Source: Streptomyces sp. NBC_00287 (lineage in GTDB: Bacteria; Actinomycetota; Actinomycetes; Streptomycetales; Streptomycetaceae). From it: DNA of 64,000 bases. The position numbers and the translations under genes were made by a program. The notes under the pieces are model-generated. The model made no database searches. It was not told the DNA's origin and was given only the letters and a program-made list of their open reading frames with translations. Shown here one piece after another: positions 1 to 64,000 of the stretch. How positions within the stretch are numbered: position 1 is the stretch's first letter; each line of letters begins with the position of its first letter. The DNA lies in NCBI RefSeq assembly GCF_036173105.1, contig NZ_CP108053.1:8990001-9054000 (forward strand). The letters are read 5' to 3'.

Positions 1-1081
1 GCAGCGGCTCCGGCGACAGCAGCGCCCCGCGCAGGTGGTCCTCGCAGGCGGGCTGGTTCAGCCACGGCACGGCGTCCAACAGCTGCCGGCCGAGCAACTG
101 CGGGCGGGGCCGCTCCAGCAGCTCTGCGGCGCGCGGATTGGCGTAGACGACCGTCCCGAGCCGGTCCAGCGCGAACACGCCCTCCGGCAGCAGATCGGCC
201 GCCGCATCGGCCGTGGCGCCGGGTCCGGGATCGAGGACGACGCCATGGACGGCCCGCACACCGGGGGCGTCCTTCGGTTCGTCGTACGACCCCCAGAGCT
301 CGACGAGCCGCAGCGCCCCGTCCGCGTCGCGCAGGTACAGCGGCAGCGGCGGGGGCCTGCCTGCGGCCGTGTCCCGCAGGGCCGCCAGCAGCGGCTGCGC
401 GTCATCGGGGGCCACGGCCTCGGCGAAGGCCTGCCCGCTCCCCACGCACGCCTCGGCGGCCGGCCCCAGCACCCCGCGCAGCCGTTCGTCCAGGGTCACG
501 GCGCCCGCGACGGGATCCCAGGCGAAGGTTCCGGCCCGTCCGGAGGCGTGCAGGGCGGGCGGCCGAACGCACAGGGGCTCACCGTCCCACCAGAGCGCGC
601 TGTCCTCCTCCCTCCGCAGCTGCCGGGCCAGCTCCTCGGCGAGCTGCGCCAGCCGCTCCCGCTCGGGCAGCAGCTCGGTGGCGTCCGCCGCGGAAGGGCG
701 CAGCACGGTCAGCACGCCGTAGGCCGTCGAGTCGGCCGCGACCGGCTCGTACAACGAGCCGAACTGGAACGGCAGACTGGCCGCGAACTGGGGGTAGCGG
801 CGCATCGTCTCGGTCGCGTTGGCCAGGACCACCTCGACGCCCAGCCGGTGCGCGTCGGCGACCGGGAACGGGGACTCCACGTGCAGCCGCCACCAGGGCT
901 CGAACAGGGGGCCCGGCAGCCCGACGAGCACCGACAGGCGCAGCAGTCCGGGCGTGCGGGAGCGCAGGTAGACCCCGGCCGCGTGACCATCGGCCGTCCT
1001 GATCGCCTCCAGTGAGGCGTCGATCAGCAACGCCGTCGGCCGTCCGGGCCTCCGCTGCGCGTCCTCGGCGCTCCTTGTCAT
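1..1081 (-). CDS. GAF/PAS sensor protein, C-terminus cut by the window edge
   Basis: An open frame runs from an ATG at 1081 down to base 2 with no stop, so about 360 N-terminal residues are visible and the rest lies outside. Residues 15-155 look like a GAF domain, with text such as SPFPVADAHRLG and YGVLTVLRPS. Two PAS-like segments follow: one with GTFAWDPVAGAVTLDERL, and one with GVFALDRLGTVVYANPRA, the typical PAS core ending in AN-RAAELL. In Streptomyces this layout usually precedes a SpoIIE/PP2C phosphatase or a histidine-kinase-like ATPase, but no such domain is visible here, so the output is inferred. A purine-rich stretch (GAGGTAGGGG) lies upstream of the ATG. Codon use is typical of the window. 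Confidence 0.75.
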   Translation of the reverse strand, partial: MTRSAEDAQRRPGRPTALLIDASLEAIRTADGHAAGVYLRSRTPGLLRLSVLVGLPGPLFEPWWRLHVESPFPVADAHRLGVEVVLANATETMRRYPQFAASLPFQFGSLYEPVAADSTAYGVLTVLRPSAADATELLPERERLAQLAEELARQLRREEDSALWWDGEPLCVRPPALHASGRAGTFAWDPVAGAVTLDERLRGVLGPAAEACVGSGQAFAEAVAPDDAQPLLAALRDTAAGRPPPLPLYLRDADGALRLVELWGSYDEPKDAPGVRAVHGVVLDPGPGATADAAADLLPEGVFALDRLGTVVYANPRAAELLERPRPQLLGRQLLDAVPWLNQPACEDHLRGALLSPEPL

Positions 1082-1172
1082 CGGCCCCTACCTCGTCCGT
1101 GCGCCGTCGCACGGGGCGACACAGCAAGAATGCGCCACGAAGCACGCCCACCGCACCCGGGCGGCACGAAGG

Positions 1173-2231
1173 CTAACGGGGAACCGCTTCGAGCACCTGG
1201 AAATGCGTGGGTGCGAGCGGGTCGCTCACGTGGAGCAGTTCCAGACCGGCGGAGGCCAGCAGGGCGGCGTACTCCGTCCGGGTGCGTTCCCGGCCGCCAA
1301 CCATGACCAGCATGTTCAGATCGCTCAGTACGGCGCTCAGTCGCGCCGCGGGCCCGTCCTCGTCCGGCAGGACCGGCTCGACCAGCAGCAGCCTGGCGTG
1401 CTCCGGCATGGCCTCGCGGCAGCGGCCGAGCAGGGTGCGGGCGCGGTCGTCGTCCCAGTCGTGGATCACGCTCTTGAGGACGTAGGCGTCGCCGCCGGAC
1501 GGTACGGCCGTGAAGAAGTCACCGGTGGCGATCGAGCAGCGGTCGGCGACACCGGCCGCGGCGAGCACGTCCGGGGCCTGCCGTACGCCGGTCGGGGTGT
1601 CGAAGAGGATGCCCCGGCTGTCGGGGCAGACGGTCAGCAGAGCGCCGAGCAGGGTGCCGTTGCCGCCTCCGACGTCCACGACGGTACGGAAGCCGGAGAA
1701 GTCGTACCCGGCGGCCACGGTCTCGGCCGCGCCCCGGGCCAGCTCCGCCATCCCCGAGTTGAACAGGGCGGACAGCTCGGGCCGGCCGCCGATGTACGCG
1801 AACGCCGGCATGCCGAAGGCCGATTCGAACGCCGGCTGTCCCGTCCGCACGCTGTGCAGCAGCTCCCCCCACGGCCGCCACACCAACGGGGAGGTGAACA
1901 GATCGGCGATCGCACGGGCCGGGACGTCCGCGTCGGAGCGCAGTACGGCGCCGAAGGAGGTGAGCGCGAACAGGTCGCCTCCTTCGGGCCGTTCGAGGAG
2001 CCCCAGGCTCTCCAGCGCCCGCAGCAGGCGGCGCAGCGCGTCTCGGTCCGTGCCGGTGGCCCGCGCCAACTCGGCGCAGTTCTTGGGGCCTTCGACCAGG
2101 GCATCGGCGAGGTTCAGGCGGGCGGCGACGCCGACGGTCTGGGAGGCCATGTGGCCCTGGACGAGCTGCAGGGCGTGGACCTGGTCCTCGACTCGGGCCT
2201 GCGGGGCGGCGGGTGTCTCCCTGTCGGTCAC
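1173..2231 (-). CDS. SAM-dependent O-methyltransferase (Methyltransf_2 type)
   Basis: This 352-residue protein has the two-part layout of class I-like plant/bacterial O-methyltransferases. An N-terminal dimerisation and winged-helix region (residues about 10-100) includes GLLERPEGGDLFALT. The Rossmann SAM-binding domain carries the glycine-rich motif VVDVGGGNGTLLGALL, then the later motif YVLKSVIHDWDDDRA, where the family has its catalytic His next to Asp (HDW). The GTG at 2231 is preferred because GGAAGGGA sits about 7 bases upstream; the frame is open another 18 codons but has no better site. It should methylate a hydroxyl group on a small, often aromatic or polyketide, substrate. The substrate cannot be read, and no biosynthetic gene cluster is adjacent. 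Confidence 0.88.
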   Translation of the reverse strand: MTDRETPAAPQARVEDQVHALQLVQGHMASQTVGVAARLNLADALVEGPKNCAELARATGTDRDALRRLLRALESLGLLERPEGGDLFALTSFGAVLRSDADVPARAIADLFTSPLVWRPWGELLHSVRTGQPAFESAFGMPAFAYIGGRPELSALFNSGMAELARGAAETVAAGYDFSGFRTVVDVGGGNGTLLGALLTVCPDSRGILFDTPTGVRQAPDVLAAAGVADRCSIATGDFFTAVPSGGDAYVLKSVIHDWDDDRARTLLGRCREAMPEHARLLLVEPVLPDEDGPAARLSAVLSDLNMLVMVGGRERTRTEYAALLASAGLELLHVSDPLAPTHFQVLEAVPR

Positions 2232-2509
2232 TGCTGTGCATCCCTTCCGGATCCAACCGCTGTCACCGGGGTACGGGGGCGGCACGGCTGAGGGCGTGGC
2301 TGTGCCCGACGACGATGACAGCGGCCGCTCGTGCGCGAGTGGAGGGGGCGCGTCCAGTCAGGATCCGGCCAACTGTCCACGATCGTTGACGCCTTGGTCC
2401 CGGGGTGCATCAGGGTGCCACTGGAGTGCGCCACTCCGCTCAGGGGCCCCCTGGTAGTCTCCCTGCGTACTTCAGTCAAGTGCACACTGCGACGGGGGAA
2501 TTGGGGGGA

Positions 2510-3193
2510 GTGGACGTCCTTTCACCGGTGTCCGGCGACGGACCTGGAGATCCAGGCCCGTGCTTCGACGTCCGTGAAGCGACCGCCCTGTGGTCGACGC
2601 GGCGCCGCGTCGTGCGCGCCGCGAAGAGACTGGGGCTGCGTCCGGACATCGGACTGCAGGCCGTGGTCGCCCGGGTCGCGGAGCTGCGGGGACAGCCGAT
2701 CGACATCGTCGCCGAACCCCTGCCCCATACGACGACCGGACTGTGCTGCTTCGGCGAACACCGCGACACCATCGTGATCAACGCCGCCGCCGAGCCCCTG
2801 CACCGCGTCCTGATCACCCTGCATGAACTCTGGCACCTGATCGAGGAGTTCGTCGGGCCGAGACGGTCGGTCCGCATCTGGCGCCGCTGCGTCCTCTCAC
2901 CCCTGGAGCGCTGCGGACTGCGCCGACCGCGCCCGCAACAGGCTGCCTTCGGCGACCACTCGGTGTTCGAGTTGGACAATCTGCCGGACGTCCTGAACGC
3001 CCTCTCGCCCGAGCTGGTACGGGCCGTGCTCGACGAGCGCCGGCAGGTGAAGATGCGCGGCCCGCACAACCACGGGCGCGACCCGGCCGAGGTGTTCGCC
3101 CGCCAGATGCTCCAGATGCTCGCCCTGGACGAGGACACCGACGGGACGGGGTCCATCACCTCGTCGTTCGCCCATCGCCGCACGGGTATCTGA
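2510..3193 (+). CDS. Putative HELWH zinc-metalloprotease-like protein (ImmA/IrrE-like, toxin-antitoxin style)
   Basis: This 227-residue protein carries the sequence LHELWHLIEEF near its middle, which fits a zincin HExxH motif (HELWH) followed by acidic residues. The family is often annotated in actinomycetes as a toxin-antitoxin or ImmA/IrrE-type component. The N-terminal part (VVRAAKRLGLRPDIGLQAVV) looks helical. The GTG at 2510 is chosen because purine-rich GGGGGAA and GGGGGGA lie just upstream; in-frame starts at 2405 and 2480 are alternatives with weaker sites. It stops 5 bases before a 7-TM gene, and an HTH regulator of the kind often found with this pair lies at 4938-5603. Proteolysis of a partner regulator is inferred from the family, not shown. 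Confidence 0.7.
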   Translation: MDVLSPVSGDGPGDPGPCFDVREATALWSTRRRVVRAAKRLGLRPDIGLQAVVARVAELRGQPIDIVAEPLPHTTTGLCCFGEHRDTIVINAAAEPLHRVLITLHELWHLIEEFVGPRRSVRIWRRCVLSPLERCGLRRPRPQQAAFGDHSVFELDNLPDVLNALSPELVRAVLDERRQVKMRGPHNHGRDPAEVFARQMLQMLALDEDTDGTGSITSSFAHRRTGI

Positions 3194-3198
3194 GGCCG

Positions 3199-4404
3199 AT
3201 GCTCGAAACCGTCCTCACCACCGTCAACTTGATGATCTTCACGGTGTGTCTCACCGTCGGTCTGGCCAAGACGGCCGCGGCCCGCAGCGACCGTGACACG
3301 ACCCTGCGCATCACCGCGTCCGTGCTGCTGTGCGCCGCGCTGGTGTATCTGCTGTCCGCACCCGCCGCCTACCGGATCGTCGGCTCCGCGGTCGACTCGC
3401 CCAGCCTGCCCTCCCTGCTGGTCAACATCGCCATCCTGGTGTGCGTCGGCCACGCCCACGCCCTCACCCTGCTCTGGCACCCGCGCAGCCGCACCCCGGA
3501 CGCGCTGCGCCGCTCGGTGCTGCTCTGGGCGCCGATGTACGCGGCGGCGATCATCGCCATGGCGGTCCTGTTCCGGGCCGCCGACCTCGCAGGACCCGCC
3601 CGCCCGCTGTCCTTCGCCACCTCCTACGCCCATGTACCCGCCGCCTGCGCCATGGAACTGGTGTATCTCGCGGCCCTGGTGGCGGGCATCCTGGCCACCG
3701 TCCGCCAGTGCCGAGGCCCCGACGGAGTCATCGCCCTGCCCGGCCGCCCGGACCTCGAAGGCAGCCTCCGCCTGTTCGCCCTCGCCGTCGCGCTGAACCT
3801 CGGCTACGTCGCCTGCACCGGCGCCGCCGTCCTCACCGCCTCCCGGGACAACCACACCTGGGACTTCCTCGCCGCCGTCGGCTCCACCGCCAGCAGCACC
3901 AGCGCCCTGGTCGCCAGCTACGGCCTGGCCAAACCGGCGCTCGCGGCGAGGGCGGCCGAACGCGCCGACCACGCCAGGTTGCTGACACTGTGGCGGACCG
4001 TCTCCCCCTGCTCCGGCCAGGCCCCCGGCTCCACCCCGGTGACCTGGTGGAACCGGTACGCCCTGGCGGACCTGCTGGCGGAGATCCTGGACGGCACCTA
4101 TGCCCTGCGGCCCTGGATGACGCCGGACGTCGCCGACACCGTAAAGGACCTGGCCGACGGGCAGCCCGACGTCGCGTACCTGGACGTGAAGTCGTTGCAG
4201 GACGCGGCCTTGATCCGGCACGCACGGCAACGCCGGGACAGAGCACTGCGGTTGGGCCTGCCCGTGCCGAACGAACCCGCCTGTCCCGCTGAGACGACCC
4301 CGCCCACGCTGGAACGGGCCCGCCAAGTCCGTATCGCCGCGCACCTGTTCCACCCACTGGTCGAGGAGGCACTCTCCCGCGTCCCGCAGGATCGCGCCTG
4401 CTGA
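3199..4404 (+). CDS. Seven-TM membrane protein (MAB_1171c-like family)
   Basis: This 401-residue protein has about seven hydrophobic helices in residues 5-250, for example LMIFTVCLTVGL, SVLLCAALVYLLS, LLVNIAILVCVGH, MYAAAIIAMAVLF and LVYLAALVAGILA. A soluble C-terminal region of about 150 residues follows, including WWNRYALADLLAEILDG. This layout matches the actinobacterial MAB_1171c-like putative transporter or sensor family, whose genes regularly sit directly downstream of a HExxH protein as here (5-base gap, so likely one transcript). No transport motif is visible and a transporter role is only a database habit. A membrane anchor or sensor for the upstream protease-like protein is equally possible. 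Confidence 0.75.
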   Translation: MLETVLTTVNLMIFTVCLTVGLAKTAAARSDRDTTLRITASVLLCAALVYLLSAPAAYRIVGSAVDSPSLPSLLVNIAILVCVGHAHALTLLWHPRSRTPDALRRSVLLWAPMYAAAIIAMAVLFRAADLAGPARPLSFATSYAHVPAACAMELVYLAALVAGILATVRQCRGPDGVIALPGRPDLEGSLRLFALAVALNLGYVACTGAAVLTASRDNHTWDFLAAVGSTASSTSALVASYGLAKPALAARAAERADHARLLTLWRTVSPCSGQAPGSTPVTWWNRYALADLLAEILDGTYALRPWMTPDVADTVKDLADGQPDVAYLDVKSLQDAALIRHARQRRDRALRLGLPVPNEPACPAETTPPTLERARQVRIAAHLFHPLVEEALSRVPQDRAC

Positions 4405-4571
4405 CTCACCCTCAACTCTTGGCTGTGCACCGGGGTTTGCGTTGCGTAATCCAGGGTCGTTCACAATGATTGACACTTTGGTCATGGTCCACGAGGATCG
4501 AATCCGACCGAAGATCGCCCCCCTGGCATCGGCCGTATCCGCAGGCCGGCTCGCCGCGGTGACGAAGGAGC

Positions 4572-4886
4572 ATGATGACCGTGCCGGCACGACGGGCCGC
4601 CTCCGATTCGGCCGGGGGCGAGTACACCGAAGAGGACGTGGCCGAGACCTGCGCCCACATCACCGAGCTGCTGAGCGAATACGCGAACCTGACGCGCCAG
4701 TACGCGCCCGACGGCCGGTGGGAGCCGTCAAGTCCCGACGGGGCGACCACCCGCACCGAGGCCGCCGAACTGCTCGCCACGATGTCCCGCCTGCTCGCCA
4801 GGACCCGCCACGACCTGCGCAAGGTCGATGCCCGGGCACGACAGCGTGCGCACGAACTGGAGCATGTTCCCCTGTGGGAGCAGTGA
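4572..4886 (+). CDS. Small hypothetical protein, helical
   Basis: This protein of about 104 residues is mostly predicted helix, with regularly spaced leucines and charged residues (HITELLSEYANLTRQY, ELLATMSRLLARTRHDL). I do not recognise the family. AAGGAG at 4565-4570 is a strong ribosome-binding site, but it is only one base from the ATG at 4572. The true start may be the ATG at 4575 or the GTG at 4581, which have better spacing. It lies between the 7-TM gene and the oppositely oriented HTH regulator and may belong to the same module as a short accessory protein; that is inference from position only. Confidence 0.6.
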   Translation: MMTVPARRAASDSAGGEYTEEDVAETCAHITELLSEYANLTRQYAPDGRWEPSSPDGATTRTEAAELLATMSRLLARTRHDLRKVDARARQRAHELEHVPLWEQ

Positions 4887-4937
4887 CCTCCGGGCTGCCC
4901 GGAGCGTCCTTCGCCTCTTGTGCCATGCGGACAGGTC

Positions 4938-5603
4938 CTACTGCTGCCGCCGCGCGGCGATGACGGCAGTGAGGATCTCGTCCATCGCGTCGGCGTCGCC
5001 GCTCAGGTCCTCGCCGCTGCGTGCGGCGATCTTCGTCAGGCCGTGCTCGTAGGCGTCGGCCACCGTCTTCAGGATGTGCAGATGCTTCACGATCGGGCGG
5101 AGCTGGGAGAGGAGGGCTTCGCTCTCGGTGTAGCAGCAGAAGCCCGGGAGCGCTCCGAAGAAACGTTCCATGCCGGCAACGCTCTCCGGGCTTGTCTGAC
5201 GCCCCTCGGTGAAGACGTAGTGCACGGTCTGCCGGCTGAGCCCCGCCCCACGGGCGATCTCCCCGTAGGTGTACGGCCGGGGAGTGCGGCCGCTGAGCCG
5301 ACGGGTCATGGGGCGCTTGAGCCGCGTGGCCCGCAGAAAAACGAGCCGGGCCAGATAACGCGCCTGCGCCGCCTCCTTGGAGTCACCGGTGTCCGGCTCG
5401 GCACCCGCGAACAGCTCGGCGATACGATCCGCCGCGATGCCCGTGTCATAGCTGAGCCTCTCGGGCGACAGCAGCCGCGCCAGGTGTTCCCGAGCCGCCG
5501 GCGGCAACGCCCGCTCCAGATCACGGAGTTCCGCCAGTAGTGCCGCCAGGGCGTCCTTCGCGGGGGAGGCGTTCTCGGCCGTCTCGTCGGCGGATGGGTT
5601 CAC
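4938..5603 (-). CDS. HTH (XRE-like) transcriptional regulator
   Basis: This 221-residue protein has a helix-turn-helix in its middle (YTYGEIARGAGLSRQTVHYV), which fits an XRE-type DNA-binding unit followed by a helical C-terminus with a dimer-like pattern (LLSQLRPIVKHLHILKTVA). The GTG at 5603 has GGAGAG 6 bases upstream. Regulators of this type commonly accompany the HELWH/7-TM pair found at 2510-4404, here in convergent orientation beyond a small gene. The likely role is repression of that module. Two adjacent cysteines (GFCCYTES) in the C-terminal half could serve redox or metal sensing, but that is speculative. Confidence 0.72.
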   Translation of the reverse strand: MNPSADETAENASPAKDALAALLAELRDLERALPPAAREHLARLLSPERLSYDTGIAADRIAELFAGAEPDTGDSKEAAQARYLARLVFLRATRLKRPMTRRLSGRTPRPYTYGEIARGAGLSRQTVHYVFTEGRQTSPESVAGMERFFGALPGFCCYTESEALLSQLRPIVKHLHILKTVADAYEHGLTKIAARSGEDLSGDADAMDEILTAVIAARRQQ

Positions 5604-5687
5604 CTGGGCTCTCCGTGGCTGGCCGGCGTGACATCGGGGCGCCTTGAGGCTACCCCGGCGGCTGCCCCGTGCAATGACGATGCGGTG

Positions 5688-6080
5688 CTACGACCAGAAT
5701 TCGTCATACGCCCGCCAGTCGACAGGCAGAACCCAGCCCTCGCTGATCCTTTCGTCCCTCATGTGGAAGACGATGGCGTAGTCGAGGTCGAGCTCCTTGC
5801 CTTCACGCGACGCCGTGGCATGGAGGAGGGCGACCGTGTGGGCATCGTTGGCGAGGACATCGTGCAGCTGCGTGCGGTAGGTGCCGCCCGTCAGCTGGAA
5901 CTCCCGGGTGATGTAGGCCAACGTGTCCTCGCGTCCCCGTTGGTCTCCGGACAGGAGGTTGCTGCCCCCGATGTGCCAGACCACGTCTGGGTGGAAGAGC
6001 TCCGCCAGCGCCTCCATGTCACCGGCTGAGAAGGCGGCAAGGAGACGGTGAAACACGGCGATGTGCGGATGCTCGGTCAT
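5688..6080 (-). CDS. SnoaL-like/NTF2-fold nuclear-transport-factor-type protein
   Basis: This 130-residue protein has the SnoaL/NTF2-like pattern: an N-terminal helix (VFHRLLAAFSAGDMEALAELFHPDVVWHIGG), then alternating strands ending in VFHMRDERISEGWVL. Members are small cone-shaped isomerases, hydrolases or ligand-binding proteins; no catalytic residue can be assigned. Its ATG at 6080 overlaps the TGA of the upstream monooxygenase-like gene (TGATG), so the two are probably translationally coupled. The pair may act on the same small molecule. Confidence 0.8.
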   Translation of the reverse strand: MTEHPHIAVFHRLLAAFSAGDMEALAELFHPDVVWHIGGSNLLSGDQRGREDTLAYITREFQLTGGTYRTQLHDVLANDAHTVALLHATASREGKELDLDYAIVFHMRDERISEGWVLPVDWRAYDEFWS

Positions 6081-6370
6081 CAGCGGCGGCCGCTCTCCCC
6101 GATGTCCACGTTCACCGCTTCGTAGATCTTCGGCTCGACCCTCGGCATACCGCCTGCTTCGAAGATCGTTGCCGCCTTCTCCATGAACGCCGCGAGAGCC
6201 TCCTTCGACTCCCAGACATCGACCACGAGCCAGCTGCCGTCCGCCGGGGCCCCCACGTGGGAGATGAAGCCCTCCGCCGGCCACCACGGGGCCGCGTGGA
6301 TATTCGCGTGATTGGCCTGGTACTGCTCCTTGGTGACACCCGGCAACTCGATGATGGCGATGATGGCCAC
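6080..6370 (-). CDS. Small alpha+beta-barrel monooxygenase-like protein
   Basis: This 96-residue protein starts AIIAIIELPGVTKEQYQ and continues GFISHVGAPADGSWLVVDVW with a helix ESKEALAAFMEKA. This is the ferredoxin-like dimeric alpha+beta barrel pattern of antibiotic-biosynthesis-monooxygenase/EthD-like proteins. No catalytic residue is obvious. The GTG at 6370 is chosen because GGGAG lies 7 bases upstream and the frame further upstream has arginine-rich, non-gene composition. It overlaps the downstream SnoaL-like gene by one base. Confidence 0.75.
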   Translation of the reverse strand: MAIIAIIELPGVTKEQYQANHANIHAAPWWPAEGFISHVGAPADGSWLVVDVWESKEALAAFMEKAATIFEAGGMPRVEPKIYEAVNVDIGESGRR

Positions 6371-6528
6371 GGTGCTGCTCCCGTGAGGTCGGGGGAGGGG
6401 GACACCTCCAGTCGAGCAGTCCGCACCACCCTCCGCACGACGGCGGGAGCCGACCGGGGTACTCGATGCGGGTGACCTTGTACGGCGGGGGGCCGTACAG
6501 GATGTACGTAAGGTCGTCCTGGGCCGGG

Positions 6529-9500
6529 TCAACCTCGTTCGGTACGGATGGGGCGGACGTTCCTTGCCTGCGGTCCCCTTTCGCTTTGGACGACGCGGAA
6601 TCGGACCCGTTGTCCTTCGTCGAGTGAGCGGAAGCCCTCTAGGTCGATCGCGCTGTGGTGGACGAAGACGTCCCGGCCGTTGTCCAGGGTGATGAAGCCG
6701 TATCCCTTCGCTGTGTTGAACCACTTCACCGTGCCTTCCTGCTGGTAGGCCGGATTTCGGAGGACGAGCTCGGGGGAATCGGGGTCGTAGTGGTTGAAGA
6801 GCGAGACGTTACCCGTGTCCCTGCGACGGCGGATCCTGCCGGCGATGTCGGCCAGGCTCAGGAACTCCGGGCCGCCCGGGAGACCCGAGATAAGCACCGA
6901 AACGAGTTCCTTCGTGAAGGCGTGGGGAGCCTTTCCCGCCTGCCGTTGTGAGGTCAACAGCGTCCAGCTTCCCCGCGGTGTGATGCGCGGTGCGAAGAGC
7001 GACCAGATCCTGTCCATGTGTTCGGCGTCGGCGTCGAGGACAAGGACTTTGAACCGGGCCGGACTTTCGTCCAGCAGCGAACGAAGGTGCCGGATGGAGA
7101 GAGCGGACGTGAGCGGGCGGTCGCGACTGGTGTCGGAGAAGGTGAGGAAGGCGTCCTCGGCTGTCTCGATCAGGTGGCCCGCGTAATAGAGGAAGAGCGT
7201 GTGCTCGGCCTGCCCGGCCACGTCTGACAGTGCCCGGTCGAAGGTCTCGCGGAATGGGCGGTTCCATACGACCGAGACGTTACCGGCAGCGAAGATGCCG
7301 TCCTCTCGTCTGCGTCCCAACGCGTACGCCAGCTCGTGCGCCGCCTCGGCGGCACCGGGCAGCTCCGGGAACTCCTGGTAGCTGTCGACTCCGATGAGCA
7401 CGGCACGGGAGTGGGTGGGGTCGAGGAGGGCGGGGTTCGGTGACTGTGCAGGCACGGGCGTGGAGATCGGCGTGGGGGCTGTGATCCGCGTGGCGAGGAG
7501 CCGGTTGCTCTGCTCGGTGTATGCATTCACCACCCCGACCAAGGTCCCGTGCAGGTCGACAACGGCCGCACCGACTGTGGGCCATGGCGCGGAGACGGTG
7601 GGCTCGAGCACGTAGTGGTCGCTCGCGCCGGTCTGGACCCGGCAGCGGAGCAGCGCCAAGGTGGAATCACCGTCATTGTCGAGACCGACGACCATGACCC
7701 GTTCCCCGCGGGGTGGCACGGGGGCTTGCGCCAGAGGCGGCACCTTCGCCTGCCACTGGAACCCTGAGGGCGTCACAAGGGACAGATGGGCCTGGCCGTC
7801 CCGAGCGGCCGACGGGAATTGTCGCGCAAGCAGGGCGCTTTCCCTGTCCCAGAGGCGCAACTGCACACGCAGCTCCATGTCGGGCTGCTCCCGATGTGCG
7901 CGCAGGTACGGAACCTCCGGTATCACCACAACGCCTTGATCGGAAAGGAGGATTCCCGAACTCAGCACGTTCCTCCCGTTCCAGACCCGAACCAATCGTC
8001 GCGCGGCATCCTTGATCAGTTGTCCGATGACTGCCGAGGATTCTGCGGTGGCCTCCAGGAACGCGAAGTTGTTGTCGAGGTATCGGGCCACTTCGTCCAG
8101 CCCTCTGGCCCGTGCGGACTCGGCGAGAGCCGGCAGTGAATCCGGGTCGGCGTGACGGGCCAGTACCGACCAGAGGGCCTCGGGCGGGTCGATGCGCGGA
8201 GTCTGCTGTCGGTCAGCCCATTCCACGGACTCACGGATCAGATAGCTCTCGGGCCGGTCGGGCATCTGGATCATAATCGGCGGTGCCCCGGAAGCCGAGT
8301 CGCAGGCATAGGCCAAGGCGGCCGAAAGCCCGTCGTACGACTGGTCCCCATGGTTCTCGTCGTTGAGGTAGACGCCCGTGGCCTCTTCCAACAACTGTCG
8401 TGACAGCACAGGTCCATGCCCCAGACGCTGGATGTCCAGCGCCGCCCGGAGCAGGCTCTTGGCGAACGATGGCGCCTCGTGAAGGCGCCTCATCATGGCA
8501 TCGACCTCTGCGACCCCGGGAGAGAACGGCACGACATCGATGCGACCGAGCAGGAAGCGGAAGCTGTTTGCTTCCTCGGACTCCTCGGTCAGCAGTAAGG
8601 CCATGTCCGCGGGGGTGAGTTCGCCGACGACCACAACAGGTCCGTCCGCCGGTTCGGCGAGCCCACGGAGAAGGAGGGGATGGGTATCGGAAGCGAGTGC
8701 GAAGGGCAGGAATTCGCGCAGCACCACGACGGAACGAGGACGACGCAACTGGGCTGCCTCTCGGACCAGTTCGTCGGGATCCGTTGGCGACCAGACCGTC
8801 CAGTCGCCCGGCAACCCAGCAATCGCCCGCGTGATGGCCGTCGTCTTCCCGGTACCGGCTTCGCCCAACACCAGTACACATGCACTGCGCCCCTGCTGGG
8901 CCCGTGAGATCACTTCGCGTAGATGTTCATCCGCCTCGCCCTCCACATAGGCGGACATGGGCTCGTCTTCCGTGACGAGTTCCGCAATCCGCTGTGGCCC
9001 CGTTGCGACCCCCGTCCCAACCCGAGCCGCAAAGGGCGAAGCCTGCGCAGCGAGCCCCCGGCTGCCGTCCCCACCCCCCGCACTGCGCCCCGCAAGAAAG
9101 TCCCCGCCGCTACTGGCCCCCCGCTCGCTGACCCCTGCCCCCATCTCCCGCCGCACCACCTCCTGCACGGAAGTGATCGCGTCCCGCCGCTGCCCCCCGA
9201 GCAGTGCCTCCCGTACCCCGGGCCGGAAGTCGAACGGCACCCTGTCCGGGTCCGCCGCGCTCTCCCCCTCCCATGGCGTGAAGAGGCCGCCCAGCGCAAC
9301 CTCCGCCAGATGCCCGTGCTCCGACTCGGGAAGCATGATCTGGCGGACGAGGTTCATCACCGGCAGACTCAGCGGTACGGCGGACAGGTACCCGGCGAGC
9401 CGTTGGGCGACCGGCGACGCGCCCGCTCTGAACCGCCGTAGGATCTCGTCGACTTCGTCGGCCACCGGCTCCCGCGCAGCGACCGGCAGCACCTGCGCCG

Positions 9501-10544
9501 CACGCGGAATCGTCAGGCACGGCACCCGCGTCCACTGCCCGTTTCCCGCCACCAGCTTCGCCAGGACTGCGACGGACGCGGCTCCGGCCTCCACCACGGG
9601 GATCGTGATGCCTCCCGGCGCCGAACGGCGTCGGCGGCTCCGCGTGGCGGGGCCCAGCCGCCAGGAGGTGTTGGGCGAGGCGGGTCCGACCGAGCGGACC
9701 AGTACCGGCTGCGGGCGTACCGCGCCCCGGTCCCACAACCGGCGTGGCAGCACATTCAGCAGTGCCACCGGACCGTGGGCGGACCACTGCCGCAGCATGT
9801 GCGCGACGGAGGGCGCGGCCCAGCCGCCCGCCACCGTGTCGGTCACCACCAGGACCAGCCGATGGCCCGACGGGTCGGACACCTCCTGCACGCTACGCGG
9901 CTCGCCGTCCGGGGTACGGGCGACGGACAGCTCCGCGCCCGCGTCCGTCCCCCGCAGGTACCACGTCCGCACATCGCGGAAGATGCCCGTCTGTACGAAC
10001 ACGCGCCGCAGTTCACCCACCAGGTCATGCCACAGCACCATCGAATGGTGGGCGTCCACGACGAGCGCGAGGTCCAGCCAGCGGCCCCGGCGCGGGCGCA
10101 ACACGGGGGTCGGCAGGCGCTGTTCCACCGTCCGGCGGACCGTGAGCTCCTCGTCGAGCTCCAGTTCGACATCGCGGGACCGCATCCGCCTCGTGCTCCG
10201 GCCCAGAGGCCGCAACGCCCGCATCAGAGCCAGCGGATCCCGTAGTGATGCGGCGCGGCGCACGCGGACGAGGTCGACGCCGTCCCGGGCCTGACCAGGT
10301 GTGTCCGTGACATCGCAAGCGTTGTAGAACTCCTCGGCCGGCCCGGACTCCACCTCGCCAGGGCCCGCCGCAGGGGGCTCGGGCGGCGGCGGCTCCTCGG
10401 CCTCGACGCCCATGTCCGGCAGATCGCGTACGGCGGGCTCCTCGGAGCCGCCACCGATCCGCGCGGCCAGCCAGAGGATGTCCGCCACCTCCTCGGGCCC
10501 CGCATTCACGCCGGACGCCTCCAGAGCGCGGAACAGCTCCTCGA

Positions 10545-10548
<4 letters not shown>
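6529..10548 (-). CDS. SAV_2336-type conflict-system protein: vWA-like region, P-loop ATPase, pseudo-trypsin, pseudo-caspase and cold-shock domain
   Basis: This 1339-residue protein is the last gene of locus A. Residues 1-31 ([26 protein letters not shown]) and about 95-460 match the SAV_2336-type region, including a vWA-like strand [11 protein letters not shown] with a non-canonical metal site. Residues 555-730 form a P-loop NTPase with Walker [10 protein letters not shown] at 562-570 and a strand RSVVVLREF. Residues about 850-1020 resemble a trypsin-fold domain, but the His, Asp and Ser positions read VVVIPEV, TLALLRC and [10 protein letters not shown], so it should be inactive. Residues about 1047-1260 resemble a caspase: YYAGH keeps His1125, but the Cys position reads LDAD (Asp1174). 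Residues 1271-1335 are a cold-shock domain with KGYGFI and VFVHH intact. The ATG at 10548 overlaps the MoxR stop (ATGA). Confidence 0.85.
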
Positions 10549-11615
<1,067 letters not shown>

Positions 11616-11641
11616 TCAACTCCCCTTCTCCGGCGACTGAT

Positions 11642-13573
11642 TCACGAGGACAGCGACCGCCTTCCCGGAATCCGCCCGGGGTCGTCCCAGAGCAGGGCGA
11701 GCGGGCGATGTCTGGCACGGGCGCGTCTGAGCACGGCGGGCAGGGCCTCCACGTCGAGCACGGCGGGCGGCGTAGCCCCCAGCGCCGTACGAAGGGATTC
11801 GTCCGTGCCGGGGGAGGGGCGGCGCCAGACGGCGATCGGTATTCCGCCGTCGAGTACGGCCTCCAGCGCGTCCATGACCAGCGGCTCCGTCACGTCGGCC
11901 AGGACGCAGACGGGTGGCTCTTCCAGTTGCAGGACGTCGGCCAGGCCGTCCGACACATCGGCGTCCCCGACGTCGTGCACGGCCTCCGGATGTCGGCCGC
12001 CATGGGTCTCGTACCACTGCCATTTGGTCCGCCACGGAGCTTCGGCGAGGCCCTGACGTTCCTCAGGGCAGCGCAGGACGACCTGGTACCGGCCGCCGAG
12101 CGCGCAGGTCTTGTTGCCGCGTCCTGTGGACACCTGCCATGTCTCGAACGGCTCCTCCAGCAGGTCGTACGGGACATGGAATTCGATCCGCCCGAGGTTG
12201 CGCGCGGAGGCGTTGGCCAAGAGGTGGGCGCCCAGGGTCGTGCGAACGGCGTCCAGGTCCATGGGCCGGTCGTAGTCGCCCACGTTCTCGAAGTCGCCCT
12301 GGTACGACCATAGTTGAAGCCAGAAGAGGTCGTCCCCTTCGGGTGTGAGCCGGACGTGCAGTGCAGGGGGCTCGGTGGCCCGCGCGGGAGGGACGGGGAC
12401 GGGATCGGCGCCGAGTCGTTCGCGGGTGCGCTCCACCCAGGCGTTCGCGGCGGCGGCCCAGTCGGCGAAGGGGGAGCGGGAGGCCAGGTGCCGCATGAAC
12501 GGCAGCGCGAGCGGGACTGCTCGGCTCGTTCCCTGGCGGCTGTCGAGGTCGCGGACGATCTCCGTCAGGTGCGGGGAGGGCAGTGAGTGCTCGGCGGGGG
12601 CGGCACAGCCCGCCACCTCGAAGGCCCAGCGGTAGGCCTCGTACGTGTACGGGGGCACCTTGCGGTCGGTCAGCAAGTTCCCGAGTTCCGTCCAGGCGGG
12701 CTGGTCGAGGACGGGCGCGCCGGTCGGTGCGGAGGTGGTGCCGTCGTCCGTCCAGTGGTCTCCGTAGAGAGACGATCCGTCCCAGGCCCTGGCGACCTCG
12801 AACTGCGGCTCCTGCCAGGCCGTCTCGTGCGCCTTCATGACAGCGAAGTCCGCCTGGACGTCCCGGGCGATGTCGACCAGGCCCAGGGTCGCCTGCTCCA
12901 GCGTCCGGCCCTCCAAGCGCTTGAGCAGGGTGTCCGTGAACTGGCCCGCCTCCAGCTCCGCCCGGTTCCGCGCCGTCTCGCCGGGGCGTGCCGCGTAGAG
13001 CGTGAACTGCCGACGGTCGGGGACGGGCTGACCAGCCGGGTAGTCGACCCTGACGAACCCCAGACGGCCGTACCGCCTCTCGTCGATCCGGCAGGAGTCG
13101 CCGATGGTGACGAGACGCCGGAAACGCCCGCGGCTCACCTTGTCCGACCGCCACCAGCGCAGCGCCGAGGTGAGGTTGAGGTGGGTGGTGTGACCGGCCG
13201 TGGCGTCGGCGTAGGGGAGGAGCAGCTGGTGGGTGGGGTCGAGGAAGCCGTGCCCCGCCCAGTAGAGCCACAACAAGTCGCCGTCGCAGCAGGGGAGTTC
13301 CTTGAAGAGCGCTTCGTCGACGTTCTCGCGCGTGGCCGGCTTCGCTTCCACGCCGGCCTCGTTGCGGGTCAGGGGCGACAGCAGCAGACATAAGTTGCTC
13401 TTGGGGACACCGGCGGTGCCGGTGAGCCAGTCGGCGAAACGTACGGCGTCGCGGGCCGGCCCGGACAGGTTCATGCGGGGCCGGTCGATCTCGTAGGACT
13501 CGATGCCCACGACGAGTGCGAAGGTCCGTTCGGGCGCGATCAGCAACTCGGGGACGGCGGACAGGCCCGTCAC
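11642..13573 (-). CDS. Caspase-like protease fused to VMAP-C domain (conflict locus A effector)
   Basis: This 643-residue protein starts with a caspase-like peptidase domain (residues about 15-290). TFALVVGIESYE is the first strand, LYWAGHGF carries catalytic His108 and VTIGDSCRID carries catalytic Cys161, so the dyad is intact. The middle (about 290-400) holds a helical segment (YTYEAYRWAFEVAGC, LTEIVRDLDSRQG) seen in both loci. The C-terminal region from about 410 matches the VMAP-C pattern (LWSYQGDFENVG, GRIEFHVPYDLLEEPFE, CVLADVTEPLVMDALEAVL, PIAVWRRP). The GTG at 13573 overlaps the upstream hydrolase stop (GTGA), and the gene is 26 bases before the MoxR gene. In this system type the N-terminal domain is the effector; cleavage of host proteins leading to dormancy or death is inferred from family knowledge. 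Confidence 0.88.
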   Translation of the reverse strand: MTGLSAVPELLIAPERTFALVVGIESYEIDRPRMNLSGPARDAVRFADWLTGTAGVPKSNLCLLLSPLTRNEAGVEAKPATRENVDEALFKELPCCDGDLLWLYWAGHGFLDPTHQLLLPYADATAGHTTHLNLTSALRWWRSDKVSRGRFRRLVTIGDSCRIDERRYGRLGFVRVDYPAGQPVPDRRQFTLYAARPGETARNRAELEAGQFTDTLLKRLEGRTLEQATLGLVDIARDVQADFAVMKAHETAWQEPQFEVARAWDGSSLYGDHWTDDGTTSAPTGAPVLDQPAWTELGNLLTDRKVPPYTYEAYRWAFEVAGCAAPAEHSLPSPHLTEIVRDLDSRQGTSRAVPLALPFMRHLASRSPFADWAAAANAWVERTRERLGADPVPVPPARATEPPALHVRLTPEGDDLFWLQLWSYQGDFENVGDYDRPMDLDAVRTTLGAHLLANASARNLGRIEFHVPYDLLEEPFETWQVSTGRGNKTCALGGRYQVVLRCPEERQGLAEAPWRTKWQWYETHGGRHPEAVHDVGDADVSDGLADVLQLEEPPVCVLADVTEPLVMDALEAVLDGGIPIAVWRRPSPGTDESLRTALGATPPAVLDVEALPAVLRRARARHRPLALLWDDPGRIPGRRSLSS

Positions 13574-14778
13574 CGCAGCGCCTCCGCGATCCGGTCGAAC
13601 ACCGGGTCGAGCCTCCAGTAGGCGCTGTGGGAGACGGGGAAGGGCTGGCGGCTGCGCACCTCGTGGTCGGTGACCCGGCCATCGCCCGCGAAGACCGGTT
13701 CGGCGAGGTAGGCGAGCAGGTCCTTGCGGTCGTAGATGTTGAGCCAGTCGGGGAAACCGGAGGGCAGGGCCGCGCCGGGACGGAGGCCGGCGAGCGCGCC
13801 GAGTTCGTGGAGGAAGGGGGCCTGCGAGCCGACGGTGACCAAGAGCCGTACGGGCAAGGGCGGTTGACGTACGGCGGCCAGGGCGAGGGTGTCCACCAGG
13901 GCGATGCCGCCGAGGCTGTGCCCGATGACGACCGGCGGCTCGGGGCTGTGGCCGATGACCTTCTCCAGGTGGGCGCGCAGCGGCTCGCCGCGTGACTGGT
14001 AGCGCAGGATGTCGCCGACTTCCGAGGCCTTGTCGTGGGTGAAGTCCCCGCGCCAGCGGTCGCGTGCGGTCTGTGTGGTCATCCGCTGTGCCAGCTTGAA
14101 CAGCACCCCCAGCGTCCCCGTCACGACACCGCGGCCCGTGCCGCCGAGCCGGTCGCTGAGCACGTCCACGATCCGGTCCCGCTCGTCACCGGTGCACAGC
14201 GTGGTGTCCCGGGCTTCGGAGAGCAGGACGGCGACCACGGCACGGCTGGTGAGCAGGACGAGCTCGGCCGCGATCGCGTCGTCCTCGGCGGCGAGACACG
14301 CATCGTGGAACTCCTCGGAGTCCGCTACGGCGTCCAGGGCATACCGATAGCCTTCGACGAGCCCGGTCTCCCGGAGCAGTACGGCCAGTTCGTCGCCCGG
14401 ATCGAGGACGCGAGGCAGTCCACGCAGATAGTCCCCCACCACCTCCCCGGGGGACTGCACCCCCGGCAGTCCGAACCCGCCGTCATCGGCCCCGGTACCG
14501 ATCTCGGCGAGCACCCGCAGCTCGCAGAACGGATCGGTCAGGAGCAGCAGCCACTCGGCGGTCTCGGGGTCGTCGTCGAGGTCCGTCGCCACGAGTGGTC
14601 GCATCCCCGGCACGGAGGCGCCACCGGCACTGAGCGTCGCGCCGAACTCGTCACCCCAGTAGCACGGTTCGACCTCCGCTCCCGGGAACCGCTTCAACAA
14701 CCCCGCGCCCACCAGCCGGAACAGCTCATCGAACCGCTCACGACGGACACCGGTCCCATGAACAAAGACGAACCTCAT
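13570..14778 (-). CDS. Alpha/beta-hydrolase (lipase/esterase-like), first gene of conflict locus A
   Basis: This 402-residue protein begins FVFVHGTGVRRERFDELF, the oxyanion HG motif of alpha/beta hydrolases. It has the nucleophile elbow VVIGHSLGGIAL near residue 305 and a late region LLVTVGSQAPFL typical of class 3 lipase-like or PGAP1-like enzymes. The ATG at 14778 is preferred over the open frame upstream because the HG strand follows it directly and GGGGGA precedes it. It overlaps the caspase/VMAP-C gene by 4 bases, so it is probably the leader gene of a four-gene operon. A phospholipid or ester-hydrolysing effector or auxiliary role in the conflict system is inference from position. Confidence 0.82.
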   Translation of the reverse strand: MRFVFVHGTGVRRERFDELFRLVGAGLLKRFPGAEVEPCYWGDEFGATLSAGGASVPGMRPLVATDLDDDPETAEWLLLLTDPFCELRVLAEIGTGADDGGFGLPGVQSPGEVVGDYLRGLPRVLDPGDELAVLLRETGLVEGYRYALDAVADSEEFHDACLAAEDDAIAAELVLLTSRAVVAVLLSEARDTTLCTGDERDRIVDVLSDRLGGTGRGVVTGTLGVLFKLAQRMTTQTARDRWRGDFTHDKASEVGDILRYQSRGEPLRAHLEKVIGHSPEPPVVIGHSLGGIALVDTLALAAVRQPPLPVRLLVTVGSQAPFLHELGALAGLRPGAALPSGFPDWLNIYDRKDLLAYLAEPVFAGDGRVTDHEVRSRQPFPVSHSAYWRLDPVFDRIAEALR

Positions 14779-14911
14779 GCGTCCCCCGACCCCAACGTGC
14801 TTGTGCGGTAGGAGAATAGTCCGTCGGCATGCCACGGGGAGGTTCTGGGGCAATGTTCCTTCGGGTGTGATGGATCGCCGGTTAAGGGCTCACATGGCGC
14901 CCGTATGCTCG

Positions 14912-15754
14912 TCAATTGCGATAGACAGCCGTAGCGATCTCGACGAACGAGCGGATCAGCGGGTTCGTGTCACCGTGGTTCCACGCCACCACCACCCGAC
15001 TCGGTGCCATGTCGCGCAGCGGCACCACGGCCAGGTCACCAGGGACTTCATGCCCCAGTGGACTCATTCCGACCGTCCCGTTCCACAACACGGCCTGCAC
15101 GCACTCCTGGACGGCCCGCACCTCCGGACCCTCCCGGGGCTCACCACCGTTCCAGTACGACTGCCAGGCCGCGTCCGTGCCGTCCGGGAACCGGAACCAC
15201 GGCCGCCGCGCCAGGTCGGCCAGCTCCAGGCTGTCGCGGCGGGCCAAAGGATCGTCGCCGCGCAGCACCGCGCCCACCGGATCCGCCCGCAGCTCGCACA
15301 CCACCAGCCCGGTCTCGTCGAACGGTCCCCGAGTCAGCGCGATGTCGACCAGACCCGCACGCAACCCACAGGTCGGATCGGTCAGATCGGTCTCGCGGAC
15401 GCGGACCTCGACCCCCGGGTGCCGCCGACGGTACGCGGCGGCCAGTCGCGCGGCACCCCGGTCGCCGCCGTCGCCCAGGATGCCGACGGTGAGGGTCGAG
15501 GCTGCGGTCACGCGCGCCCGTATCCGTTCGGCCTGGCCTAGCAGGGCACGCGCCTCCTCCAGGAGCGTCGTCCCGGCGGCGGTGAGCGTGACGCCCGTGG
15601 GGGAGCGGTGCAGCAGTGCGGCGCCGAGGTCCGTCTCCAGTTTCTTGATCGCCCGGCTCAGCGGGGGCTGGCTCATGTGCAGCCGGGCGGCGGCCCGCCC
15701 GAAGTGGAGTTCCTCGGCGACGGTCACGAAGTAGCGCAGCGTGCGTAGCTCCAT
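14912..15754 (-). CDS. LysR-family transcriptional regulator
   Basis: This 280-residue protein starts at an ATG at 15754 with the canonical LysR winged helix MELRTLRYFVTVAEELHFG and LHMSQPPLSRAIKKLE. A periplasmic-binding-like effector domain follows (TLTVGILGDGG at about residue 90, then DIALTRGPFDETGL). Coding frame upstream of 15754 is low-quality. It diverges from the metallo-beta-lactamase gene at 15837 across 82 bases, the classic LysR arrangement, so that gene is its probable target. Confidence 0.88.
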   Translation of the reverse strand: MELRTLRYFVTVAEELHFGRAAARLHMSQPPLSRAIKKLETDLGAALLHRSPTGVTLTAAGTTLLEEARALLGQAERIRARVTAASTLTVGILGDGGDRGAARLAAAYRRRHPGVEVRVRETDLTDPTCGLRAGLVDIALTRGPFDETGLVVCELRADPVGAVLRGDDPLARRDSLELADLARRPWFRFPDGTDAAWQSYWNGGEPREGPEVRAVQECVQAVLWNGTVGMSPLGHEVPGDLAVVPLRDMAPSRVVVAWNHGDTNPLIRSFVEIATAVYRN

Positions 15755-15836
15755 GACCGGCGACGATACCCGCCCGGTATCGGCCTGACGGAGCCGGTCT
15801 TGGACGAGCGCAGGGACTCGGCGATGGAATCGCGGC

Positions 15837-16745
15837 ATGACGGACGAACAATTCCCCGACCCCGCCGTACAGGTCTCCGCCGCCCAGGAGATCGCCCCCG
15901 ACCTGCTCGTGATCCCGAACCAGCGGGTCCAACTGGTGCCCAGCATCGGCATCATCGGCGGCACACGGTCCGTGCTCGTCGTCGAGACGGGCATTGGCAC
16001 CGCCAACGCCGAGCAGGTCCTCGCCCTCGCCTCCGAGGTGGCGCGCGGCCGTCGCCTGTACCTCACCACGACCCACTTCCACCCCGAACACGCCTTCGGT
16101 GCGCACGTCTTCGCCGACCGAGCCACGTATCTCGTCAACCGCGCCCAGGCGGACGACCTGAAGACGAAGGGACCCGGCTACCTGAAGATGTTCCGTGACT
16201 TCGGCGGGCAGATCGCGCAGCGCCTGGACGGCGTGCGCGTGCCCACTCCCGATGTGGTCTACGACGACGCCTACGACCTCGACCTCGGCGGCCGGACCGT
16301 ACGCCTGCGCCCCACCGGCCGCGGTCACACCAAGGGCGACCAGGTGGTCGAAGTCCCGGACGCGGGCGTCCTGTTCACCGGCGACCTGGCCGAGACCGGG
16401 CAGTTCGCCATCTTCCCGTGGTTCCCGCCGTACGACACGGATGTCTCCGGCGTGCGCTGGCTGACTGTGATGGACCGGCTGGCCGACGGCGGGCCGCGGA
16501 TCGTGGTTCCAGGGCATGGCGACCTCGGCGGCCCCGAGGTGCTCGGCAACGTCCGCGACTACCTGCGCGAGCTACGCGACGAGACCTGGCGGCGGCGGGA
16601 CAGCGCGATGGGCGAGGAGGAGATCGTCGCCGAGGTCCGGGCGGTGCTCGTCGAGCGGCATCCGGAGTGGGCCGGCCGGGAGTGGATCGAGCGGGGGGTT
16701 GGGTGCTTTTGTGCCGAACACGGCGGACGGCCGTTCAGACAGTGA
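15837..16745 (+). CDS. Metallo-beta-lactamase-fold hydrolase with HxHxEH motif
   Basis: This 302-residue enzyme has the MBL fold: THFHPEH at residues 79-85 is the HxHxDH metal motif with Glu84 in place of Asp, followed by metal-ligand candidates in RGHTKGD, LFTGDLAE and VVPGHGDLG. The Asp to Glu change is seen in some B3-like and quorum-quenching-like relatives and may alter metal preference. The substrate cannot be assigned. It diverges from a LysR regulator at 14912-15754 and its last 11 bases overlap the convergent UlaG-like gene. Confidence 0.85.
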   Translation: MTDEQFPDPAVQVSAAQEIAPDLLVIPNQRVQLVPSIGIIGGTRSVLVVETGIGTANAEQVLALASEVARGRRLYLTTTHFHPEHAFGAHVFADRATYLVNRAQADDLKTKGPGYLKMFRDFGGQIAQRLDGVRVPTPDVVYDDAYDLDLGGRTVRLRPTGRGHTKGDQVVEVPDAGVLFTGDLAETGQFAIFPWFPPYDTDVSGVRWLTVMDRLADGGPRIVVPGHGDLGGPEVLGNVRDYLRELRDETWRRRDSAMGEEEIVAEVRAVLVERHPEWAGREWIERGVGCFCAEHGGRPFRQ

Positions 16746-17520
16746 CCTCCAGGGGCGAGCCGACAGGCAGCCAGTGGAACCGTTCGCGGACATCGGCGGG
16801 GGCCTTCGCCAGCTCCGTCTCGACCGCCCGCCGCCCCTCCCGGAAGTGTGACCATCCCTCGTAGTGCACGGGCAGGACGGTGTGCGGACGCAGCAGCGCG
16901 CACAGCTCCACCGCCCGCGGAGTCGTCAGCGTGTAGCGGACCGGGCCGGTCACGGGGAAGCGCACCCCGCCCAGGTGCAGCAGCGCTGTGCCGACGTCGA
17001 GTCGGCGGGCCACCTCGCGCACGCCGTCGTGCAGAACCGTGTCCCCGGAGATCCACAGTGTGCCGTGCTCCTGACTTTCCCAGCGCAGGGCGAAACCCGT
17101 CACGTCGCCGACGAGTGGACGGGACAGCGGTGGGCCGTGGCGGGCGGGGGTGGCGGTGATCTCGATCGTGGCGCGGCCCGGGGACTCCAGCCGCCAGGTC
17201 CTCCACGGGGTGAGGCCGTGGGCGTTGCCGCCGAGGCGGCGCGCCCCGGACGGTGTCGTGAGGACGACTCCGGCGGTGGGCAGCAAGGCGCGTCCGGTTG
17301 TGTCCAGGTTGTCGGCGTGATGGTCGTGCGTGAGCAACACGGCGTCCAGGGGCGGGAGCTCGGTCGGCTGCACGGCCGGGCCCGCTGTCTTGCGGGACGA
17401 GGTGCCCCAGCCGAAGGAGTAGCGGCGGCCTGGCGGGTCGAACGTCGGGTCCGTCAGCAGACGCCAGCCGGCCGCCTCGATCAGCGTGGTGGGGCCGCCG
17501 ATGTGAGTGATGCGGGCCAT
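16735..17520 (-). CDS. UlaG-like metallo-beta-lactamase-fold metal-dependent hydrolase
   Basis: This 261-residue protein opens ARITHIGGPTTLIEAAGWRLLTDP, typical of UlaG/YtnP-like MBL proteins, with the metal motif LLTHDHHADN and later LWISGDTVLHDG and VLPVHYEGW. The family includes L-ascorbate-6-phosphate lactonase, but many members are of unknown substrate. It is the last gene of a minus-strand run of four (57 bases after the hydrolase at 17578) and overlaps the convergent gene ending at 16745 by 11 bases. Confidence 0.85.
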   Translation of the reverse strand: MARITHIGGPTTLIEAAGWRLLTDPTFDPPGRRYSFGWGTSSRKTAGPAVQPTELPPLDAVLLTHDHHADNLDTTGRALLPTAGVVLTTPSGARRLGGNAHGLTPWRTWRLESPGRATIEITATPARHGPPLSRPLVGDVTGFALRWESQEHGTLWISGDTVLHDGVREVARRLDVGTALLHLGGVRFPVTGPVRYTLTTPRAVELCALLRPHTVLPVHYEGWSHFREGRRAVETELAKAPADVRERFHWLPVGSPLEVTV

Positions 17521-17577
17521 GCGCGGATTCCTTCCCGATGCCCGGGGAGGGCCGTTGTGCCGCCCCGGGCTCGCGGT

Positions 17578-18375
17578 CTACCGGGCGTGCGAGAGAGCCC
17601 AGTCGAGGGCGTGGTCGGCGACCTCCTCCCAGCCGGGTGCCGCGGGCAGCAGGTGCGGCATCCCCGGGAACTCCTCGACCTCGGTGACCGTGTTCGACTT
17701 GTAGTGCCGGGCGTTGGACCGCTGCACCTTGGGCGGCATCAGATGGTCCTTCTCCCCGGAGATGAACAGCAAGGGGGCACGGGCGTCGTTGTGGTAGTCG
17801 ACGTACGTGCTCTGGTGACCGGGGCGCAGGGTGGCAAGGGCACTGTCCCAGAAGATGGCACCGGAGGCGGGGATCGCGTAACGCTCGTACAGCGCCCTGG
17901 ACTCCTCCGGGGGGAAGGTGTTGGTGAAGGCGTAGTGCCACTGGTCGAGGGTCAGGCCGACCGCGCGGTGCCGGTTGGCAGGGCTCTTCAGCACCGGGAA
18001 GGCGGACTTGAGCTGCGTCAGCGGGACCACCGCGACGCCTTCGGTGGGTGCGGAGTTGATGGCTACGCCGGCCACGCCGTGGCCGCGGTCGAGCAGGAGC
18101 TGTACGAACACGCCCCCGGCGGAGTGGCCGATGAGGACGGGCGGTTTGTCCAGGCCGCGGACCAGGGTCTCCAGGCTCTCGAGGATTTGTGGGACGGTGA
18201 CCTTCTCGATCGGCGTGGTGTCGGCGTTGAGGGACTCGACCTCTGCCTCGAAGCCCGGGTAGGCGGGCGCGAGGACGCGGAAGCCTCGTTTCTCGTAGTG
18301 GGCGATCCAGTGCTCCCAGCTCCTGGGGGTGACCCAGAAGCCGTGGATCAGGACGATGGTGTCCGGGGTGCTCAT
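17578..18375 (-). CDS. Alpha/beta hydrolase, cytosolic
   Basis: This 265-residue alpha/beta hydrolase starts DTIVLIHGFWVTPRSWEHW (oxyanion HGF) and has the nucleophile elbow PVLIGHSAGGVF, an acid-strand region LLFISGEKDHLMP and a C-terminal His in PGMPHLLP. The triad would be Ser in GHSAG, Asp in EKDHL and His in MPHLL. It lies 18 bases downstream of a secreted paralogue and 57 bases upstream of the UlaG-like gene. The substrate is unknown. Confidence 0.86.
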   Translation of the reverse strand: MSTPDTIVLIHGFWVTPRSWEHWIAHYEKRGFRVLAPAYPGFEAEVESLNADTTPIEKVTVPQILESLETLVRGLDKPPVLIGHSAGGVFVQLLLDRGHGVAGVAINSAPTEGVAVVPLTQLKSAFPVLKSPANRHRAVGLTLDQWHYAFTNTFPPEESRALYERYAIPASGAIFWDSALATLRPGHQSTYVDYHNDARAPLLFISGEKDHLMPPKVQRSNARHYKSNTVTEVEEFPGMPHLLPAAPGWEEVADHALDWALSHAR

Positions 18376-18393
18376 GGCCCCTCCTTGCGGGGA

Positions 18394-19221
18394 TCAGCGA
18401 GTGGCGCGGTACGCGGCCTCGATGTGCCGGACGACGGTGTCCGGGCGGGACATCATCACGACGTGCGAGGCACCCTTGGCCTCGACGACCTTGCTCCCCG
18501 CGCGCTCGGCCATGAAGCGCTGTACGGCCGCCGGGATGACCCGGTCGGCGGTCGCGACGACGTACCAGGACGGCACGGTCCGCCACGCCGGTACGCCGCT
18601 GGGTCCGCCCAAGCCGCCGACGCTCCCGGGGCGTTGGGCCGTCGCCATGATCGTGGTCTGCGCGTGCGGCAGGTCCTGGGCGAAGACGTCGTGGAACTTG
18701 GCGGGGTCGATGTAGCCGTCCAAACCGGGCTGCTCCGCGCCGGGGATCGGGTAGGGCCGGCCGACGAGGGCGCCCTCCAACTGGCTGCCGGGGAACTTCC
18801 CGGCAAGGTCGAGCGCGCTCTCGCCCTCGTCGGGCGCGAAGGCGGCGACGTAGACCAGCGCCTTGACGTTCGCGTGGTCGCGTCCGGCGTTGGTGATGAC
18901 CTCGCCGCCGTAGGAGTGGCCGACGAGGATGACCGGGCCGGGGATGGTGTCGACGACACTGCGGACGTAGGCCGCGTCACCGGCCAGGTCCCTGAGGGGG
19001 TTGGCCGGGGCGATGACCGGGAAGCCGGCCTTGAGCAGCCGGGCGGTGACGGCGCTCCAGCCGGAAGCGTCGGCGAACACTCCGTGGACGAGGACGACGG
19101 TCGGTCTGGTGCCCGTGCGGGTGTCCGCCGAGGCCGGTGCGGCGGTGCCGAGGGTGAGGGCGCCACCCGCCGCGAGCAGCCCGCCGAGGACGCGACGGCG
19201 GGGATGACGTTCGGAAACCAT
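18394..19221 (-). CDS. Alpha/beta hydrolase, predicted Tat-exported
   Basis: This 275-residue hydrolase has an N-terminal twin-arginine signal: HPRRRVLGGLLAAGGALTLGTAAPASA, with a likely cut after ASA near residue 32. The mature part begins PTVVLVHGVFADASGWSAV and has the elbow VILVGHSYGGEV and a late AKGASHVVMMSRP that supplies the His. The exported location contrasts with its two neighbours, which lack signals. It is 18 bases from genes on both sides, so the hydrolases are probably co-transcribed. Confidence 0.86.
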   Translation of the reverse strand: MVSERHPRRRVLGGLLAAGGALTLGTAAPASADTRTGTRPTVVLVHGVFADASGWSAVTARLLKAGFPVIAPANPLRDLAGDAAYVRSVVDTIPGPVILVGHSYGGEVITNAGRDHANVKALVYVAAFAPDEGESALDLAGKFPGSQLEGALVGRPYPIPGAEQPGLDGYIDPAKFHDVFAQDLPHAQTTIMATAQRPGSVGGLGGPSGVPAWRTVPSWYVVATADRVIPAAVQRFMAERAGSKVVEAKGASHVVMMSRPDTVVRHIEAAYRATR

Positions 19222-19239
19222 GCGGGGTTCCTTCCGGGG

Positions 19240-20064
19240 TCAGGAGTTCAGGAAGTCGAGCAGGTCGGCGCTCAGCTGCTCCTTGTGCGTGTCCGTGATG
19301 CCGTGCGGGGCGCCCGCGTAGACCTTCAGCGTCGCGTTCTTGATCCGGGCCGCCGACGCCTTGCCGCCCACCTCGAACGGCACGACCTGGTCGTCGTCGC
19401 CGTGGATGACGAGCGTGGGCACATCGACGGCGTCCAGGTCCGGGCGGAAATCGGTGGCGGAGAAGGCCGCGACGCACTGGTAGGCGTTGCGGTGCCCCGC
19501 TTGCAGGCCCTGGCGCCAGAACGCGTCCCGGATGCCCTGGGAGACCTCCGCGCCGGGCCTGTTGTTGCCGAAGAACGGCCCATCGGCCAGGTCGCGGTAG
19601 AGCTGCGACCGGTCGGCCAGGGAACCGGCGCGGATGGTGTCGAACACCTCGACCGGCACCCCGTCCGGATTGTCGTCGGTCCTGAGCATGAACGGCGGTA
19701 CGGCGGAGACCAGGACGAGCTGGGCGACGCGGGCGGTGCCGTGCCGGCCGAGGTAGCGGGCAACCTCGCCGCCGCCGGTGGAGAAGCCGACGAGGGTGAC
19801 GTCCCGCAGGTCGAGGGTGTCGATAAGGGTGGCGAGGTCGTCGGCGTAGGTGTTCATCTCGTTGCCGGTCCACGTCTGGTCGGAACGGCCGTGGCCGCGC
19901 CGGTCATGGGCGATGGCACGGTATCCGTGGGTGGCAAGGAACAGTTGCTGTGCTTCCCAGCTGTCGGCGTTCAGCGGCCAGCCGTGGCTGAGGACGACCG
20001 GCCGGCCCGTGCCCCAGTCCTTGTAATGGATCCGGGTTTCGTCTGCTGCGTTGACGAATGGCAT
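19240..20064 (-). CDS. Alpha/beta hydrolase, non-haem chloroperoxidase-like
   Basis: This 274-residue protein has the chloroperoxidase/esterase pattern: [36 protein letters not shown], elbow [18 protein letters not shown]-type acid region ([11 protein letters not shown]) and the terminal His in [10 protein letters not shown]. These motifs are characteristic of cofactor-free haloperoxidases and related arylesterases. The ATG at 20064 has GGGAG 7 bases upstream. It is the first gene of the four-gene minus-strand run and diverges from the AraC-type regulator at 20312. Confidence 0.88.
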
Positions 20065-20311
20065 GGGATCACTCCCGATCGTGGGGAATTCCGGTACTTC
20101 GATCCACTTCGGGAGGGAGCATGGCACGCCGGGACAGCCTCGGCTTTGCTGTGCGTGCCAGAACCTGTTCCCAGAGCGCCATGGCGCCCCGGGCGTGGTC
20201 GAAACGCATGTCGGCTACACACACGGTTGCTGCGCATGCCCGCGGCAACCGACACTGCCGCTCGGGGAAGCAGCGGCGAAGAGGGCCGCTGCCGCAGTCC
20301 GGGGGGATGCC

Positions 20312-21286
20312 GTGCTGGTTCTCGACACCGACGCCCTGCCTGCCGCCGACCGGATGGAGGCCCTGCACGCGGCGGTCGCCCAGGAGGGAGGAATCTCCTC
20401 GGTCGAGGAGAGCGCAGGCGCGGTCGGCATGTGGAAGCGGCTTGAGGTCTGGAACTTCGGACCCCTCATGATGTTCGACACCCAGGGCACAGGGGCGCGC
20501 TTCGTACGTTCCCTGCGCAAGACGCGCCGCGAGCTGACGAACCAGGTCTCGATCATGATGCAGCTCGAAGGCCACGGCACCGGCGCCTTCGGCTGCGACG
20601 GATTTCAGCGGCGCCTGACCGCGGGTGCTCTGGGGCTGTGTCCCCACATGGTGGCGTCACATGAGTACGGGTGGTCGGGCAGCGGCCGCTCCGTCGCCTT
20701 CAGCGTCGACATCGCCCAACTCGCCCTGCCGGTCGACACCGTGCGCGCCGCGGTCCCGCTGCTGCGGCACAGTCCCGTCGAGTCGCTGCTGGCTCAGCAC
20801 ATTCAAGGCCTGCACCGGAACGCGGACCGGCTCAGCATCGGGCCGGAGGCGGAGGTCCTGGCCGAAGCCACCGTGCACCTGACCCGCGCACTGATCCTGT
20901 CCGTCGCGGGCGGTGAGAACTCCCGCCGGGAAGTGGCCCACGAATCCCTGCTCGCCCGGGTCCTGACCTATCTCCAGGCCCACCTGACCGAACCGGACCT
21001 CACCTCGCAACGCGTCGCCTGGGTGCACGGCATCTCGGTGCGCACCCTCTACCGGCTGTGTGAGGAGGGCGGGATCAGCCTCGAAGACTGGGTCATCCGC
21101 CGCCGGCTTGAAGGTGCCCGCGCCGATCTCGCCGCGACCGATCAGGCTCCTCGTACGATCGAAGCCATCGCCCGCTCCTGGGGTTTCGCCAACCCTGCCC
21201 ACTTCTCTCGCCGCTTCCGCCGTGCGTACGGCATCACACCGAGCCAGTGGCGGCGGCAGTCCCACCACGGCACACCCTGGTCGTGA
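20312..21286 (+). CDS. AraC-family transcriptional regulator
   Basis: This 324-residue protein starts at GTG 20312, just after GGGGGGA, and reads VLVLDTDALPAADRMEALHAAV, the usual opening of Streptomyces AraC_binding_2-type regulators. The C-terminal 100 residues are two HTH units (SQRVAWVHGISVRTLYRL and EAIARSWGFANPAHFSRRFR) followed by YGITPSQWR. In-frame sequence upstream of 20312 reaches 20051 but has poor composition and would overlap the divergent gene. It likely controls the divergent hydrolase run starting at 20064. Confidence 0.85.
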   Translation: MLVLDTDALPAADRMEALHAAVAQEGGISSVEESAGAVGMWKRLEVWNFGPLMMFDTQGTGARFVRSLRKTRRELTNQVSIMMQLEGHGTGAFGCDGFQRRLTAGALGLCPHMVASHEYGWSGSGRSVAFSVDIAQLALPVDTVRAAVPLLRHSPVESLLAQHIQGLHRNADRLSIGPEAEVLAEATVHLTRALILSVAGGENSRREVAHESLLARVLTYLQAHLTEPDLTSQRVAWVHGISVRTLYRLCEEGGISLEDWVIRRRLEGARADLAATDQAPRTIEAIARSWGFANPAHFSRRFRRAYGITPSQWRRQSHHGTPWS

Positions 21287-21410
21287 AGTCGGAACTTCAC
21301 CGGCGCGCACACCCACGCCGACACCATCCGGGCGGACACGTTCATCCCGTTGGACTTCGCCGCCATGCCGTCGAACGGGAGGTGCGGATGGTGCCGGAGC
21401 CCAGTGGGCG

Positions 21411-22154
21411 TCAGGCGATGCGGTGCACCAGTTGGTTCGTCAGCTCGTAACGCGCTCCCACGATGGCGAGTTCACCGGCCGTCACCTTGGCCGCGAGGTC
21501 CGGTTCCGCCGAGAGGCGGTCGCGGACCAGTCGTATGTTGGCGTCGATCGTCGCGTCCACGCGCGCGTCCCCCTCCTTTGTGTGGTCGATGGCGGGGGCG
21601 ATCTGGTCGGCGAGGTACTGGATGTGGGCGGGCAGCTCCTCGCCGCTCTCCTCGGCCTCGACCGCGGCACGCACCGCACCGCAGGACTGATGCCCCAGCA
21701 CCAGCACCAGGGGGATGCCGAGTTCGAGCACCCCGTACGCGACGCTGCCGAGCACCGCCTCGTCCAGGACCTCACCGCCGCTGCGGACGGTCATCAGGTC
21801 CCCGAGACCCTGGTCGAAGACGAGCTCCGGGGGGACCCGGGAGTCGATGCAACCGAGGACGAGGGCGAAGGGATGCTGACCGGAGACCAGTTCCTGACGG
21901 ACCGCGTGGGTCTCGTTCGGGTGCTGCTGTCGGAAGGTGCGCCAACGCGCATTGCCGGCCGCCAGTTCGCGCAGCGCTTCGCCGGGGGTGGTCGGCCGGG
22001 GCCGCGAGGCGGGCGCGGCTGTCGCGGGGGAGGCCCCGACGGTGAGGCCGACGCCGAGGGCGGCGGCTCCGGTGAGCGCGCCGCGCAGAAGGGAGCGGCG
22101 GGCAGGCTTGGACTCGGCGGGTCGCAGGGCGCCCGCGGGAGAATCAGAGTTCAC
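21411..22154 (-). CDS. Beta-class carbonic anhydrase with Tat signal
   Basis: This 247-residue protein has an N-terminal twin-arginine segment (KPARRSLLRGALTG) and a hydrophobic stretch ending ASPATAAPA, then the beta-carbonic-anhydrase zinc motifs LGCIDSRVP (CxDSR) and LGHQSCGAV (HxxC). It would interconvert carbon dioxide and bicarbonate, probably outside the membrane. The GTG at 22154 is the only reasonable start in frame; no clear Shine-Dalgarno is visible there, so the start is moderately certain. Confidence 0.9.
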   Translation of the reverse strand: MNSDSPAGALRPAESKPARRSLLRGALTGAAALGVGLTVGASPATAAPASRPRPTTPGEALRELAAGNARWRTFRQQHPNETHAVRQELVSGQHPFALVLGCIDSRVPPELVFDQGLGDLMTVRSGGEVLDEAVLGSVAYGVLELGIPLVLVLGHQSCGAVRAAVEAEESGEELPAHIQYLADQIAPAIDHTKEGDARVDATIDANIRLVRDRLSAEPDLAAKVTAGELAIVGARYELTNQLVHRIA

Positions 22155-22276
22155 GGACAGAACGTATGTCCATGTGTGCGAACGCTTGCCCGTCCAACGG
22201 AATCGTGGGCGGGATGTGGACTGCCCATGGCCAAGTGTTGAGCGTTTCTTGGTGCGAGCCGTCAGGTGGCCGGCGG

Positions 22277-22810
22277 TCAGCTCAAGCGAGCGGCGATCGT
22301 GCGCGCGCAATCCAGGGACTCGGTGTGGGTCGTGTCCATCTCCAGGTCGTAGACGACGCCCTCGTGCACCACGTCCGCCTGCAACTCGGCCATCCCCGGG
22401 GTGCGATCGCCCCGCGCGATCTCCCGGCCCGCCGCGACCACGCGCTCGCACCGGACGCCGACCCACAACACCTCGACTCCGGCCAGCGCCTTCTGCCACC
22501 GCCGCTGGGACTCCCCTCCACCGAGGAAGACGTCGTCTACGACGATCCGGGCACCCGCACGGGCCATCGCCACGATGCCCTCCACCCAGGCGGCCTGCAG
22601 CGCCATGAAGTCGGCCCCGACACTCACGCCGCCGTCCGCGGCGAAGGTGATCCCCGCGTCCGACGCCTGCATCTTCGCGGGCAGCGCGTCCACGAACGAG
22701 TCGACCCCGAACGCCAGCCACGGATCAGGCAGTACGGCCTGCAGACACCGTACGATCCCGGACTTCCCCGAGCTGGAACCACCGTTGAGAATGATCACCT
22801 GAGTCGTCAC
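22277..22810 (-). CDS. Chloramphenicol-phosphotransferase-like P-loop kinase
   Basis: This 177-residue protein has Walker [15 protein letters not shown] at residues 7-20 and [23 protein letters not shown] and [22 protein letters not shown], matching the chloramphenicol 3-O-phosphotransferase family. The family is used by some Streptomyces for self-resistance, but most members have unknown acceptors. The GTG at 22810 is the natural start just before the first strand. Resistance is not implied by sequence alone. Confidence 0.85.
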
Positions 22811-22874
22811 CGCGCCACAGTAGGGCGGTCGGCGAAGGGCACGAAACGAATTTCGGCGGGGTGGGGACAGGTCT

Positions 22875-23363
22875 GTGAGCATCGACATCGATGGAGAGAA
22901 CCCGCCGCACGATCTGAGCGCCTGGCCGGACGAGCGCCTCGAGGTGATCCGTGTGGTCGCCCAGGGACATGCCTACGACGCCGAACTGCCGGAGGAAGTC
23001 CGCCGGCAGTGGGCGTGGCTGTCCGTGCTGGCGAACCGGCGGATGAGCGGGGACGGTTCGGGGGGCCGTGAGGCCCATCAGGAGTTCATGCTCCGTATGT
23101 GGGTCATCGACACACTCGGACCCGACCCCGAGTGGAGTCCCATCACACTAGCCGCGGACACGCTGAGCGCGCTTTCACTCACTCCGTCCGAGGCCCGGTC
23201 CCTCGCCCGTAACTGGCGTGATCTGCCCATCGACGAGATCAGGAAGCTACGGCGCCACAAGAACCTGACCGCCCACCTGGAACGGCTCATCAGCCACCTC
23301 CAGCCCGGCCCGACACGAGACCGACTCCTTCTCTGGACCGAGGTCCGCCGCCTCCTGCCCTGA
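22875..23363 (+). CDS. Hypothetical helical protein
   Basis: This 162-residue protein is not recognised. It is rich in tryptophan, arginine and leucine and mostly helical, with [14 protein letters not shown] and [24 protein letters not shown]. The GTG at 22875 follows GGGGACA. It diverges from the phosphotransferase gene across about 64 bases and has no signal peptide or membrane helix. Confidence 0.65.
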
Positions 23364-23555
23364 CCGGCCGGAGCAGGGCATCCACAGGCAGCCGACCCTG
23401 ACAATCTCCGGATCGGCCACGCGGCCCAAGTGGTCTCGCTACCATCGGAGTTGCTTCCATCCATCCGCCTTGAGCGAACCCATGGGGGGAGCCACCGCTT
23501 GTGCGGTCACAGCGACTGCACGAGCGGGGGCGAACCGGATGGGAGGTGAAAGATC

Positions 23556-23681
23556 ATGGCCGACGACAAGTCGACCAGGACGACGGCACTCTGTGCGGAC
23601 ATGGCCAAGCGGGTCATCGCCGCGCTGAGCGCCCGTGCGATGTGGGCAGCGCTGCTGTACCTGCTGCACCGCGACGTGTGA
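23556..23681 (+). CDS. 41-residue small protein with strong RBS
   Basis: A 42-codon frame starts at ATG 23556 and ends at TGA 23679-23681. GGGAGGTGA ends 6 bases before the start, one of the strongest Shine-Dalgarno sequences in the window. The product begins MADDKSTRTTALCADMAK and ends with an amphipathic or short hydrophobic helix (VIAALSARAMWAALLYLLHRDV), so it could bind a membrane or a partner protein. Six bases after the stop begins a long perfect hairpin, so it has its own transcription end. A possible -10 (TACCAT) lies near 23440. I do not recognise the family. Confidence 0.65.
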   Translation: MADDKSTRTTALCADMAKRVIAALSARAMWAALLYLLHRDV

Positions 23682-23686
23682 CGGCC

Positions 23687-23730
23687 GGGGCCCCGGCACC
23701 CGCTTCCCCCCTCTCGGGTGCCGGGGCCCC
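23687..23730 (+). terminator. Rho-independent-type hairpin after the 41-aa gene
   Basis: A perfect 16-base inverted repeat (GGGGCCCCGGCACCCG at 23687-23702 paired with 23715-23730) encloses a 12-base pyrimidine-rich loop. There is no long T-run, which is normal for Streptomyces terminators. It begins 6 bases after the small gene's stop. Confidence 0.85.
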
Positions 23731-23801
23731 TCCTTCGCACGGGGCGTGGCGAGGGCGATATCGGATAGCGTGCGAGGCCCGCACACCGGCACGCTGCCCC
23801 C

Positions 23802-24398
23802 ATGGAACACGCAGAGGTACTACTGATCGGCGGGCGGGCCGGTGTCGGCAAGACAACGGTCGGGTGGGAGGTCTCCGCGCAACTGCGCGCCGCGGCTATC
23901 GCTCACGCCGTCATCGAGGGCGACTTCATGGGCCAGATCCACCCGGCCCCGGACGACGACCCGCACCGCGAGCGGATCACCGAGAGCAACCTGACCGCCG
24001 TATGGGCCAACTTCGCCCGACGCGGCTGTCGACGCCTCATCTATACCAACACCGTGAGCGTGCTGCCCGAGGCGACGGGCATGTTCGAACGTGCGCTCGG
24101 GGCTGGGGTGCGCATCACCCGTGTCCTGCTCACCGCCTCCGACACCACGGCCCGAGCGCGCTTGGTGGGCCGTGAGCTCGGCTCGGAACTGGATCACGAA
24201 CTGGCGGGGAGCCTGCGCAAGGCACGGATGCTGGACGCGCGGGCGCCGGCGGAGACCGTGCGGGTGGCGACGGACGGGCGGCTCGTGGTGGACATCGCTC
24301 GGGAGGTGGTGGCGGCCACGGGGTGGGCCGGTCAGCCCTCAGCCCGTGACGCGCGGCCGGGGAATGATCACGGGCCCACCGCGGTTGAGCAGCCATGA
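23802..24398 (+). CDS. AAA/adenylyl-kinase-like P-loop protein
   Basis: This 198-residue protein starts EVLLIGGRAGVGKTTVGWEV (Walker A GRAGVGKTT at residues 11-19) and has a nucleoside-kinase-like pattern: IEGDFMGQIHP, RLIYTNTVSVLPE and RVLLTASDTTARARLVGRE. It probably phosphorylates a small molecule. Its stop overlaps the start of the HAD phosphatase (ATGA at 24395), so the two are likely coupled. Confidence 0.8.
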   Translation: MEHAEVLLIGGRAGVGKTTVGWEVSAQLRAAAIAHAVIEGDFMGQIHPAPDDDPHRERITESNLTAVWANFARRGCRRLIYTNTVSVLPEATGMFERALGAGVRITRVLLTASDTTARARLVGRELGSELDHELAGSLRKARMLDARAPAETVRVATDGRLVVDIAREVVAATGWAGQPSARDARPGNDHGPTAVEQP

Positions 24399-25246
24399 AG
24401 CAAGATGACGCATCAACCATGCCCGCATCCCGCATTCCCCCACCCAGACTGATCGCCACGGACCTGGACGGCACCCTGCTGCGCAGTGACGGCACCTTGT
24501 CGCCACGCACGCGGGCCGCCCTGGCGGTGGTGGAACAGGCCGGAATCCGCGTCGTGCTGGTCACGGGCCGCCCGTCACGATCGGTCCCTGCGCTGCTGGA
24601 GACCATCGGCCCGCACTACGTCATCGCCGCCAACGGCGCCGCCGTTCACGCCCCCGACGGATCGCTGGCCCACGTGTCACCGATCCCGCCCCTCGCGGCC
24701 ACCCAGCTCGTGGCCCGCGTACGCGCCGCGGTCCCCGGTGTCGCCTTCTCCGTCGAGTACGACCGGGACTTCGGCCACGAACCGGCCTACCCGACCTGGT
24801 CGTTCGGCGACGGTGCCGTCGAACTCGTTGCCACGGCCGAGGCGTTGGTGTCCCGTACCCCGGCCAGGCCGCTGCTGAAGATCCTCGCCCACCACCCGAC
24901 ACTCCCGCTCGACGACTTCTACGAGCAGGCACTGCGCGCCGCGGGCCCGGGCGCCGAGACCACCCACTCCACCGGACTGTCCCTCGTGGAGTTCAGCGCA
25001 CCCGGCGTCACCAAGGCGACCACCCTGATCGACTGGAGCGCCCGACTCGGCATCCGCGGCCACGAGATCGCCGCGTTCGGCGACATGCCCAACGACCTGC
25101 CCATGCTCACCGCGGTGGGCCACTCCTACGCCATGGCCAATGCCCACCCGGACGTCCTGAACGCCGCACGTCACCGCACTTCATCCAATGACGAGGACGG
25201 CGTCGCCGAGGTGCTCGAGGGGTTCGCGGACGCGCTTGTTCCGTGA
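24395..25246 (+). CDS. HAD-superfamily (Cof-type) phosphatase
   Basis: This 283-residue protein has the HAD motifs LIATDLDGTLLRSDG (motif I, two Asp), VVLVTGRPSRS (motif II), a Lys region (KATTLIDWSA) and IAAFGDMPNDLPML (motif IV). The large cap identifies the Cof/YbiV subfamily that dephosphorylates sugar phosphates or similar. It overlaps the upstream kinase-like gene by 4 bases; an alternative ATG at 24419 would give a shorter N-terminus. Kinase and phosphatase adjacency suggests action on one metabolite. Confidence 0.88.
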   Translation: MKQDDASTMPASRIPPPRLIATDLDGTLLRSDGTLSPRTRAALAVVEQAGIRVVLVTGRPSRSVPALLETIGPHYVIAANGAAVHAPDGSLAHVSPIPPLAATQLVARVRAAVPGVAFSVEYDRDFGHEPAYPTWSFGDGAVELVATAEALVSRTPARPLLKILAHHPTLPLDDFYEQALRAAGPGAETTHSTGLSLVEFSAPGVTKATTLIDWSARLGIRGHEIAAFGDMPNDLPMLTAVGHSYAMANAHPDVLNAARHRTSSNDEDGVAEVLEGFADALVP

Positions 25247-25278
25247 AGTTCTCAGAGATGAGGGCGACGCTCATTGAC

Positions 25279-26526
25279 CTAGGTCGATTCCACGCTCACC
25301 CGCAGCGGCGCCCGGAAGGAGAGCAGGCCGAGCATCGGATCGTCCGACGCCGTCATCAGCCGTACCCCCGGCAGACGGCGGGCCGCCGCTTCGAGGGCCA
25401 CCGCCGCCTCCGTACGGGCGAGGGAGGCGCCCGGGCAGCGGTGGCGGCCGACGCCGAAGGCCAGGTGCCGGCGGATGTTCGGCCGGTGCGGGCACATGCG
25501 CTCCGGGGAATCGAAGACCTCCGGGTCCGATCCGCTGCCCAGGAGCATCAGGAGCAGGTGTGCACCTTCCGGCAGGTCCACGCCGCCCAGTGCGACCGGG
25601 CGCGCGGTGATACGGCGCCACGTGGTCACCGGTGGCTCACGCCGGAGCACCTCCTCCACCCAGGCCCCCGCGAGGCCGTCCTCGGACGCGACGCGGGACC
25701 ACATTCCGGGCTCGGCCAGTGCATGGCGCAGCACGGTGGCGATGAGCTGGCCGGTGGTGGACTGGCCGGCGATGAAGACGAAGAAGCAGGCGGCGACGGC
25801 GGTCTCCACGTCGAGCCGTTCGCCGTCGGGTGTGCGGTGGTCGGTCAGGGCAGCCACGAAGGAGCCGGGCCGGGCCTTCCCGCCCGCCACCGTCTCGGTC
25901 AGCCACCGGTGGAACTCGCCCACCAGCTCCGCCAGTTCGAGCTGACGCTCCGGCCCGGGCCGACCCCAGAACAGCTCCAGAGAGGCATCGCTCCAACGGA
26001 TCAGCGTCGCCGTCGGGACACCCTCGATGCCGAGCAGGTCCATGAGTACCCGGCACGGCAGAACCTGGGCGAAGGACGTGAACAGATCGCGGCTGCCCGA
26101 GGCGTGCACCTCGTCCAGCAGCTCGTCGGCGAGCCGCTCGATCACCGGTACGGCGGCGGCCACGCGCTGGGCGTTGAAGAACCGGGTGACCACCCGCCGC
26201 AGTCCGGGGTGGCTGTCGGTGCCGTTGTTGGCCAGGGCGGGCGGGAGGTTGAAGCCCGCCCGCGCGAGCACCCGGAGCACGCCGAACGGCAGCGGGGTGA
26301 CCGCGTGCTGGGCGTTGTCCGGCAGGTAGTCGTCCGGGCTGAGCAGCACCTGGCGTACGTCCCGATAGCGGCTGACCAACCACAGCCCGGAATTGGGATC
26401 GAAATGCACCGGCGCCTGGTCGCGCAACGCCTCCAGCCACGGGTACGGATCGTGAGTGAAGTCGTCGCCGAACAGGTCGAGCGCAGTGATATCGGGTGCC
26501 GATGCGCCCAGAGCCGGGGAAGTCAC
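25279..26526 (-). CDS. Cytochrome P450
   Basis: This 415-residue protein has the P450 marks: ExxR in EEVLRREPP, the haem loop FGVGRHRCPGASLA with the Cys ligand, and an I-helix FFVFIAGQSTTG. The usual acid-Thr pair (AGxD/ETT) reads AGQSTT here, so the proton-relay acid is Gln. This is an atypical but known variation and may affect oxygen activation. No ferredoxin gene is adjacent. The substrate is unknown. It is convergent with the HAD gene and divergent from the MarR gene across 148 bases. Confidence 0.9.
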   Translation of the reverse strand: MTSPALGASAPDITALDLFGDDFTHDPYPWLEALRDQAPVHFDPNSGLWLVSRYRDVRQVLLSPDDYLPDNAQHAVTPLPFGVLRVLARAGFNLPPALANNGTDSHPGLRRVVTRFFNAQRVAAAVPVIERLADELLDEVHASGSRDLFTSFAQVLPCRVLMDLLGIEGVPTATLIRWSDASLELFWGRPGPERQLELAELVGEFHRWLTETVAGGKARPGSFVAALTDHRTPDGERLDVETAVAACFFVFIAGQSTTGQLIATVLRHALAEPGMWSRVASEDGLAGAWVEEVLRREPPVTTWRRITARPVALGGVDLPEGAHLLLMLLGSGSDPEVFDSPERMCPHRPNIRRHLAFGVGRHRCPGASLARTEAAVALEAAARRLPGVRLMTASDDPMLGLLSFRAPLRVSVEST

Positions 26527-26638
26527 GGCCGGGACGCTAACACGCGCCCGCGTGCCCTCTGCGGGTATGTGCGCGGCATCACTGAGGGCCTGGCAGGGAG
26601 TATGTCGACCTCTGGGCTGACGCCCCCGACCGCAGACC

Positions 26639-26658
26639 TTAGATGATGGATCAACTAA
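26639..26658. promoter_or_regulatory. Probable MarR operator upstream of the MarR gene
   Basis: The sequence TTAGATGATGGATCAACTAA is an inverted repeat whose 9-base arms (TTAG-TGAT and ATCAACTAA) match at 8 of 9 positions around a GG centre. It ends 16 bases before the MarR ATG. The same GAT-N2-ATC core occurs at 27195-27210, upstream of the next gene, which is good evidence for one regulator controlling both. Confidence 0.65.
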
Positions 26659-26674
26659 CGGCTACACTTTCGGC

Positions 26675-27145
26675 ATGACTGAGACGGTGCGTTGGCTGAC
26701 GGCGGAGGAGCAGCACGCCTGGCGGTGCTTCGTGCGGCTGCAGGAGAGGCTCGGCGGCCGGCTGGCGCGCCGGATGCAGTCGGAGTCGAAGCTGTCGGCC
26801 GCCGACTTCCAGGTGCTGGTCCAACTGACCGACGTACCCGAGGGGCGACAGCGGTTTCTGGATCTTTCCCAGGCGCTCGAGTGGGAGAAGAGCCGGATGT
26901 CGCATCACATCGCCCGGATGACCAAGCGCGGGCTGGTGACGCGCGAGGAGTGTCCCGAGGACGGGCGCGGCGCGTTCGTGGTGATCACGCCGGCCGGCCG
27001 GCAGGCGATCGAAGCGGCCGCCCCGCTCCACGTCGAAGCGGTGCGCTCCCTGTTCCTCGACCATGTCACCCCGGCGGAACTCAGGACGCTGGCCCAGATC
27101 TCCGAGCGAGTCGTCGCACAGCTGGACGAAGACCCCCGTCCCTGA
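26675..27145 (+). CDS. MarR-family transcriptional regulator
   Basis: This 156-residue protein has a winged helix with FLDLSQALEWEKSRMSHHIARMTKRGLV as recognition helices and the wing ECPEDGRGAFVVITPAGRQA, the hallmark D-R-G of MarR proteins. Helices at each end would form the dimer. It lies 85 bases upstream of the LLM oxidoreductase, with operator-like palindromes before each gene. It is probably an autorepressor released by a small ligand. Confidence 0.88.
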   Translation: MTETVRWLTAEEQHAWRCFVRLQERLGGRLARRMQSESKLSAADFQVLVQLTDVPEGRQRFLDLSQALEWEKSRMSHHIARMTKRGLVTREECPEDGRGAFVVITPAGRQAIEAAAPLHVEAVRSLFLDHVTPAELRTLAQISERVVAQLDEDPRP

Positions 27146-27194
27146 CAGGCGTACCGCTGGAATAGCGGAGACCGGGCCCGCGTTACGGCCATAT

Positions 27195-27210
27195 GGTTGA
27201 TGTATCAACC
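27195..27210. promoter_or_regulatory. Probable MarR operator upstream of the LLM oxidoreductase
   Basis: GGTTGATGTATCAACC is a perfect inverted repeat with 7-base arms around GT. It ends 20 bases before the ATG at 27231. It shares the GTTGAT-N2-ATCAAC core with the site at 26639-26658. Confidence 0.7.
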
Positions 27211-27230
27211 TCATGGAAAGGCTGATCACG

Positions 27231-28313
27231 ATGCAGTTCGGCATCTTCACCGTCGGCGACGTCGCCACCGACCCGACCACGGGCCGCACGCCCACGGAGC
27301 ACGAGCGGATCAAGGCGATGGTGGCCATCGCGCAGAAGGCCGAAGAGGTCGGCCTGGATGTCTTCGCGACCGGGGAGCACCACAACAAGCCGTTCGTGCC
27401 GTCGTCCCCGACCACGATGCTGGGCTGGATAGCCGCGCGCACCGAACGCATCATCCTGTCCACCTCGACCACGCTGATCACCACCAACGACCCGGTGAAG
27501 ATCGCCGAGGACTTCGCGATGCTCCAGCACCTGGCCGATGGCCGGGTGGACCTGATGATGGGCCGCGGCAACACCGGCCCGGTCTATCCGTGGTTCGGCA
27601 AGGACATCCGCGACGGCATCAGCCTCGCCATCGAGAACTACGCGCTGCTGCACCGGCTGTGGCGCGAGGACGTCGTGAACTGGGAGGGGAAGTTCCGTAC
27701 CCCGCTGCAGGGCTTCACCTCCACGCCGCGGCCGCTGGACGGCGTACCGCCCTTCGTCTGGCACGGTTCCATCCGGTCCCCGGAGATCGCCGAGCAGGCC
27801 GCGTACTACGGCGACGGCTTCTTCCACAACAACATCTTCTGGCCGAAGGAGCACACCAAGCAGCTGATCGAGCTGTACCGGGAGCGGTACGCGCACTACG
27901 GCCACGGCACCGCCGAGCAGGCGATCGTCGGACTCGGCGGGCATGTCTACATGCGCCGCAACTCCCAGGACGCCATCCGCGAGTTCCGCCCGTTCTTCGA
28001 CCACTCACCGGTGATGGGCGGTGGGATCTCCATGGAGGAGTACATGGAGCAGACCCCGCTGACCGTCGGCACCCCGCAGCAGGTCATCGAGAAGACGCTC
28101 ACCTTCCGTGAGCACTTCGGCGACTACCAGCGGCAGTTGTTCGTGGTGGACGGCGGGGGAGTCCCGCTGAAGACCGTGCTGGAGCAGATCGACCTGCTGG
28201 GCGAGGAGGTGGTCCCCGTGCTGCGCAAGGAGTTCGCCGACAACAGGCCGGCCCAGGTGCCCGACGCCCCCACCCACGCGTCGCTGCTCGCCGCGATCGC
28301 AAACGAGGACTAA
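27231..28313 (+). CDS. LLM-class flavin-dependent oxidoreductase
   Basis: This 360-residue protein has the luciferase-like TIM-barrel pattern: MQFGIFTVGDV, LDVFATGEHHNKPF, RIILSTSTTLITTNDPVKIAEDFAMLQHLADGRVDLMMGRGN, and FVWHGSIRSPEIAEQAA. Such enzymes use FMN or F420 with an organic substrate that cannot be assigned. The ATG at 27231 is preferred over an in-frame ATG at 27213, because GGAAAGG lies upstream of the former. The MarR gene and its operator precede it, and the TPR gene follows after 23 bases. Confidence 0.88.
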   Translation: MQFGIFTVGDVATDPTTGRTPTEHERIKAMVAIAQKAEEVGLDVFATGEHHNKPFVPSSPTTMLGWIAARTERIILSTSTTLITTNDPVKIAEDFAMLQHLADGRVDLMMGRGNTGPVYPWFGKDIRDGISLAIENYALLHRLWREDVVNWEGKFRTPLQGFTSTPRPLDGVPPFVWHGSIRSPEIAEQAAYYGDGFFHNNIFWPKEHTKQLIELYRERYAHYGHGTAEQAIVGLGGHVYMRRNSQDAIREFRPFFDHSPVMGGGISMEEYMEQTPLTVGTPQQVIEKTLTFREHFGDYQRQLFVVDGGGVPLKTVLEQIDLLGEEVVPVLRKEFADNRPAQVPDAPTHASLLAAIANED

Positions 28314-28336
28314 CGAGGACTGAGGAGGACTGAGGA
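28301..28336 (+). repeat. Ten-base tandem repeat across gene junction
   Basis: About three and a half copies of a 10-base unit (AAACGAGGAC, TAACGAGGAC, TGAGGAGGAC, TGAGGA) span the end of the oxidoreductase gene, its stop codon and the ribosome-binding site of the TPR gene. The repeats supply GAGGA-type Shine-Dalgarno sequences more than once. Confidence 0.75.
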
Positions 28337-28771
28337 ATGACGACGGAGAGCTTCAACGACTACACGGCGCACGACGGAGTCGCCCCCGACCGCTGGGCCA
28401 GCGCCCTGCACCTGTTCGACAACGGCGCCGGCGTCCCGCACGAGGAGACCGTCCTCGAGCGCTGGGAGAGGGCCCAACTCCTCTTCGGGGCCAAGGACTA
28501 CATCGGCGCCGCCCGCCTCCTCACCGACGTCGTCGAGGAGGCCCCGGAGCAGACCGGCCCCCGTCTGCTGCTGGCCCGCGCCTACTACCACTCGGCCCAA
28601 CTGAGCCGCGCCGAGGAGCAGTTGCGCCGGATCATCGACCGCGACCCGGTCGAGCACTACGCCCACCTGATGCTGGGCCGCACGCTGGAACGCCAGGGTC
28701 GCCGCGACGAGGCGGCGCCGTGGCTGCGGATGGCGGCGGCCTTTGCGGGCGAACTGCCCGGGGAGGACTGA
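28337..28771 (+). CDS. TPR-repeat protein
   Basis: This 144-residue protein has tetratricopeptide helices: AQLLFGAKDYIGAARLLTDVVEEAP, PRLLLARAYYHSAQLSRAEEQLRRIIDRDP and AHLMLGRTLERQGRRDEAAPWLRMAA. The N-terminal 40 residues are outside the repeats. The RBS GGAGGACTGAGGA precedes the ATG. It follows the LLM oxidoreductase by 23 bases and is likely co-transcribed under the MarR regulator; a protein-protein interaction role is inferred. Confidence 0.85.
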   Translation: MTTESFNDYTAHDGVAPDRWASALHLFDNGAGVPHEETVLERWERAQLLFGAKDYIGAARLLTDVVEEAPEQTGPRLLLARAYYHSAQLSRAEEQLRRIIDRDPVEHYAHLMLGRTLERQGRRDEAAPWLRMAAAFAGELPGED

Positions 28772-28821
28772 GCGGCACCTGAGACGGGGCACCGGGCAAC
28801 CGGTGCCCCGCCCCGTGCCCG

Positions 28822-29517
28822 CTATGCATGGGCCAGAGCGCTCGGCGTCCGGCAGCCGACGATCGCCGGGGCCTCCTGGACGAGCGTGTCGTCGGTCAGG
28901 GCCTCGACCATGAACAGCGCGAAGTCCACCCGGCGGGTGAGATTGCTGGCCAGCACCGGGTCGCCCACGTGCCGGCTCCACACGGGCAGGCCCTGGCTCT
29001 CGCCCTCCTCCAGGGAACTGCCGCGCACCACGGTCCACCGGGTGTCACTGGCGAAGATCCGACGGCAGGCCTCGACCTGATCGTCGATCTCGACCGCGCG
29101 GACCAGCTTGGCCAGCACGGCGGCGACCCGGACACCCAGGGTGAACAACCGTGAGTACTTGTCCTTGCCGTCGCGCGTGATGTGCCAGCCGCAGGAGAAG
29201 ATCAGGCGCGCGCCCGGCCGTGCGTGGTCGAGCACCGCCTGCGCCGTACCGGACGAATACTGCTGCACACCCCAGGGCGCCAACACCGTCAGCACTCCGT
29301 CGCACCCGGCGACCGCCTTCCGGATCACCTCCGGGTCGTTCGTGGGCCCGGGCACGACGGTCATCCGCCCCTCGAACGCGGCCAGCTTCGGCACACTGCG
29401 CTCCCGGCACACGCCGACCACCTCATAGCCGCGCTCCAGCGCGTGCCCGACCATGTACTGCCCGAGCTTCCCCGAGGCTCCGACGATGCAGACCCTCTTG
29501 ATCCGATCCGTGCTCAT
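28822..29517 (-). CDS. NmrA-like NAD(P)-binding oxidoreductase
   Basis: This 231-residue protein begins RVCIVGASGKLGQYMVGHAL, the Rossmann GxxGxxG motif, with later LIFSCGWHITRDG and TVVRGSSLEEGES. It belongs to the NmrA/atypical SDR group that reduces or senses NAD(P)H. The ATG at 29517 follows non-coding sequence. It diverges from the TetR gene at 29604, and the two tandem operators lie in the 86 bases between, so TetR probably represses it. Confidence 0.85.
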   Translation of the reverse strand: MSTDRIKRVCIVGASGKLGQYMVGHALERGYEVVGVCRERSVPKLAAFEGRMTVVPGPTNDPEVIRKAVAGCDGVLTVLAPWGVQQYSSGTAQAVLDHARPGARLIFSCGWHITRDGKDKYSRLFTLGVRVAAVLAKLVRAVEIDDQVEACRRIFASDTRWTVVRGSSLEEGESQGLPVWSRHVGDPVLASNLTRRVDFALFMVEALTDDTLVQEAPAIVGCRTPSALAHA

Positions 29518-29544
29518 GGCGCAGCCCCTTCGCCGGCATGCTGA

Positions 29545-29582
29545 CCTTATGTTGTAAGGCACGCTAGCCTTATGGTGTAAGG
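29545..29582. promoter_or_regulatory. Two tandem TetR-operator-like inverted repeats
   Basis: CCTTATGTTGTAAGG at 29545-29559 and CCTTATGGTGTAAGG at 29568-29582 each have CCTTA/TAAGG arms around 5 bases and differ by one base. Their centres are 23 bases apart, about two helix turns. They sit between the divergent NmrA-like and TetR genes, the classic place for an autoregulated TetR operator. Confidence 0.75.
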
Positions 29583-29603
29583 CAGTCAATGAGGGAGTGG
29601 TGA

Positions 29604-30260
29604 ATGACCGGGGATGGCAAGAGTCGGCGCGTCCCGCTCAGCCGTGAGCGCGTGATCCGTACGGCCGTGGCGGTGGCCGACGAGAAAGGCTCCGCCGCGC
29701 TCACCATGCGGGCCATCGCCGAACCCCTGGGCGTCGAGGCGATGTCGCTCTACCACCATGTGAAGGGCCGGGAGGACATCCTCGACGGCATGGTGGACGC
29801 CGTGTTCGCCGAGATCGAGCTGCCGCCGGGTGACGCGGACTGGAAGAGCGCCATGCGTGACCGCGCCCTCTCCGCCCGTGCCGCCCTCAAGCGCCACCCC
29901 TGGGCCATCGGCCTGATGGACTCCCGCTCCCAGCCCGGCCCCGCGACCCTGCGCCACCACGACGCTGTGATCGGAGCGCTGCGCGCCGGAGGCTTCTCCG
30001 TCCCGATGACGGCACACGCGGTCTCGCTGATCGACAGCTACCTGTACGGCTTCGTGCTCCAGGAGCTCAGCCTGCCGTTCAAGGGCGAGGCGGAACTGGA
30101 CGAGGTGGCGGGCGCCATCCTGGCCGAGATGCCCGCCGACGCCTACCCGCACCTCACCGAACTGGCCACCGAGCATGTCCTCAAGCCCGGCTACGACTAC
30201 GCCGACGAGTTCACCTACGGCCTCGCCCTCATCCTCGACGCCCTGCACCCGGACGCCTAG
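29604..30260 (+). CDS. TetR-family transcriptional regulator
   Basis: This 218-residue protein has the TetR N-terminal HTH ([45 protein letters not shown]) and a helical C-terminal ligand domain with [16 protein letters not shown]. The sequence [12 protein letters not shown] is the recognition helix. GGGAG precedes the ATG. It probably binds the two operators at 29545-29582 and represses itself and the divergent oxidoreductase. Confidence 0.88.
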
Positions 30261-30369
30261 CTCGTTCATGTCCATGAACATTGCTCACGTAGGTGTTCAA
30301 CGGGTGGGCGGCTGTGCCAGACTCCTCAACTCCCGGACCTGACTGTGAAGTTGGAGAGGCGGACGATCT

Positions 30370-31595
30370 GTGACTGTTTCCCGGCGAACCGTGCTGGCAA
30401 CTGCGGCGGGTGCCGCGGCCCTTGGCGCCACCTCGGCACAGAACGCGCAGGCACTGCCCGGACAGCCCCCGGCTTCCATAGCGCGCATCTTGCGGGACGC
30501 GGCCGACTACGCCGTCGAGAAGATCAGCGCCGTCTCACCGCGTGTGACCGCCTTCCCGTCGGCACCAGGTTCGAGAAGTGGGTCTACTCCCAGAACGGCG
30601 ACTGGGTAGGCGGATTCTGGCCGGGCACGCTCTGGATGGCCTGGCTCCACAGCGGCGACGACGCCCTGAGAGCGCGGGCCATCGAATCGGCGAGAAAGCT
30701 GGCGCCCCGTCAGAGCGACACCACCACCCACGACCTGGGTTTCCTCTTCTACCCCTCATGGGTCACGGCCTGGCGTCTGACCGGCGACGACACCTGGCGA
30801 ACCGGAGCCCTGAAGGCGGCCGACTCGCTGATCAAGCGCTACAACCCGCGCGGCCGCTTCATCAGGGCATGGGGAGCGCTGAGCGACCCGAACAACGCGG
30901 GCCGCGTCATCATCGACACGATGATGAACCTCGACCTGCTGGCCTTCGCGAGCCGGCAGACCGGTGACACGCAGTACCTCGACATCGCCGTCGAACACGC
31001 GAAGACAGCCCAACGAGTGTTCCCACGCCCCGACGGATCGACCCCGCACGTCTACGACTTCGACCCGGCGACCGGAGCACCGCTCGGCCCGGGCACCGTC
31101 CAGGGATACAGCGCCACCTCGTGCTGGGCCCGCGGACAGGCATGGGGCCTGTACGGCTTCACCACCATCTACCGCCGTACCGGAGACAAGGAGTTCCTGA
31201 ACACGGCGCGCAAACTGGCCGACTACGCACTCGGCGCCCTGACCGCGGACCACGTCCCCGTCTGGGACTACCGCGCTCCGCAACAACCGCACGACATCAA
31301 GGACGCCTCGGCCGGAGCCATCATGGCCTGCGGCCTGCTCGACCTGTCCACGGCAACCGGCAGACCGGAATACCGCACAGCGGCACTCCGTATCCTCACC
31401 GCCCTGTCCCAGACCTGCCTGACGCAGAACTCCACCCGGGCCGAGGCGGTCGTAGCCCGCTGCACCCGCCACCGCCCGGCCGAGGACGGGGTCGAGATCT
31501 CCCTGCCGTACGCCGACTACTACCTGCTGGAGGGCATCCTGCGGGTGCTGCGACCGCAGGACGTGGACCGGGCGATCGACCTCTCGTCGGTGTGA
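30370..31595 (+). pseudogene. GH88-type unsaturated glucuronyl hydrolase, split by a frameshift
   Basis: A Tat-signal frame begins at GTG 30370 (SRRTVLATAAGAAALGATSA) and reads to about 30555 with SPRVTAFP. The main domain then continues in another frame with VGTRFEKWVYSQNGDWVGGFWPG and runs to 31595. A single missing base near 30553-30560 (in ccttcccg) would restore one protein of about 408 residues. The catalytic-Asp regions HDLGFLF and RVIIDTMMNL of unsaturated glucuronyl hydrolases are intact. The family removes unsaturated uronic acid from lyase-cleaved polysaccharides. It may be a recent pseudogene or a sequencing error. RBS GGAGAGG supports the GTG start. Confidence 0.75.
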
Positions 31596-31665
31596 GGGGC
31601 TCCGGCCGACGGGCAAATAGACGGATGTATATTTCATGTGTCGTCGTGAATGCGCGGAGGCACTG

Positions 31666-32580
31666 ATGGGCATACGGGACCGGATCACCGACGAGCTCAA
31701 GGCAACCGTGCACGGCGGCGACCTCAAGCTGGAGCGCTATGCGGGGCCGCCCGGTGATCCCGGACTCTTCGGCATCGCCCCGGACAGCCCGGCCTGGCGG
31801 GTGCACGGCCATCCGACCGGCATGCTCACCGGCGGCTTCGCGGCGCTCATGCTCCAGTCCCTGCACCCGCTGGCGATGGCCGGCGTCGACCAGCACTCCG
31901 ACTTCCGTACCGACCCCGTCGGCCGCCTCACCCGCACCGCACGGTTCATCACCACAACCACCTTTGGCTCGCAGCAGTCGGCGCGGGAGGTGATCGACGT
32001 CGTACGGCGGATCCATACGCACGTCCAGGGGACGGCGCCGGACGGGCGGCCGTACCGCGCGGACGACCCGGAGCTGCTGACCTGGGTGCACACCGCCGAG
32101 GTGTACAGCTTCGTGACGGGTTACCAGGTCCACGCGCCGCGCAAGTCCCGTCTCACCCGGGCCGAATGCGACACCTACTACATGCAGGTCGCCCCCGTCG
32201 CCGAGGCGCTGGGTGCGAGGGAGGTGCCGCGCACGGCACGCGAGGTCACGCGCTATCTGGCTCGCATGCGGCCCGAACTCCACGTCACCCCGGCCGCGTT
32301 GGAGGCCATGCGGTTCCTGCGCGGCTTCGGTCGCAACCGGCGGGAACGGCTGGTCGCGCGGCTGTTGATGAACGCCTCGCTGGGACTGCTGCCGAGCTGG
32401 GCGAGGGCCGAACTCGGCATCCGGCGTCCCGCCCTGGTGCGCGTCGCGTGGGACCGGCCGCTCGCCACCGCGGTCGGCCGTGGGCTGGAGTGGGCTCGCG
32501 GCCCGTCCCCGATCCACGCCGCCGCCCGCGCCCGTCTGGCCACGGCGACACCGAAAGCGCAGCCGGGGCCGCTGCGCTGA
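31666..32580 (+). CDS. MpaB/latex-clearing-like oxygenase (DUF2236)
   Basis: This 304-residue protein has the DUF2236/MpaB-like pattern: SPAWRVHGHPTGMLTGGFAALMLQSLHPLAMAGVDQHS, RLTRTARFITTTTFG and PELLTWVHTAEVYSFVTGYQ. Known members are haem-dependent oxygenases related to rubber oxygenase Lcp; the histidines in LQSLHPLAMAG and WVHTAE are candidate haem or iron ligands. The ATG at 31666 has GGAGG 5 bases upstream. The substrate is unknown. Confidence 0.83.
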   Translation: MGIRDRITDELKATVHGGDLKLERYAGPPGDPGLFGIAPDSPAWRVHGHPTGMLTGGFAALMLQSLHPLAMAGVDQHSDFRTDPVGRLTRTARFITTTTFGSQQSAREVIDVVRRIHTHVQGTAPDGRPYRADDPELLTWVHTAEVYSFVTGYQVHAPRKSRLTRAECDTYYMQVAPVAEALGAREVPRTAREVTRYLARMRPELHVTPAALEAMRFLRGFGRNRRERLVARLLMNASLGLLPSWARAELGIRRPALVRVAWDRPLATAVGRGLEWARGPSPIHAAARARLATATPKAQPGPLR

Positions 32581-32747
32581 CCCCTCGGGGGGCGAGTTCG
32601 GCCTGGCGAAGGCCGCGGAACACTTCGGGGGTCGCCCAGCCGCGCAGCACGGCGTTAACGCCTTCCTGCGCGATCACAAATAGCCGCGCCCACGGCCGTA
32701 CTGTGGCCACCATCGCCCCACCGTCGACCTCCGGAGGCATCGGCACC

Positions 32748-33662
32748 ATGGACGAGCCGCAACCGCTCACCGGCGACTCGCTCAGCGAAGCGGCGGACGC
32801 GTTCGAGCGGCTGCGGCCGCGGCTGTTCGGTATCGCCTACCGCATCCTGGGCAGCGTCGCCGAGGCCGAGGACGTGGTGCAGGACGTGTGGGTGCGCTGG
32901 CAGGGCGTGGAGCGCGGGGCGGTGCTGGATGCCGGGGCGTTCCTGGCGAAGACCACCACACGTGTGGCGATCAACGTGGCTCAGTCGGCGCGCGTCCGCC
33001 GCGAGGCGTACGTCGGGCCCTGGCTGCCGGAGCCGGTGGACACGAGCGTGGATCCGCAGGTCGGGGCGGAGCGCGGCGAGGCGCTGGAGCTGGCGGTGCT
33101 GCTGGTCCTGGAGAAGCTGAACCCGGTGGAGCGGGCGGCCTATGTGCTGCGGGAGGCGTTCGACTACGCGTACGAAGAGATCGCGGGCATCCTGCAGCTG
33201 ACCCAGGCCAATACACGGCAGATCGTCAGCCGGGCCCGCAAGCGGCTGGCAGCCGAGCGCCGTGCACCCGTCGACACGGCACAGCACCGGCGCCTCCTCG
33301 AGGCCTTCGTCGCCGCCGCGCGGGACGGTGACGTCGGCGCGCTCGAAAGCGTGCTGTCGGCCGACGTCGTCACCTACGCCGACGGCAACGGCCTGCGCGG
33401 TGTGGCCCGGCTGGCGATCGTCGGCGCCGAGCGCGCGGCCAGGGTCACCGCCTTCGCCCAGAAGTTCTTCCCCGGCGCCGAGTACGGCGTGGTCGAGGCC
33501 AACGGCCGGCCCAGCCTGCGGCTCACCCAGGACGGGGCGACGGTGGCCCTCGTGAGCATCACGCCGGGACCGGACGGCATCGACGGTCTCTACTGGGTCA
33601 TCACGCCGGAGAAGCTGCGCGCGTACGAACGGTCCGCGCGCAGGCTCACCGGGCGGCCGTAG
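32748..33662 (+). CDS. sigJ: ECF41-type (SigJ) RNA polymerase sigma factor
   Basis: This 304-residue protein has sigma-2 (RPRLFGIAYRILGSVAEAEDVVQDVWVRWQGV) and sigma-4 (LNPVERAAYVLREAFDYAYEEIAGILQLTQANTRQIVSRARKRLA). A C-terminal SnoaL/NTF2-like extension (about residues 185-290) replaces the usual separate anti-sigma factor, as in ECF41. The ATG at 32748 has GGAGG 9 bases upstream. ECF41 factors are typically next to a carboxymuconolactone decarboxylase, oxidoreductase or epimerase gene; here an NmrA-like oxidoreductase follows convergently, 3 bases away. Confidence 0.88.
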   Translation: MDEPQPLTGDSLSEAADAFERLRPRLFGIAYRILGSVAEAEDVVQDVWVRWQGVERGAVLDAGAFLAKTTTRVAINVAQSARVRREAYVGPWLPEPVDTSVDPQVGAERGEALELAVLLVLEKLNPVERAAYVLREAFDYAYEEIAGILQLTQANTRQIVSRARKRLAAERRAPVDTAQHRRLLEAFVAAARDGDVGALESVLSADVVTYADGNGLRGVARLAIVGAERAARVTAFAQKFFPGAEYGVVEANGRPSLRLTQDGATVALVSITPGPDGIDGLYWVITPEKLRAYERSARRLTGRP

Positions 33663-33665
33663 CGG

Positions 33666-34403
33666 TCAGTTCCGCTGGAGCCAGTCCTCGTAGCGGGTGG
33701 CCGCGACCTGCACGGTGTCGTCGCCGGCCAGCACATCCGGCATGCCCGCGAAGAGGCCGGCGGACTCGTCCGTGACGACGGTACGGCCGTCCGGCTTCGC
33801 CGCCAGGGTGATCTCACCGAGCCGGTCCAGCCCGTACACCTCGGGCCCCGCGATATTGCGGATGCCGTTGGACGGCTCGCCCTGAGCCGCCCCCGCGACC
33901 GCGGCGGCGACATCCGCGGAGGCGATGGGACGCAGACGCGTGGAGGTCAGGCGTACCTCGCTCCCCTCGGTGGACATGTCCATCACCGGAGCGATGAACT
34001 CGAAGAACTGGGTGGCGCGCACGATGCTGTACGGCACGCCGCTGCCGCGCACGGCGTCCTCCTGGGCGACCTTGGCCCGGTAGTAGCCGTAGTCGGGCAC
34101 CTGGTCGACGCCGACGATGGAGAGCCCGACGTGGTGGCGGACCCCTGCCTCCTTCTCGGCCGCGAACAGATTCCGCGCCGAGCGGGTGAAGAAGTCCAGC
34201 GCGGGCTCGGGGTCGAAGGACGGCGAGTTCGACACGTCCACGACCACGTCCGCGCCCTTGAGCGCCTCGGCCAGCCCCTCGCCGGTGAGTGTGTCCACGC
34301 CGGTGGAGGGAGCGGCAGGCACGACCTCGTGCCCGTTTGCCCGCAGCAACGCAACCACCTGGGACCCGATACGTCCCGTACCGCCGATAACCACGATCTT
34401 CAT
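33666..34403 (-). CDS. NmrA-like/SDR NAD(P)-binding oxidoreductase
   Basis: This 245-residue protein begins KIVVIGGTGRIGSQVVALL (GxxGxxG) and has HHVGLSIVGVDQVPDYGYYRAKVAQED and IVRATQFFEF, typical of atypical SDRs. It converges with the ECF41 sigma gene, with stops only 3 bases apart. That partnership fits the oxidoreductase class often linked to ECF41. The sigma factor's own target promoter was not identified. Confidence 0.86.
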   Translation of the reverse strand: MKIVVIGGTGRIGSQVVALLRANGHEVVPAAPSTGVDTLTGEGLAEALKGADVVVDVSNSPSFDPEPALDFFTRSARNLFAAEKEAGVRHHVGLSIVGVDQVPDYGYYRAKVAQEDAVRGSGVPYSIVRATQFFEFIAPVMDMSTEGSEVRLTSTRLRPIASADVAAAVAGAAQGEPSNGIRNIAGPEVYGLDRLGEITLAAKPDGRTVVTDESAGLFAGMPDVLAGDDTVQVAATRYEDWLQRN

Positions 34404-34527
34404 CACTGTCTCCGTCACCTGATTCGCGCTCAACGGACCCCGACGACACCCGCCGGACCCGGTGCGTCACACCGCACATCAGAAGGACAGGACAGCAGCC
34501 GGATCTGTGACAGCTCGGCGGCGCCGG

Positions 34528-34887
34528 TCAGAATGGAGAGGCCGAGACCGGCCCACTGTTTGTCCGAGCGTTGCGTTCAGCCGCGGCATGCCACCAGCCG
34601 GGCGGCGACGGACCTACGACCTTGGAGGCGGGCTGATCGGGATGGAGCCCGAGCCGCCGCAGCGCGTCGCCCCGGACACTGACGTCGAACCAGCCCCGCC
34701 AGTGGCCTTCAGGCCCGACGCCACAGGCCAGACCCCACTGGATCTCGTCCGGCCGGAAGGGCATCCAGTCGACGCCCCGATCACGCAGTCAAGCGCGGAC
34801 CGCGGCCATCGGGTGGAGGCAGCCCGGCAGGTTCTCGTAGGCAGCGACGGTGATCCACGAGGTGCTGGAGGTGTCCATGGCATCCAT
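34528..34887 (-). pseudogene. Small actinobacterial gene interrupted by an in-frame stop
   Basis: The frame from ATG 34887 (or 34878) reads TSSTSWITVAAYENLP...MAAVRA, meets TGA at 34789-34791, then continues in the same frame LRDRGVDWMPFRPDEIQWGLACGVGPEG, then FDVSVRGDALRRLGLHPDQPASK. The parts after the stop look like a conserved protein, and a single-base change such as CGA to TGA would explain the break. The function of the family is unknown to me. It lies in a 500-base stretch between the NmrA-like gene and the RmlD-like gene that otherwise has no gene. Confidence 0.6.
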
Positions 34888-34910
34888 GATGCCGGTGGTC
34901 CGCGCACCTG

Positions 34911-35786
34911 TCACAGCCATTGATCGAGGCCGGTGCAGAGCGCCCCGCCGCCGCCTCCGCCTCCGCCTCCGCAAAGAAACTCGCGTGCCCCACGCAGCCT
35001 CGTACGTAGCCGATCCTGCGTTGCGCGACTGTCCAGGCGCACCTCCAGGCCCCCGGGCAGCGGGGTGTCGGCTCGGCGCCCGGTGGGCAGCAGCTCGCTG
35101 TCGAGTCCGTCCCGCCGGGCGATGAGCACACCGAGTTCATGGCGGCTCACGGCGTCCGCGCCGCCGAGGTGGAAGACCCCGGCCGCGTCGGACAGTGCGA
35201 GCTCCCACAAGGCAGTTGAGAGGTCGGCGACGTGTACCGGACAGCGGATGTCGTCGGTGAACAAGACCCCTTCACGGGTACCGGCCGCCAGAGCATGCAC
35301 CATGCGCTCGTGGACGGACCGGCGGTGTCCGACGATCAGGGAGGTGCGGGCGACGACCGCGCCCGGTACCAGGAGCCGCACCGCCGTTTCGGCGGCCGCC
35401 TTCGCGGCGCCGTACGGCGTGACTGGATCGGGCAGACAGCTCTCGTCGTAGTGAATGTCCGCACCGGAGAACACCGCGTCACTGGAGACATGCACCAGGC
35501 GGCAACCTTGCTCGGCCGCGGCCAGCGCCACACGGACCGCGCCGTCGGCGGTGGCGGCCCAGTTGGCCCCGCCGCTCGATGCGTTGATCACCACAGACGG
35601 TGTCACGTCGGCGATCACTCGTGCGACCCGAGCAGGGTCCCTTACGTCCAACGGATGCCAGGCGGCCTGCGGAACTGCGCCGGGTCGCGAGGCGAACGTC
35701 GCTGCTGTCTCATGCCCCATCTCGGTGGCCCGGCGGACCAGTTCCGTGCCGAGGAACCCACTGCCGCCGATGATCAGGACGGTCAT
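34911..35786 (-). CDS. RmlD-like NAD(P)-dependent reductase
   Basis: This 291-residue protein has the extended SDR pattern of dTDP-4-dehydrorhamnose reductase-like proteins: TVLIIGGSGFLGTELVRRA, LVHVSSDAVFSG, and the YxxxK active site YGAAKAAAE. The C-terminus is unusual: after LRGAREFL it reads C, nine glycines, then ALCTGLDQWL, the glycines being encoded by a short repeat. That tail looks like a slippage expansion or read-through into non-coding DNA. No nucleotide-sugar cluster is adjacent, so a role in deoxysugar synthesis is not supported. Confidence 0.82.
   Translation of the reverse strand: MTVLIIGGSGFLGTELVRRATEMGHETAATFASRPGAVPQAAWHPLDVRDPARVARVIADVTPSVVINASSGGANWAATADGAVRVALAAAEQGCRLVHVSSDAVFSGADIHYDESCLPDPVTPYGAAKAAAETAVRLLVPGAVVARTSLIVGHRRSVHERMVHALAAGTREGVLFTDDIRCPVHVADLSTALWELALSDAAGVFHLGGADAVSRHELGVLIARRDGLDSELLPTGRRADTPLPGGLEVRLDSRATQDRLRTRLRGAREFLCGGGGGGGGGALCTGLDQWL
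34943..34972 (-). repeat. CCTCCG hexanucleotide repeat encoding polyglycine
   Basis: On the plus strand, CCGCCG is followed by three copies of the CCTCCG unit. It encodes the nine-glycine run in the C-terminus of the RmlD-like protein and could vary in length by slippage. Confidence 0.7.
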
Positions 35787-35834
35787 GGACCGACACGGTA
35801 GCGAACGCCCGCATTCGGCCTTGCGCCGGACGGC

Positions 35835-38417
35835 CTACAGCCCCCGAGCCCGCTGTGCGGATCCCTCCCGAACAGCCCCCCGCCGCCGTTCCGCCCACAC
35901 CCCCGACATCCACCGCATCCCCCGATTGGCCACCGCCGCATATCCGATCCCGAACAGAAGCGCGGCAATCAGCGCCAGCCAGCCCGAGAAGTCGTCGATC
36001 AGTGGATAGATCTGCCAGTGCGTCAGATAGATGTACAGCGAGCTGCCGGCCAGCACACCCGCCACTTTGTTGACCACCCCCACGCTCGGCAGACTCCGCA
36101 CCCACACCAGCAGTACGAACCCGCCCGCGATCACCGCGTCCCGGAACGGCTCACCGGGAAAGAACCCCGGAATCGTCGCCACCGCGACCACAGTCACCAG
36201 CACCCGCTGACGCGTGCCGTCCGCCTTCGCCGCCGCCCACCCCAACGCGAACAGCCAGAAGATCACGACCGCCGACGGGATGTGCATGCGATCGCGCAGC
36301 CCGAGAAGGTCGTAACGCGTGATGAGCCCCAGCGCCACGATCGACATGGGCAGGGCGAACGGGAAACGCCTCTCGGCGCGGTCCACGAACCGCAGGCCGA
36401 GCAAGGCCACGGCAGCCAGCAGGATGTACGTCAGCGCCTCGATGAACCAGAAGTGCATGGCCGTATCGCTGTCGTGCGGCCCGAGGACGCTGTGCAGCAG
36501 GAAAAGGTTCGTCAGGCCGTAGTCGTCGGTGAGCGGAAGGAGCACGGCGATCCAGGCCAGGCTGGGCAGCACGATCCGCGCGATGCTCCGCAGCCCGTGC
36601 CGGACGCGTTCGCGGCGCTCGGCGGACGGGGTGAGGTGGAAGCGCGCGAGGTTGTACCCCGCGACCGCCAGCAGCAGATGGGCGCCGCCTTTGACGTAGA
36701 CGACATGGATGTGCGAGCCGACGATCAGGACGATGGCCGCGGCGCGCAACGCGATGCCCGTCTCCAGCGTGCGTCTGCGCGAGGTCTTCAAGGGCTGTGC
36801 GGGGCGGCGCAGTTCGCGGATGGGGCGCGTGTGCCAGTCGGGCGGCAGATGGCCGAGCACCTGTTCCAGGTTCAGCGACATTTCGACGTACGACAGTGAA
36901 TCGCCGCCGAGCGACACGAAGCTGCTGTCCTCGGTGACGTCGGGTCGGTCCAGTATTCGGGCGTACAACTGGCAGAGGTTCGATGGCGGTTCGGACGGTG
37001 GTGAGCCGCCGGCCAGTTTCCGCACCGTCTCGTAGTCCGGCTTTCCGGTGGCCAGCCTGGGCAGTTCCGGCAGGACATGGACCGCGACCGCCCGCGCCGG
37101 AAGCCCGCACTCACTGGTCACCATGCGCCGTACCGCCTCGGGAGCCGTGCTCCCGTCGCCCGATACGGCCACCACGAGTTCGTCGTCGCGCCCCGCGCAC
37201 ATCGCACGGAATCCGTGCCGCAGCAGCAGTGTCTCCACCCGCTCCGGATCGATCCGCAATCCGAGGATCTTCGCGAACCGGCTGCTGCGGCCGACGATTT
37301 CGTACAGCCCGTCCGGCGTGCGCCGGGCGATGTCGCCGGTGTGCAGGTCATGGGTGGTGCGGCCCAGGGCCAGGTCGCTCGGGTGCTCCGCGTAGCCGAG
37401 CATGACGTTGGGGCCCGAGTACACCAGCTCGCCGGTGGAGTCGGCAGGCCACTCGGGGTGGGGTTCCAGGTGGAAGGAGCCGCCGGGTATCGGGATGCCG
37501 ATCGCGGAGGGGTGGGTCGAGGCCAGGTGCGGTGGCAGGTAGGCCATGCGGGCGGTGGCCTCGGTCTGGCCGTACATCACATAGAGGTCCCAGCCGTCGC
37601 GTCGGCCCAGCTCGGCGTAGCGGCGCACTCGGTCGGGTGCGAGGCGGCCGCCTGCCTGGGTGATGTAGCGCAGGTGGGGGAGGGGCAGGTCGGCGAAGCC
37701 GATGCGGTCGAGCAGATCGAAGGTGTAAGGGACCGCGGCGAAGGTCGTGGCGCGGGCGGCGCGGAAGAGGTCCCAGAAGCCGTCGTCGGCGACGGAGAGG
37801 TCGGTGAGGATCAGTGCGGCGCCGCGCAGGAGGTGGCTGTTGATGACGGACAGGCCGTAGCAGTAGTGCAGGGGGAGGGTGGTGGCGGCGCGGTCGGTCT
37901 CGCGGATGTCCAGGTAGGTGGCGATGGATTCGGCGTTGGCCTGGAGGTTGGCGTAGGACAGCCGGACCAGTTTGGGGGATCCGGTGGAGCCGGACGTGCT
38001 CAGCAGCAGGGCGAGGTCCGGGTGGAGTTCGTGTACGGAGACCGGCCGTCGCTCGTCCATCCGCAGCCGGCCCGCGGCATCGGTGGTCACCACGATGTCG
38101 GGGTCGTAGGCGGCGGTCAGCGACCGTACGGCCTCGGGGTTGTCGCCGGGGACCAGCAGGACCGGGTGACCGGCGGCGAGCGCGGCGAGGTAGGTGACCA
38201 GGACGTCCGTGGTGTGGGCGCCGGTCAGGAGCACCAGGCGCCGGTCAGCGCCCAGGCGGGTGGCGGTCCGGGTGACCATTTCGGCCAGTCGGCGGTACGA
38301 CAGTTCGCCGTCCGCGGTCAGTAGGGCCGGACGGTCGCCGTGCGTGGCGAGGTGTTCGGCGAACAGCGGCGAGCGGACGCCGGGTCTGCCGGACAGCAGG
38401 TCGGAGGGGTTGAGCAC
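35835..38417 (-). CDS. Adenylation-carrier-acyltransferase_3 fusion protein
   Basis: This 860-residue protein has three parts. Residues 1-460 are an AMP-binding adenylation domain with STSGSTGSPK at 140-149, YGQTEATA, GRSSRFAKILG and the A10 Lys in LATGKPDYE. Residues about 475-540 are a carrier domain with GGDSLSY, Ser508 being the phosphopantetheine site. Residues 551-840 are a membrane acyltransferase_3 domain with about ten helices (LEALTYILLAAVAL-like segments, IYLTHWQIYPL). It would activate an acid, load it on the carrier and transfer it to an acceptor at the membrane. The GTG at 38417 is 10 bases from an iron box at 38427-38445, so iron limitation probably induces it together with the divergent Fe transporter. 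Confidence 0.85.
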   Translation of the reverse strand: MLNPSDLLSGRPGVRSPLFAEHLATHGDRPALLTADGELSYRRLAEMVTRTATRLGADRRLVLLTGAHTTDVLVTYLAALAAGHPVLLVPGDNPEAVRSLTAAYDPDIVVTTDAAGRLRMDERRPVSVHELHPDLALLLSTSGSTGSPKLVRLSYANLQANAESIATYLDIRETDRAATTLPLHYCYGLSVINSHLLRGAALILTDLSVADDGFWDLFRAARATTFAAVPYTFDLLDRIGFADLPLPHLRYITQAGGRLAPDRVRRYAELGRRDGWDLYVMYGQTEATARMAYLPPHLASTHPSAIGIPIPGGSFHLEPHPEWPADSTGELVYSGPNVMLGYAEHPSDLALGRTTHDLHTGDIARRTPDGLYEIVGRSSRFAKILGLRIDPERVETLLLRHGFRAMCAGRDDELVVAVSGDGSTAPEAVRRMVTSECGLPARAVAVHVLPELPRLATGKPDYETVRKLAGGSPPSEPPSNLCQLYARILDRPDVTEDSSFVSLGGDSLSYVEMSLNLEQVLGHLPPDWHTRPIRELRRPAQPLKTSRRRTLETGIALRAAAIVLIVGSHIHVVYVKGGAHLLLAVAGYNLARFHLTPSAERRERVRHGLRSIARIVLPSLAWIAVLLPLTDDYGLTNLFLLHSVLGPHDSDTAMHFWFIEALTYILLAAVALLGLRFVDRAERRFPFALPMSIVALGLITRYDLLGLRDRMHIPSAVVIFWLFALGWAAAKADGTRQRVLVTVVAVATIPGFFPGEPFRDAVIAGGFVLLVWVRSLPSVGVVNKVAGVLAGSSLYIYLTHWQIYPLIDDFSGWLALIAALLFGIGYAAVANRGMRWMSGVWAERRRGAVREGSAQRARGL

Positions 38418-38426
38418 AGGCGCATA

Positions 38427-38445
38427 TTAGGTTTGCCTAACCTCA
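38427..38445. promoter_or_regulatory. Iron box (DmdR/IdeR type), adenylation-fusion side
   Basis: TTAGGTTTGCCTAACCTCA has the inverted-repeat core TTAGG/CCTAA of actinobacterial iron-regulator boxes. It begins 10 bases upstream of the GTG at 38417. Repression by Fe(II)-DmdR when iron is plentiful is the established mode for this class. Confidence 0.75.
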
Positions 38446-38543
38446 AAGGAAAGGCACAGGAAGGTCACGGCGGTCGCACGGCGGGCGCACAGATGCGCGC
38501 ATCGCAAGTTGAGCAACGCCCGTTATCAAGCCGTTCTTGACGG

Positions 38544-38562
38544 TGAGGTTAGCTTTACCTTA
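38544..38562. promoter_or_regulatory. Iron box (DmdR/IdeR type), transporter side
   Basis: TGAGGTTAGCTTTACCTTA matches the iron-box pattern (AGGTTAGCnnnACCT) and lies 116 bases upstream of the lipoprotein start. With the site at 38427-38445 it makes a two-box divergent control region. Confidence 0.72.
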
Positions 38563-38678
38563 TTCATGGCTCATTCACAGCATTCTCCTCGGCACCGCTC
38601 CCGCGCTCGCTCCCCTTCGCCGTCCCCACGGCGCGTTGCCCGGCACCGGAAGTGAGCCACTGTCAGGAAGGCCTCACC

Positions 38679-39698
38679 ATGCGACGCTCCTCGGTCAGAC
38701 GTCTCGCCCTGCCCGCTCTCGCCCTCGGGCTGCTCGCCCCGGCCCTCGCGGCGTGCAGCGACGAGCCGGCCGACCTGGTCATCTACTCCGGCCGCAACGA
38801 GGACCTGGTCGAACCGCTGCTGGAGAAACTGGAGAAGGAGCTCGACGCGAACGTCGAGGTGCGCTATGGCGACAGCGCCGAGCTCGCCGCCCAGATCCTG
38901 GAGGAGGGCGACAAGACCGAGGCGGGCCTGTTCTTCTCGCAGGACGCCGGCGCCCTCGGTGCCCTGTCGAAGGAGGGAGTCCTGACCCCCCTTCCGCAGC
39001 CGACGCTCGACAAGGTCGAAGAGGCCTACCGCGGCGGCGAGGGCGACTGGGTCGGCGTCTCGGGCCGCGTCCGTGTCCTCGCGTACCACCCGGGCAAGGC
39101 CGGCACCCCGCCGGACAGCGTGCACGAACTGACCGGGCCGGAGTGGAAGGGGAAGGTCGGGTTCGCGCCGAACAACGCCTCCTTCCAGGCGTTCGTCACC
39201 GGCATGCGCGTCCTCGAGGGCGACGACGCCACCCTCGAGTGGCTCAAGGGCTTCAAGGCCAACTCCCCGAAGACGTACGAGAGCAACACCGACATCCTGG
39301 AGGCCGTGGACTCCGGCGAAGTCTCCGCGGGCCTGATCAACCACTACTACTGGTACGAGAAGGCCGCCGAGGAAGGCGAGGACAAGCTCACCGCCAAGCT
39401 CCACTTCCTGCCCGGCGGCGACCCGGGCGGTCTGGTCAACGTCGCCGGTGTGGGCCTGCTCAAGGGCGCCGACACCAAGGAGGCCGACTACGCGCAGCGG
39501 GCCGCCGACTTCCTGCTCGGCGAACAGGCGCAGACCTACTTCGCCGAGGAGACCAAGGAGTACCCGCTGGCCGCCGGCGTCGCACCGGCCGAGGGCCTGC
39601 CCGCACTCGACTCCCTGGAGGCACCCGAGATCAACCTCGGTGAGCTCGACTCGCTGAAGGAGACACTGGCCATGCTCCAGGAAGCCGGACTGGTCTGA
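38679..39698 (+). CDS. Ferric-iron ABC transporter substrate-binding lipoprotein
   Basis: This 339-residue protein has a lipoprotein signal (RRLALPALALGLLAPALAAC, the Cys in the LAAC lipobox) and a mature part DLVIYSGRNEDLVEPLLEKLE, typical of FutA/FbpA-like Fe(III)-binding proteins, with INHYYWYEKAA near residue 230 that can supply tyrosine ligands. GGAAGG is 7 bases before the ATG at 38679. The iron box upstream and the permease/ATPase genes downstream make a complete iron uptake operon. Confidence 0.88.
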   Translation: MRRSSVRRLALPALALGLLAPALAACSDEPADLVIYSGRNEDLVEPLLEKLEKELDANVEVRYGDSAELAAQILEEGDKTEAGLFFSQDAGALGALSKEGVLTPLPQPTLDKVEEAYRGGEGDWVGVSGRVRVLAYHPGKAGTPPDSVHELTGPEWKGKVGFAPNNASFQAFVTGMRVLEGDDATLEWLKGFKANSPKTYESNTDILEAVDSGEVSAGLINHYYWYEKAAEEGEDKLTAKLHFLPGGDPGGLVNVAGVGLLKGADTKEADYAQRAADFLLGEQAQTYFAEETKEYPLAAGVAPAEGLPALDSLEAPEINLGELDSLKETLAMLQEAGLV

Positions 39699-39712
39699 GG
39701 CCGCGGCCCGTC

Positions 39713-41275
39713 ATGGGGGTATCCGTCGGGAAAGACCCCGGCACCCGCCCGGTCCCGCGGCTGCGGCCGCCCGGGCGGGTCCCGTGGGCACTGGCCCTGC
39801 CGGCGGCGCTGGCCGCCGCCTTCGCCCTGCTGCCGCTCGTGTACCTCGGCGTACGCGCCCTCGAACACGGGCCCGGCTACGCCTGGAACATCGTCACCAC
39901 CGAGCGCGCCGCCCAACTCCTCGGCCACAGCGTCGCCCTGGCGGCAGTCGTCGTGACGGCCTGTCTGGTCCTCGGCATCTCCCTGGCCTGGCTGACCACC
40001 CGTACGAACCTGCCGTGGGCGCGCGGCTGGGCTGTACTGGTCACCCTGCCGCTGGCCGTGCCGAGCTACGTCGCCGCCTTCGCCTGGCTGTCGGCGGTCC
40101 CGGAGCTGTCCGGCTTCACCGGCTCGGCCCTCTCCCTGACCCTGGTGAGCTTCCCGTACGTCCATCTCCCCGTCGCCGCCGCACTGCGCCGCACCGACCC
40201 CGCCCAGGAGGAGGCCGCCCGCTCCCTCGGCCTCGGCCCGCTGCGCACCTTCCGGCGCGTCACCCTCCCGCAACTGCGCCCCGCCGCGGCGGGCGGAGCG
40301 GTCCTGGTGGCGCTGTACGTGCTCTCCGACTTCGGCGCGGTCTCCCTCATGCAGTACGACACCTTCACCCGCGGCATCTATACCTCGTACCGGGCGTCCT
40401 TCGACCGCACCCCGGCCGCCGCGCTCAGCGTCGTCCTGGTGGTGCTCACCGTGGCCCTGGTCGCCACCGAGGCACGCACCCGCGGCCGAGCCGGATACGC
40501 CCGCACCGGCACCGGCACCGCACGACCCGCAGACCCCGCCCCTCTGGGCAAATGGCTGGCCCCGGCGCTCGGTTGGTGCGCCGCCGTGACAGCCGCCGCC
40601 GTCGCCTTCCCGCTCGCCACCCTCGGCTACTGGCTAGCCGTCGGCAACTCCGCGACCTGGGACCCGGCCCGCCTCACCGAGACCGCCACCGCCACCCTCG
40701 GCGTCGCCGCCGCGGGCGCCGCGCTGACGACCGTACTCGCCCTGCCGATCGGCGTGATCGCGGCGAGACACCGAGGCCGCACAGCCCACCTGCTGGAACA
40801 GGCGGCCTACGCGGGCCACGCACTGCCCGGCATCACCATCGCCCTCTCCCTCGTCTTCTTCGCCGTCCGCTACGCCCACCCCCTGTACCAGGAACTACCG
40901 CTGCTGGTCGGCGCGTACGCGGTGCTGTTCCTGCCCGTCGCGGTCGCCGCCACACGCGCCGCCGTCCTCCAGGCCCCGCCCCTCCTGGAGGACGTGGCCC
41001 GCTCCCTCGGCCGAGGGCCCTGGCGGGTCCTGCGCGAGATCACCGTGCCGCTGGCCGCACCCGGCGTGGCAGCGGGAGCCGCGCTGACCTTCGTCGTGTG
41101 CATGAAGGAACTCCCCGCCACCCTCCTGCTCCGCCCCACCGGCATGGACACCCTGGCCACCCGCCTGTGGACCGAGACCGGCACCGCCTCCTACGCCGCC
41201 GCGGCCCCGTACGCCGCCGCCCTCATCCTGCTGGCCGCGATCCCCTCCTACCTCCTCGGGAGGCACCGAACATGA
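39713..41275 (+). CDS. Ferric-iron ABC transporter permease (two fused modules)
   Basis: This 520-residue protein has about twelve membrane helices in two similar halves, each with an EAA loop (EEAARSLGLGPLRTFRRVTLPQLRPA and LEDVARSLGRGPWRVLREITVPLAAPG), so it is the fused FbpB-type permease. The first half begins with the arginine-rich RPVPRLRPPGRVPW. It starts 15 bases after the lipoprotein stop and its own stop overlaps the ATPase start. Confidence 0.9.
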   Translation: MGVSVGKDPGTRPVPRLRPPGRVPWALALPAALAAAFALLPLVYLGVRALEHGPGYAWNIVTTERAAQLLGHSVALAAVVVTACLVLGISLAWLTTRTNLPWARGWAVLVTLPLAVPSYVAAFAWLSAVPELSGFTGSALSLTLVSFPYVHLPVAAALRRTDPAQEEAARSLGLGPLRTFRRVTLPQLRPAAAGGAVLVALYVLSDFGAVSLMQYDTFTRGIYTSYRASFDRTPAAALSVVLVVLTVALVATEARTRGRAGYARTGTGTARPADPAPLGKWLAPALGWCAAVTAAAVAFPLATLGYWLAVGNSATWDPARLTETATATLGVAAAGAALTTVLALPIGVIAARHRGRTAHLLEQAAYAGHALPGITIALSLVFFAVRYAHPLYQELPLLVGAYAVLFLPVAVAATRAAVLQAPPLLEDVARSLGRGPWRVLREITVPLAAPGVAAGAALTFVVCMKELPATLLLRPTGMDTLATRLWTETGTASYAAAAPYAAALILLAAIPSYLLGRHRT

Positions 41276-42312
41276 CCGAACTGCGCATCGAAGGACTGAC
41301 CAAGTCCTACGGCCCGCAGGCCCCGCGCGTCCTCGACGGCCTCGACCTCACCGTCCCCGCCGGCGCCCTGGCCGCGGTCCTCGGCCCCTCGGGCTGCGGC
41401 AAGACCACACTGCTGCGCATCATCGCGGGCTTCCTGCGCTCGGACGCGGGCAGCGTCACGGTCGCCGACCGCGTCCTGTCCGCCCCCGGCGTCCACCTGC
41501 CACCCGAGCGCCGCCGCATCGGCATCGTCCCCCAAGAGGGCGCGCTGTTCCCGCACTTGAGCGTGGCCCGCAATGTGGCCTTCGGTCTCACGGGCGCGGA
41601 CCGGACGGAGCGCCGCCGCCGAACGGACGCCATGCTGGAGCTGGTAGGGCTGTCCGGCTACGGCGACCGCATGCCCCACGAACTCTCCGGCGGCCAGCAA
41701 CAACGCATCGCCCTGGCCCGGGCCCTGGCCCCACGCCCCGCACTGGTCCTGCTCGACGAACCCTTCAACGCCCTCGACAGCGCGTTGCGCGCAGGCGTCC
41801 GCGCGGACGTCCGTACGGCCCTGCGCCTCAGCGGCGCCACCGCCGTCCTCGTCACCCACGACCAACAAGAGGCCCTGTCCACCGCGGACCTCGTCGCGGT
41901 CGTACGCGACGGCCGCGTGGCCCAGTGCGACACCCCGGAACAGATCTACCGCCGCCCGACCGACCCGTGGGTGGCGGGATTCGTGGGCGACGCGGTACTA
42001 CTCCCGGCGACGACGCAGGCCGGCGGCACGGCGGAGACGGCACTGGGCGTCGTTGCGCTCGCCGGAGACGCGCCTGCCGGCGCGGGCACGGTGCTGCTGC
42101 GCCCGGAGCAACTGGAATTGACGGCCCCATCCCCCGCGACGGCCCACGGCACGGTCACCGACGTGCGCTTCTATGGCCACGATGCGATGGTCACGGTGAC
42201 GGTTGACGGGCTTGCCGAGCCGGTGGACGTACGGGCGGCGGGGCCGGTCGTCGTACGGCCGGGGGAGCGGACCGGGATTCGGGTGAACGGGGAGGCGGTT
42301 CTGCATCCGTGA
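41272..42312 (+). CDS. Ferric-iron ABC transporter ATP-binding protein
   Basis: This 346-residue ATPase has Walker A GPSGCGKTTLLR at residues 38-49, Q-loop IVPQEGALFPHL, signature LSGGQQQRIALARAL, Walker B ALVLLDEPFNALD and the H-loop VTHDQQEAL. A C-terminal TOBE domain (residues about 270-346) has LLRPEQLEL and TVTDVRFYGHD, as in FbpC-type iron importers. The start overlaps the permease stop (ATGA), so it is the third gene of the operon. Confidence 0.92.
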   Translation: MTELRIEGLTKSYGPQAPRVLDGLDLTVPAGALAAVLGPSGCGKTTLLRIIAGFLRSDAGSVTVADRVLSAPGVHLPPERRRIGIVPQEGALFPHLSVARNVAFGLTGADRTERRRRTDAMLELVGLSGYGDRMPHELSGGQQQRIALARALAPRPALVLLDEPFNALDSALRAGVRADVRTALRLSGATAVLVTHDQQEALSTADLVAVVRDGRVAQCDTPEQIYRRPTDPWVAGFVGDAVLLPATTQAGGTAETALGVVALAGDAPAGAGTVLLRPEQLELTAPSPATAHGTVTDVRFYGHDAMVTVTVDGLAEPVDVRAAGPVVVRPGERTGIRVNGEAVLHP

Positions 42313-42420
42313 GGGACGGTAGACCTCCGAGCCGTGCCTGGATAATCGCGGTGTGCTGCTGGGCGCCGCCTTTGAGCGCACCGCTGCAGCCCTCCGGCTC
42401 CGTATCCGCGTATCCGCGAG

Positions 42421-42696
42421 ATGGGCCATGTCGGCGTGGCGACGTTCTACGTCTGGCACGACATACAGGCCGGCCAACTCCGTTGCTCAACCGGCTCGGT
42501 GGCCGCGGACGACTTGCCCTTCGGCGGCGCATACCTGCCACACGACGACCTCGGCCCGCTCATCGACGGCTTCCTCAATGACCGGCAGCCAGGGGTGATC
42601 CCTTGGTCGGACCTGGAAGACGGCCACGACATGGCGCCAGAGCCGGAGGTCGCACCCTTTGCCGTGTGGGTGCGCAGCGTGGGAAACGGCGCGTAG
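42421..42696 (+). CDS. Small conserved hypothetical protein
   Basis: This 91-residue protein reads HVGVATFYVWHDIQAGQLRCSTGSVAADDLPFGGAYLP and ends in acidic DLEDGHDMAPEPEV. The balanced composition and the pattern of CSTGS and LPFGG suggest a real small actinobacterial family, but I do not recognise it. No clear RBS precedes the ATG at 42421. Confidence 0.55.
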   Translation: MGHVGVATFYVWHDIQAGQLRCSTGSVAADDLPFGGAYLPHDDLGPLIDGFLNDRQPGVIPWSDLEDGHDMAPEPEVAPFAVWVRSVGNGA

Positions 42697-42766
42697 GGGC
42701 TCGGTCCGAACGTTCTGCCCTCGACCGGCGTCGTAGCAGCAGTAACCGTGTCGAAGGGACCGCACC

Positions 42767-43228
42767 ATGAACCCACGCGCCCGCGCAGTCTCCGCCGCCC
42801 TACTGGTGGGGGCTCTCCTGTCCGTGACCGTCGCCTGCGGCGCCGAGGACGAGGGCAACGGCAGTCCGGCGCAGAGCGGGGCGGTCTGGGAAGAGCCCGC
42901 CGCGTACACCTACACACTGGAGTCGACGCAGGGAGAGCGCGCGCTGATCGGCAAGTTCCAGGTGACGGTCCGGGACGGCGCCGTGACCAAGGCGGTCGGA
43001 CTCGACGACAGCGCGCGACGGCTGGTCGACCAGTCTCCCGACCAAGTCCCCACGATCGGCGACCTGTTGGACGAGCTGAACCAGGCCCGCAAGGAGAACG
43101 CGGACAAGGCGGAAGCCGAATACGCCGACGACGGCCACCCTGAACGCATCACCCTCGACTGGCTGGAGAACGCGATCGACGACGAGGCGTTGTACGTCAT
43201 CAGCGACTACGAGCCGGCCGACAAGTAG
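42767..43228 (+). CDS. Secreted lipoprotein (DUF6174-like)
   Basis: This 153-residue protein has a lipoprotein signal (AVSAALLVGALLSVTVAC) followed by a region with YTYTLESTQGERALIGKFQVTVRDG, which fits DUF6174, a small cystatin-like lipoprotein family of unknown role. It is 14 bases before a convergent lipoprotein gene. Confidence 0.72.
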   Translation: MNPRARAVSAALLVGALLSVTVACGAEDEGNGSPAQSGAVWEEPAAYTYTLESTQGERALIGKFQVTVRDGAVTKAVGLDDSARRLVDQSPDQVPTIGDLLDELNQARKENADKAEAEYADDGHPERITLDWLENAIDDEALYVISDYEPADK

Positions 43229-43242
43229 GTCAGGCAGCGCGG

Positions 43243-43722
43243 TTACGAACCCTGCGTGGGCCCCATTCCCTGGAGCCGCCGGATCGTCCCACCGAGCTTC
43301 TCGCGGAACGCCCCGAGCAGCTCCGGCTCCGCGCTGACCACCCAGCGCGAACCGACCAGATACGTCCCGCCGTAGACACTGGCCGAGTCCAGCCACGTCC
43401 GCTTGTACTTCTCCTCGGGGAACGTGGTGATGAGGTAGTCGGCCTTCTTCGTATGGCACAGCCCCTGGCGCAGTTCGTCCGCCTCGATGCGGATCTTGGC
43501 CTTGCAGCCGGTGAGACCGGCGATCACTTCGACCTTGGCGGGCGCGACGACTCCGGCGGCCGGGGCGGCGGACACCGTCGACGACTCGGTCGCCCTGTCC
43601 TCCCCGCCACCACAGGCCGTGGCCAGCGGAAGGAACACCAGACTCCCGACGACGGCCAAGCGTCTCGCGGACGCGAAAGACTCCTTACGGCCGATGGATC
43701 CCAACGGTTGCTGCTCGGGCAC
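43243..43722 (-). CDS. Predicted lipoprotein of unknown function
   Basis: This 159-residue protein has a lipobox signal (LAVVGSLVFLPLATACGGGED, Cys37). The mature part holds two cysteines in a CKAKIRI/GLCHTKK arrangement and GGTYLVGSRWVVSAEPELLGAF. This resembles small actinobacterial lipoproteins without assigned function. Confidence 0.72.
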   Translation of the reverse strand: MPEQQPLGSIGRKESFASARRLAVVGSLVFLPLATACGGGEDRATESSTVSAAPAAGVVAPAKVEVIAGLTGCKAKIRIEADELRQGLCHTKKADYLITTFPEEKYKRTWLDSASVYGGTYLVGSRWVVSAEPELLGAFREKLGGTIRRLQGMGPTQGS

Positions 43723-43815
43723 GTCACCCCACCCTGTCCCAGTGCTGATGGTCGTCGGCCGGAAGTACGGATGAACACCCGGCCCCGTTCACCGCGCAGG
43801 AACCGCACGCAACAT

Positions 43816-43833
43816 CTAGTCAACGTTGACTAG
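43816..43833. promoter_or_regulatory. Perfect 18-base palindrome upstream of the VOC gene
   Basis: CTAGTCAACGTTGACTAG is a perfect palindrome ending 9 bases before the ATG at 43843. It is a likely operator for a dimeric repressor; the TTGAC arms would also suit a promoter. No matching regulator gene is adjacent. Confidence 0.65.
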
Positions 43834-43842
43834 AGTGAAGTC

Positions 43843-44550
43843 ATGACTGAGAAGACCATCCCGATCCTCCCGTGCCAGACCCTCCAACCCGTGCTCGACT
43901 TCTACACCGCCCTCGGTTTCGAGGTGACCTTCGAGCAGCGAAACCCCAATCCGTACGCGGTCGTCGAGCGCGGTGACATCCAGCTCCAGTTCTTCGGCAT
44001 GAAGCGGTATGAGCCGGCCGACTCGTTCAGCACCTGCTACGTCCAGACCGACGACGTCGACGGGCTGTACGAGGCGTTCCGGGGCGGGCTCAAGGCCGAG
44101 TACGGAAGGATTCCGACGCGAGGGCTGCCGCGCATCGGGCCGCTGAAGGACATGTCGTACGGCGTACGGCAGTTCCTCATGACCGATCCGGGAGGCAACT
44201 GCATCCGCATCGGGCAGCCGACGAGCGACGACCCGCACCACCGGCCCGCGCCCAAGGATGCCTTCGCGCGCGCCCTGCACCACGCGTCCCTCCTCGCCGA
44301 CTCCAAGGAAGCCCCGGCAAGCGCCGCGAAGATCGTCGACCGTGTGCTGGACCTGGAGGACGAGCAGCCGACGCGCGTGCAGCTGTTCCAACTCCTGGTG
44401 CTGCGTGCGGACATCGCCGGGCACCTCGGGGACAAGAAGGCGGCGGCTTCGGCGCTTGCCCGGGCCGAGGCGATCCGCCTCACCCCCGAAGAACAGCACG
44501 CAGCCCGTGATGCTCTCAGGCGCCTGGAGGATCTGGAACAGGGGACGTGA
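43843..44550 (+). CDS. VOC-fold protein with helical C-terminal extension
   Basis: This 235-residue protein has a vicinal-oxygen-chelate/bleomycin-resistance-like domain (residues 1-130: PCQTLQPVLDFYTALGFEVTFEQRNPNPYA, MTDPGGNCIRIGQP). It is followed by about 100 helical residues (KIVDRVLDLEDEQPTRVQLFQLLVLRADIAGHLGDKKAAASAL) resembling TPR or degenerate repeats. The VOC domain lacks a clear metal triad. Such proteins often bind rather than degrade a drug. It starts 9 bases after an 18-base palindrome. Confidence 0.8.
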   Translation: MTEKTIPILPCQTLQPVLDFYTALGFEVTFEQRNPNPYAVVERGDIQLQFFGMKRYEPADSFSTCYVQTDDVDGLYEAFRGGLKAEYGRIPTRGLPRIGPLKDMSYGVRQFLMTDPGGNCIRIGQPTSDDPHHRPAPKDAFARALHHASLLADSKEAPASAAKIVDRVLDLEDEQPTRVQLFQLLVLRADIAGHLGDKKAAASALARAEAIRLTPEEQHAARDALRRLEDLEQGT

Positions 44551-44608
44551 CGCTTGTGCGGCCAAAGTCAGTTGAGGCACCGCCACCTGTGAGGGAGGCT
44601 CTGCCGTC

Positions 44609-45157
44609 ATGGAGTACCTCTGCTACCACCGCGACCGCCCCGGCTCCCTCCCCCTGCGCGACGAACTGCTCGAAGCGCACTGGTCCTACATGGACGGATA
44701 CGCGGCGCAGATGATCGCACGCGGCCCGACGCTCGCCGACGACGGCGATACACCGACGGGCAGCGTGCACATCGTCGACCTGCCCGATTCCGCCGCGGCC
44801 CGCGCCTTCGCCTTCGACGAGCCCAACTACCAGGCAGGCGCGTACCGGGACGTGCTGGTGCGCCGGTGGCGCAACCTCCTCGGACGCACGATGTGGGACT
44901 TCCCCGGCGGCCGCAGCGGCGGCAACCGATACCTCGTACTCGGCCTCGGCGAAGGGCAGCCCGCCGACCTCACCGTGCCACCCGACCGCAACGAACTCAT
45001 CGCATACGGCCCCCTGCTGTCCGACGACGGCGACACCTGGCTGGGCACCGCGATACTGCTCAGAGCCCCCAACCCGGACACGGCACGCGCCGCCCTGACC
45101 TCGGACCGGTACGCCGAAATCGAGGTCCACAACTGGCAGTTCGGCGGACGGGAGTAA
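44609..45157 (+). CDS. YciI-like protein, two repeats
   Basis: This 182-residue protein has two YCII-like units (EYLCYHRDRPGSLPLRDELLEAHWSYMDGYAAQMIARGPTLADDGDTPTGSVHIVD and RYLVLGLGEGQ...NELIAYGPLLSDDGDTWLGTAILLRAP), each with the HWxYMDxY/GPLLSDDG pattern. The YciI fold is a dimeric alpha+beta barrel of unknown catalysis. GGGAGG precedes the ATG. Confidence 0.8.
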   Translation: MEYLCYHRDRPGSLPLRDELLEAHWSYMDGYAAQMIARGPTLADDGDTPTGSVHIVDLPDSAAARAFAFDEPNYQAGAYRDVLVRRWRNLLGRTMWDFPGGRSGGNRYLVLGLGEGQPADLTVPPDRNELIAYGPLLSDDGDTWLGTAILLRAPNPDTARAALTSDRYAEIEVHNWQFGGRE

Positions 45158-45294
45158 TGAACCGTACGGCGCCTCGATCGCGCGCCGGCCCTGGCCAGCG
45201 CCACCCCGTCCGAACCGACGCTGAGCCGGGTCGCCCCGCCACAGGCGACGCCCAGGACCGCACCGGCGAGGCCCAGGGTTGATCCCCTTCTCAA
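45158..45294 (-). pseudogene. Possible YqeB-like gene remnant
   Basis: The minus strand codes for GSTLGLAGAVLGVACGGATRLSVGSDGVALARAGA from about 45294, resembling a hydrophobic helix followed by a strand as in YqeB-like membrane proteins, but then runs antisense into the YciI gene. I treat it as a doubtful remnant. Confidence 0.25.
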
Positions 45295-45301
45295 CCCTGG
45301 G
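45272..45301. terminator. Bidirectional hairpin terminator
   Basis: CCCAGGGTTGA at 45272-45282 pairs perfectly with 45291-45301 around the loop TCCCCTTC. It lies between the convergent YciI-like gene and the 77-aa gene, so it likely ends both. Confidence 0.75.
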
Positions 45302-45317
45302 GTGGAGCAGTGACCGG

Positions 45318-45551
45318 TTACTCGATGTAACCGGTGGTCGGATCGACCTGGGAGAGGAAGTCCCGGACGGCCTCTTCGAGCTCGGCCCGGCCGACCGGCG
45401 CCGGGGGATGGATGCGGAAGCCGAAGCCGTACTGGGGATCAGGTCCGGTCACCCAGCTGAGGTGGTACGTCCCCAGGCTGTCGTACGGCTGAACGACCTC
45501 GAACTCCTCGCCGTCGACCGTGATCCGCGACCGCTCGCCGTCCTCCGTCAT
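45318..45551 (-). CDS. Small hypothetical protein
   Basis: This 77-residue protein begins TEDGERSRITVDGEEFEVVQPYDSLGTYHLSW and ends FLSQVDPTTGYIE, with alternating strands of unknown family. The ATG at 45551 overlaps the end of the VOC gene upstream (ATGA), so the two are coupled. Confidence 0.65.
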   Translation of the reverse strand: MTEDGERSRITVDGEEFEVVQPYDSLGTYHLSWVTGPDPQYGFGFRIHPPAPVGRAELEEAVRDFLSQVDPTTGYIE

Positions 45552-45943
45552 GACGTGATCCCGGAAACCGTCGCGGCTCGGTCGGACTCGCTGCGCAGAA
45601 CGCAGAATTCATTGCCCTCGGGGTCGGCCAGTACCGCCCAGCCGGTGCCGTCGGGATTCCGCAGATCCGTGACCAGGGTGGCACCGAGGCCGAGCAGCCG
45701 TTCCACTTCCTGCTCACGTGTGGTCTCGGGGCGTAGACACAGATGGATGCGGTTCTTGTCCTTCTTGGCCTCGGGCACCTGGTTGAAGTACAGGACCGGG
45801 CCCTCCGCCAACATCACCTGCGTCTCCCGGGCACCCGGTTTGTCCTCCGGATGCAGCGGACGGCCAGTCACCCTGCTCCAGAACAGGGCCAGTTCATAGG
45901 CGTCCGCACAGTCGATCGCCACGTTCTGCAATACCGAAACCAT
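45548..45943 (-). CDS. VOC-family protein
   Basis: This 131-residue protein has the VOC pattern with an N-terminal VLQNVAIDCADAYELALFWSRVTGRP and a second unit with VLADPEGNEFCVLRS. RIHLCLRPETTREQEVERLLGLGATLV is the connecting region. Ligands are unknown; a glyoxalase-like or binding role is possible. The ATG at 45943 diverges from the DUF5990 gene at 46020. Confidence 0.83.
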   Translation of the reverse strand: MVSVLQNVAIDCADAYELALFWSRVTGRPLHPEDKPGARETQVMLAEGPVLYFNQVPEAKKDKNRIHLCLRPETTREQEVERLLGLGATLVTDLRNPDGTGWAVLADPEGNEFCVLRSESDRAATVSGITS

Positions 45944-46019
45944 GCGCGCGAGCCTTCCTGATTTCCACGCCGGACGCCACCGAGTTCCGCGTCGGCCGTA
46001 CCGCGGGGATGATGACCCC

Positions 46020-46514
46020 ATGCTCCTTCGCATCGACGCCGACGACCTGCCCGGCCTGACCTGCCTCACCGCCGAGGGCGAGGACCCGGGCTACCGCAAC
46101 GTCCACGTCGCCGTACAACGCCGCGACCGCCCGGCCGAACTCCTCGACCTCCAACCGGGCGATGCGCCGCACGCGACCTGGACCCTGGAGTGCACCACGA
46201 CCGCATCGGCCACCGGCATCGACGTGCGGGGCCCGTACGTGCAGGGCCGCCCGGGCGAGCGGTTCATCTACCTGTCCTGGGGCACCGTCGACGAATCCGG
46301 CACCTTCACCATGTTCCGCCGCGCCAAGCTCATGCTCGACGCCGTCCCCACCGACATCCTCGACACCGCGGCCCGCGACGGCCTGTTGGTCGGCCACCTG
46401 GGCCTGACCGACGCATGCGGCATGCCGCTGTGCGCGCGGGTCGTACCGCCGCGAATCACCTGGACCGCGGAACGCATTCCCGTTCGCCCGGGACAGGCAG
46501 GCAGGGTTTCTTGA
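46020..46514 (+). CDS. DUF5990 family protein
   Basis: This 164-residue protein starts LLRIDADDLPGLTCLTAEGEDPGYRNVHVAVQRRDRPAELLDLQPGDA, the usual DUF5990 opening, with SCWGTV-like LSWGTVDESGTFTMFRRAKLML. The fold is probably beta-rich and the role is unknown. Its TGA overlaps the TTG start of the GntR gene (TTGA at 46511). Confidence 0.78.
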   Translation: MLLRIDADDLPGLTCLTAEGEDPGYRNVHVAVQRRDRPAELLDLQPGDAPHATWTLECTTTASATGIDVRGPYVQGRPGERFIYLSWGTVDESGTFTMFRRAKLMLDAVPTDILDTAARDGLLVGHLGLTDACGMPLCARVVPPRITWTAERIPVRPGQAGRVS

Positions 46515-47665
46515 ACGAGGACGATCGGGGGGAGAGCGCAGGCTCCGTATACGACCGCGTTGAGCGGGCGCTCGTGAGCGAGATCGAGGCTGGGACTTAC
46601 CCCCTCGGCGCGATGCTTCCTCCCCAACGTGAAATGGCCGACCGTTTTGGCGTGTCCCGCGACACGGTGCAGCGTGTGCTGAAGTCGCTGCAGGACCAGG
46701 GATACATCGAGTCACGGCAGGGCAGCGGAAGCCGCGTAGTCCGGACACCGAGCGGACGCGGAATTCCAACGAGGACGGCGCGCGTTGCCCCCCACTTACG
46801 AGAGGAGACCAGCCGCGGGGAGAACTCAGGCTCCGTACACGATCGCGTCGAGCGGGCGCTGTTGAGTGAGATCGAGGCTGGGACTTACCCCCTCGGTACG
46901 AGGCTTCCAACCCAACGTGACGTCGCCCGGCGTTTTGAGGTGTCTCGCGACACGGTGCAGGGCGTGTTCAGGTCGCTGCGGGACCAGGGGTACATCGAGT
47001 CACGGCAGGGCAGCGGAAGCCGCGTTGTCCGGACGCCGAGCGGACGCGGAAGCCGGGCGAGGACGGACCAAGGTCCTGTGCGCCTTGACTCCCATATAGA
47101 CGAGGCCTTCAGGTCCCGGGACGTCACCATCGATGCCTTCACATTGACGGGTGAGTCGCTGGACCTGCACATGCGTTTGTGTGCCGAGAAGATGCGGGCC
47201 GGGGAACTCAGGCCCGAGTCGATTCGTGTGCGACTGCTGCAGCCCCGGACCGACGGCGACTTCAAACTGGCCACGCCGGTGGGTGATCCCGAAGACCGAC
47301 GGGCACTTGAGCGTCTCCGAACTCTGCGGTTTTCGTTCACGGCCTCGATCAGCGGCGTGCTCCGAGAGCTTCAGGCCGTGGGGCAGGTGGCGAGCGTCAG
47401 CTTCGAGCACAGGGAGACTCCGATGGCTCCCATGCAGAAGCTGTACCTGTTCAACGGCACCGAGGTCCTCGCCGGCTACTACACCGTCCTACGGCGCCCG
47501 GTACACCTCGAGGCGGAGGAACAGATCGAGATATACGACGTCCTCGGACTCGGCGCGGCCCTCTACCACCACTCCGCGACCGGCGCGCCCCCGGATCCGG
47601 AGAGCACCGCCATCGTGAACAGGGCCAGGCGATGGTACGAGCACATGTGGGCGAACGCGGAGTAG
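46511..47665 (+). CDS. GntR-type regulator with duplicated winged helix and a C-terminal sensor domain
   Basis: This 384-residue protein starts at TTG 46511, overlapping the DUF5990 stop (TTGA). Residues 8-84 and 104-180 are two nearly identical GntR winged helices (VERALVSEIEAGTYPLGAMLP and VERALLSEIEAGTYPLGTRLP, then SRDTVQ...DQGYIESRQGSGSRVVRTP). Residues about 195-384 form another domain: DVTIDAFTL, ESIRVRLLQP, SVSFEHRETPMAP, LYLFNGTEVLAGYY and a final RRWYEHMW. The C-terminal domain is similar in order and wording to the C-terminus of the SAV_2336 protein at 49869-51962. The start is supported by the lack of a better codon and by the continuous HTH. It precedes the caspase gene by 173 bases and probably controls locus B. 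Confidence 0.8.
   Translation: MNEDDRGESAGSVYDRVERALVSEIEAGTYPLGAMLPPQREMADRFGVSRDTVQRVLKSLQDQGYIESRQGSGSRVVRTPSGRGIPTRTARVAPHLREETSRGENSGSVHDRVERALLSEIEAGTYPLGTRLPTQRDVARRFEVSRDTVQGVFRSLRDQGYIESRQGSGSRVVRTPSGRGSRARTDQGPVRLDSHIDEAFRSRDVTIDAFTLTGESLDLHMRLCAEKMRAGELRPESIRVRLLQPRTDGDFKLATPVGDPEDRRALERLRTLRFSFTASISGVLRELQAVGQVASVSFEHRETPMAPMQKLYLFNGTEVLAGYYTVLRRPVHLEAEEQIEIYDVLGLGAALYHHSATGAPPDPESTAIVNRARRWYEHMWANAE
46532..47050 (+). repeat. Tandem duplication of the GntR winged-helix coding segment
   Basis: The segment 46532-46762 recurs at 46820-47050 with a constant 288-base (96-codon) offset. Runs identical for 29 and 35 bases occur, for instance around ggctgggacttacc and gagtcacggcagggcag. 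This is a recent-looking in-frame duplication, not two genes. Confidence 0.9.
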
Positions 47666-47838
47666 TACTCGGCACCGGACTGACCCAAGAGCGAATTCCC
47701 GCTGCTCACCCCGCGCTATGGTCGTATCCGGCAAAGGGAAGGGCCAAGGGGGCGAGAGGGTTTGCGGGTCCTTTGTATGCACGGCACGGGCGTCGGAAAG
47801 TTCCCCGCGGCCCGCCGGTCAGGGTCAGAGGCGGCCGG

Positions 47839-49872
47839 GTGACCCCTCAGCCCGACGACCTGCCCGACATCGCAGCCCAGCGAACGTACGCCCTTGTGGT
47901 CGGGGTGGAGTCCTACGACGTCAGCAGCGGCTGGCGGCTACCGGGAGCGGCCCTCGACGCCCACCACTTCGCCCGCTGGCTCACCGGTTCCGGCCAGGTG
48001 CCGCCCGCCAACGTGCGTCTGTTCCTCTCCCCGTTGCCCTCGACCACCGTCCCCTGCGTGGACGACTTTCCGGAGCATCTGCCGGCGACCGAGGCGAACA
48101 TCAAACAGGCCCTCCTGCATGAACTCCCGTCCTGTGACGGCGACCTGCTGTGGATCTACTGGGCCGGACACGGCTTCGTCGACGACCACGGAGACGCGCT
48201 GCTGCCCTACTCCAACGCCGCCGCCCCCAGCATCAGCAATCTCAACCTGGGCTCGGCCCTGCGCTTGTGGAAGTCCACCTCCGTGGCGCATGGACGCTTC
48301 CGGCACCAGGTCGCCGTCGTCGACGCCTGCCGCGTGGACCGTCGGCGCACCCCCAAACTGCACTTCGAGGCACACGAATACGGCAAGGGGGCCATGACCG
48401 ACGAGCGCCGTCAGTTCGTTCTCTACGCGGCACCGCCAGGAGGGGCGGCCCGGAACGAGGCGGGTCGGCAGTCGGGCCTTTTCACCAGGTCGCTGCTGCA
48501 CAGGCTCGATGGTTTGAGCGTCGGGCAGGGCACGCACCGCCTGACGGCCATCGCGCATGGAGTCCAGGCCGACTTCGATGAACTCCGCCAGGCGAAAGGG
48601 GGCATCTGGCAGACACCGACCTTCGAGATCCACCGCGGATGGAACGGCTCAGCGATCTTCGGCGACGCCTGGACCGCATCCGCCCCCAGCGGCGCCCCGC
48701 AACTGGACCAGGAGGCCTGGAACCGACTCGCCGCCCTGACCAAGGGCCGTGGTCTGCCGCCGTACGCCCACGACGCCTACCGCTGGGCCTTCGACGTCTG
48801 CGAGTGCGCTGCCCCACTGGCCGGCAGCCCGCCCATGGTCGGGCTCACGGAGATCGTCCGCGATCTCGACGCGCGGCAGGGGCGGCCCGGCATCCCGCTC
48901 ACCCTGCCGTTCGTCCGTTACCTGGCCGCTCACGCCCAGGACCGGGAGTGGGGCGCAAGGCTGGACGCCTGGGTGGAAGACACCCGCGCCCGGATCGGCG
49001 CCGGGCCGGTACCACCCGCACCGGAACCCCCGACGGAGCCTGCCGCACTCCACGTCCAACTCGCCAAGGACCACAGGCAGGATGACGCGTACACGGTGCG
49101 TATATGGCGGTACGAGGGCCGATTCACCTCGGAGTGGGAGTCCGAGGCCTCCCTCAAACTGTCGGAGGCACGCAGCGAGGTCGGCGGGCGCATCGCGGCC
49201 CTCATCGAGGAGTTCGACGACAGGGACCCGCAGGGAATCGCCCCGGGCGTCGGACGCATCGAGGTGCATATCCCTCGCAAGCTGATCGACGAGGAGTTCG
49301 AAGGCTGGGCGGTCCCCGCCGGGCCGGAGGGCACGTTCGAGCCCATGGGGGTCCTTTTCGAAGTCGTGGTGCGCTGCCCCGACGAGAGAAGGGGAGCCGC
49401 ACGTCAGAAGTGGCGGCAGAAATGGGAGTCGTTCGAACGCCACGGCAAAGGCCGGTGGGAGGCGCCCACGCTCGATGCCCGCCACCCGATCTGGCTCCTC
49501 GCCGAAGACCAGGCGCCGGGCATCCTCTCCAGGCTCCTGCAAGCCGGGGAGCTACCGGTGTGCGTCCTGGTCCCCGGTGACCGTGCACTGCTGAGTGACG
49601 CACTGGACGCCGCGCACATGTCCGGGGTCCCGATCGTGGTGTGGCGGCGGGGCGCACCGCTGAACGGCTCCGCAGGCGATCTACCCTCCGCGCTGACCGC
49701 GTCCGGCGACGAGATCGACCTGCGGAACCTGCCGAGCCGGCTGCGCAGACGGCGTATCGAAGCCAGTGTCGCTCTGTCGTCGGAGCAGGCGGACCAGGGC
49801 GACAGCCACCCCTTCGCACTCCTGTGGGACGATCCGAACCGGAGACCCGACCCCAGGGCACTGAGACCGTGA
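47839..49872 (+). CDS. Caspase-like protease fused to VMAP-C domain (conflict locus B effector)
   Basis: This 677-residue protein is a paralogue of the caspase at 11642-13573. Residues 15-290 are the caspase-like domain: TYALVVGVESYD, IYWAGHGF with His111 and VAVVDACRVDRRR with Cys164, so the dyad is intact. The helical middle has YAHDAYRWAFDVCEC and LTEIVRDLDARQG. The C-terminal region from about residue 400 is VMAP-C-like (ALHVQLAKDH, RIEVHIPRKLIDEEFEGW, PVCVLVPGDRALLSDALDAA, PIVVWRRG). The GTG at 47839 follows the weak RBS AGAGG. It overlaps the SAV_2336 gene by GTGA at 49869. It lacks an accompanying MoxR. Confidence 0.88.
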   Translation: MTPQPDDLPDIAAQRTYALVVGVESYDVSSGWRLPGAALDAHHFARWLTGSGQVPPANVRLFLSPLPSTTVPCVDDFPEHLPATEANIKQALLHELPSCDGDLLWIYWAGHGFVDDHGDALLPYSNAAAPSISNLNLGSALRLWKSTSVAHGRFRHQVAVVDACRVDRRRTPKLHFEAHEYGKGAMTDERRQFVLYAAPPGGAARNEAGRQSGLFTRSLLHRLDGLSVGQGTHRLTAIAHGVQADFDELRQAKGGIWQTPTFEIHRGWNGSAIFGDAWTASAPSGAPQLDQEAWNRLAALTKGRGLPPYAHDAYRWAFDVCECAAPLAGSPPMVGLTEIVRDLDARQGRPGIPLTLPFVRYLAAHAQDREWGARLDAWVEDTRARIGAGPVPPAPEPPTEPAALHVQLAKDHRQDDAYTVRIWRYEGRFTSEWESEASLKLSEARSEVGGRIAALIEEFDDRDPQGIAPGVGRIEVHIPRKLIDEEFEGWAVPAGPEGTFEPMGVLFEVVVRCPDERRGAARQKWRQKWESFERHGKGRWEAPTLDARHPIWLLAEDQAPGILSRLLQAGELPVCVLVPGDRALLSDALDAAHMSGVPIVVWRRGAPLNGSAGDLPSALTASGDEIDLRNLPSRLRRRRIEASVALSSEQADQGDSHPFALLWDDPNRRPDPRALRP

Positions 49873-51962
49873 TCGACAGGCTGCACCAGATTCTCGCGGG
49901 CGCCGGCGTGGAGACGGGGCCTGAGGAACTCGCCGACATCCTGTGGCTGGCCCGCTGCATGGCAGCCCCTCACCAGGCCCCGGTGGCGGACCATCACCCC
50001 AGCCCAACCGGTCGGCCGGGCCGTGCCAAGGGCCCCGAACCCGCCGTACGGCAATCTCCCGCCCCTGGGCCGCCCCGGCCCAAGTCCCGCCGTACGGGCC
50101 CGAAGAGGGGCGACGCCCTGTTCGCCGCCACCGAGCCGCCACGGAAGCCGTCCACCGAGCCCCGGCCCCCGGGCGGTCCCGAAGCCTCGCAGGAGCGAAG
50201 TCGACAGTACGGCGTACCGGTGCGCGTCAGCCGGGCAGCGTCCCTGGACGACCCCCTCGCCGTCATGCGTGCGCTGCGCCCCCTGGGCCGCCGCCGTATC
50301 GCGGGCAACCGCATGGAACTGGACGAGGAGCTGACCGTCGAGGCCGGCATCGACCATCACATGCTGCTGCCGGTCCTACGCCCGATCCGGGACCGATGGC
50401 TCGACCTGACCCTCGTCGTGGACACCCACCGCTCGATGCTGCTCTGGCACGACCTGCTCGCGGAAATCCACACGCTCCTCACCCAGACCGGTCTCTTCCG
50501 CACCCTGCGGATATGGTTCCTGCGCGCCACCGACAGCGCGCGACCGGGCGAGCGCATCACCGTGTCCGCCACCCCCGACGGCCAGCCACGCAGCCCCCGG
50601 GAAGTCACCACCGGCCGGCAGCACGGCCTGATCCTGCTGGTGAGCGACACGGTCTCCGACGTATGGCACCGGCCCGAACTTCGCGAGACGGTCGGACAGT
50701 GGTGCACACACAACGCGGTGGCGCTGCTCAACGTTCTGCCCGAACGCCTTTGGGCCCGCGGTGCCGTCCACCCGGCCCCCTGCCTGATACGCGCCACCGG
50801 ACCCGCCACCCCCAACATCTCCTGGAGCCTCGCCGCACCGCCCGATGACCCCGCGAGCGGCCAACCCCGTCCGCAGGCCGTGCTGCCGGTGGTCGACGCG
50901 TCCCCGCAGATGCTGTCCGTGCTCGCCTCGCTGGTCTCCGGTAGCGGCCGCCGGCACAGCCTGCCCTGCCTTCCGCTGGACGCCGACTGGTCCAAGGGCG
51001 AGTTCCCCGGCGAGCCGCAGCTCGGGCCGGGCGACGACGGGCCGACCGACGCCGGCGACACGGACCGGGCCGCGCTGCGCGCGGTGCGCTGGTTCGAGGA
51101 GAGCGCCTCGCCCGCCGCCAGAGAACTCGCGGGATACCTCTCGGCCGTTCCCCTCACCCTCCCCGTGATGAATCTCGTACGTCGCGTCATGCTCCCCGAT
51201 TCGGACCACGGGCATCTCGCCGAAGTGGCGTTGGGCGGACTCCTGGAGCCCTGGGAGGAGTACCACCGGGCCGACCCGACGTATCTGGAGTTCCGATTCC
51301 TCCCCGGTGTCCGCGACGCGCTCATCGGCGGCCGGCTCCGGCAGCAGATCGCCACCGTGCGCGAACTCGTACGCCAAGAGGTCACCGCCTACCTGGACGA
51401 GCGCCGCACCACCGACGACTTCCCGGCGCTCCGGCACACCACCGCCGAGACCGCCACCCGCATCATCGCCCCCGACGCGGTCCCTTTCGCCCGTACGACG
51501 GCTCCCGGGGCCCCGGCCGTCTCCGACCTGCTCCTGGACGGCATCGCTCGCGCCTTCGAGGAACCCGAGGTCAGCATCGACGCTGTCGTCGGCAGTGCCA
51601 TAGCGCTGCTCGCGGCGGTCCTGCCGCAGGTGCGCCGCATCACCGAAGGGCAGGTGCTGCCCGCGTCGATCCGCGTGCGCCTGCTTTCCCTGGGCGGCGA
51701 GGGGGACAGCGGCGACATCGAGGCACTGCGCCACCTGCTGGAAGATGTGCGGAGCTCACCCATCGAGGTGACCTTCGAGGCGAGGGCCTCCGCGTCGCAG
51801 CCCCCCACCGAGCTCTACCTGATCAATTCGCGCACCGTGCTGACGTCGTACTTCCACCTGCCCGGGGAGAGCGCGCAGGAACTGCACGCGCAGCCCGAGG
51901 AGCGGCTGGAGGAGACCCTGGAGTGGTTCAACTCCTGGTGGGAGCTGCTCGGGGAGCGCTAG
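49869..51962 (+). CDS. SAV_2336-type protein with GntR-shared C-terminal domain (conflict locus B)
   Basis: This 697-residue protein starts at GTG 49869, overlapping the caspase stop. Residues 1-30 (IDRLHQILAGAGVETGPEELADILWLA) and 110-500 align with the N-terminal half of the locus A protein, including [40 protein letters not shown] and [35 protein letters not shown]. The following AAA, protease, caspase and cold-shock regions of the locus A protein are missing. In their place residues about 557-697 carry VSIDAVV, ASIRVRLLS, IEVTFEARASASQPP, LYLINSRTVLTSYF and EWFNSWWE, matching the GntR regulator's C-terminus. Confidence 0.85.
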   Translation: MIDRLHQILAGAGVETGPEELADILWLARCMAAPHQAPVADHHPSPTGRPGRAKGPEPAVRQSPAPGPPRPKSRRTGPKRGDALFAATEPPRKPSTEPRPPGGPEASQERSRQYGVPVRVSRAASLDDPLAVMRALRPLGRRRIAGNRMELDEELTVEAGIDHHMLLPVLRPIRDRWLDLTLVVDTHRSMLLWHDLLAEIHTLLTQTGLFRTLRIWFLRATDSARPGERITVSATPDGQPRSPREVTTGRQHGLILLVSDTVSDVWHRPELRETVGQWCTHNAVALLNVLPERLWARGAVHPAPCLIRATGPATPNISWSLAAPPDDPASGQPRPQAVLPVVDASPQMLSVLASLVSGSGRRHSLPCLPLDADWSKGEFPGEPQLGPGDDGPTDAGDTDRAALRAVRWFEESASPAARELAGYLSAVPLTLPVMNLVRRVMLPDSDHGHLAEVALGGLLEPWEEYHRADPTYLEFRFLPGVRDALIGGRLRQQIATVRELVRQEVTAYLDERRTTDDFPALRHTTAETATRIIAPDAVPFARTTAPGAPAVSDLLLDGIARAFEEPEVSIDAVVGSAIALLAAVLPQVRRITEGQVLPASIRVRLLSLGGEGDSGDIEALRHLLEDVRSSPIEVTFEARASASQPPTELYLINSRTVLTSYFHLPGESAQELHAQPEERLEETLEWFNSWWELLGER

Positions 51963-51971
51963 CCGCGGCGC

Positions 51972-52241
51972 CTACGGGGCCTTGCGCACGGCCTCCGCCA
52001 CCTGAGCCTCGATCCCGCCGAGGGACGCACCCTGCTCCTTCGCGTACTCCGTAACGGCCGTATGGGCGTCCCGCACAAGGTCCCGCCAGGCCCGCCGAGC
52101 GGTGTTGTACGTCTGCGTCTGCGTATCCGACCAGCCGACCTCGGCCGGGGGACCGTACTGCTCCCGCAACGCCTCGACCCGGCGGTTCGCCTCGTCCGCG
52201 GCGCGCTGCTTCTCGATCAGCTCCTCGAAGGTGTGTGCCAC
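51972..52241 (-). CDS. Small coiled-coil hypothetical protein
   Basis: This 89-residue protein has a long helical N-terminus (FEELIEKQRAADEANRRVEALREQYG) typical of a coiled coil and a second helix (RAWRDLVRDAHTAVTEYAKEQG). The GTG at 52241 has no Shine-Dalgarno, but a -10-like TACGAT lies 6 bases upstream, so the message may be leaderless. It ends 9 bases from the conflict locus B stop on the opposite strand and diverges from the HNH nuclease gene. No function is recognised. Confidence 0.65.
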   Translation of the reverse strand: MAHTFEELIEKQRAADEANRRVEALREQYGPPAEVGWSDTQTQTYNTARRAWRDLVRDAHTAVTEYAKEQGASLGGIEAQVAEAVRKAP

Positions 52242-52243
52242 AT

Positions 52244-52333
52244 GATGATCGTAAGAAGCCTTGCCGCGGACCGCGCGCTGAGCGCGGCCCGGTCGCTGTC
52301 TGTGAAGGCGTCGGGCGACGGCTTACGATCATC
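52244..52333. promoter_or_regulatory. Divergent promoters with mirrored -10 boxes, leaderless-type
   Basis: The 12-base CTTACGATCATC occurs next to both starts: in reverse at 52244-52255 before the minus GTG and in forward orientation at 52322-52333 before the plus ATG. Each TACGAT box ends 6-8 bases before its start codon, the distance expected when transcription begins at the start codon, and neither start has a Shine-Dalgarno. Leaderless expression is therefore inferred. Confidence 0.55.
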
Positions 52334-52337
52334 GGCC

Positions 52338-53312
52338 ATGGACTGGCTCGAACGCACCGCGAAGCTCAGGCAGTGGGCGAGAAACGGGACGCGCGCTCCC
52401 CATAAACCGCTGCTGCTCCTGTACGCCCTCGGTCGTTTCCAGGAGAACGCCGAGGGCGAGCTGCGGTACAGCGCGGTGGAGGAAGACCTCCAGAAACTGC
52501 TGACGGAGTACGGCCCGCCCAACAAGACCACCCCTGCCTACCCGTTCCACCACCTGGTCAGCGACGGCGTCTGGGAGGTGCGCACCGATCGCGGACCCGG
52601 CAGCCCCGGACCCGTACTGCGAGAGCTCCGGGAAACGGGAGCCGCCGGACGCCTCGCACCCGAACTGAGATCAGCGCTCCGACGCGACCCCCAACTGCTC
52701 GGCCGGATCGCACGCGTACTGCTCGACCTGCACTTCCCGCCCTCACTGCACAGCGAGTTGTGTGAATCCGTCGGCCTGGAAATGGAGCCCGTGGAGACCG
52801 AGCGGCTCTCGCCCGCGCGGCGCCAACGTGACCGGCGCATGCGCGAGTTGGTGCTCACTGCTTACGAGTACCGGTGTGCGTTCTGCGGCTACGACGGCAG
52901 GATCGGCGCCGTACCGGTCGGCCTGGAGGCGGCGCATGTGCGGTGGTGGGCGTTCGACGGCCCCGACGACGTCGACAACGGACTGTGTCTGTGCTCGCTG
53001 CACCACAAGCTCTTCGACAAGGGAGTCCTCGGCGTCGGCGACGGTCACCGGATCCTGGTCTCGCAACGCTTCGTCGGCCACAGCCCCGCCGCCCGCGAGC
53101 ACGTCATAGCACTCGCGGGCCGCCCGCTCGTCGGCCCACAGCCGGGCGCCCGGTCGGTCGCGACCGCCCACCGCGACTGGCACACCCGCCAGGTGTTCCA
53201 CGGAAGTCCACGCCCGGCGGCTGCCGGCCCGCGAGGCGAGCTCGCTTGCCGATTCGGCAAGTCGGGCTCCCGGCAGGAAATTCGCTCGCCCGCGATGAGC
53301 CCGCGCCGTTAG
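52338..53312 (+). CDS. HNH endonuclease, probable phosphorothioated-DNA-binding (SBD-HNH) type IV restriction enzyme
   Basis: This 324-residue protein begins MDWLERTAKLRQWARNGTRAPHKPLLLLYALGRFQ and LLTEYGPPNKTTPAYPFHHLVSDGVWEV, the N-terminal pattern of sulfur-binding-domain (SBD) restriction proteins such as those related to Streptomyces McrA. The C-terminal half is an HNH nuclease with CAFCGYDG, LEAAHVRWWAFDGPDDVDNGLCLCSLHHKLFDKG, so metal and catalytic His/Asn are in place. It should cut DNA carrying phosphorothioate or other modification. The ATG at 52338 is preceded by a leaderless-type -10 box. It sits 376 bases beyond conflict locus B, so this is a small defence-rich region. Confidence 0.82.
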   Translation: MDWLERTAKLRQWARNGTRAPHKPLLLLYALGRFQENAEGELRYSAVEEDLQKLLTEYGPPNKTTPAYPFHHLVSDGVWEVRTDRGPGSPGPVLRELRETGAAGRLAPELRSALRRDPQLLGRIARVLLDLHFPPSLHSELCESVGLEMEPVETERLSPARRQRDRRMRELVLTAYEYRCAFCGYDGRIGAVPVGLEAAHVRWWAFDGPDDVDNGLCLCSLHHKLFDKGVLGVGDGHRILVSQRFVGHSPAAREHVIALAGRPLVGPQPGARSVATAHRDWHTRQVFHGSPRPAAAGPRGELACRFGKSGSRQEIRSPAMSPRR

Positions 53313-53362
53313 GCTCCCGCCCCGAAGCAGGGCGCGACACGCGACCGCGAGGGGGAGCCGGC

Positions 53363-54082
53363 ATGGAGATCTCGGGCACGCGAACCGACCGTCTGGGCCT
53401 GCTGATCGACCAGTTCGACCGCGCCAGGGAGATGGCCCAGGTACGGCTGGCAGGACTCGGCGACGAGGAGTACCTGTGGGAGCCCGCCTCCGATTGCTGG
53501 TCGATCCGGCGCCGGAGCGAGGCGACGACACCCAGGGCCTTCGGGCCCGGCGAATGGGTCCTCGACCAAGGCGCCCCGGAGATCCCTGCGAACGAGTACG
53601 AGGAGGTCGCCCGCCAGGCAGCCGGCGGCATGAGCGTCGCCAAGATCGCCGATGACTGGAGCGTGAGTGTCGAGCGCGTCGAGGAGATCCTCAACCACAC
53701 CGGCCCGCTGGAGCCCGACACGTCACCGGTCACGACCATCGCGTGGCGGCTGGGGCACCTGCACTTCTGCTTCGCGGGAACCTGGGAGTGGACCTTCGGC
53801 GAGCGAAAGCAGGAACCGAAGTCACTGGTCGACTTCACGCCTTCCGCCGCCGTAGCGGCCGAGCGCTTCTGGGCAGTGATGGACCGCTGGCGGGCCGGCA
53901 TCACCGCCCTGACCGACGAGCAACTCGACACGGTCGGCTTCTCGCAATATCCCTACGGCTCCGACCCCGACGAACCGTTCATCAGCGTCCTGTGGGGCTC
54001 CAACCTCGAGTTCATCCACCACATGGCCGAAATAGCCCTCCTCCGCGACCTCTGGCAGGCACGCCACAAGAGCGCCCCATGA
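53363..54082 (+). CDS. DinB-like protein with inserted HTH-like helices
   Basis: This 239-residue protein has the DinB/YfiT four-helix pattern (LLIDQFDRAREMAQVRLAGLGDEEYLWEP, TTIAWRLGHLHFCFAGTWEW and FIHHMAEIALLRDL). An insert at residues about 85-115 (MSVAKIADDWSVSVERVEEIL) looks like a helix-turn-helix and is unusual for the family. Histidines in LGHLHF and FIHHMAE are candidate metal ligands. GGGGGAG precedes the ATG. Confidence 0.8.
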   Translation: MEISGTRTDRLGLLIDQFDRAREMAQVRLAGLGDEEYLWEPASDCWSIRRRSEATTPRAFGPGEWVLDQGAPEIPANEYEEVARQAAGGMSVAKIADDWSVSVERVEEILNHTGPLEPDTSPVTTIAWRLGHLHFCFAGTWEWTFGERKQEPKSLVDFTPSAAVAAERFWAVMDRWRAGITALTDEQLDTVGFSQYPYGSDPDEPFISVLWGSNLEFIHHMAEIALLRDLWQARHKSAP

Positions 54083-54095
54083 GTCGACGCAGGCC

Positions 54096-54407
54096 CTAAA
54101 ACCCCGCCATCGACTTGTCGAGCACCCCTCCCAGCGCACCGTAAAGGCTGCACCGGACGGAGTGCCTCGCCTTGCGGCGGAGGGCGAACCCGACGAGGAA
54201 GAAGAACGCGAAGAGCCCACCGAGGACCGCCGCCACCAGCGGGTCGTAGACGACGTACACGAAGCACGCGACGCCGCCCCACACGAGGATCGGCAGGAAA
54301 GAGCCGAGCAGTACCACCCAGAACGGGATGCGTTCAGGGCCCGACGGCAGCACGCGCCCGTGCCACACCTCGATGTGGTCCCTGGTCACGCAGTGCTCAA
54401 GACGCAT
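54096..54407 (-). CDS. Small membrane protein
   Basis: This 103-residue protein has two hydrophobic stretches in residues 28-78 (FWVVLLGSFLPILVWGGVACFVYVVY and VAAVLGGLFAFFFLVGFALR) with a short basic loop and C-terminus. The family is unknown; no motif besides the two helices is visible. Confidence 0.65.
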   Translation of the reverse strand: MRLEHCVTRDHIEVWHGRVLPSGPERIPFWVVLLGSFLPILVWGGVACFVYVVYDPLVAAVLGGLFAFFFLVGFALRRKARHSVRCSLYGALGGVLDKSMAGF

Positions 54408-54464
54408 GGAGTCATCAGACCACCACGCCGGCGGGCGCCGACATGGTGGTCCGAAAAGGATCGC

Positions 54465-56174
54465 CTACGTCGCAGAGTTACGACGGACCCCGCGGCGGTC
54501 GGAACCGCGGCCGCCGCTGGCACCAGCGCCGCCCGTGGCTCCGCCGGCCGTCGCGCGTCGGGCGGTTCCGCGGACAGCCTTGCCGGAGGCAGCGCTGGTC
54601 CCTGTACCGGCTGCGGCCCGGCGGTCGGTGCTACGGCCGCCCGCGGCGCCGGCAGCAGTCGTAGCACCCGCTGCTCCGGTCCGGCGGGCAGTACCGCGCC
54701 CCCCGGTCGTGGAGGTCCCAGCAGCCGCGGGGGTTCGGCGGTCGGAGCCGCGGCCCCCGGTTGCGCTCGTAGTACCCGTCGCCGCTCCGGCCCGGCCACC
54801 GTTGCGGCGGCGGCCCTTGCCGGCCTCGGCGCCGGACTTCCGGCCCGGGCGGGACGCCGTCGGTTGCGTCGGCTGGGGGACCTCGATGATGACGGGCACG
54901 CCGGAGGGCTCGCGGGCGCCGGTGATGGTGGTCAGTTCCGCGTCGCTCGACGTGATGCGGGCCGTCCGGGGACGGATTCCCGCGTGCGACATGAGCTGGG
55001 TGACATCCCGCTTCTGGTCGGGCAGGACCAGCGTGACCACGCTGCCGGAGCCGCCGGCGCGGGCCGTGCGGCCGCCCCGGTGGAGGTAGTCCTTGTGGTC
55101 GGTGGGGGGATCGACGTTCACGACGAGGTCGAGGTCGTCGACGTGTATACCCCGGGCCGCGACGTTCGTCGCGACCAGCGCGGTGACCTGGCCGGTCTTG
55201 AACTGTTCCAGCGTGCGGTTGCGCTGCGGCTGGGAGCGGCCGCCGTGCAGGGCCGCCGCGCGCACACCGACGGCCAGGAGCCGCTTGGCGAGCCGGTCGG
55301 CGGACCTCTTGGTGTCCAGGAAGAGGATGACCCGGCCGTCACGGGCCGCGATACGCGTGGTGACGGCCTTCTTGTCGGTCTCGTCCAGGACATGGAGCAC
55401 GTGGTGCTCCATCGTGGACACCGCCCCCGCGGACGGGTCCACGGAGTGCACCACGGGGTCGGTCAGGAACCGCTGCACCAGGCGGTCGATGTTGCGGTCC
55501 AGAGTGGCCGAGAACAGCATCCGCTGTCCGTCGGACCGCACCTGCTGGATCACCTTGGTGATCTGCGGCAGGAAGCCCATGTCCGTCATCTGGTCGGCTT
55601 CGTCCAGCACCGTGATGCGCACGTTGCCGAGCACGCAGTCCCCGCGCTCCACAAGGTCGTTGAGCCGGCCCGGAGTCGCCACGAGGACCTCGGCGCCGCG
55701 CCGGAGCACAGCGGCCTGCTTGGTGATGGACAGCCCGCCCACCACGGTGGCCATCCGGAGGTTCACGGCCGTCGCGTAAGGCGTCAGCGCGTCCGTCACC
55801 TGCTGGGCGAGTTCACGGGTGGGCACCAGTACGAGCGCGAGGGGCGCCTTGGGCTCCGCGCGCTGTCCGGCCGTACGGGCCAGGAGCGCGAGCCCGAAGG
55901 CGAGGGTCTTGCCGGAGCCGGTGCGGCCCCGTCCCAGCAGGTCACGGCCGGCGAGCGAGTTCGGCAGCGTGGCGGCCTGGATGGGGAAGGGGGTGGTGAC
56001 GCCTTGCGCGGTGAGGGTCTTCAGCAGCCCCGCGGGCATGTCCATACCGGCGAAGTCCTCGACGGCGGGAAGTGCGGGTGTCGTGCTTTCCGGCAGCCGG
56101 AATTCCCTGGGCGACGACACGGAGGGTGAGGGGGACGAGGCGCGCCGGTTCGACTTCTGGGGCCTACGGGTCAT
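54465..56174 (-). CDS. DEAD-box RNA helicase
   Basis: This 569-residue helicase has Q-motif FPIQAATLP, motif I GRTGSGKT, Ia PTRELAQQ, Ib TPGRL, II DEADQ (a DEAD variant with Gln), III SAT and VI HRGGRTARAGG. The C-terminus from about residue 450 is low-complexity and rich in Gly, Thr, Ala and Arg with repeats such as GGRGSDRR, GGRGTARR and GGRSTDRR, similar to RGG-type RNA-binding tails. The ATG at 56174 is chosen over a longer frame. It lies downstream of the cold-shock gene on the same strand behind a strong terminator hairpin, and both would act on cold-structured RNA. Confidence 0.9.
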   Translation of the reverse strand: MTRRPQKSNRRASSPSPSVSSPREFRLPESTTPALPAVEDFAGMDMPAGLLKTLTAQGVTTPFPIQAATLPNSLAGRDLLGRGRTGSGKTLAFGLALLARTAGQRAEPKAPLALVLVPTRELAQQVTDALTPYATAVNLRMATVVGGLSITKQAAVLRRGAEVLVATPGRLNDLVERGDCVLGNVRITVLDEADQMTDMGFLPQITKVIQQVRSDGQRMLFSATLDRNIDRLVQRFLTDPVVHSVDPSAGAVSTMEHHVLHVLDETDKKAVTTRIAARDGRVILFLDTKRSADRLAKRLLAVGVRAAALHGGRSQPQRNRTLEQFKTGQVTALVATNVAARGIHVDDLDLVVNVDPPTDHKDYLHRGGRTARAGGSGSVVTLVLPDQKRDVTQLMSHAGIRPRTARITSSDAELTTITGAREPSGVPVIIEVPQPTQPTASRPGRKSGAEAGKGRRRNGGRAGAATGTTSATGGRGSDRRTPAAAGTSTTGGRGTARRTGAAGATTAAGAAGGRSTDRRAAAGTGTSAASGKAVRGTARRATAGGATGGAGASGGRGSDRRGVRRNSAT

Positions 56175-56206
56175 GCAGTGATTTGCCTTCCTGGAAACAG
56201 CACAAA

Positions 56207-56238
56207 CCGGGGTCCGCACCATGCGGTGCGGACCCCGG
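56207..56238 (-). terminator. Terminator hairpin after the cold-shock gene
   Basis: CCGGGGTCCGCACC at 56207-56220 pairs perfectly over 14 bases with 56225-56238 around a four-base loop. It lies 24 bases beyond the stop of the cold-shock gene. Confidence 0.85.
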
Positions 56239-56262
56239 TCGAGCGGATACGCGTCCGAGCGA

Positions 56263-56466
56263 TTAGGCGGGGACGATGTTCTCCGCCTGCGGGCCCTTCT
56301 GGCCCTGCGTCACGTCGAAGGAAACGCGCTGGCCTTCCTGAAGCTCACGGAAGCCCTGCGTCGCGATGTTCGAGTAGTGGGCGAAGACGTCGGGGCCGCC
56401 GCCGTCCTGCTCAATGAAGCCGAAACCCTTTTCGGCGTTGAACCACTTCACGGTTCCCTGTGCCAT
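56263..56466 (-). CDS. Cold-shock protein (CspA family)
   Basis: This 67-residue protein is a free-standing cold-shock domain: [33 protein letters not shown] with RNP1 KGFGFI and RNP2 VFAHY. GGAG ends 5 bases before the ATG. The 180 bases upstream of the ATG hold no gene and may be a regulatory leader. It is the single-domain counterpart of the domain at the end of the locus A protein, and the DEAD helicase follows it. Confidence 0.93.
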
Positions 56467-56646
56467 GACGTTCTCCTTCTGGTAGGCAGAGGCCCCATCC
56501 GGAGATGCCGGTAAAAACAAAATATGCGCCCGATGGAACATTCCCGTCAGGCGCACATAGGTTCATGGGTACCACAACTGCAACACGAAAACCGTAGCAC
56601 AGATCGGCGGCCGATGTCGATCACTGAGGCGGGCCTCACCGCCGGA

Positions 56647-58767
56647 TCAGCCCGGCTCGCCGTCGGCGGGCAGCGGCTGCTCCACCCAGATGGTTTTGCC
56701 GCGCGAAGTGGGGCGGATACCCCATCGCTCGGAGAGCTGCGCGGTGATGAAGAGCCCGCGGCCGCCCTCGTCGTTCTCCTCGGCACGTCGCAGGTGCGGC
56801 GAGGCGTCGCTCTGGTCGGTGACCTCGCAGATGAGCGTCCGGTCGCGGATGAGCCGGAGCTCGATGGGGCCCTGGGCGTACCGGAATGCATTGGTCACGA
56901 GCTCGCTGACGATGAGCGCACTGCCGTCGGCGAGGGCGTCCAGGCCCCAGTCGGAAAGGCGCGCGGTCACCTCTTTGCGCGCGCGGGATGCGGATCGCGG
57001 GTCGTTGGGGAGTGTCCACGTGGCCGTGTGATCGCTGTCCAGTGGACTGACTCGGGCCAGGAGGAGGGCGACACCCTGGGTCGGCTGCCTGAGGGCGATC
57101 GCGTCGGTGATCGCGTCGCACATGGCCTGCAGGGAGGGCGGGGGAGGTGTGGCGACGCGGCGCAGCTCGTCCACGTGCAGGGCGGAACCGTGATCGGCGT
57201 CCTGGAGCAGGGAGGTGCCGGACAGCACGAGGGTGCTGTGCTCGGGAAGGACGTGCTTCACGGCGGTGTGCCGGGCAATGCCATGGCCGAGCGGCGGACC
57301 CTGGGAGACATCAAGCAGCTCGACGCCACCGTGGGCATGGACGAGAGCGGGCGCCGGATGCCCCGCGCTGACCATCGTGCAGACGCGCCTGACAGGGTCA
57401 TAGACGGCATAGAGGCAGGTGGCGGGCGAGTCGCGGTCGGGCGAGCGTGATCCGCCGACTGTGTCCCGGGGCGCGGGTACGGGTCCTGCGGCCACGTCGT
57501 GGAGCCGCTCCATCAGCTCGTCCGGCGGGATGTCGAGCTGGGACAGGGCCGCGACGGCCGCTCGCAGTTCGGCCATGGATGCGACGGCGTCGAGGCGGTC
57601 CCCGGGGCTGTCCCCGGCCACGAGGGCGACGCGAGCACCGGACAGCGGGATGACGTCGAACCAGCCGGCGTCCGTGCCCGTGGGCAGGTAGGCGTGGGCG
57701 GTCTCCACGGCGGGGGAGCTGGACGTCGCGGACTGCCGGACGTGGTGGTGCAGCATCCGGGCGGCGGCCAGCTCGCGGTGGTACAACCGGGCGTTGTCCA
57801 GACACAGGGCCGTGTACGCCGACAACTGCTCCGCCAGTGCCAGGTCGTCGGCCTCGAAGGGAGCCGGATTTCGCCAGCGGTAGAAACGGGCGAGTCCCAG
57901 CAGCCCGCCGCGTGCCCGCAGCGGCATCACCATCATCGAATGGACACCGGTGGCGAGGAGCGCCGCCTCTCGAATACGGGTGGGGTCCAGCCACGTATTG
58001 TCCGGGTCCGGGAGGCGGACCACCCGAGGCGCCAGGGTGGACAGCACCTGTTGGTAGGGCGTGCCGATGGGGTGGATGTCGGCCTCTCCCATGGTGCGCG
58101 GGTCCGGGGCGTGGGCGCCGACGCCGGCCGGCGCATGGAAGCCCACGCGACGCAGCAGCGCGCTCTCATTCATGGCCAAGGGAGCCGAGGTCTCGCCGCG
58201 CAGTACGGGGTCGAGTACGTCCACGGCCACTGCGTCGGCCAGCTGCGGCACGGCCAGGTCGCACATCTCCTCGGCCGTACGGAACATGTCGAGCGTGGTC
58301 CCGACGCTGACGGCGGCTCGGTTCAGCAGTCCGAGGCCGGCCTGCACACGGGTCTGCGCGCTGATGTCGGTGACCGCCGACGACATCCCCAGGACCGTGC
58401 CGTCCGTGTCGTCCAGACGGAAGAGGGCCACGGAAAGCACGAGCTCTGCCGCTGGATTCCGAGGGGACCTTGCGTGGACGTGCAGGTCGAGCACCGGATT
58501 CCCGGTCTCCAGAACACTTCTGGCCGTGTGGAGCACAAAGTCGGGGTCGGTGACGGCGAAGGCGTGCAGTACCTCATGGAGCGGTCGGCCCACCAGCTCC
58601 TCCAACGCGACGTTCTCGATACGGCGGGCGGCGGTGTTGGCCCGGACCAGCCGCAGCTCCGTGTCCCAGACCTGGAGGCCGATCGGCGACTGCGAGAAGA
58701 GGGCGGACAGCAGCGCGTCGTCCAGACTCCTTCCCGCCGACGTCCGTCCACGGTGCGGCGTACTCAC
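56647..58767 (-). CDS. PAS/GAF protein with SpoIIE-like phosphatase and HATPase domains
   Basis: This 706-residue protein has a PAS domain (SPIGLQVWDTELRLVRANTAARRIENVALEELVGRPL), a GAF domain (residues about 170-340, with HSMMVMPLRARGGLLGLARF), a SpoIIE/PP2C-like domain (340-560) and a HATPase at the end with VSELVTNAFRYAQGPIELRL and DEGGRGLFITAQLS. In the phosphatase the usual GDVxGHG reads GDSPGDRLDA, while YAVYDP and SAGHPAPAL are kept. Activity is therefore doubtful, and the protein may be a regulator of an anti-sigma pathway. Confidence 0.85.
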   Translation of the reverse strand: MSTPHRGRTSAGRSLDDALLSALFSQSPIGLQVWDTELRLVRANTAARRIENVALEELVGRPLHEVLHAFAVTDPDFVLHTARSVLETGNPVLDLHVHARSPRNPAAELVLSVALFRLDDTDGTVLGMSSAVTDISAQTRVQAGLGLLNRAAVSVGTTLDMFRTAEEMCDLAVPQLADAVAVDVLDPVLRGETSAPLAMNESALLRRVGFHAPAGVGAHAPDPRTMGEADIHPIGTPYQQVLSTLAPRVVRLPDPDNTWLDPTRIREAALLATGVHSMMVMPLRARGGLLGLARFYRWRNPAPFEADDLALAEQLSAYTALCLDNARLYHRELAAARMLHHHVRQSATSSSPAVETAHAYLPTGTDAGWFDVIPLSGARVALVAGDSPGDRLDAVASMAELRAAVAALSQLDIPPDELMERLHDVAAGPVPAPRDTVGGSRSPDRDSPATCLYAVYDPVRRVCTMVSAGHPAPALVHAHGGVELLDVSQGPPLGHGIARHTAVKHVLPEHSTLVLSGTSLLQDADHGSALHVDELRRVATPPPPSLQAMCDAITDAIALRQPTQGVALLLARVSPLDSDHTATWTLPNDPRSASRARKEVTARLSDWGLDALADGSALIVSELVTNAFRYAQGPIELRLIRDRTLICEVTDQSDASPHLRRAEENDEGGRGLFITAQLSERWGIRPTSRGKTIWVEQPLPADGEPG

Positions 58768-58962
58768 AAGACGGGCCTCCTCGCGGTTGAAGCGGATGCG
58801 GAAACCGTCTGCTGAACAACATCCTGCTGAAGAACATCAAAGACCCCACCATGAGACATTTCCATTCGATACGCCTCAAAGTCTCCGCCGGTACGCGGCA
58901 GCGCTCGCACGCCTGGTGCGCGAGCGCCCCAGGTCAGGGTCTCGCAGGAGGGCGATAAAACC

Positions 58963-59682
58963 GTGCGACCGTCGGGCATGCTCGTCCGCTGCCTCCGGCG
59001 CCCGATCGGTGTCTGGCCGGCCGTGTGCGTCACCGTGGCCGTGCTCGCGGTGACCAACGTCGCCAACCATCGCTGGGCGTCCCCCATCGAGCCGGTGACG
59101 GCGGTCGCGGTCAGCGCGCTGCTGTTCGGCGTCCTGTGGTGGGCCGGCGGCACCTGGGCGGAAGCGGGGCTGGACCCGGCGTCATGGGCGCGTGGCGCGC
59201 GCTGGGCAGGGGTGCTGGTCGGCATCGTCGCGGTGGTCTACCTGGCCGGTGCGCTGCTGCCGATGACGCGTGACCTCTTCGAGGACGAGCGCTACGACCG
59301 GCTGACGGGGGCGCAAGTGGCGTGGCGGGTGCTGGTCACGGTCCCCTTCGGCACGGTCCTGCTGGAGGAAGTGGCCTTTCGCGGAGTGCTGTACGGCCTG
59401 CTGCTGCGGGCGCGCGGCGTTGTGTGGGCCACGGCGGTGTCGAGCACGCTGTTCGGCCTGTGGCACGTTCTGCCGTCCCTGCATCTGACGGCGGCGAAGC
59501 CGGCTTTGACACCGGTGTTCGGAGACGCTCCGCTGGGCGTGGTGGCGGCCGTACTGTTCACCGCGGCCGCGGGCGTGCTCTTCTGCGAACTGCGCCGCCG
59601 CAGTGGGAGTCTGCTGGCGCCGATGGGCCTGCACTGGGCGGTCAACGCGCTCGGCTACGTAGCGGGCTTCCTCCTGCGATGA
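58963..59682 (+). CDS. CPBP intramembrane metalloprotease
   Basis: This 239-residue membrane protein has the CPBP (CAAX/bacteriocin-processing) motifs LLEEVAFRGVLYGLL (EExxFRG), FGLWHVLPS (FxxxH) and LHWAVNALG (HxxxN), with about seven hydrophobic segments. The GTG at 58963 has AGGAGGG 10 bases upstream; an ATG at 58978 is possible. The substrate is unknown. Confidence 0.88.
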   Translation: MRPSGMLVRCLRRPIGVWPAVCVTVAVLAVTNVANHRWASPIEPVTAVAVSALLFGVLWWAGGTWAEAGLDPASWARGARWAGVLVGIVAVVYLAGALLPMTRDLFEDERYDRLTGAQVAWRVLVTVPFGTVLLEEVAFRGVLYGLLLRARGVVWATAVSSTLFGLWHVLPSLHLTAAKPALTPVFGDAPLGVVAAVLFTAAAGVLFCELRRRSGSLLAPMGLHWAVNALGYVAGFLLR

Positions 59683-59706
59683 CCGGGTGCCTGCCGCTGC
59701 CGTCTC

Positions 59707-60207
59707 TCAGGCCGAGGAGGCAGACACCGGGAACAGCATGCAGCTGCTGGTGGCGTGGGCGAGCAGGCGGTCCTCCGCGTCGACCAGCTTGGCCTCGGCG
59801 AGCGCAGTCCGCCGACCCCGGTTGACGACCGTGCCGATGGCCCGGACCCTGCCCGTGTCCACGGTGATCCGCTTCAGGAACTTCACGTTCAGGTCGAGCG
59901 AGGTGTACCCCATGCCCGGCGGGAGCGTGGACTGGACGGCGCAGCCCGCCGCCGAGTCGAGCAGGGTGGCGTAGACGCCGCCGTGCACGCTGCCGATCGG
60001 GTTGTAGTGCTCCTCGCCCGGCGTCAGCGAGAACACCGCCCTGCCCTCCTCCACCTCGTCGAGCGTGAAGTCGAGGGTGGACGAGATGGGGGGCGAGGGC
60101 AGCCGGCCCGCCAGCATCTCGCGCAGGAAGTCCATGCCGGAGGCGCCCCCGACAGCGGCCGCCGTGACGGCGGGGTCCTCCCACTCGTACGTACGTGTCC
60201 GTCCCAT
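59707..60207 (-). CDS. PaaI-type hotdog thioesterase
   Basis: This 166-residue protein has the hotdog motif HYNPIGSVHGGVYATLLDSAAGCAV, with GxxHGG as the signature, and LNVKFLKRITVDTGRVRAIGTVVNRGRR. It would hydrolyse an acyl-CoA of unknown chain. It diverges from the HxlR regulator at 60301, which may control it. Confidence 0.87.
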   Translation of the reverse strand: MGRTRTYEWEDPAVTAAAVGGASGMDFLREMLAGRLPSPPISSTLDFTLDEVEEGRAVFSLTPGEEHYNPIGSVHGGVYATLLDSAAGCAVQSTLPPGMGYTSLDLNVKFLKRITVDTGRVRAIGTVVNRGRRTALAEAKLVDAEDRLLAHATSSCMLFPVSASSA

Positions 60208-60288
60208 GCCTGAGCATCCTCCCCGCTGGCTTCGTCGATCGAAGCTAGCCCTGCCCGCACCTGACTGTCAATGACGAAGCCAGGGTTC

Positions 60289-60294
60289 TATGAT
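60289..60294 (+). promoter_or_regulatory. -10-like TATGAT, leaderless-type start for HxlR
   Basis: TATGAT ends 6 bases before the ATG at 60301, and no Shine-Dalgarno is present. That fits transcription starting at the ATG. A weak TGTCAA lies 17 bases upstream. Confidence 0.45.
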
Positions 60295-60300
60295 GTCGGG

Positions 60301-60768
60301 ATGGAGTGGCTCGACGTCAGCACCGACAACTGTCCCGTCCAGCGCACGCTCGACGTGGTCGGCGAGAAGTGGACGCTGCTGATCCTGCGCGACGCGGCCA
60401 ACGGCGTACGCCGGTTCGACGACTTCCGCCGTCATATCGGCCTGTCCGACGCGGTCCTGAGCGACCGGCTCCGCAAGCTGACCGCGGCCGGCATCCTCAC
60501 GACCGTTCCCTACCGGGAGCCGGGCAGCCGCGCGCGCAACGAGTACCGGCTCACCCGCAAGGGATGGGACCTCTGGCCCGTCCTGGTCGCCCTGCGCCAG
60601 TGGGGCGAGACGTACGATCCGGACCCCTCGGGCCCGGTCCTGGACATGCGCCACGCCGACTGCGGGGCCCCGGTGCACGTCGTCGTCGAGTGCGCGGAGG
60701 AGCACGTCGCGCTGGCGCCCAGGGAGGTCGCCGCCAAGCCGGGACCGGGCGCCCGGCGCCTGCGCTGA
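60301..60768 (+). CDS. HxlR-family transcriptional regulator
   Basis: This 155-residue protein has the HxlR winged helix with CPVQRTLDVVGEKWTLLILRDAANGVRRFDDFRRHIGLSDAVLSDRLRKL; the CP-x-x-R opening with Cys is typical and can be redox-active. The ATG at 60301 follows a -10-like TATGAT; the in-frame ATG at 60271 would add ten residues. It diverges from the thioesterase gene. Confidence 0.83.
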   Translation: MEWLDVSTDNCPVQRTLDVVGEKWTLLILRDAANGVRRFDDFRRHIGLSDAVLSDRLRKLTAAGILTTVPYREPGSRARNEYRLTRKGWDLWPVLVALRQWGETYDPDPSGPVLDMRHADCGAPVHVVVECAEEHVALAPREVAAKPGPGARRLR

Positions 60769-60813
60769 GACCGGGGGCGCATCCTCACGCAAGCATCCGA
60801 GGGGGCGAGGCAG

Positions 60814-61020
60814 TCACGGTCGGGTTTGTGGCGCCACGGCGGCCATGGCCTTGTCGAGGGCGGCGGCGGTGATCGCCCGCAGGGTCGGGTCCCCGGCGGG
60901 GTAGGGGGTTCCGGCCGCGGCGGCGCGTTCGCTCAGCGCGGCGACGATCACGTCCTGCATCTGCTGCTGCTTCGACAGGTAGCCGGCGAGCAGGTTCGGC
61001 GTACTGAAGATGACCCGCTG
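60814..61020 (-). pseudogene. Truncated TetR-like regulator, C-terminal remnant
   Basis: The minus strand from about 61020 to 60814 reads RVIFSTPNLLAGYLSKQQQMQDVIVAALSERAAAAGTPYPAGDP, typical of the C-terminal ligand domain of TetR-family regulators, and ends at TGA 60814-60816. No N-terminal HTH is present upstream, so the gene is a 3' remnant. It meets a different remnant on the plus strand at about 61018, which marks a recombination point. Confidence 0.6.
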
Positions 61021-61150
61021 GATCGGCGGATCGACATCGTCGTCGTCGAACCCGGATCGATCCGCACCGGATGGGGCGCCATCGCCGCCGAGACGCTCAA
61101 GGAGACCTCCAGCAAGGGCGCGTACGCGACCATGGTCGGCAAGGTCGCCA
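61018..61150 (+). pseudogene. SDR gene C-terminal remnant
   Basis: The plus strand codes for RIDIVVVEPGSIRTGWGAIAAETLKETS, the PG-xIRT-region seen near the C-terminus of classical short-chain dehydrogenases, without the Rossmann or YxxxK parts. The similarity then fades before the convergent LysR stop at 61159. It is a truncated fragment; with the TetR remnant it fills the 390-base gap between the HxlR and LysR genes. Confidence 0.55.
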
Positions 61151-61158
61151 CCAATTGT

Positions 61159-62058
61159 TCAGGCGTCCGGACTCGGGGGAGGGTAGGCGGCGAGCACGAG
61201 GTCGATGAGAGCTTTGGCCGCGGCGGACGGGCGACGGTCGGCCGCGGTGATCAGCGAGGGCACGAACAGCGGTTCTGGCCGCACCCTCCGCAGGGTGACA
61301 CTGCGCGAGCCCGAGGCCACTGACGCGCTCAGAAACGCGAATCCGAAGCCTGCTCTGACGAGTTCGACGACGGTGGGGATGTCGGCCACTTCGACGGCGA
61401 CCACGCGCCGCAGACCGTTTTCCTGGAACAGCCGGTCGACGCTGAGGCGGGTGCCCCATCCGGAGGGAACGTCCACGAACGGCTCGCCGTCGAGCTCGTC
61501 GAGCGCAATGACCTTGCGCTTGGCGAACGGGTGGTCGTCCGGACAGGCCAGCAACATCGGCTCGGACGCCAGCGGGTGCACCGTCAGGCCAGGCGGATAG
61601 TCACTGGGCAACGCGGCGAAGGCCAGGTCGAGTCTGCCGTCGATCACCTGGTTGACCAGCTCGACGGAACCGCCCAGGGCGGCGCTCGGGATGATCTGGA
61701 CCTGCGGGCGTTCCCGGTGGAAGCGGGTCAGCACGGCGGCCAGGTCGATCACGGTCATCGAGTGCATGATGCCCACCCGCACCGAGCCGCGGAGTCCCCC
61801 GTGCACGGCGGCGACGGCGTCCCGGGCGGCGTCCGCAGCGGACAGTGTGTTGCGTGCCTCGACGAGGAGCGCCCGGCCGGAGTCGGTGAGTTCGACGTGG
61901 TGCGTGGTGCGATCGAACAGCTGGCTGCCGAGCTCGCGTTCCAGTGACCGGATCGAAACGGACAGCGCCGACTGTCCGAGATGGACGCGGGCGGCGGCGC
62001 GAGTGAAGCTGCGCTCCTCGGCGACGGCGACGAAGTGTTCCAGGTGCCGCAGCTCCAC
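61159..62058 (-). CDS. LysR-family transcriptional regulator
   Basis: This 299-residue protein begins with ELRHLEHFVAVAEERSFTRAAARVHLGQSALSVSIRSLERELGSQLF, the LysR HTH, and has a cofactor domain with SVRVGIMHSMTVIDLAAVL and DLAFAALPSDYPPGL. The GTG at 62058 has CCGGAG 6 bases upstream. It diverges from the MFS gene, with 135 bases between; TTCTTCGAAATTCTT in that gap is a possible T-N11-A operator. Confidence 0.86.
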   Translation of the reverse strand: MELRHLEHFVAVAEERSFTRAAARVHLGQSALSVSIRSLERELGSQLFDRTTHHVELTDSGRALLVEARNTLSAADAARDAVAAVHGGLRGSVRVGIMHSMTVIDLAAVLTRFHRERPQVQIIPSAALGGSVELVNQVIDGRLDLAFAALPSDYPPGLTVHPLASEPMLLACPDDHPFAKRKVIALDELDGEPFVDVPSGWGTRLSVDRLFQENGLRRVVAVEVADIPTVVELVRAGFGFAFLSASVASGSRSVTLRRVRPEPLFVPSLITAADRRPSAAAKALIDLVLAAYPPPSPDA

Positions 62059-62193
62059 GTCATGCTCCGGATCAATGACTTTCTTCGAAATTCTTTGTTG
62101 GACAGCATAACCGCACCACAGGAGGCTGAAGGGGCTGGGCGCGGCAACGGGCTGCGGCCATCGATCGTCTATCGCGACAAGGACACCCCCTTC

Positions 62194-63489
62194 ATGTCTT
62201 CTGTCATCAGCGCCGGAGGTGAGCGGGCCGGGCTCGGTCACCTGCACCCCTCGCATCCCGCGCATCCGCGACGCCGCCTGCACCACTCGTTCGGTTTCTG
62301 GGCCGCGACGCTGGCCTTCCTGGTGAACATGGGTTTCTCGGCGGTCCCGACGCCGCTGTATGTGCTGTACCAGCAGCGCGACCACTTCTCCACGATCATG
62401 CTCACCGTCGTGTACGCCGTGTACGCGGTCGGGGTGATCGTCAGCCTGTTCCTCGGCGGTCACCTGTCCGACTGGGTGGGGCGCAAGTGGGTGTTCGTGC
62501 CCGCGCTGCTGCTCAACGTGGTCAGCGCAGTGATCTTCCTGCTCGCGCCGAGCCTGTCCGGACTGATGGTCGCCAGGATCATCTCCGGCATATCCATCGG
62601 CCTCACGACGGCCACGGCCACCGCCTACCTCGGTGAGCTGCACATCGGGGTGCTCGGCGGCGACACGAGCTCGCCGCGCCGCGCCCAGGTCGTCGCCACC
62701 GCGGCCAACCTGGGCGGCATCGGCGTCGGCCCGCTGGCCGCCGGCCTGCTGGCCGAGTACGCGCCGCAACCGCTGCGCCTGCCCTACATCCTGTTCGCCG
62801 CCGTGCTGCTGGTGCTGGCCCTCCTGGTCGCGCTCTCACCGGAGACCGCGGACCGGCCGGTTCCCGCCCCGCGCTACCGGCCGCAGCGGATCGCCGTACC
62901 GCGGCACGCTCGTGGGATGTTCTTCGCCGCCACCGCCACGGGCCTTGCCTCGTTCTCCGTCTACGGCGTGTTCAACTCGCTGGCTCCGAGTTTCCTGGCC
63001 GGCACGCTGCACCAGGGCTCGCACGCGGTGGCCGGCGCGGTGGCATTCGCCGCGTTCGCCGCGGGCGCCGTCGCACAGATCGCACTGAGCCGGGCCGACC
63101 TGCAACTGTCTCTCCGCATCGGCCCGTTCCTCCTCATCCCGGGCCTCGCGCTCCTTGCAGGCGGGATGTGGCTGCCGAACCTGGCGACGTTCGTGATCGG
63201 TGGCGTGCTCACCGGCGCCGGAGGAGGTCTGGCCTTTCGGGGTGCGCTGGTCGCCGCGGGGTCGACGGCCCCGCCGGAGTCTCGGGCCGAGGTGCTTTCC
63301 GGCTTCTTTCTCGGCGGGTACATCGGGCTGTCGGTTCCGGTCGTGGGGCTGGGCATCGCCACGCAGTACGTGTCTGCTCGCCTGGTGATGCTGGTGTTCG
63401 TGGTGCTCGTGGCCGCCGCCGTGGTGCTGTGCACCCGCTCGGTGCTCGCGCAGCACGCCCAGGGCGACACGGGGGTGCGACCCGAGTGA
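62194..63489 (+). CDS. MFS transporter
   Basis: This 431-residue protein has eleven or twelve hydrophobic helices and the MFS loop motif GGHLSDWVGRKWVF between helices 2 and 3. A further GLTTATATAYLGEL is in helix 5. The ATG at 62194 has AAGGA 10 bases upstream. The divergent LysR regulator suggests ligand-induced expression; the substrate is unknown. Confidence 0.87.
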   Translation: MSSVISAGGERAGLGHLHPSHPAHPRRRLHHSFGFWAATLAFLVNMGFSAVPTPLYVLYQQRDHFSTIMLTVVYAVYAVGVIVSLFLGGHLSDWVGRKWVFVPALLLNVVSAVIFLLAPSLSGLMVARIISGISIGLTTATATAYLGELHIGVLGGDTSSPRRAQVVATAANLGGIGVGPLAAGLLAEYAPQPLRLPYILFAAVLLVLALLVALSPETADRPVPAPRYRPQRIAVPRHARGMFFAATATGLASFSVYGVFNSLAPSFLAGTLHQGSHAVAGAVAFAAFAAGAVAQIALSRADLQLSLRIGPFLLIPGLALLAGGMWLPNLATFVIGGVLTGAGGGLAFRGALVAAGSTAPPESRAEVLSGFFLGGYIGLSVPVVGLGIATQYVSARLVMLVFVVLVAAAVVLCTRSVLAQHAQGDTGVRPE

Positions 63490-63747
63490 CCTGGTCGCTG
63501 ACAAGAGTGACCTGGTGGCGATCGAGAAGGACAACTCCCGCATGCCGTAGAGCAGCCGCGCGTGCGCCTGAAGGGGGAAACAGCCACGACCACCACCAAT
63601 TCACCCCGGCCGGCAGCTCTTGGGCCGGCTCCGACGGAGAGGGGCCTTCGATGCCTCGGTCCATCACCAACACTCTGGTCTCCACTGCGGCCAGAACCGC
63701 GACGGTAGGCGGTAGAACCGGCCGACACCGCGGACAGCGCGCAGAGG

Positions 63748-64000
63748 ATGACGGGCCTGTGCCTGGCACACCCGGCACCGGGCACGGGCGTCACCGCCGC
63801 ACCGCCCCCGCACTATCGATGCGGTCCGACACGAAACGAGGCGTGCCGGGTCGGGAGCGAATCCGACGCGGAGCGCAGCGCGCGCTTCGAACGGGACGCG
63901 CTGGCCTTGCTCGACCGGATGTACTCGGCCGCGCTGCGCATGACCGGCAGCCCGGCCGACGCGGAGGAGCTGGTGGAGGAGACGTACGCGAAGGCGTGCG
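63748..64000 (+). CDS. Sigma-R-like ECF sigma factor, N-terminal part, cut by the window edge
   Basis: The frame from the ATG at 63748 reads to the edge and ends with [48 protein letters not shown], strongly resembling sigma-2 of the Streptomyces oxidative-stress factor sigma-R. The first 35 residues ([23 protein letters not shown]) are unlike the family and the start has no good RBS, so the true start is uncertain. Streptomyces sigR is known for two starts giving a long unstable isoform. No GGAAT-N18-GTT promoter was seen upstream in the 258 bases after the MFS gene. Confidence 0.7.

What the first reader, a model, noticed from the sequence alone, without database searches (positions are those of the whole stretch)
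6529..14778. Four-gene vWA-MoxR-VMAP-like operon with a 1339-aa multidomain last gene
The hydrolase, caspase plus VMAP-C, MoxR and SAV_2336-type genes are joined by 4-base overlaps or a 26-base gap. The set matches the ternary conflict systems described by Kaur, Burroughs, Iyer and Aravind. The last gene combines at least five domains in one chain, an architecture I have not seen described.
Basis: partly seen in the sequence, partly recalled or inferred. Interest (0 to 1): 0.85.

Follow-up and report, generated by a model that had tools for sequence, protein, structure and literature searches.

The report
Streptomyces caspase-type VMAP ternary conflict operon
This is a four-gene bacterial system of a family predicted to guard against invaders; here the family's long variable protein ends in two worn-out protease domains and an intact cold-shock (RNA- or single-stranded-DNA-binding) domain, which makes it a useful case for finding out whether that variable end is the sensor or the weapon.

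Summary
Window 6529-14778 (minus strand) is an intact operon: alpha/beta-hydrolase, caspase+VMAP-C, MoxR ATPase, 1339-aa SAV_2336/vWA protein. It meets the tested definitions of a caspase/hydrolase-type VMAP ternary system (Kaur et al. 2020), with two vWA rows inconclusive. Among 25 genus loci, the hydrolase is beside the VMAP in 23 and MoxR in 23.

The long chain is vWA, STAND-like NTPase, HtrA/trypsin fold, caspase fold, cold-shock domain. Four other Streptomyces share this tail (one copy frameshifted). In the four tails aligned none keeps a full trypsin triad or the caspase cysteine; cold-shock motifs are intact. The VMAP caspase dyad and hydrolase triad are intact wherever readable. So catalysis sits upstream and the tail looks like a sensing or decoy module, favouring the sensor-tail model (Doré et al. 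2024); relatives with Mrr nuclease tails argue against generalising.

Trypsin and caspase folds in one tail depart from a published mutual exclusivity. A second VMAP locus 33 kb away lacks hydrolase and MoxR. Function is untested.

The parts
13570..14778 (-). alpha/beta-hydrolase, 402 aa, first gene
   Evidence: PF12697 E 1.6e-4 (below cut-off); GHSLGG nucleophile S288, D350, D353 and H384 invariant in 11 of 11 aligned and in 37 of 37 readable of 41 loci, duplicates included
11642..13573 (-). VMAP: N-terminal caspase (residues ~16-270), middle region, VMAP-C (415-632); 643 aa
   Evidence: PF20028 E 6.1e-36; PADLOC caspase E 6.3e-18; H108 and C161 in 38 of 38 readable of 41 loci, duplicates included
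11678..12331 (-). VMAP-C domain
   Evidence: PF20028 residues 415-632
10545..11615 (-). MoxR-type AAA+ ATPase, 356 aa
   Evidence: PF07728 AAA_5 E 5.2e-6, above cut-off; Walker A/B residues and the W..G and WR residues of the N-terminal motifs in 37 of 37 readable of 41 loci
6529..10548 (-). vWA component with multidomain tail, 1339 aa, last gene
9124..10548 (-). SAV_2336 / vWA module with flanking helices (residues 1-475)
   Evidence: NF041121 E 1.1e-112; D165, S169 and D237 invariant in 12 aligned; D165 and D237 at the ends of predicted strands 1 and 4
8044..8943 (-). STAND/AAA-like NTPase region (residues 536-835)
   Evidence: AAA_16 2.7e-6 and nSTAND_NTPase5 3.6e-5, both below cut-off; Walker A kept in 3 of 4 aligned, lost in G404
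7465..8034 (-). HtrA/trypsin-fold domain without a complete triad (residues 839-1028)
   Evidence: Foldseek HtrA1 E 6.5e-8; AlgW Z 16.2, 2.8 A over 165 residues, model 336-525; Trypsin_2 0.045 here, 1.9e-4, 8.2e-5 and 1.3e-4 in relatives; His/Asp/Ser pattern not complete in 4 of 4 aligned, one keeps the Ser
6754..7431 (-). caspase-fold domain, Cys lost (residues 1040-1265)
   Evidence: NF047832 E 3.3e-31, 108.4 bits, below its 140-bit cut-off; MALT1 Z 18.3 over 194 residues; Cys position substituted in 4 of 4 aligned and in L081
6550..6741 (-). cold-shock domain with intact RNP1/RNP2 (residues 1270-1333)
   Evidence: PF00313 E 9.9e-26; motifs kept in 5 of 5 carriers
14779..14826 (-). conserved 5' block with a -10-like CTATTCT (CTATCCT in G404) starting 41-43 bases before the hydrolase ATG in the five carriers; putative operon promoter
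   Evidence: alignment of 5 operons; positions; promoter role inferred
47839..49872 (+). second, paralogous caspase+VMAP-C gene (related locus, not part of the operon; start codon chosen by me)
   Evidence: PF20028 hit G000:9039084-9039836; 47% identical to the first VMAP
49869..51962 (+). second vWA component, directly after the second VMAP with no MoxR between
47762..47841 (+). remnant of the start of a hydrolase gene (LRVLCMHGTGV...) in front of the second VMAP
   Evidence: alignment with the intact gene of S. africanus, L088

Best explanation
The operon is a caspase/hydrolase-type VMAP ternary conflict system. Most likely mechanism: the 1339-aa vWA protein is held with MoxR and VMAP in an off complex. 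Its tail carries no intact protease (dead trypsin fold, dead caspase fold, an NTPase whose Walker A is kept in most carriers) but an intact cold-shock domain, and acts as the ligand-binding input: RNA or single-stranded DNA through the cold-shock domain, or invader proteins through the dead protease folds. Ligand engagement lets MoxR use ATP to remodel the vWA-VMAP complex, which switches on the VMAP caspase. That caspase, together with or by processing the co-encoded hydrolase, kills or arrests the infected hyphal compartment. Shown here: gene set, order, domains, dead and intact active-site residues, conservation. Inferred: the complex, the ligand, the direction of the signal, cell death, and the anti-invader role. 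My confidence in class membership alone is about 0.95; the figure below is for the whole mechanism.
For: Membership: VMAP-C, AAA and SAV_2336 profiles; hydrolase>VMAP>MoxR>vWA in the 11 loci L080-L090 and hydrolase and MoxR each in 23 of 25 genus loci. Catalysis upstream: caspase H108/C161 in 38 of 38 readable, hydrolase S/D/D/H in 37 of 37 readable of 41 loci, duplicates included. Tail without protease catalysis: no complete trypsin triad and no caspase Cys in 4 of 4 aligned, although both folds are still predicted. Cold-shock RNP motifs in 5 of 5 carriers. The tail changes faster than the core: dN/dS window vs S. cupreus 0.61 NTPase, 0.62 trypsin-like, 0.43 caspase-like against 0.13 vWA residues 96-470, 0.14 MoxR, 0.14 hydrolase; VMAP 0.36, vWA N-terminus 0.57. 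In 16 of 25 caspase-type loci the tail ends in pentapeptide repeats and in 1 it is TPR; Pfam at E<=0.01 named no enzyme there except Trypsin_2 (0.0018) in G153. Doré 2024 proposes tail = sensor and VMAP N-terminus = effector (PMC10907252, passages). vWA-MoxR-VMAP coupled with CARF-type ligand-binding proteins is reported near type III CRISPR loci (PMC10910872, passages).
Against: Three related caspase-type systems (L085, L086, L090) end in Mrr nuclease domains (E 1.8e-22 to 3.1e-22) with an intact D..QxK motif (motif recalled), so a tail can carry an active effector. L078 and L083 carry TIR domains that may be active. The kept Walker A leaves the NTPase possibly active. The cold-shock domain could itself be the effector. 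Its dN/dS is 0.57 with a wide interval (0.24-1.63), so it is not shown to be specially constrained. The vWA fold was not recovered significantly. There are no expression, binding or phage data.
Confidence: 0.42

Rival explanations
1. Release model of Kaur et al.: the VMAP senses, MoxR activates the VMAP caspase, and the caspase cuts the vWA protein to free the tail. The freed cold-shock domain then binds RNA and blocks phage (or host) gene expression.
For: Published proposal (PMC7159879 sections 9 part 1, 10 and 35 part 1), which lists cold-shock domains among RNA-binding effectors. The one tail module with all of its known binding motifs intact is the cold-shock domain. Related systems carry Mrr nuclease tails with the motif intact.
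Against: A cold-shock domain is not a known toxin by itself (recalled), and the own genome holds eight other cold-shock matches. The model does not explain why two dead protease folds are kept with it, nor why a hydrolase is nearly always encoded beside the caspase (23 of 25).
Confidence: 0.28
2. Integrated decoy: the dead trypsin and caspase folds are baits that bind invader protease inhibitors, or partner with the cell's active caspases, and this binding triggers or restrains the system. The cold-shock domain anchors the complex to nucleic acid.
For: Both folds are predicted well but lack catalytic residues. The dead caspase matches the EACC1-associated type; four such loci over cut-off lie in the same genome and the three that I could read keep His and Cys. 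Kaur et al. raise decoys.
Against: Identity to these three caspases is only 25-31%. No partner or inhibitor is known. [quoted passage not shown]
Confidence: 0.15
3. Not immune: a stress or developmental regulator of Streptomyces, in which the cold-shock domain reads RNA state and the caspase/hydrolase pair serves programmed death in the mycelium.
For: Cold-shock domains bind RNA in stress responses (recalled). The family is enriched in multicellular bacteria. I recognised no defence gene among the nearest neighbours, judged by eye; they were not searched by profile.
Against: The tail with this make-up is rare (one of 391 other genomes sampled, a lower bound) and tails differ between species, unlike a conserved developmental regulator.
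Confidence: 0.12

Closest known systems
VMAP ternary systems, caspase + alpha/beta-hydrolase subtype (Kaur, Burroughs, Iyer, Aravind 2020, PMC7159879)
   Same: Gene set, order VMAP>MoxR>vWA, hydrolase beside caspase-VMAP, MoxR N-terminal motifs, variable tail, tail proteases mostly inactive; cold-shock domains listed among effectors.
   Different: One tail joins trypsin and caspase folds, which the paper reports as mutually exclusive in the effector position. Whether this exact chain is in their source data could not be looked up.
DGR-linked VMAP ternary systems (Doré et al. 2024, PMC10907252)
   Same: vWA protein with a ligand-binding tail, MoxR, peptidase-VMAP; proposed tail = sensor (passages).
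   Different: There the tail is a hypermutated C-type lectin; here it is dead proteases plus a cold-shock domain. I did not look for a diversity-generating retroelement.
EACC1 caspase systems (Kaur 2020, System 4)
   Same: The tail caspase matches the EACC1-associated caspase model (NF047832, below its cut-off).
   Different: Here it lacks the catalytic Cys, sits inside a vWA protein, and none of the four operon proteins matches EACC1.
CoCoNuT type IV restriction systems (PMC11090510)
   Same: Cold-shock OB domains fused to NTPase defence proteins, predicted RNA binding (passages).
   Different: McrBC-type GTPase systems with nucleases; not a vWA-MoxR-VMAP operon.
Canu and protease-activated nuclease systems (PMC12799240)
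   Same: A caspase acts on a co-encoded second enzyme (passages).
   Different: The partner there is an MBL-fold nuclease; here an alpha/beta-hydrolase with no shown processing.

Membership tests
VMAP ternary system | VMAP-C domain protein | tested here: met
   PF20028 E 6.1e-36, profile 1-226 of 226; the family rings in 0 of 14 control genomes
VMAP ternary system | Gene order VMAP > MoxR > vWA | tested here: met
   MoxR beside the VMAP in 23 of 25 genus loci
VMAP ternary system | MoxR AAA+ with N-terminal WxhapG and PsWRxa motifs | tested here: met
   AAA_5 above cut-off; WWIYRG and PPWREF in the window protein; W, G, W and R in 37 of 37 readable of 41 loci; motifs as given in the paper
VMAP ternary system | vWA with aspartates at the ends of strands 1 and 4 | tested here: met
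   D165 and D237 invariant in 12 of 12, at the ends of predicted strands 160-165 and 231-236, the first and fourth, in a model of low confidence
VMAP ternary system | vWA fold recognised by structure comparison | tested here: inconclusive
   Model pLDDT 57.6; best vWA chain 1shu at rank 15, E 0.55; VIA lists general Rossmann-like and P-loop folds, Z up to 7.8, for residues 150-340 and no vWA chain among the 50 shown; no PDB match by profile
VMAP ternary system | [D/E]xxx[D/E]xxxa motif in the N-terminal extension of the vWA protein | tested here: inconclusive
   E19xxx[D/E]23 fits, but position 27 is Leu, with Trp at 26
VMAP ternary system, caspase subtype | Neighbouring alpha/beta-hydrolase gene | tested here: met
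   Adjacent gene; 23 of 25 genus loci; Abhydrolase_6 below cut-off but Ser/Asp/His invariant
VMAP ternary system | Variable C-terminal domains on the vWA component | tested here: met
VMAP ternary system | Role against invasive elements | not testable with these tools
   A prediction in the source paper; no experiment seen in the listings
EACC1 caspase system | Adjacent EACC1 gene | tested here: not met
   No EACC1 match (PF19953) in the four operon proteins at E up to 1; genes beyond the operon were not scanned
MADS | MadB-family ATPase over the curated cut-off | tested here: not met
   71.4 bits against 475

The most novel reading that the evidence does not exclude
The system is modular in trans: one full operon supplies MoxR and hydrolase, and a reduced caspase-VMAP + vWA pair 33 kb away, which has lost exactly those two genes, plugs into it as a second sensor/protease head. 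The dead-protease plus cold-shock tail is an integrated nucleic-acid and decoy sensor, so the direction of signalling in such VMAP systems is tail to caspase, the reverse of the original proposal.
Probability: 0.15. Interest if true: 0.75.

Novelty: new variant of a known kind. Interest (0 to 1): 0.46.

Why it matters
VMAP ternary systems are widespread in multicellular bacteria and are compared in print with apoptosis machinery, yet I saw no experiment on one in the searches made, and two opposite directions of signalling are in print. A version whose tail has no intact protease but a well-understood nucleic-acid-binding domain, with an intact caspase and hydrolase upstream, lets point mutations ask which end senses and which end acts. 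The reduced second locus and a split system in another species also make it testable whether the core ATPase is shared.

Tried and rejected
Unique architecture: rejected. The same tail occurs in S. cupreus (L080), Streptomyces sp. CB02366 (L082), Streptomyces sp. DI166 (L081, frameshifted in the draft assembly) and unnamed G404.

Chance or artefact ORF: rejected by conservation of the four genes and most junctions.

Cold-shock domain as the most constrained tail part: not supported; its dN/dS interval is too wide.

vWA by structure: two structure comparisons gave no significant vWA match, and a profile search of PDB sequences none.

A first tail alignment (A3) put the trypsin regions of two TIR-type systems on the wrong columns; I cut those two rows (L083, L084) to the NTPase part (A4) before folding.

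A shared 5' motif as a regulon: 2 matches in the window against 1.55 expected by chance, dropped.

Cold-shock domain tree: the first run used the wrong strand for the genome's own cold-shock proteins and was redone. The effector domains do not form one supported clade there, so no single capture is claimed.

Dropped rows: L092 (caspase match only) was left out of all operon counts; L091 (hydrolase and partial VMAP on a short contig) is counted only. L151, one of four EACC1-type caspases, gave no clean frame and was not read.

Limits of the searches: the genome search scored only 2 candidates per genome and 3, so those counts are lower bounds; the contig scan used two short peptide patterns.
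Full report
OBSERVATION. Junctions are a 4-base overlap, a 26-base gap and a 4-base overlap. Profile searches support the names: VMAP-C E 6.1e-36, SAV_2336_NTERM E 1.1e-112, AAA_5 5.2e-6. The hydrolase is weak by profile (1.6e-4, below cut-off).

DOMAINS OF THE LAST GENE. Residues 1-475 are the SAV_2336/vWA part. Residues 536-835 are STAND/AAA-like (profiles below cut-off). An AlphaFold model of residues 504-1339 from six sequences had mean pLDDT 74.1. Against PDB it matched MALT1 paracaspase (best Foldseek E 3.3e-8), HtrA proteases (6.5e-8) and cold-shock proteins (3.0e-7). VIA-align placed AlgW on model 336-525 (Z 16.2, 2.8 A, 165 residues) and MALT1 on model 537-762 (Z 18.3, 2.7 A, 194 residues), that is protein residues 839-1028 and 1040-1265. 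The cold-shock domain is at 1271-1333 (E 9.9e-26). So five domains plus helical extensions are supported.

vWA. D165 and D237 are invariant in 12 aligned proteins and sit at the ends of the first and fourth predicted strands. The model was weak (pLDDT 57.6), and neither structure comparisons nor a profile search of PDB picked a vWA chain significantly. The vWA call therefore rests on motif, topology and the named family, not on a fold match.

CONSERVATION. A scan of genome contigs with an alignment of five caspase-VMAP sequences returned 13 loci. Eleven (L080-L090) hold hydrolase, VMAP, MoxR and vWA in this order; L090 begins inside its hydrolase and its VMAP match lies in two frames. In 392 sampled genomes of the genus, own genome included, 24 have a match to the second VMAP of the window at E<=1e-60, 25 loci in all (3 candidates scored per genome, so a lower bound). 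Hydrolase is beside the VMAP in 23 of 25 and MoxR in 23 of 25. The exceptions are the window's second locus (lacks both), G012 (no MoxR there) and G082 (no hydrolase; only VMAP residues 289-632 match).

THE TAIL ELSEWHERE. Of 391 other sampled genomes of the genus, one (G404) has the whole tail, 46% identical (2 candidates scored per genome, a lower bound). The contig scan adds S. cupreus (L080), Streptomyces sp. CB02366 (L082) and Streptomyces sp. DI166 (L081); the DI166 copy is frameshifted in its draft assembly. Tails of the 25 genus loci: pentapeptide repeats 16 (one with a weak Trypsin_2 match, one with an EACC1 domain), cyclic-nucleotide-binding + CRP helix-turn-helix 2 (one with weak Trypsin_2 and AAA_16 matches), TIR-containing 2, cold-shock type 2 (this one and G404), TPR 1, kinase + DUF742 1, and one without a Pfam match, the window's second locus, whose tail resembles the neighbouring GntR protein. 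Among the eleven contig loci three end in Mrr nuclease domains.

ACTIVE SITES. In the four tails aligned (window, L080, L082, G404) the trypsin His/Asp/Ser pattern is incomplete in all (one keeps the Ser), the caspase Cys is replaced in all, its His is kept in three, Walker A is kept in three, and the cold-shock RNP1 and RNP2 motifs are intact (catalytic motifs named from recall). In DI166 the caspase Cys is also replaced, and its His and Walker A are kept. Upstream the opposite holds. Of 41 loci read, duplicates included (36 distinct VMAP sequences among 39 of them), the VMAP caspase has H108 and C161 in 38 of 38 readable, the hydrolase S288, D350, D353 and H384 in 37 of 37, and MoxR its Walker and N-terminal motif residues in 37 of 37.

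RATE. Window against S. cupreus, Nei-Gojobori dN/dS: hydrolase 0.14, MoxR 0.14, vWA residues 96-470 0.13, vWA N-terminus 0.57, VMAP 0.36, linker 0.36, NTPase 0.61, trypsin-like 0.62, caspase-like 0.43, cold-shock 0.57 (interval 0.24-1.63). The tail changes fast, yet the intervals of the NTPase, trypsin-like and caspase-like parts stay below 1. This is one pair of species, so weak constraint and diversifying change cannot be told apart.

PROMOTER. In the five cold-shock-type operons a block directly before the hydrolase ATG is conserved, with CTATTCT or CTATCCT starting 41-43 bases upstream. A -10 role is inferred.

MECHANISM. Two published proposals differ in direction. Kaur et al. 2020 (sections 8, 9 part 1, 10, 33 and 35 part 1 read, and passages): the VMAP senses, MoxR switches, the VMAP peptidase frees the tail effectors. 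Doré et al. 2024 (passages): the vWA tail senses and the VMAP N-terminus is the effector. Here the intact protease and hydrolase sites are in the VMAP and the hydrolase, and the tail has binding modules plus an NTPase that may or may not work, which fits the second better. Mrr-tailed relatives with an intact motif fit the first. Both may be true of different systems. Kaur et al. report trypsin and caspase in the effector position as mutually exclusive; this tail and its four relatives depart from that, and L078 (trypsin-like, TIR, caspase, EAD2; trypsin match there only E 0.12) perhaps too.

SECOND LOCUS. At 47839-51962 (plus strand), 33 kb from the operon, lies a second caspase-VMAP followed directly by a vWA protein. 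S. africanus (L088) has the same arrangement complete: GntR protein, hydrolase, VMAP, MoxR, vWA-GntR-tail. Against it, the window has lost the hydrolase after about its eleventh codon and the whole MoxR. The remaining VMAP keeps its caspase His and Cys. Sharing of MoxR in trans is therefore conceivable and untested; decay of the second locus is equally open.

LIMITS. 

Noticed in passing
window 47632-51962 (+): Second, paralogous caspase-VMAP and vWA pair without MoxR or hydrolase; a hydrolase start remnant lies at 47762. It looks like a deletion derivative of a five-gene system still complete in S. africanus (L088).
   Followed up: partly
window 46190-47665 (+): Protein with two GntR helix-turn-helix matches whose C-terminal part resembles the tail of the second vWA protein; in L088 GntR and this tail are fused to the vWA protein.
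   Followed up: partly
L118 and L119 (G012, about 8.65 Mb and 7.01 Mb): Split system: hydrolase + caspase-VMAP at one place, MoxR + vWA-pentapeptide protein about 1.6 Mb away.
   Followed up: partly
L078:4940-9634: vWA protein of 1564 aa with NTPase, trypsin-like (weak), TIR, caspase and EAD2 domains in one chain.
   Followed up: no
G000 whole genome: Five VMAP-C matches over cut-off (two of them in this window), four EACC1-type caspases over cut-off and nine cold-shock matches.
   Followed up: no
L120:379-4458 (G082): vWA protein with pentapeptide repeats and an EACC1 domain at its end, beside a VMAP whose caspase part was not found.
   Followed up: no
L081:13002-16957: Frameshift between the vWA part and the tail in Streptomyces sp. 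DI166 (draft assembly; real or sequencing error unknown).
   Followed up: no
L090:629-2567: VMAP match in two overlapping pieces in different frames (Streptomyces sp. Ncost-T10-10d), so this copy may be frameshifted.
   Followed up: no
window 56269-56487 (-): Stand-alone cold-shock protein gene next to a gene that reads like a DEAD-box helicase (54465-56222).
   Followed up: no

Follow-up and report, generated by a model that had tools for sequence, protein, structure and literature searches.

A regulator gene of Streptomyces sp. NBC_00287 encodes a single chain with two GntR winged helices ahead of one C-terminal domain. This two-headed architecture is real and unusual, and one instance of it was found. 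The gene belongs to a family whose other inspected members are single-headed, and it lies beside genes for a caspase-like peptidase and a SAV_2336-type protein. Its features, located within the whole 64,000-nucleotide stretch of DNA that was analysed (the window), are collected in Table 1.

Table 1. Features of the two-headed regulator gene and its neighbours (window coordinates)
Feature	Position	Strand	Remarks
DUF5990 gene	46020..46514	+	PF19452 2.6e-53
Regulator gene, two GntR winged helices and C-terminal domain	46511..47665	+	384 aa, TTG start, stop included
Winged-helix copy 1, slower-evolving	46526..46778	+	
Linker between heads	46779..46813	+	disorder predicted; low pLDDT at residues ~82-106
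Winged-helix copy 2, faster-evolving; family-invariant recognition-helix Arg replaced by Gly (residue 151)	46814..47066	+	
C-terminal domain, common to genus single-head regulators	47067..47662	+	matches neither Pfam nor NCBIfam models
Caspase-like peptidase with VMAP-C domain, 173 nt downstream of regulator	47839..49872	+	
SAV_2336-type protein, read as vWA-like	49869..51962	+	NF041121 2e-100
C-end of SAV_2336-type protein, related to regulator's C-terminal domain	51537..51959	+	profile search E 1.7e-13 (window ORFs)

An in-frame repeat of the winged helix

The two copies of the winged helix are spaced 288 nt (96 codons) apart and agree at 216 of 253 nucleotides (85.4%), their longest uninterrupted match being 35 nt (46703-46737); at the protein level they share 66 of 84 residues (BLASTP 7e-46). 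When the gene was codon-shuffled 200 times, identity across 253 nt never rose above 43.5%. Similarity extends over about 84 of the 96 codons of the repeat unit, the remainder (codons ~90-101) being a non-similar linker, and the Pfam GntR model PF00392 matches the protein in two stretches (2.7e-32). A sequence-only reading of this DNA had reported an in-frame 96-codon repeat with 35 identical bases at 46532-47050; the repeat is borne out, and that interval falls inside the repeat pair 46526-46778 / 46814-47066. Its premise that a GntR chain usually has one winged helix also holds, the helix being single in the relatives and double in the regulator.

Tandem repeats are a usual site of assembly and sequencing errors, by which a gene with one copy in reality could appear to have two. 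Here, however, 37 of the 253 positions differ, more than a duplicated block of reads would show, and the chromosome is complete in one contig (9.64 Mb, completeness 100), so that we regard such an artefact as exceedingly improbable; the 15% divergence of the copies led us to reject it. Nor do we favour a one-head form translated from an internal start: the candidates inside helix 1 are weak (GTG/TTG), and inspection by eye revealed no well-spaced start codon after GAGAGGAG. The TTG start of the regulator frame (46511) overlaps the stop of the DUF5990 gene by TTGA, and the two genes are probably co-transcribed.

Both heads resemble functional GntR domains

Sequence searches of the PDB matched GntR regulators, both with the whole regulator and with copy 2 alone, and the Foldseek matches are likewise GntR regulators and their DNA-binding domains. 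An AlphaFold model, built from two sequences only, places both heads mostly at pLDDT 80-90, with low confidence in the linker (82-106) and in most of the C-terminal domain. Base-specific contacts in NagR involve Arg38, Arg48 and Gly69 (PMC4333415). All three have counterparts in each head, R40/R50/G71 in copy 1 and R136/R146/G167 in copy 2, given an offset of two taken from the NagR/YvoA match (query 12-85 to chain 10-83) and assuming no compensating gaps. Both heads thus look competent in fold and contact, as judged from sequence and model. Its family suggests that the regulator controls transcription.

Compared with HutC-type GntR proteins (NagR/YvoA, PMC4333415), the winged helix and the three base-reading positions are alike, but the regulator chain has two winged helices and its C-terminal domain fits no UTRA, FCD or aminotransferase model; the GntR subfamily list used for that comparison was that of PMC6608401. 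The N-terminal PF00392 winged helix places the protein in the GntR superfamily, although it has two copies where the superfamily usually has one per chain. Membership stands at the domain level, a single head being usual but not defining.

Single-head relatives and the history of the duplication

Within the genus, 255 of 393 genomes contain a relative of the regulator (E 1e-20 or better); relatives are also carried by Streptomyces and Nocardia plasmids, where the records are annotated 'winged helix-turn-helix domain-containing protein'. The inspected relatives are typically ~300 aa long and combine a single winged helix with the C-terminal domain of the regulator. In both winged-helix motif and C-terminal domain the regulator resembles these proteins (e.g. 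at L031, and L096 7768-8721), at ~44% identity, and it belongs to their family. It differs from them in having a second helix and in lacking the conserved upstream AGTCCAATTGGACTGGTTG region that most of them possess. No second two-headed member was found among the inspected loci, each of which is single-headed, nor among relatives fetched for their long open frames (360-510 aa). A two-head query spanned both heads only in its own genome when run against 395 relatives and 396 genomes of the phylum, with the best few candidates per genome scored and the samples partly overlapping. A literature search for GntR proteins with two winged helices, with most subscription journals outside it, returned nothing relevant. 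The genome of NBC_00287 also has a mid-chromosome single-head cluster (L098 7285-9502), which comprises two genes, as against three in L096 and L099; the gene absent from it is of the type closest to the window gene.

In a domain tree, copies 1 and 2 are sisters (support 100/100) inside the single-head family, with branch lengths of 0.033 and 0.28, respectively. Because of this tree and the single-head relatives, we attribute the architecture to one event in which the winged-helix segment was duplicated in tandem and in frame. Copy 1 is the closer copy for 20 of 37 single-head relatives and copy 2 for 7. Conservation in at least 90% of relatives marks 29 columns, 26 of which persist in copy 1 and 25 in copy 2. 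The losses in copy 2 include R55 of the recognition helix, present in 37/37 relatives and replaced by G151, and G47 of the turn, present in 31/37 and replaced by E143. Between the copies, dN is 0.12 and dS 0.30 (NG86), with a synonymous excess at Fisher p 0.014; a dN/dS of ~0.4 suggests constraint, as modest evidence. The simplest reading of these sequences is that a single internal duplication took place and that copy 2 then changed faster.

Search for an operator

Upstream regions of the single-head relatives are alignable in 26 of 37 cases, with a GTCCAATTGGACTGGTTG-like core, and a CCAA/TTGG dyad occurs in 23 of 37, whereas in shuffles even the commonest dyad reached no more than 9. A conserved, palindrome-containing AGTCCAATTGGACTGGTTG region, upstream of the single-head regulators L031-L079 (e.g. 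L096 8640-8780, minus strand), is a candidate family operator. This conserved region is absent at the window gene. No AGTCCAATTGGACTGGTTG operator-like sequence with up to 3 mismatches occurs in the window, and the genome as a whole returned 10 matches, below the reversed control (17). A near-palindrome, AGAGCGAATTCCCGCT, at 47688-47703 between the regulator and the caspase gene was set aside, being at about chance level by a rough estimate.

The C-terminal domain and the neighbouring genes

The C-terminal 199 aa of the regulator match nothing in Pfam or NCBIfam up to E 10. No fold is claimed for this domain, for which both models give low confidence. A related sequence forms the C-end of the SAV_2336-type protein encoded downstream (Table 1). 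With that C-end as query, its own genome was the only match among 199, although so short a query missed even known single-head regulators. Homologous caspase/SAV_2336 pairs in four other genomes have no regulator of the window kind beside them, and their SAV_2336 proteins lack the regulator's C-terminal domain.

The caspase-VMAP-C and SAV_2336-type genes (47839-51962), which overlap by 4 nt and adjoin the regulator, resemble components of the VMAP (MoxR-vWA) ternary conflict systems (PMC7159879). The full ternary set of VMAP, vWA component and MoxR ATPase is not assembled beside the regulator: VMAP-C and the SAV_2336-type protein are present, but there is no MoxR gene between 47839 and 51962, and the available portion of that source does not describe such a regulator as a component. 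The missing MoxR may come from elsewhere, such as the gene at 10545-11615, which belongs to the other set in the window. A second caspase/VMAP set in the window (6529-14853, minus strand) comprises an alpha/beta hydrolase, a caspase-VMAP-C protein, a MoxR-like ATPase and a SAV_2336 protein, the last fused to caspase-like and cold-shock domains. According to PMC7159879, effector-associated domains of VMAP systems are proposed to make homotypic contacts, and a domain common to two nearby proteins resembles that logic. A functional link from the regulator to the caspase/VMAP module through the related C-terminal domain is possible.

Discussion

The reading we prefer, to which we give about an even chance of being correct, is a functional regulator that oligomerises via its C-terminal domain and has two flexible heads on each chain, which would raise avidity or allow a longer or extended operator to be bound. 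The in-frame tandem duplication, in a Streptomyces regulator with a GntR-type head, left both heads intact with their base-reading residues, as sequence and model support, and the chain would still oligomerise through the C-terminal domain, giving the oligomer a pair of flexibly linked heads from each chain. Copy 1 would hold the ancestral specificity; copy 2, with its altered recognition helix, would add avidity or read a neighbouring, more degenerate half-site. The regulator may act on the DUF5990/regulator transcript from which it is itself made, and perhaps on the caspase-VMAP and vWA-like genes next to it. Counted in favour, along with the two PF00392 stretches, the sister copies in the tree, the NagR counterparts and the well-modelled heads, are dN 0.12 against dS 0.30, the 25-26 of 29 columns kept and the intact C-terminal domain with its relative in the SAV_2336-type protein; counted against are the loss of R55 and G47 from copy 2, the modest constraint, the operator not found and the restriction of the architecture to one genome.

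The main rival is a near-neutral duplication, in which copy 1 alone binds specifically and copy 2 drifts as an added domain that the protein tolerates. The longer branch of copy 2 (0.28 against 0.033), its Arg to Gly change in the recognition helix and Gly to Glu change in the turn, and the occurrence of the two-headed form in a single genome speak for it. Nevertheless, the gene has acquired no frameshift or stop at a dS of ~0.3, and copy 2 retains the three base-reading positions and 25 of the 29 conserved columns; we consider this explanation rather unlikely. The sequence-only reading had proposed that a chain with two heads might bind an operator as a monomer or span two sites. Its monomer idea, ranked next and doubtful, would have one chain place its heads on both halves of a palindrome, a monomer being enough. 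Two similar heads and a flexible linker of ~25 residues would suit such an intramolecular pseudo-dimer, but the operator was not found in our searches and the C-terminal domain, of a kind that normally dimerises in GntR proteins (PMC4333415), is kept. Because it is kept and such domains normally oligomerise, a four-headed dimer is no less likely than a monomer. A bolder reading, which we consider improbable, would set asymmetric heads on an extended or composite operator and tie the protein to the caspase-VMAP/vWA-like module by the common C-terminal domain; if true, one domain type would join transcription control and effector.

This two-headed chain is a natural one, with an asymmetric duplication, and has close single-head relatives with which to compare it; the effect of head number on affinity, operator length and ligand control can be tested directly. 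The C-terminal domain common to the regulator and the neighbouring conflict-system protein suggests, in addition, a testable route of control for such systems.
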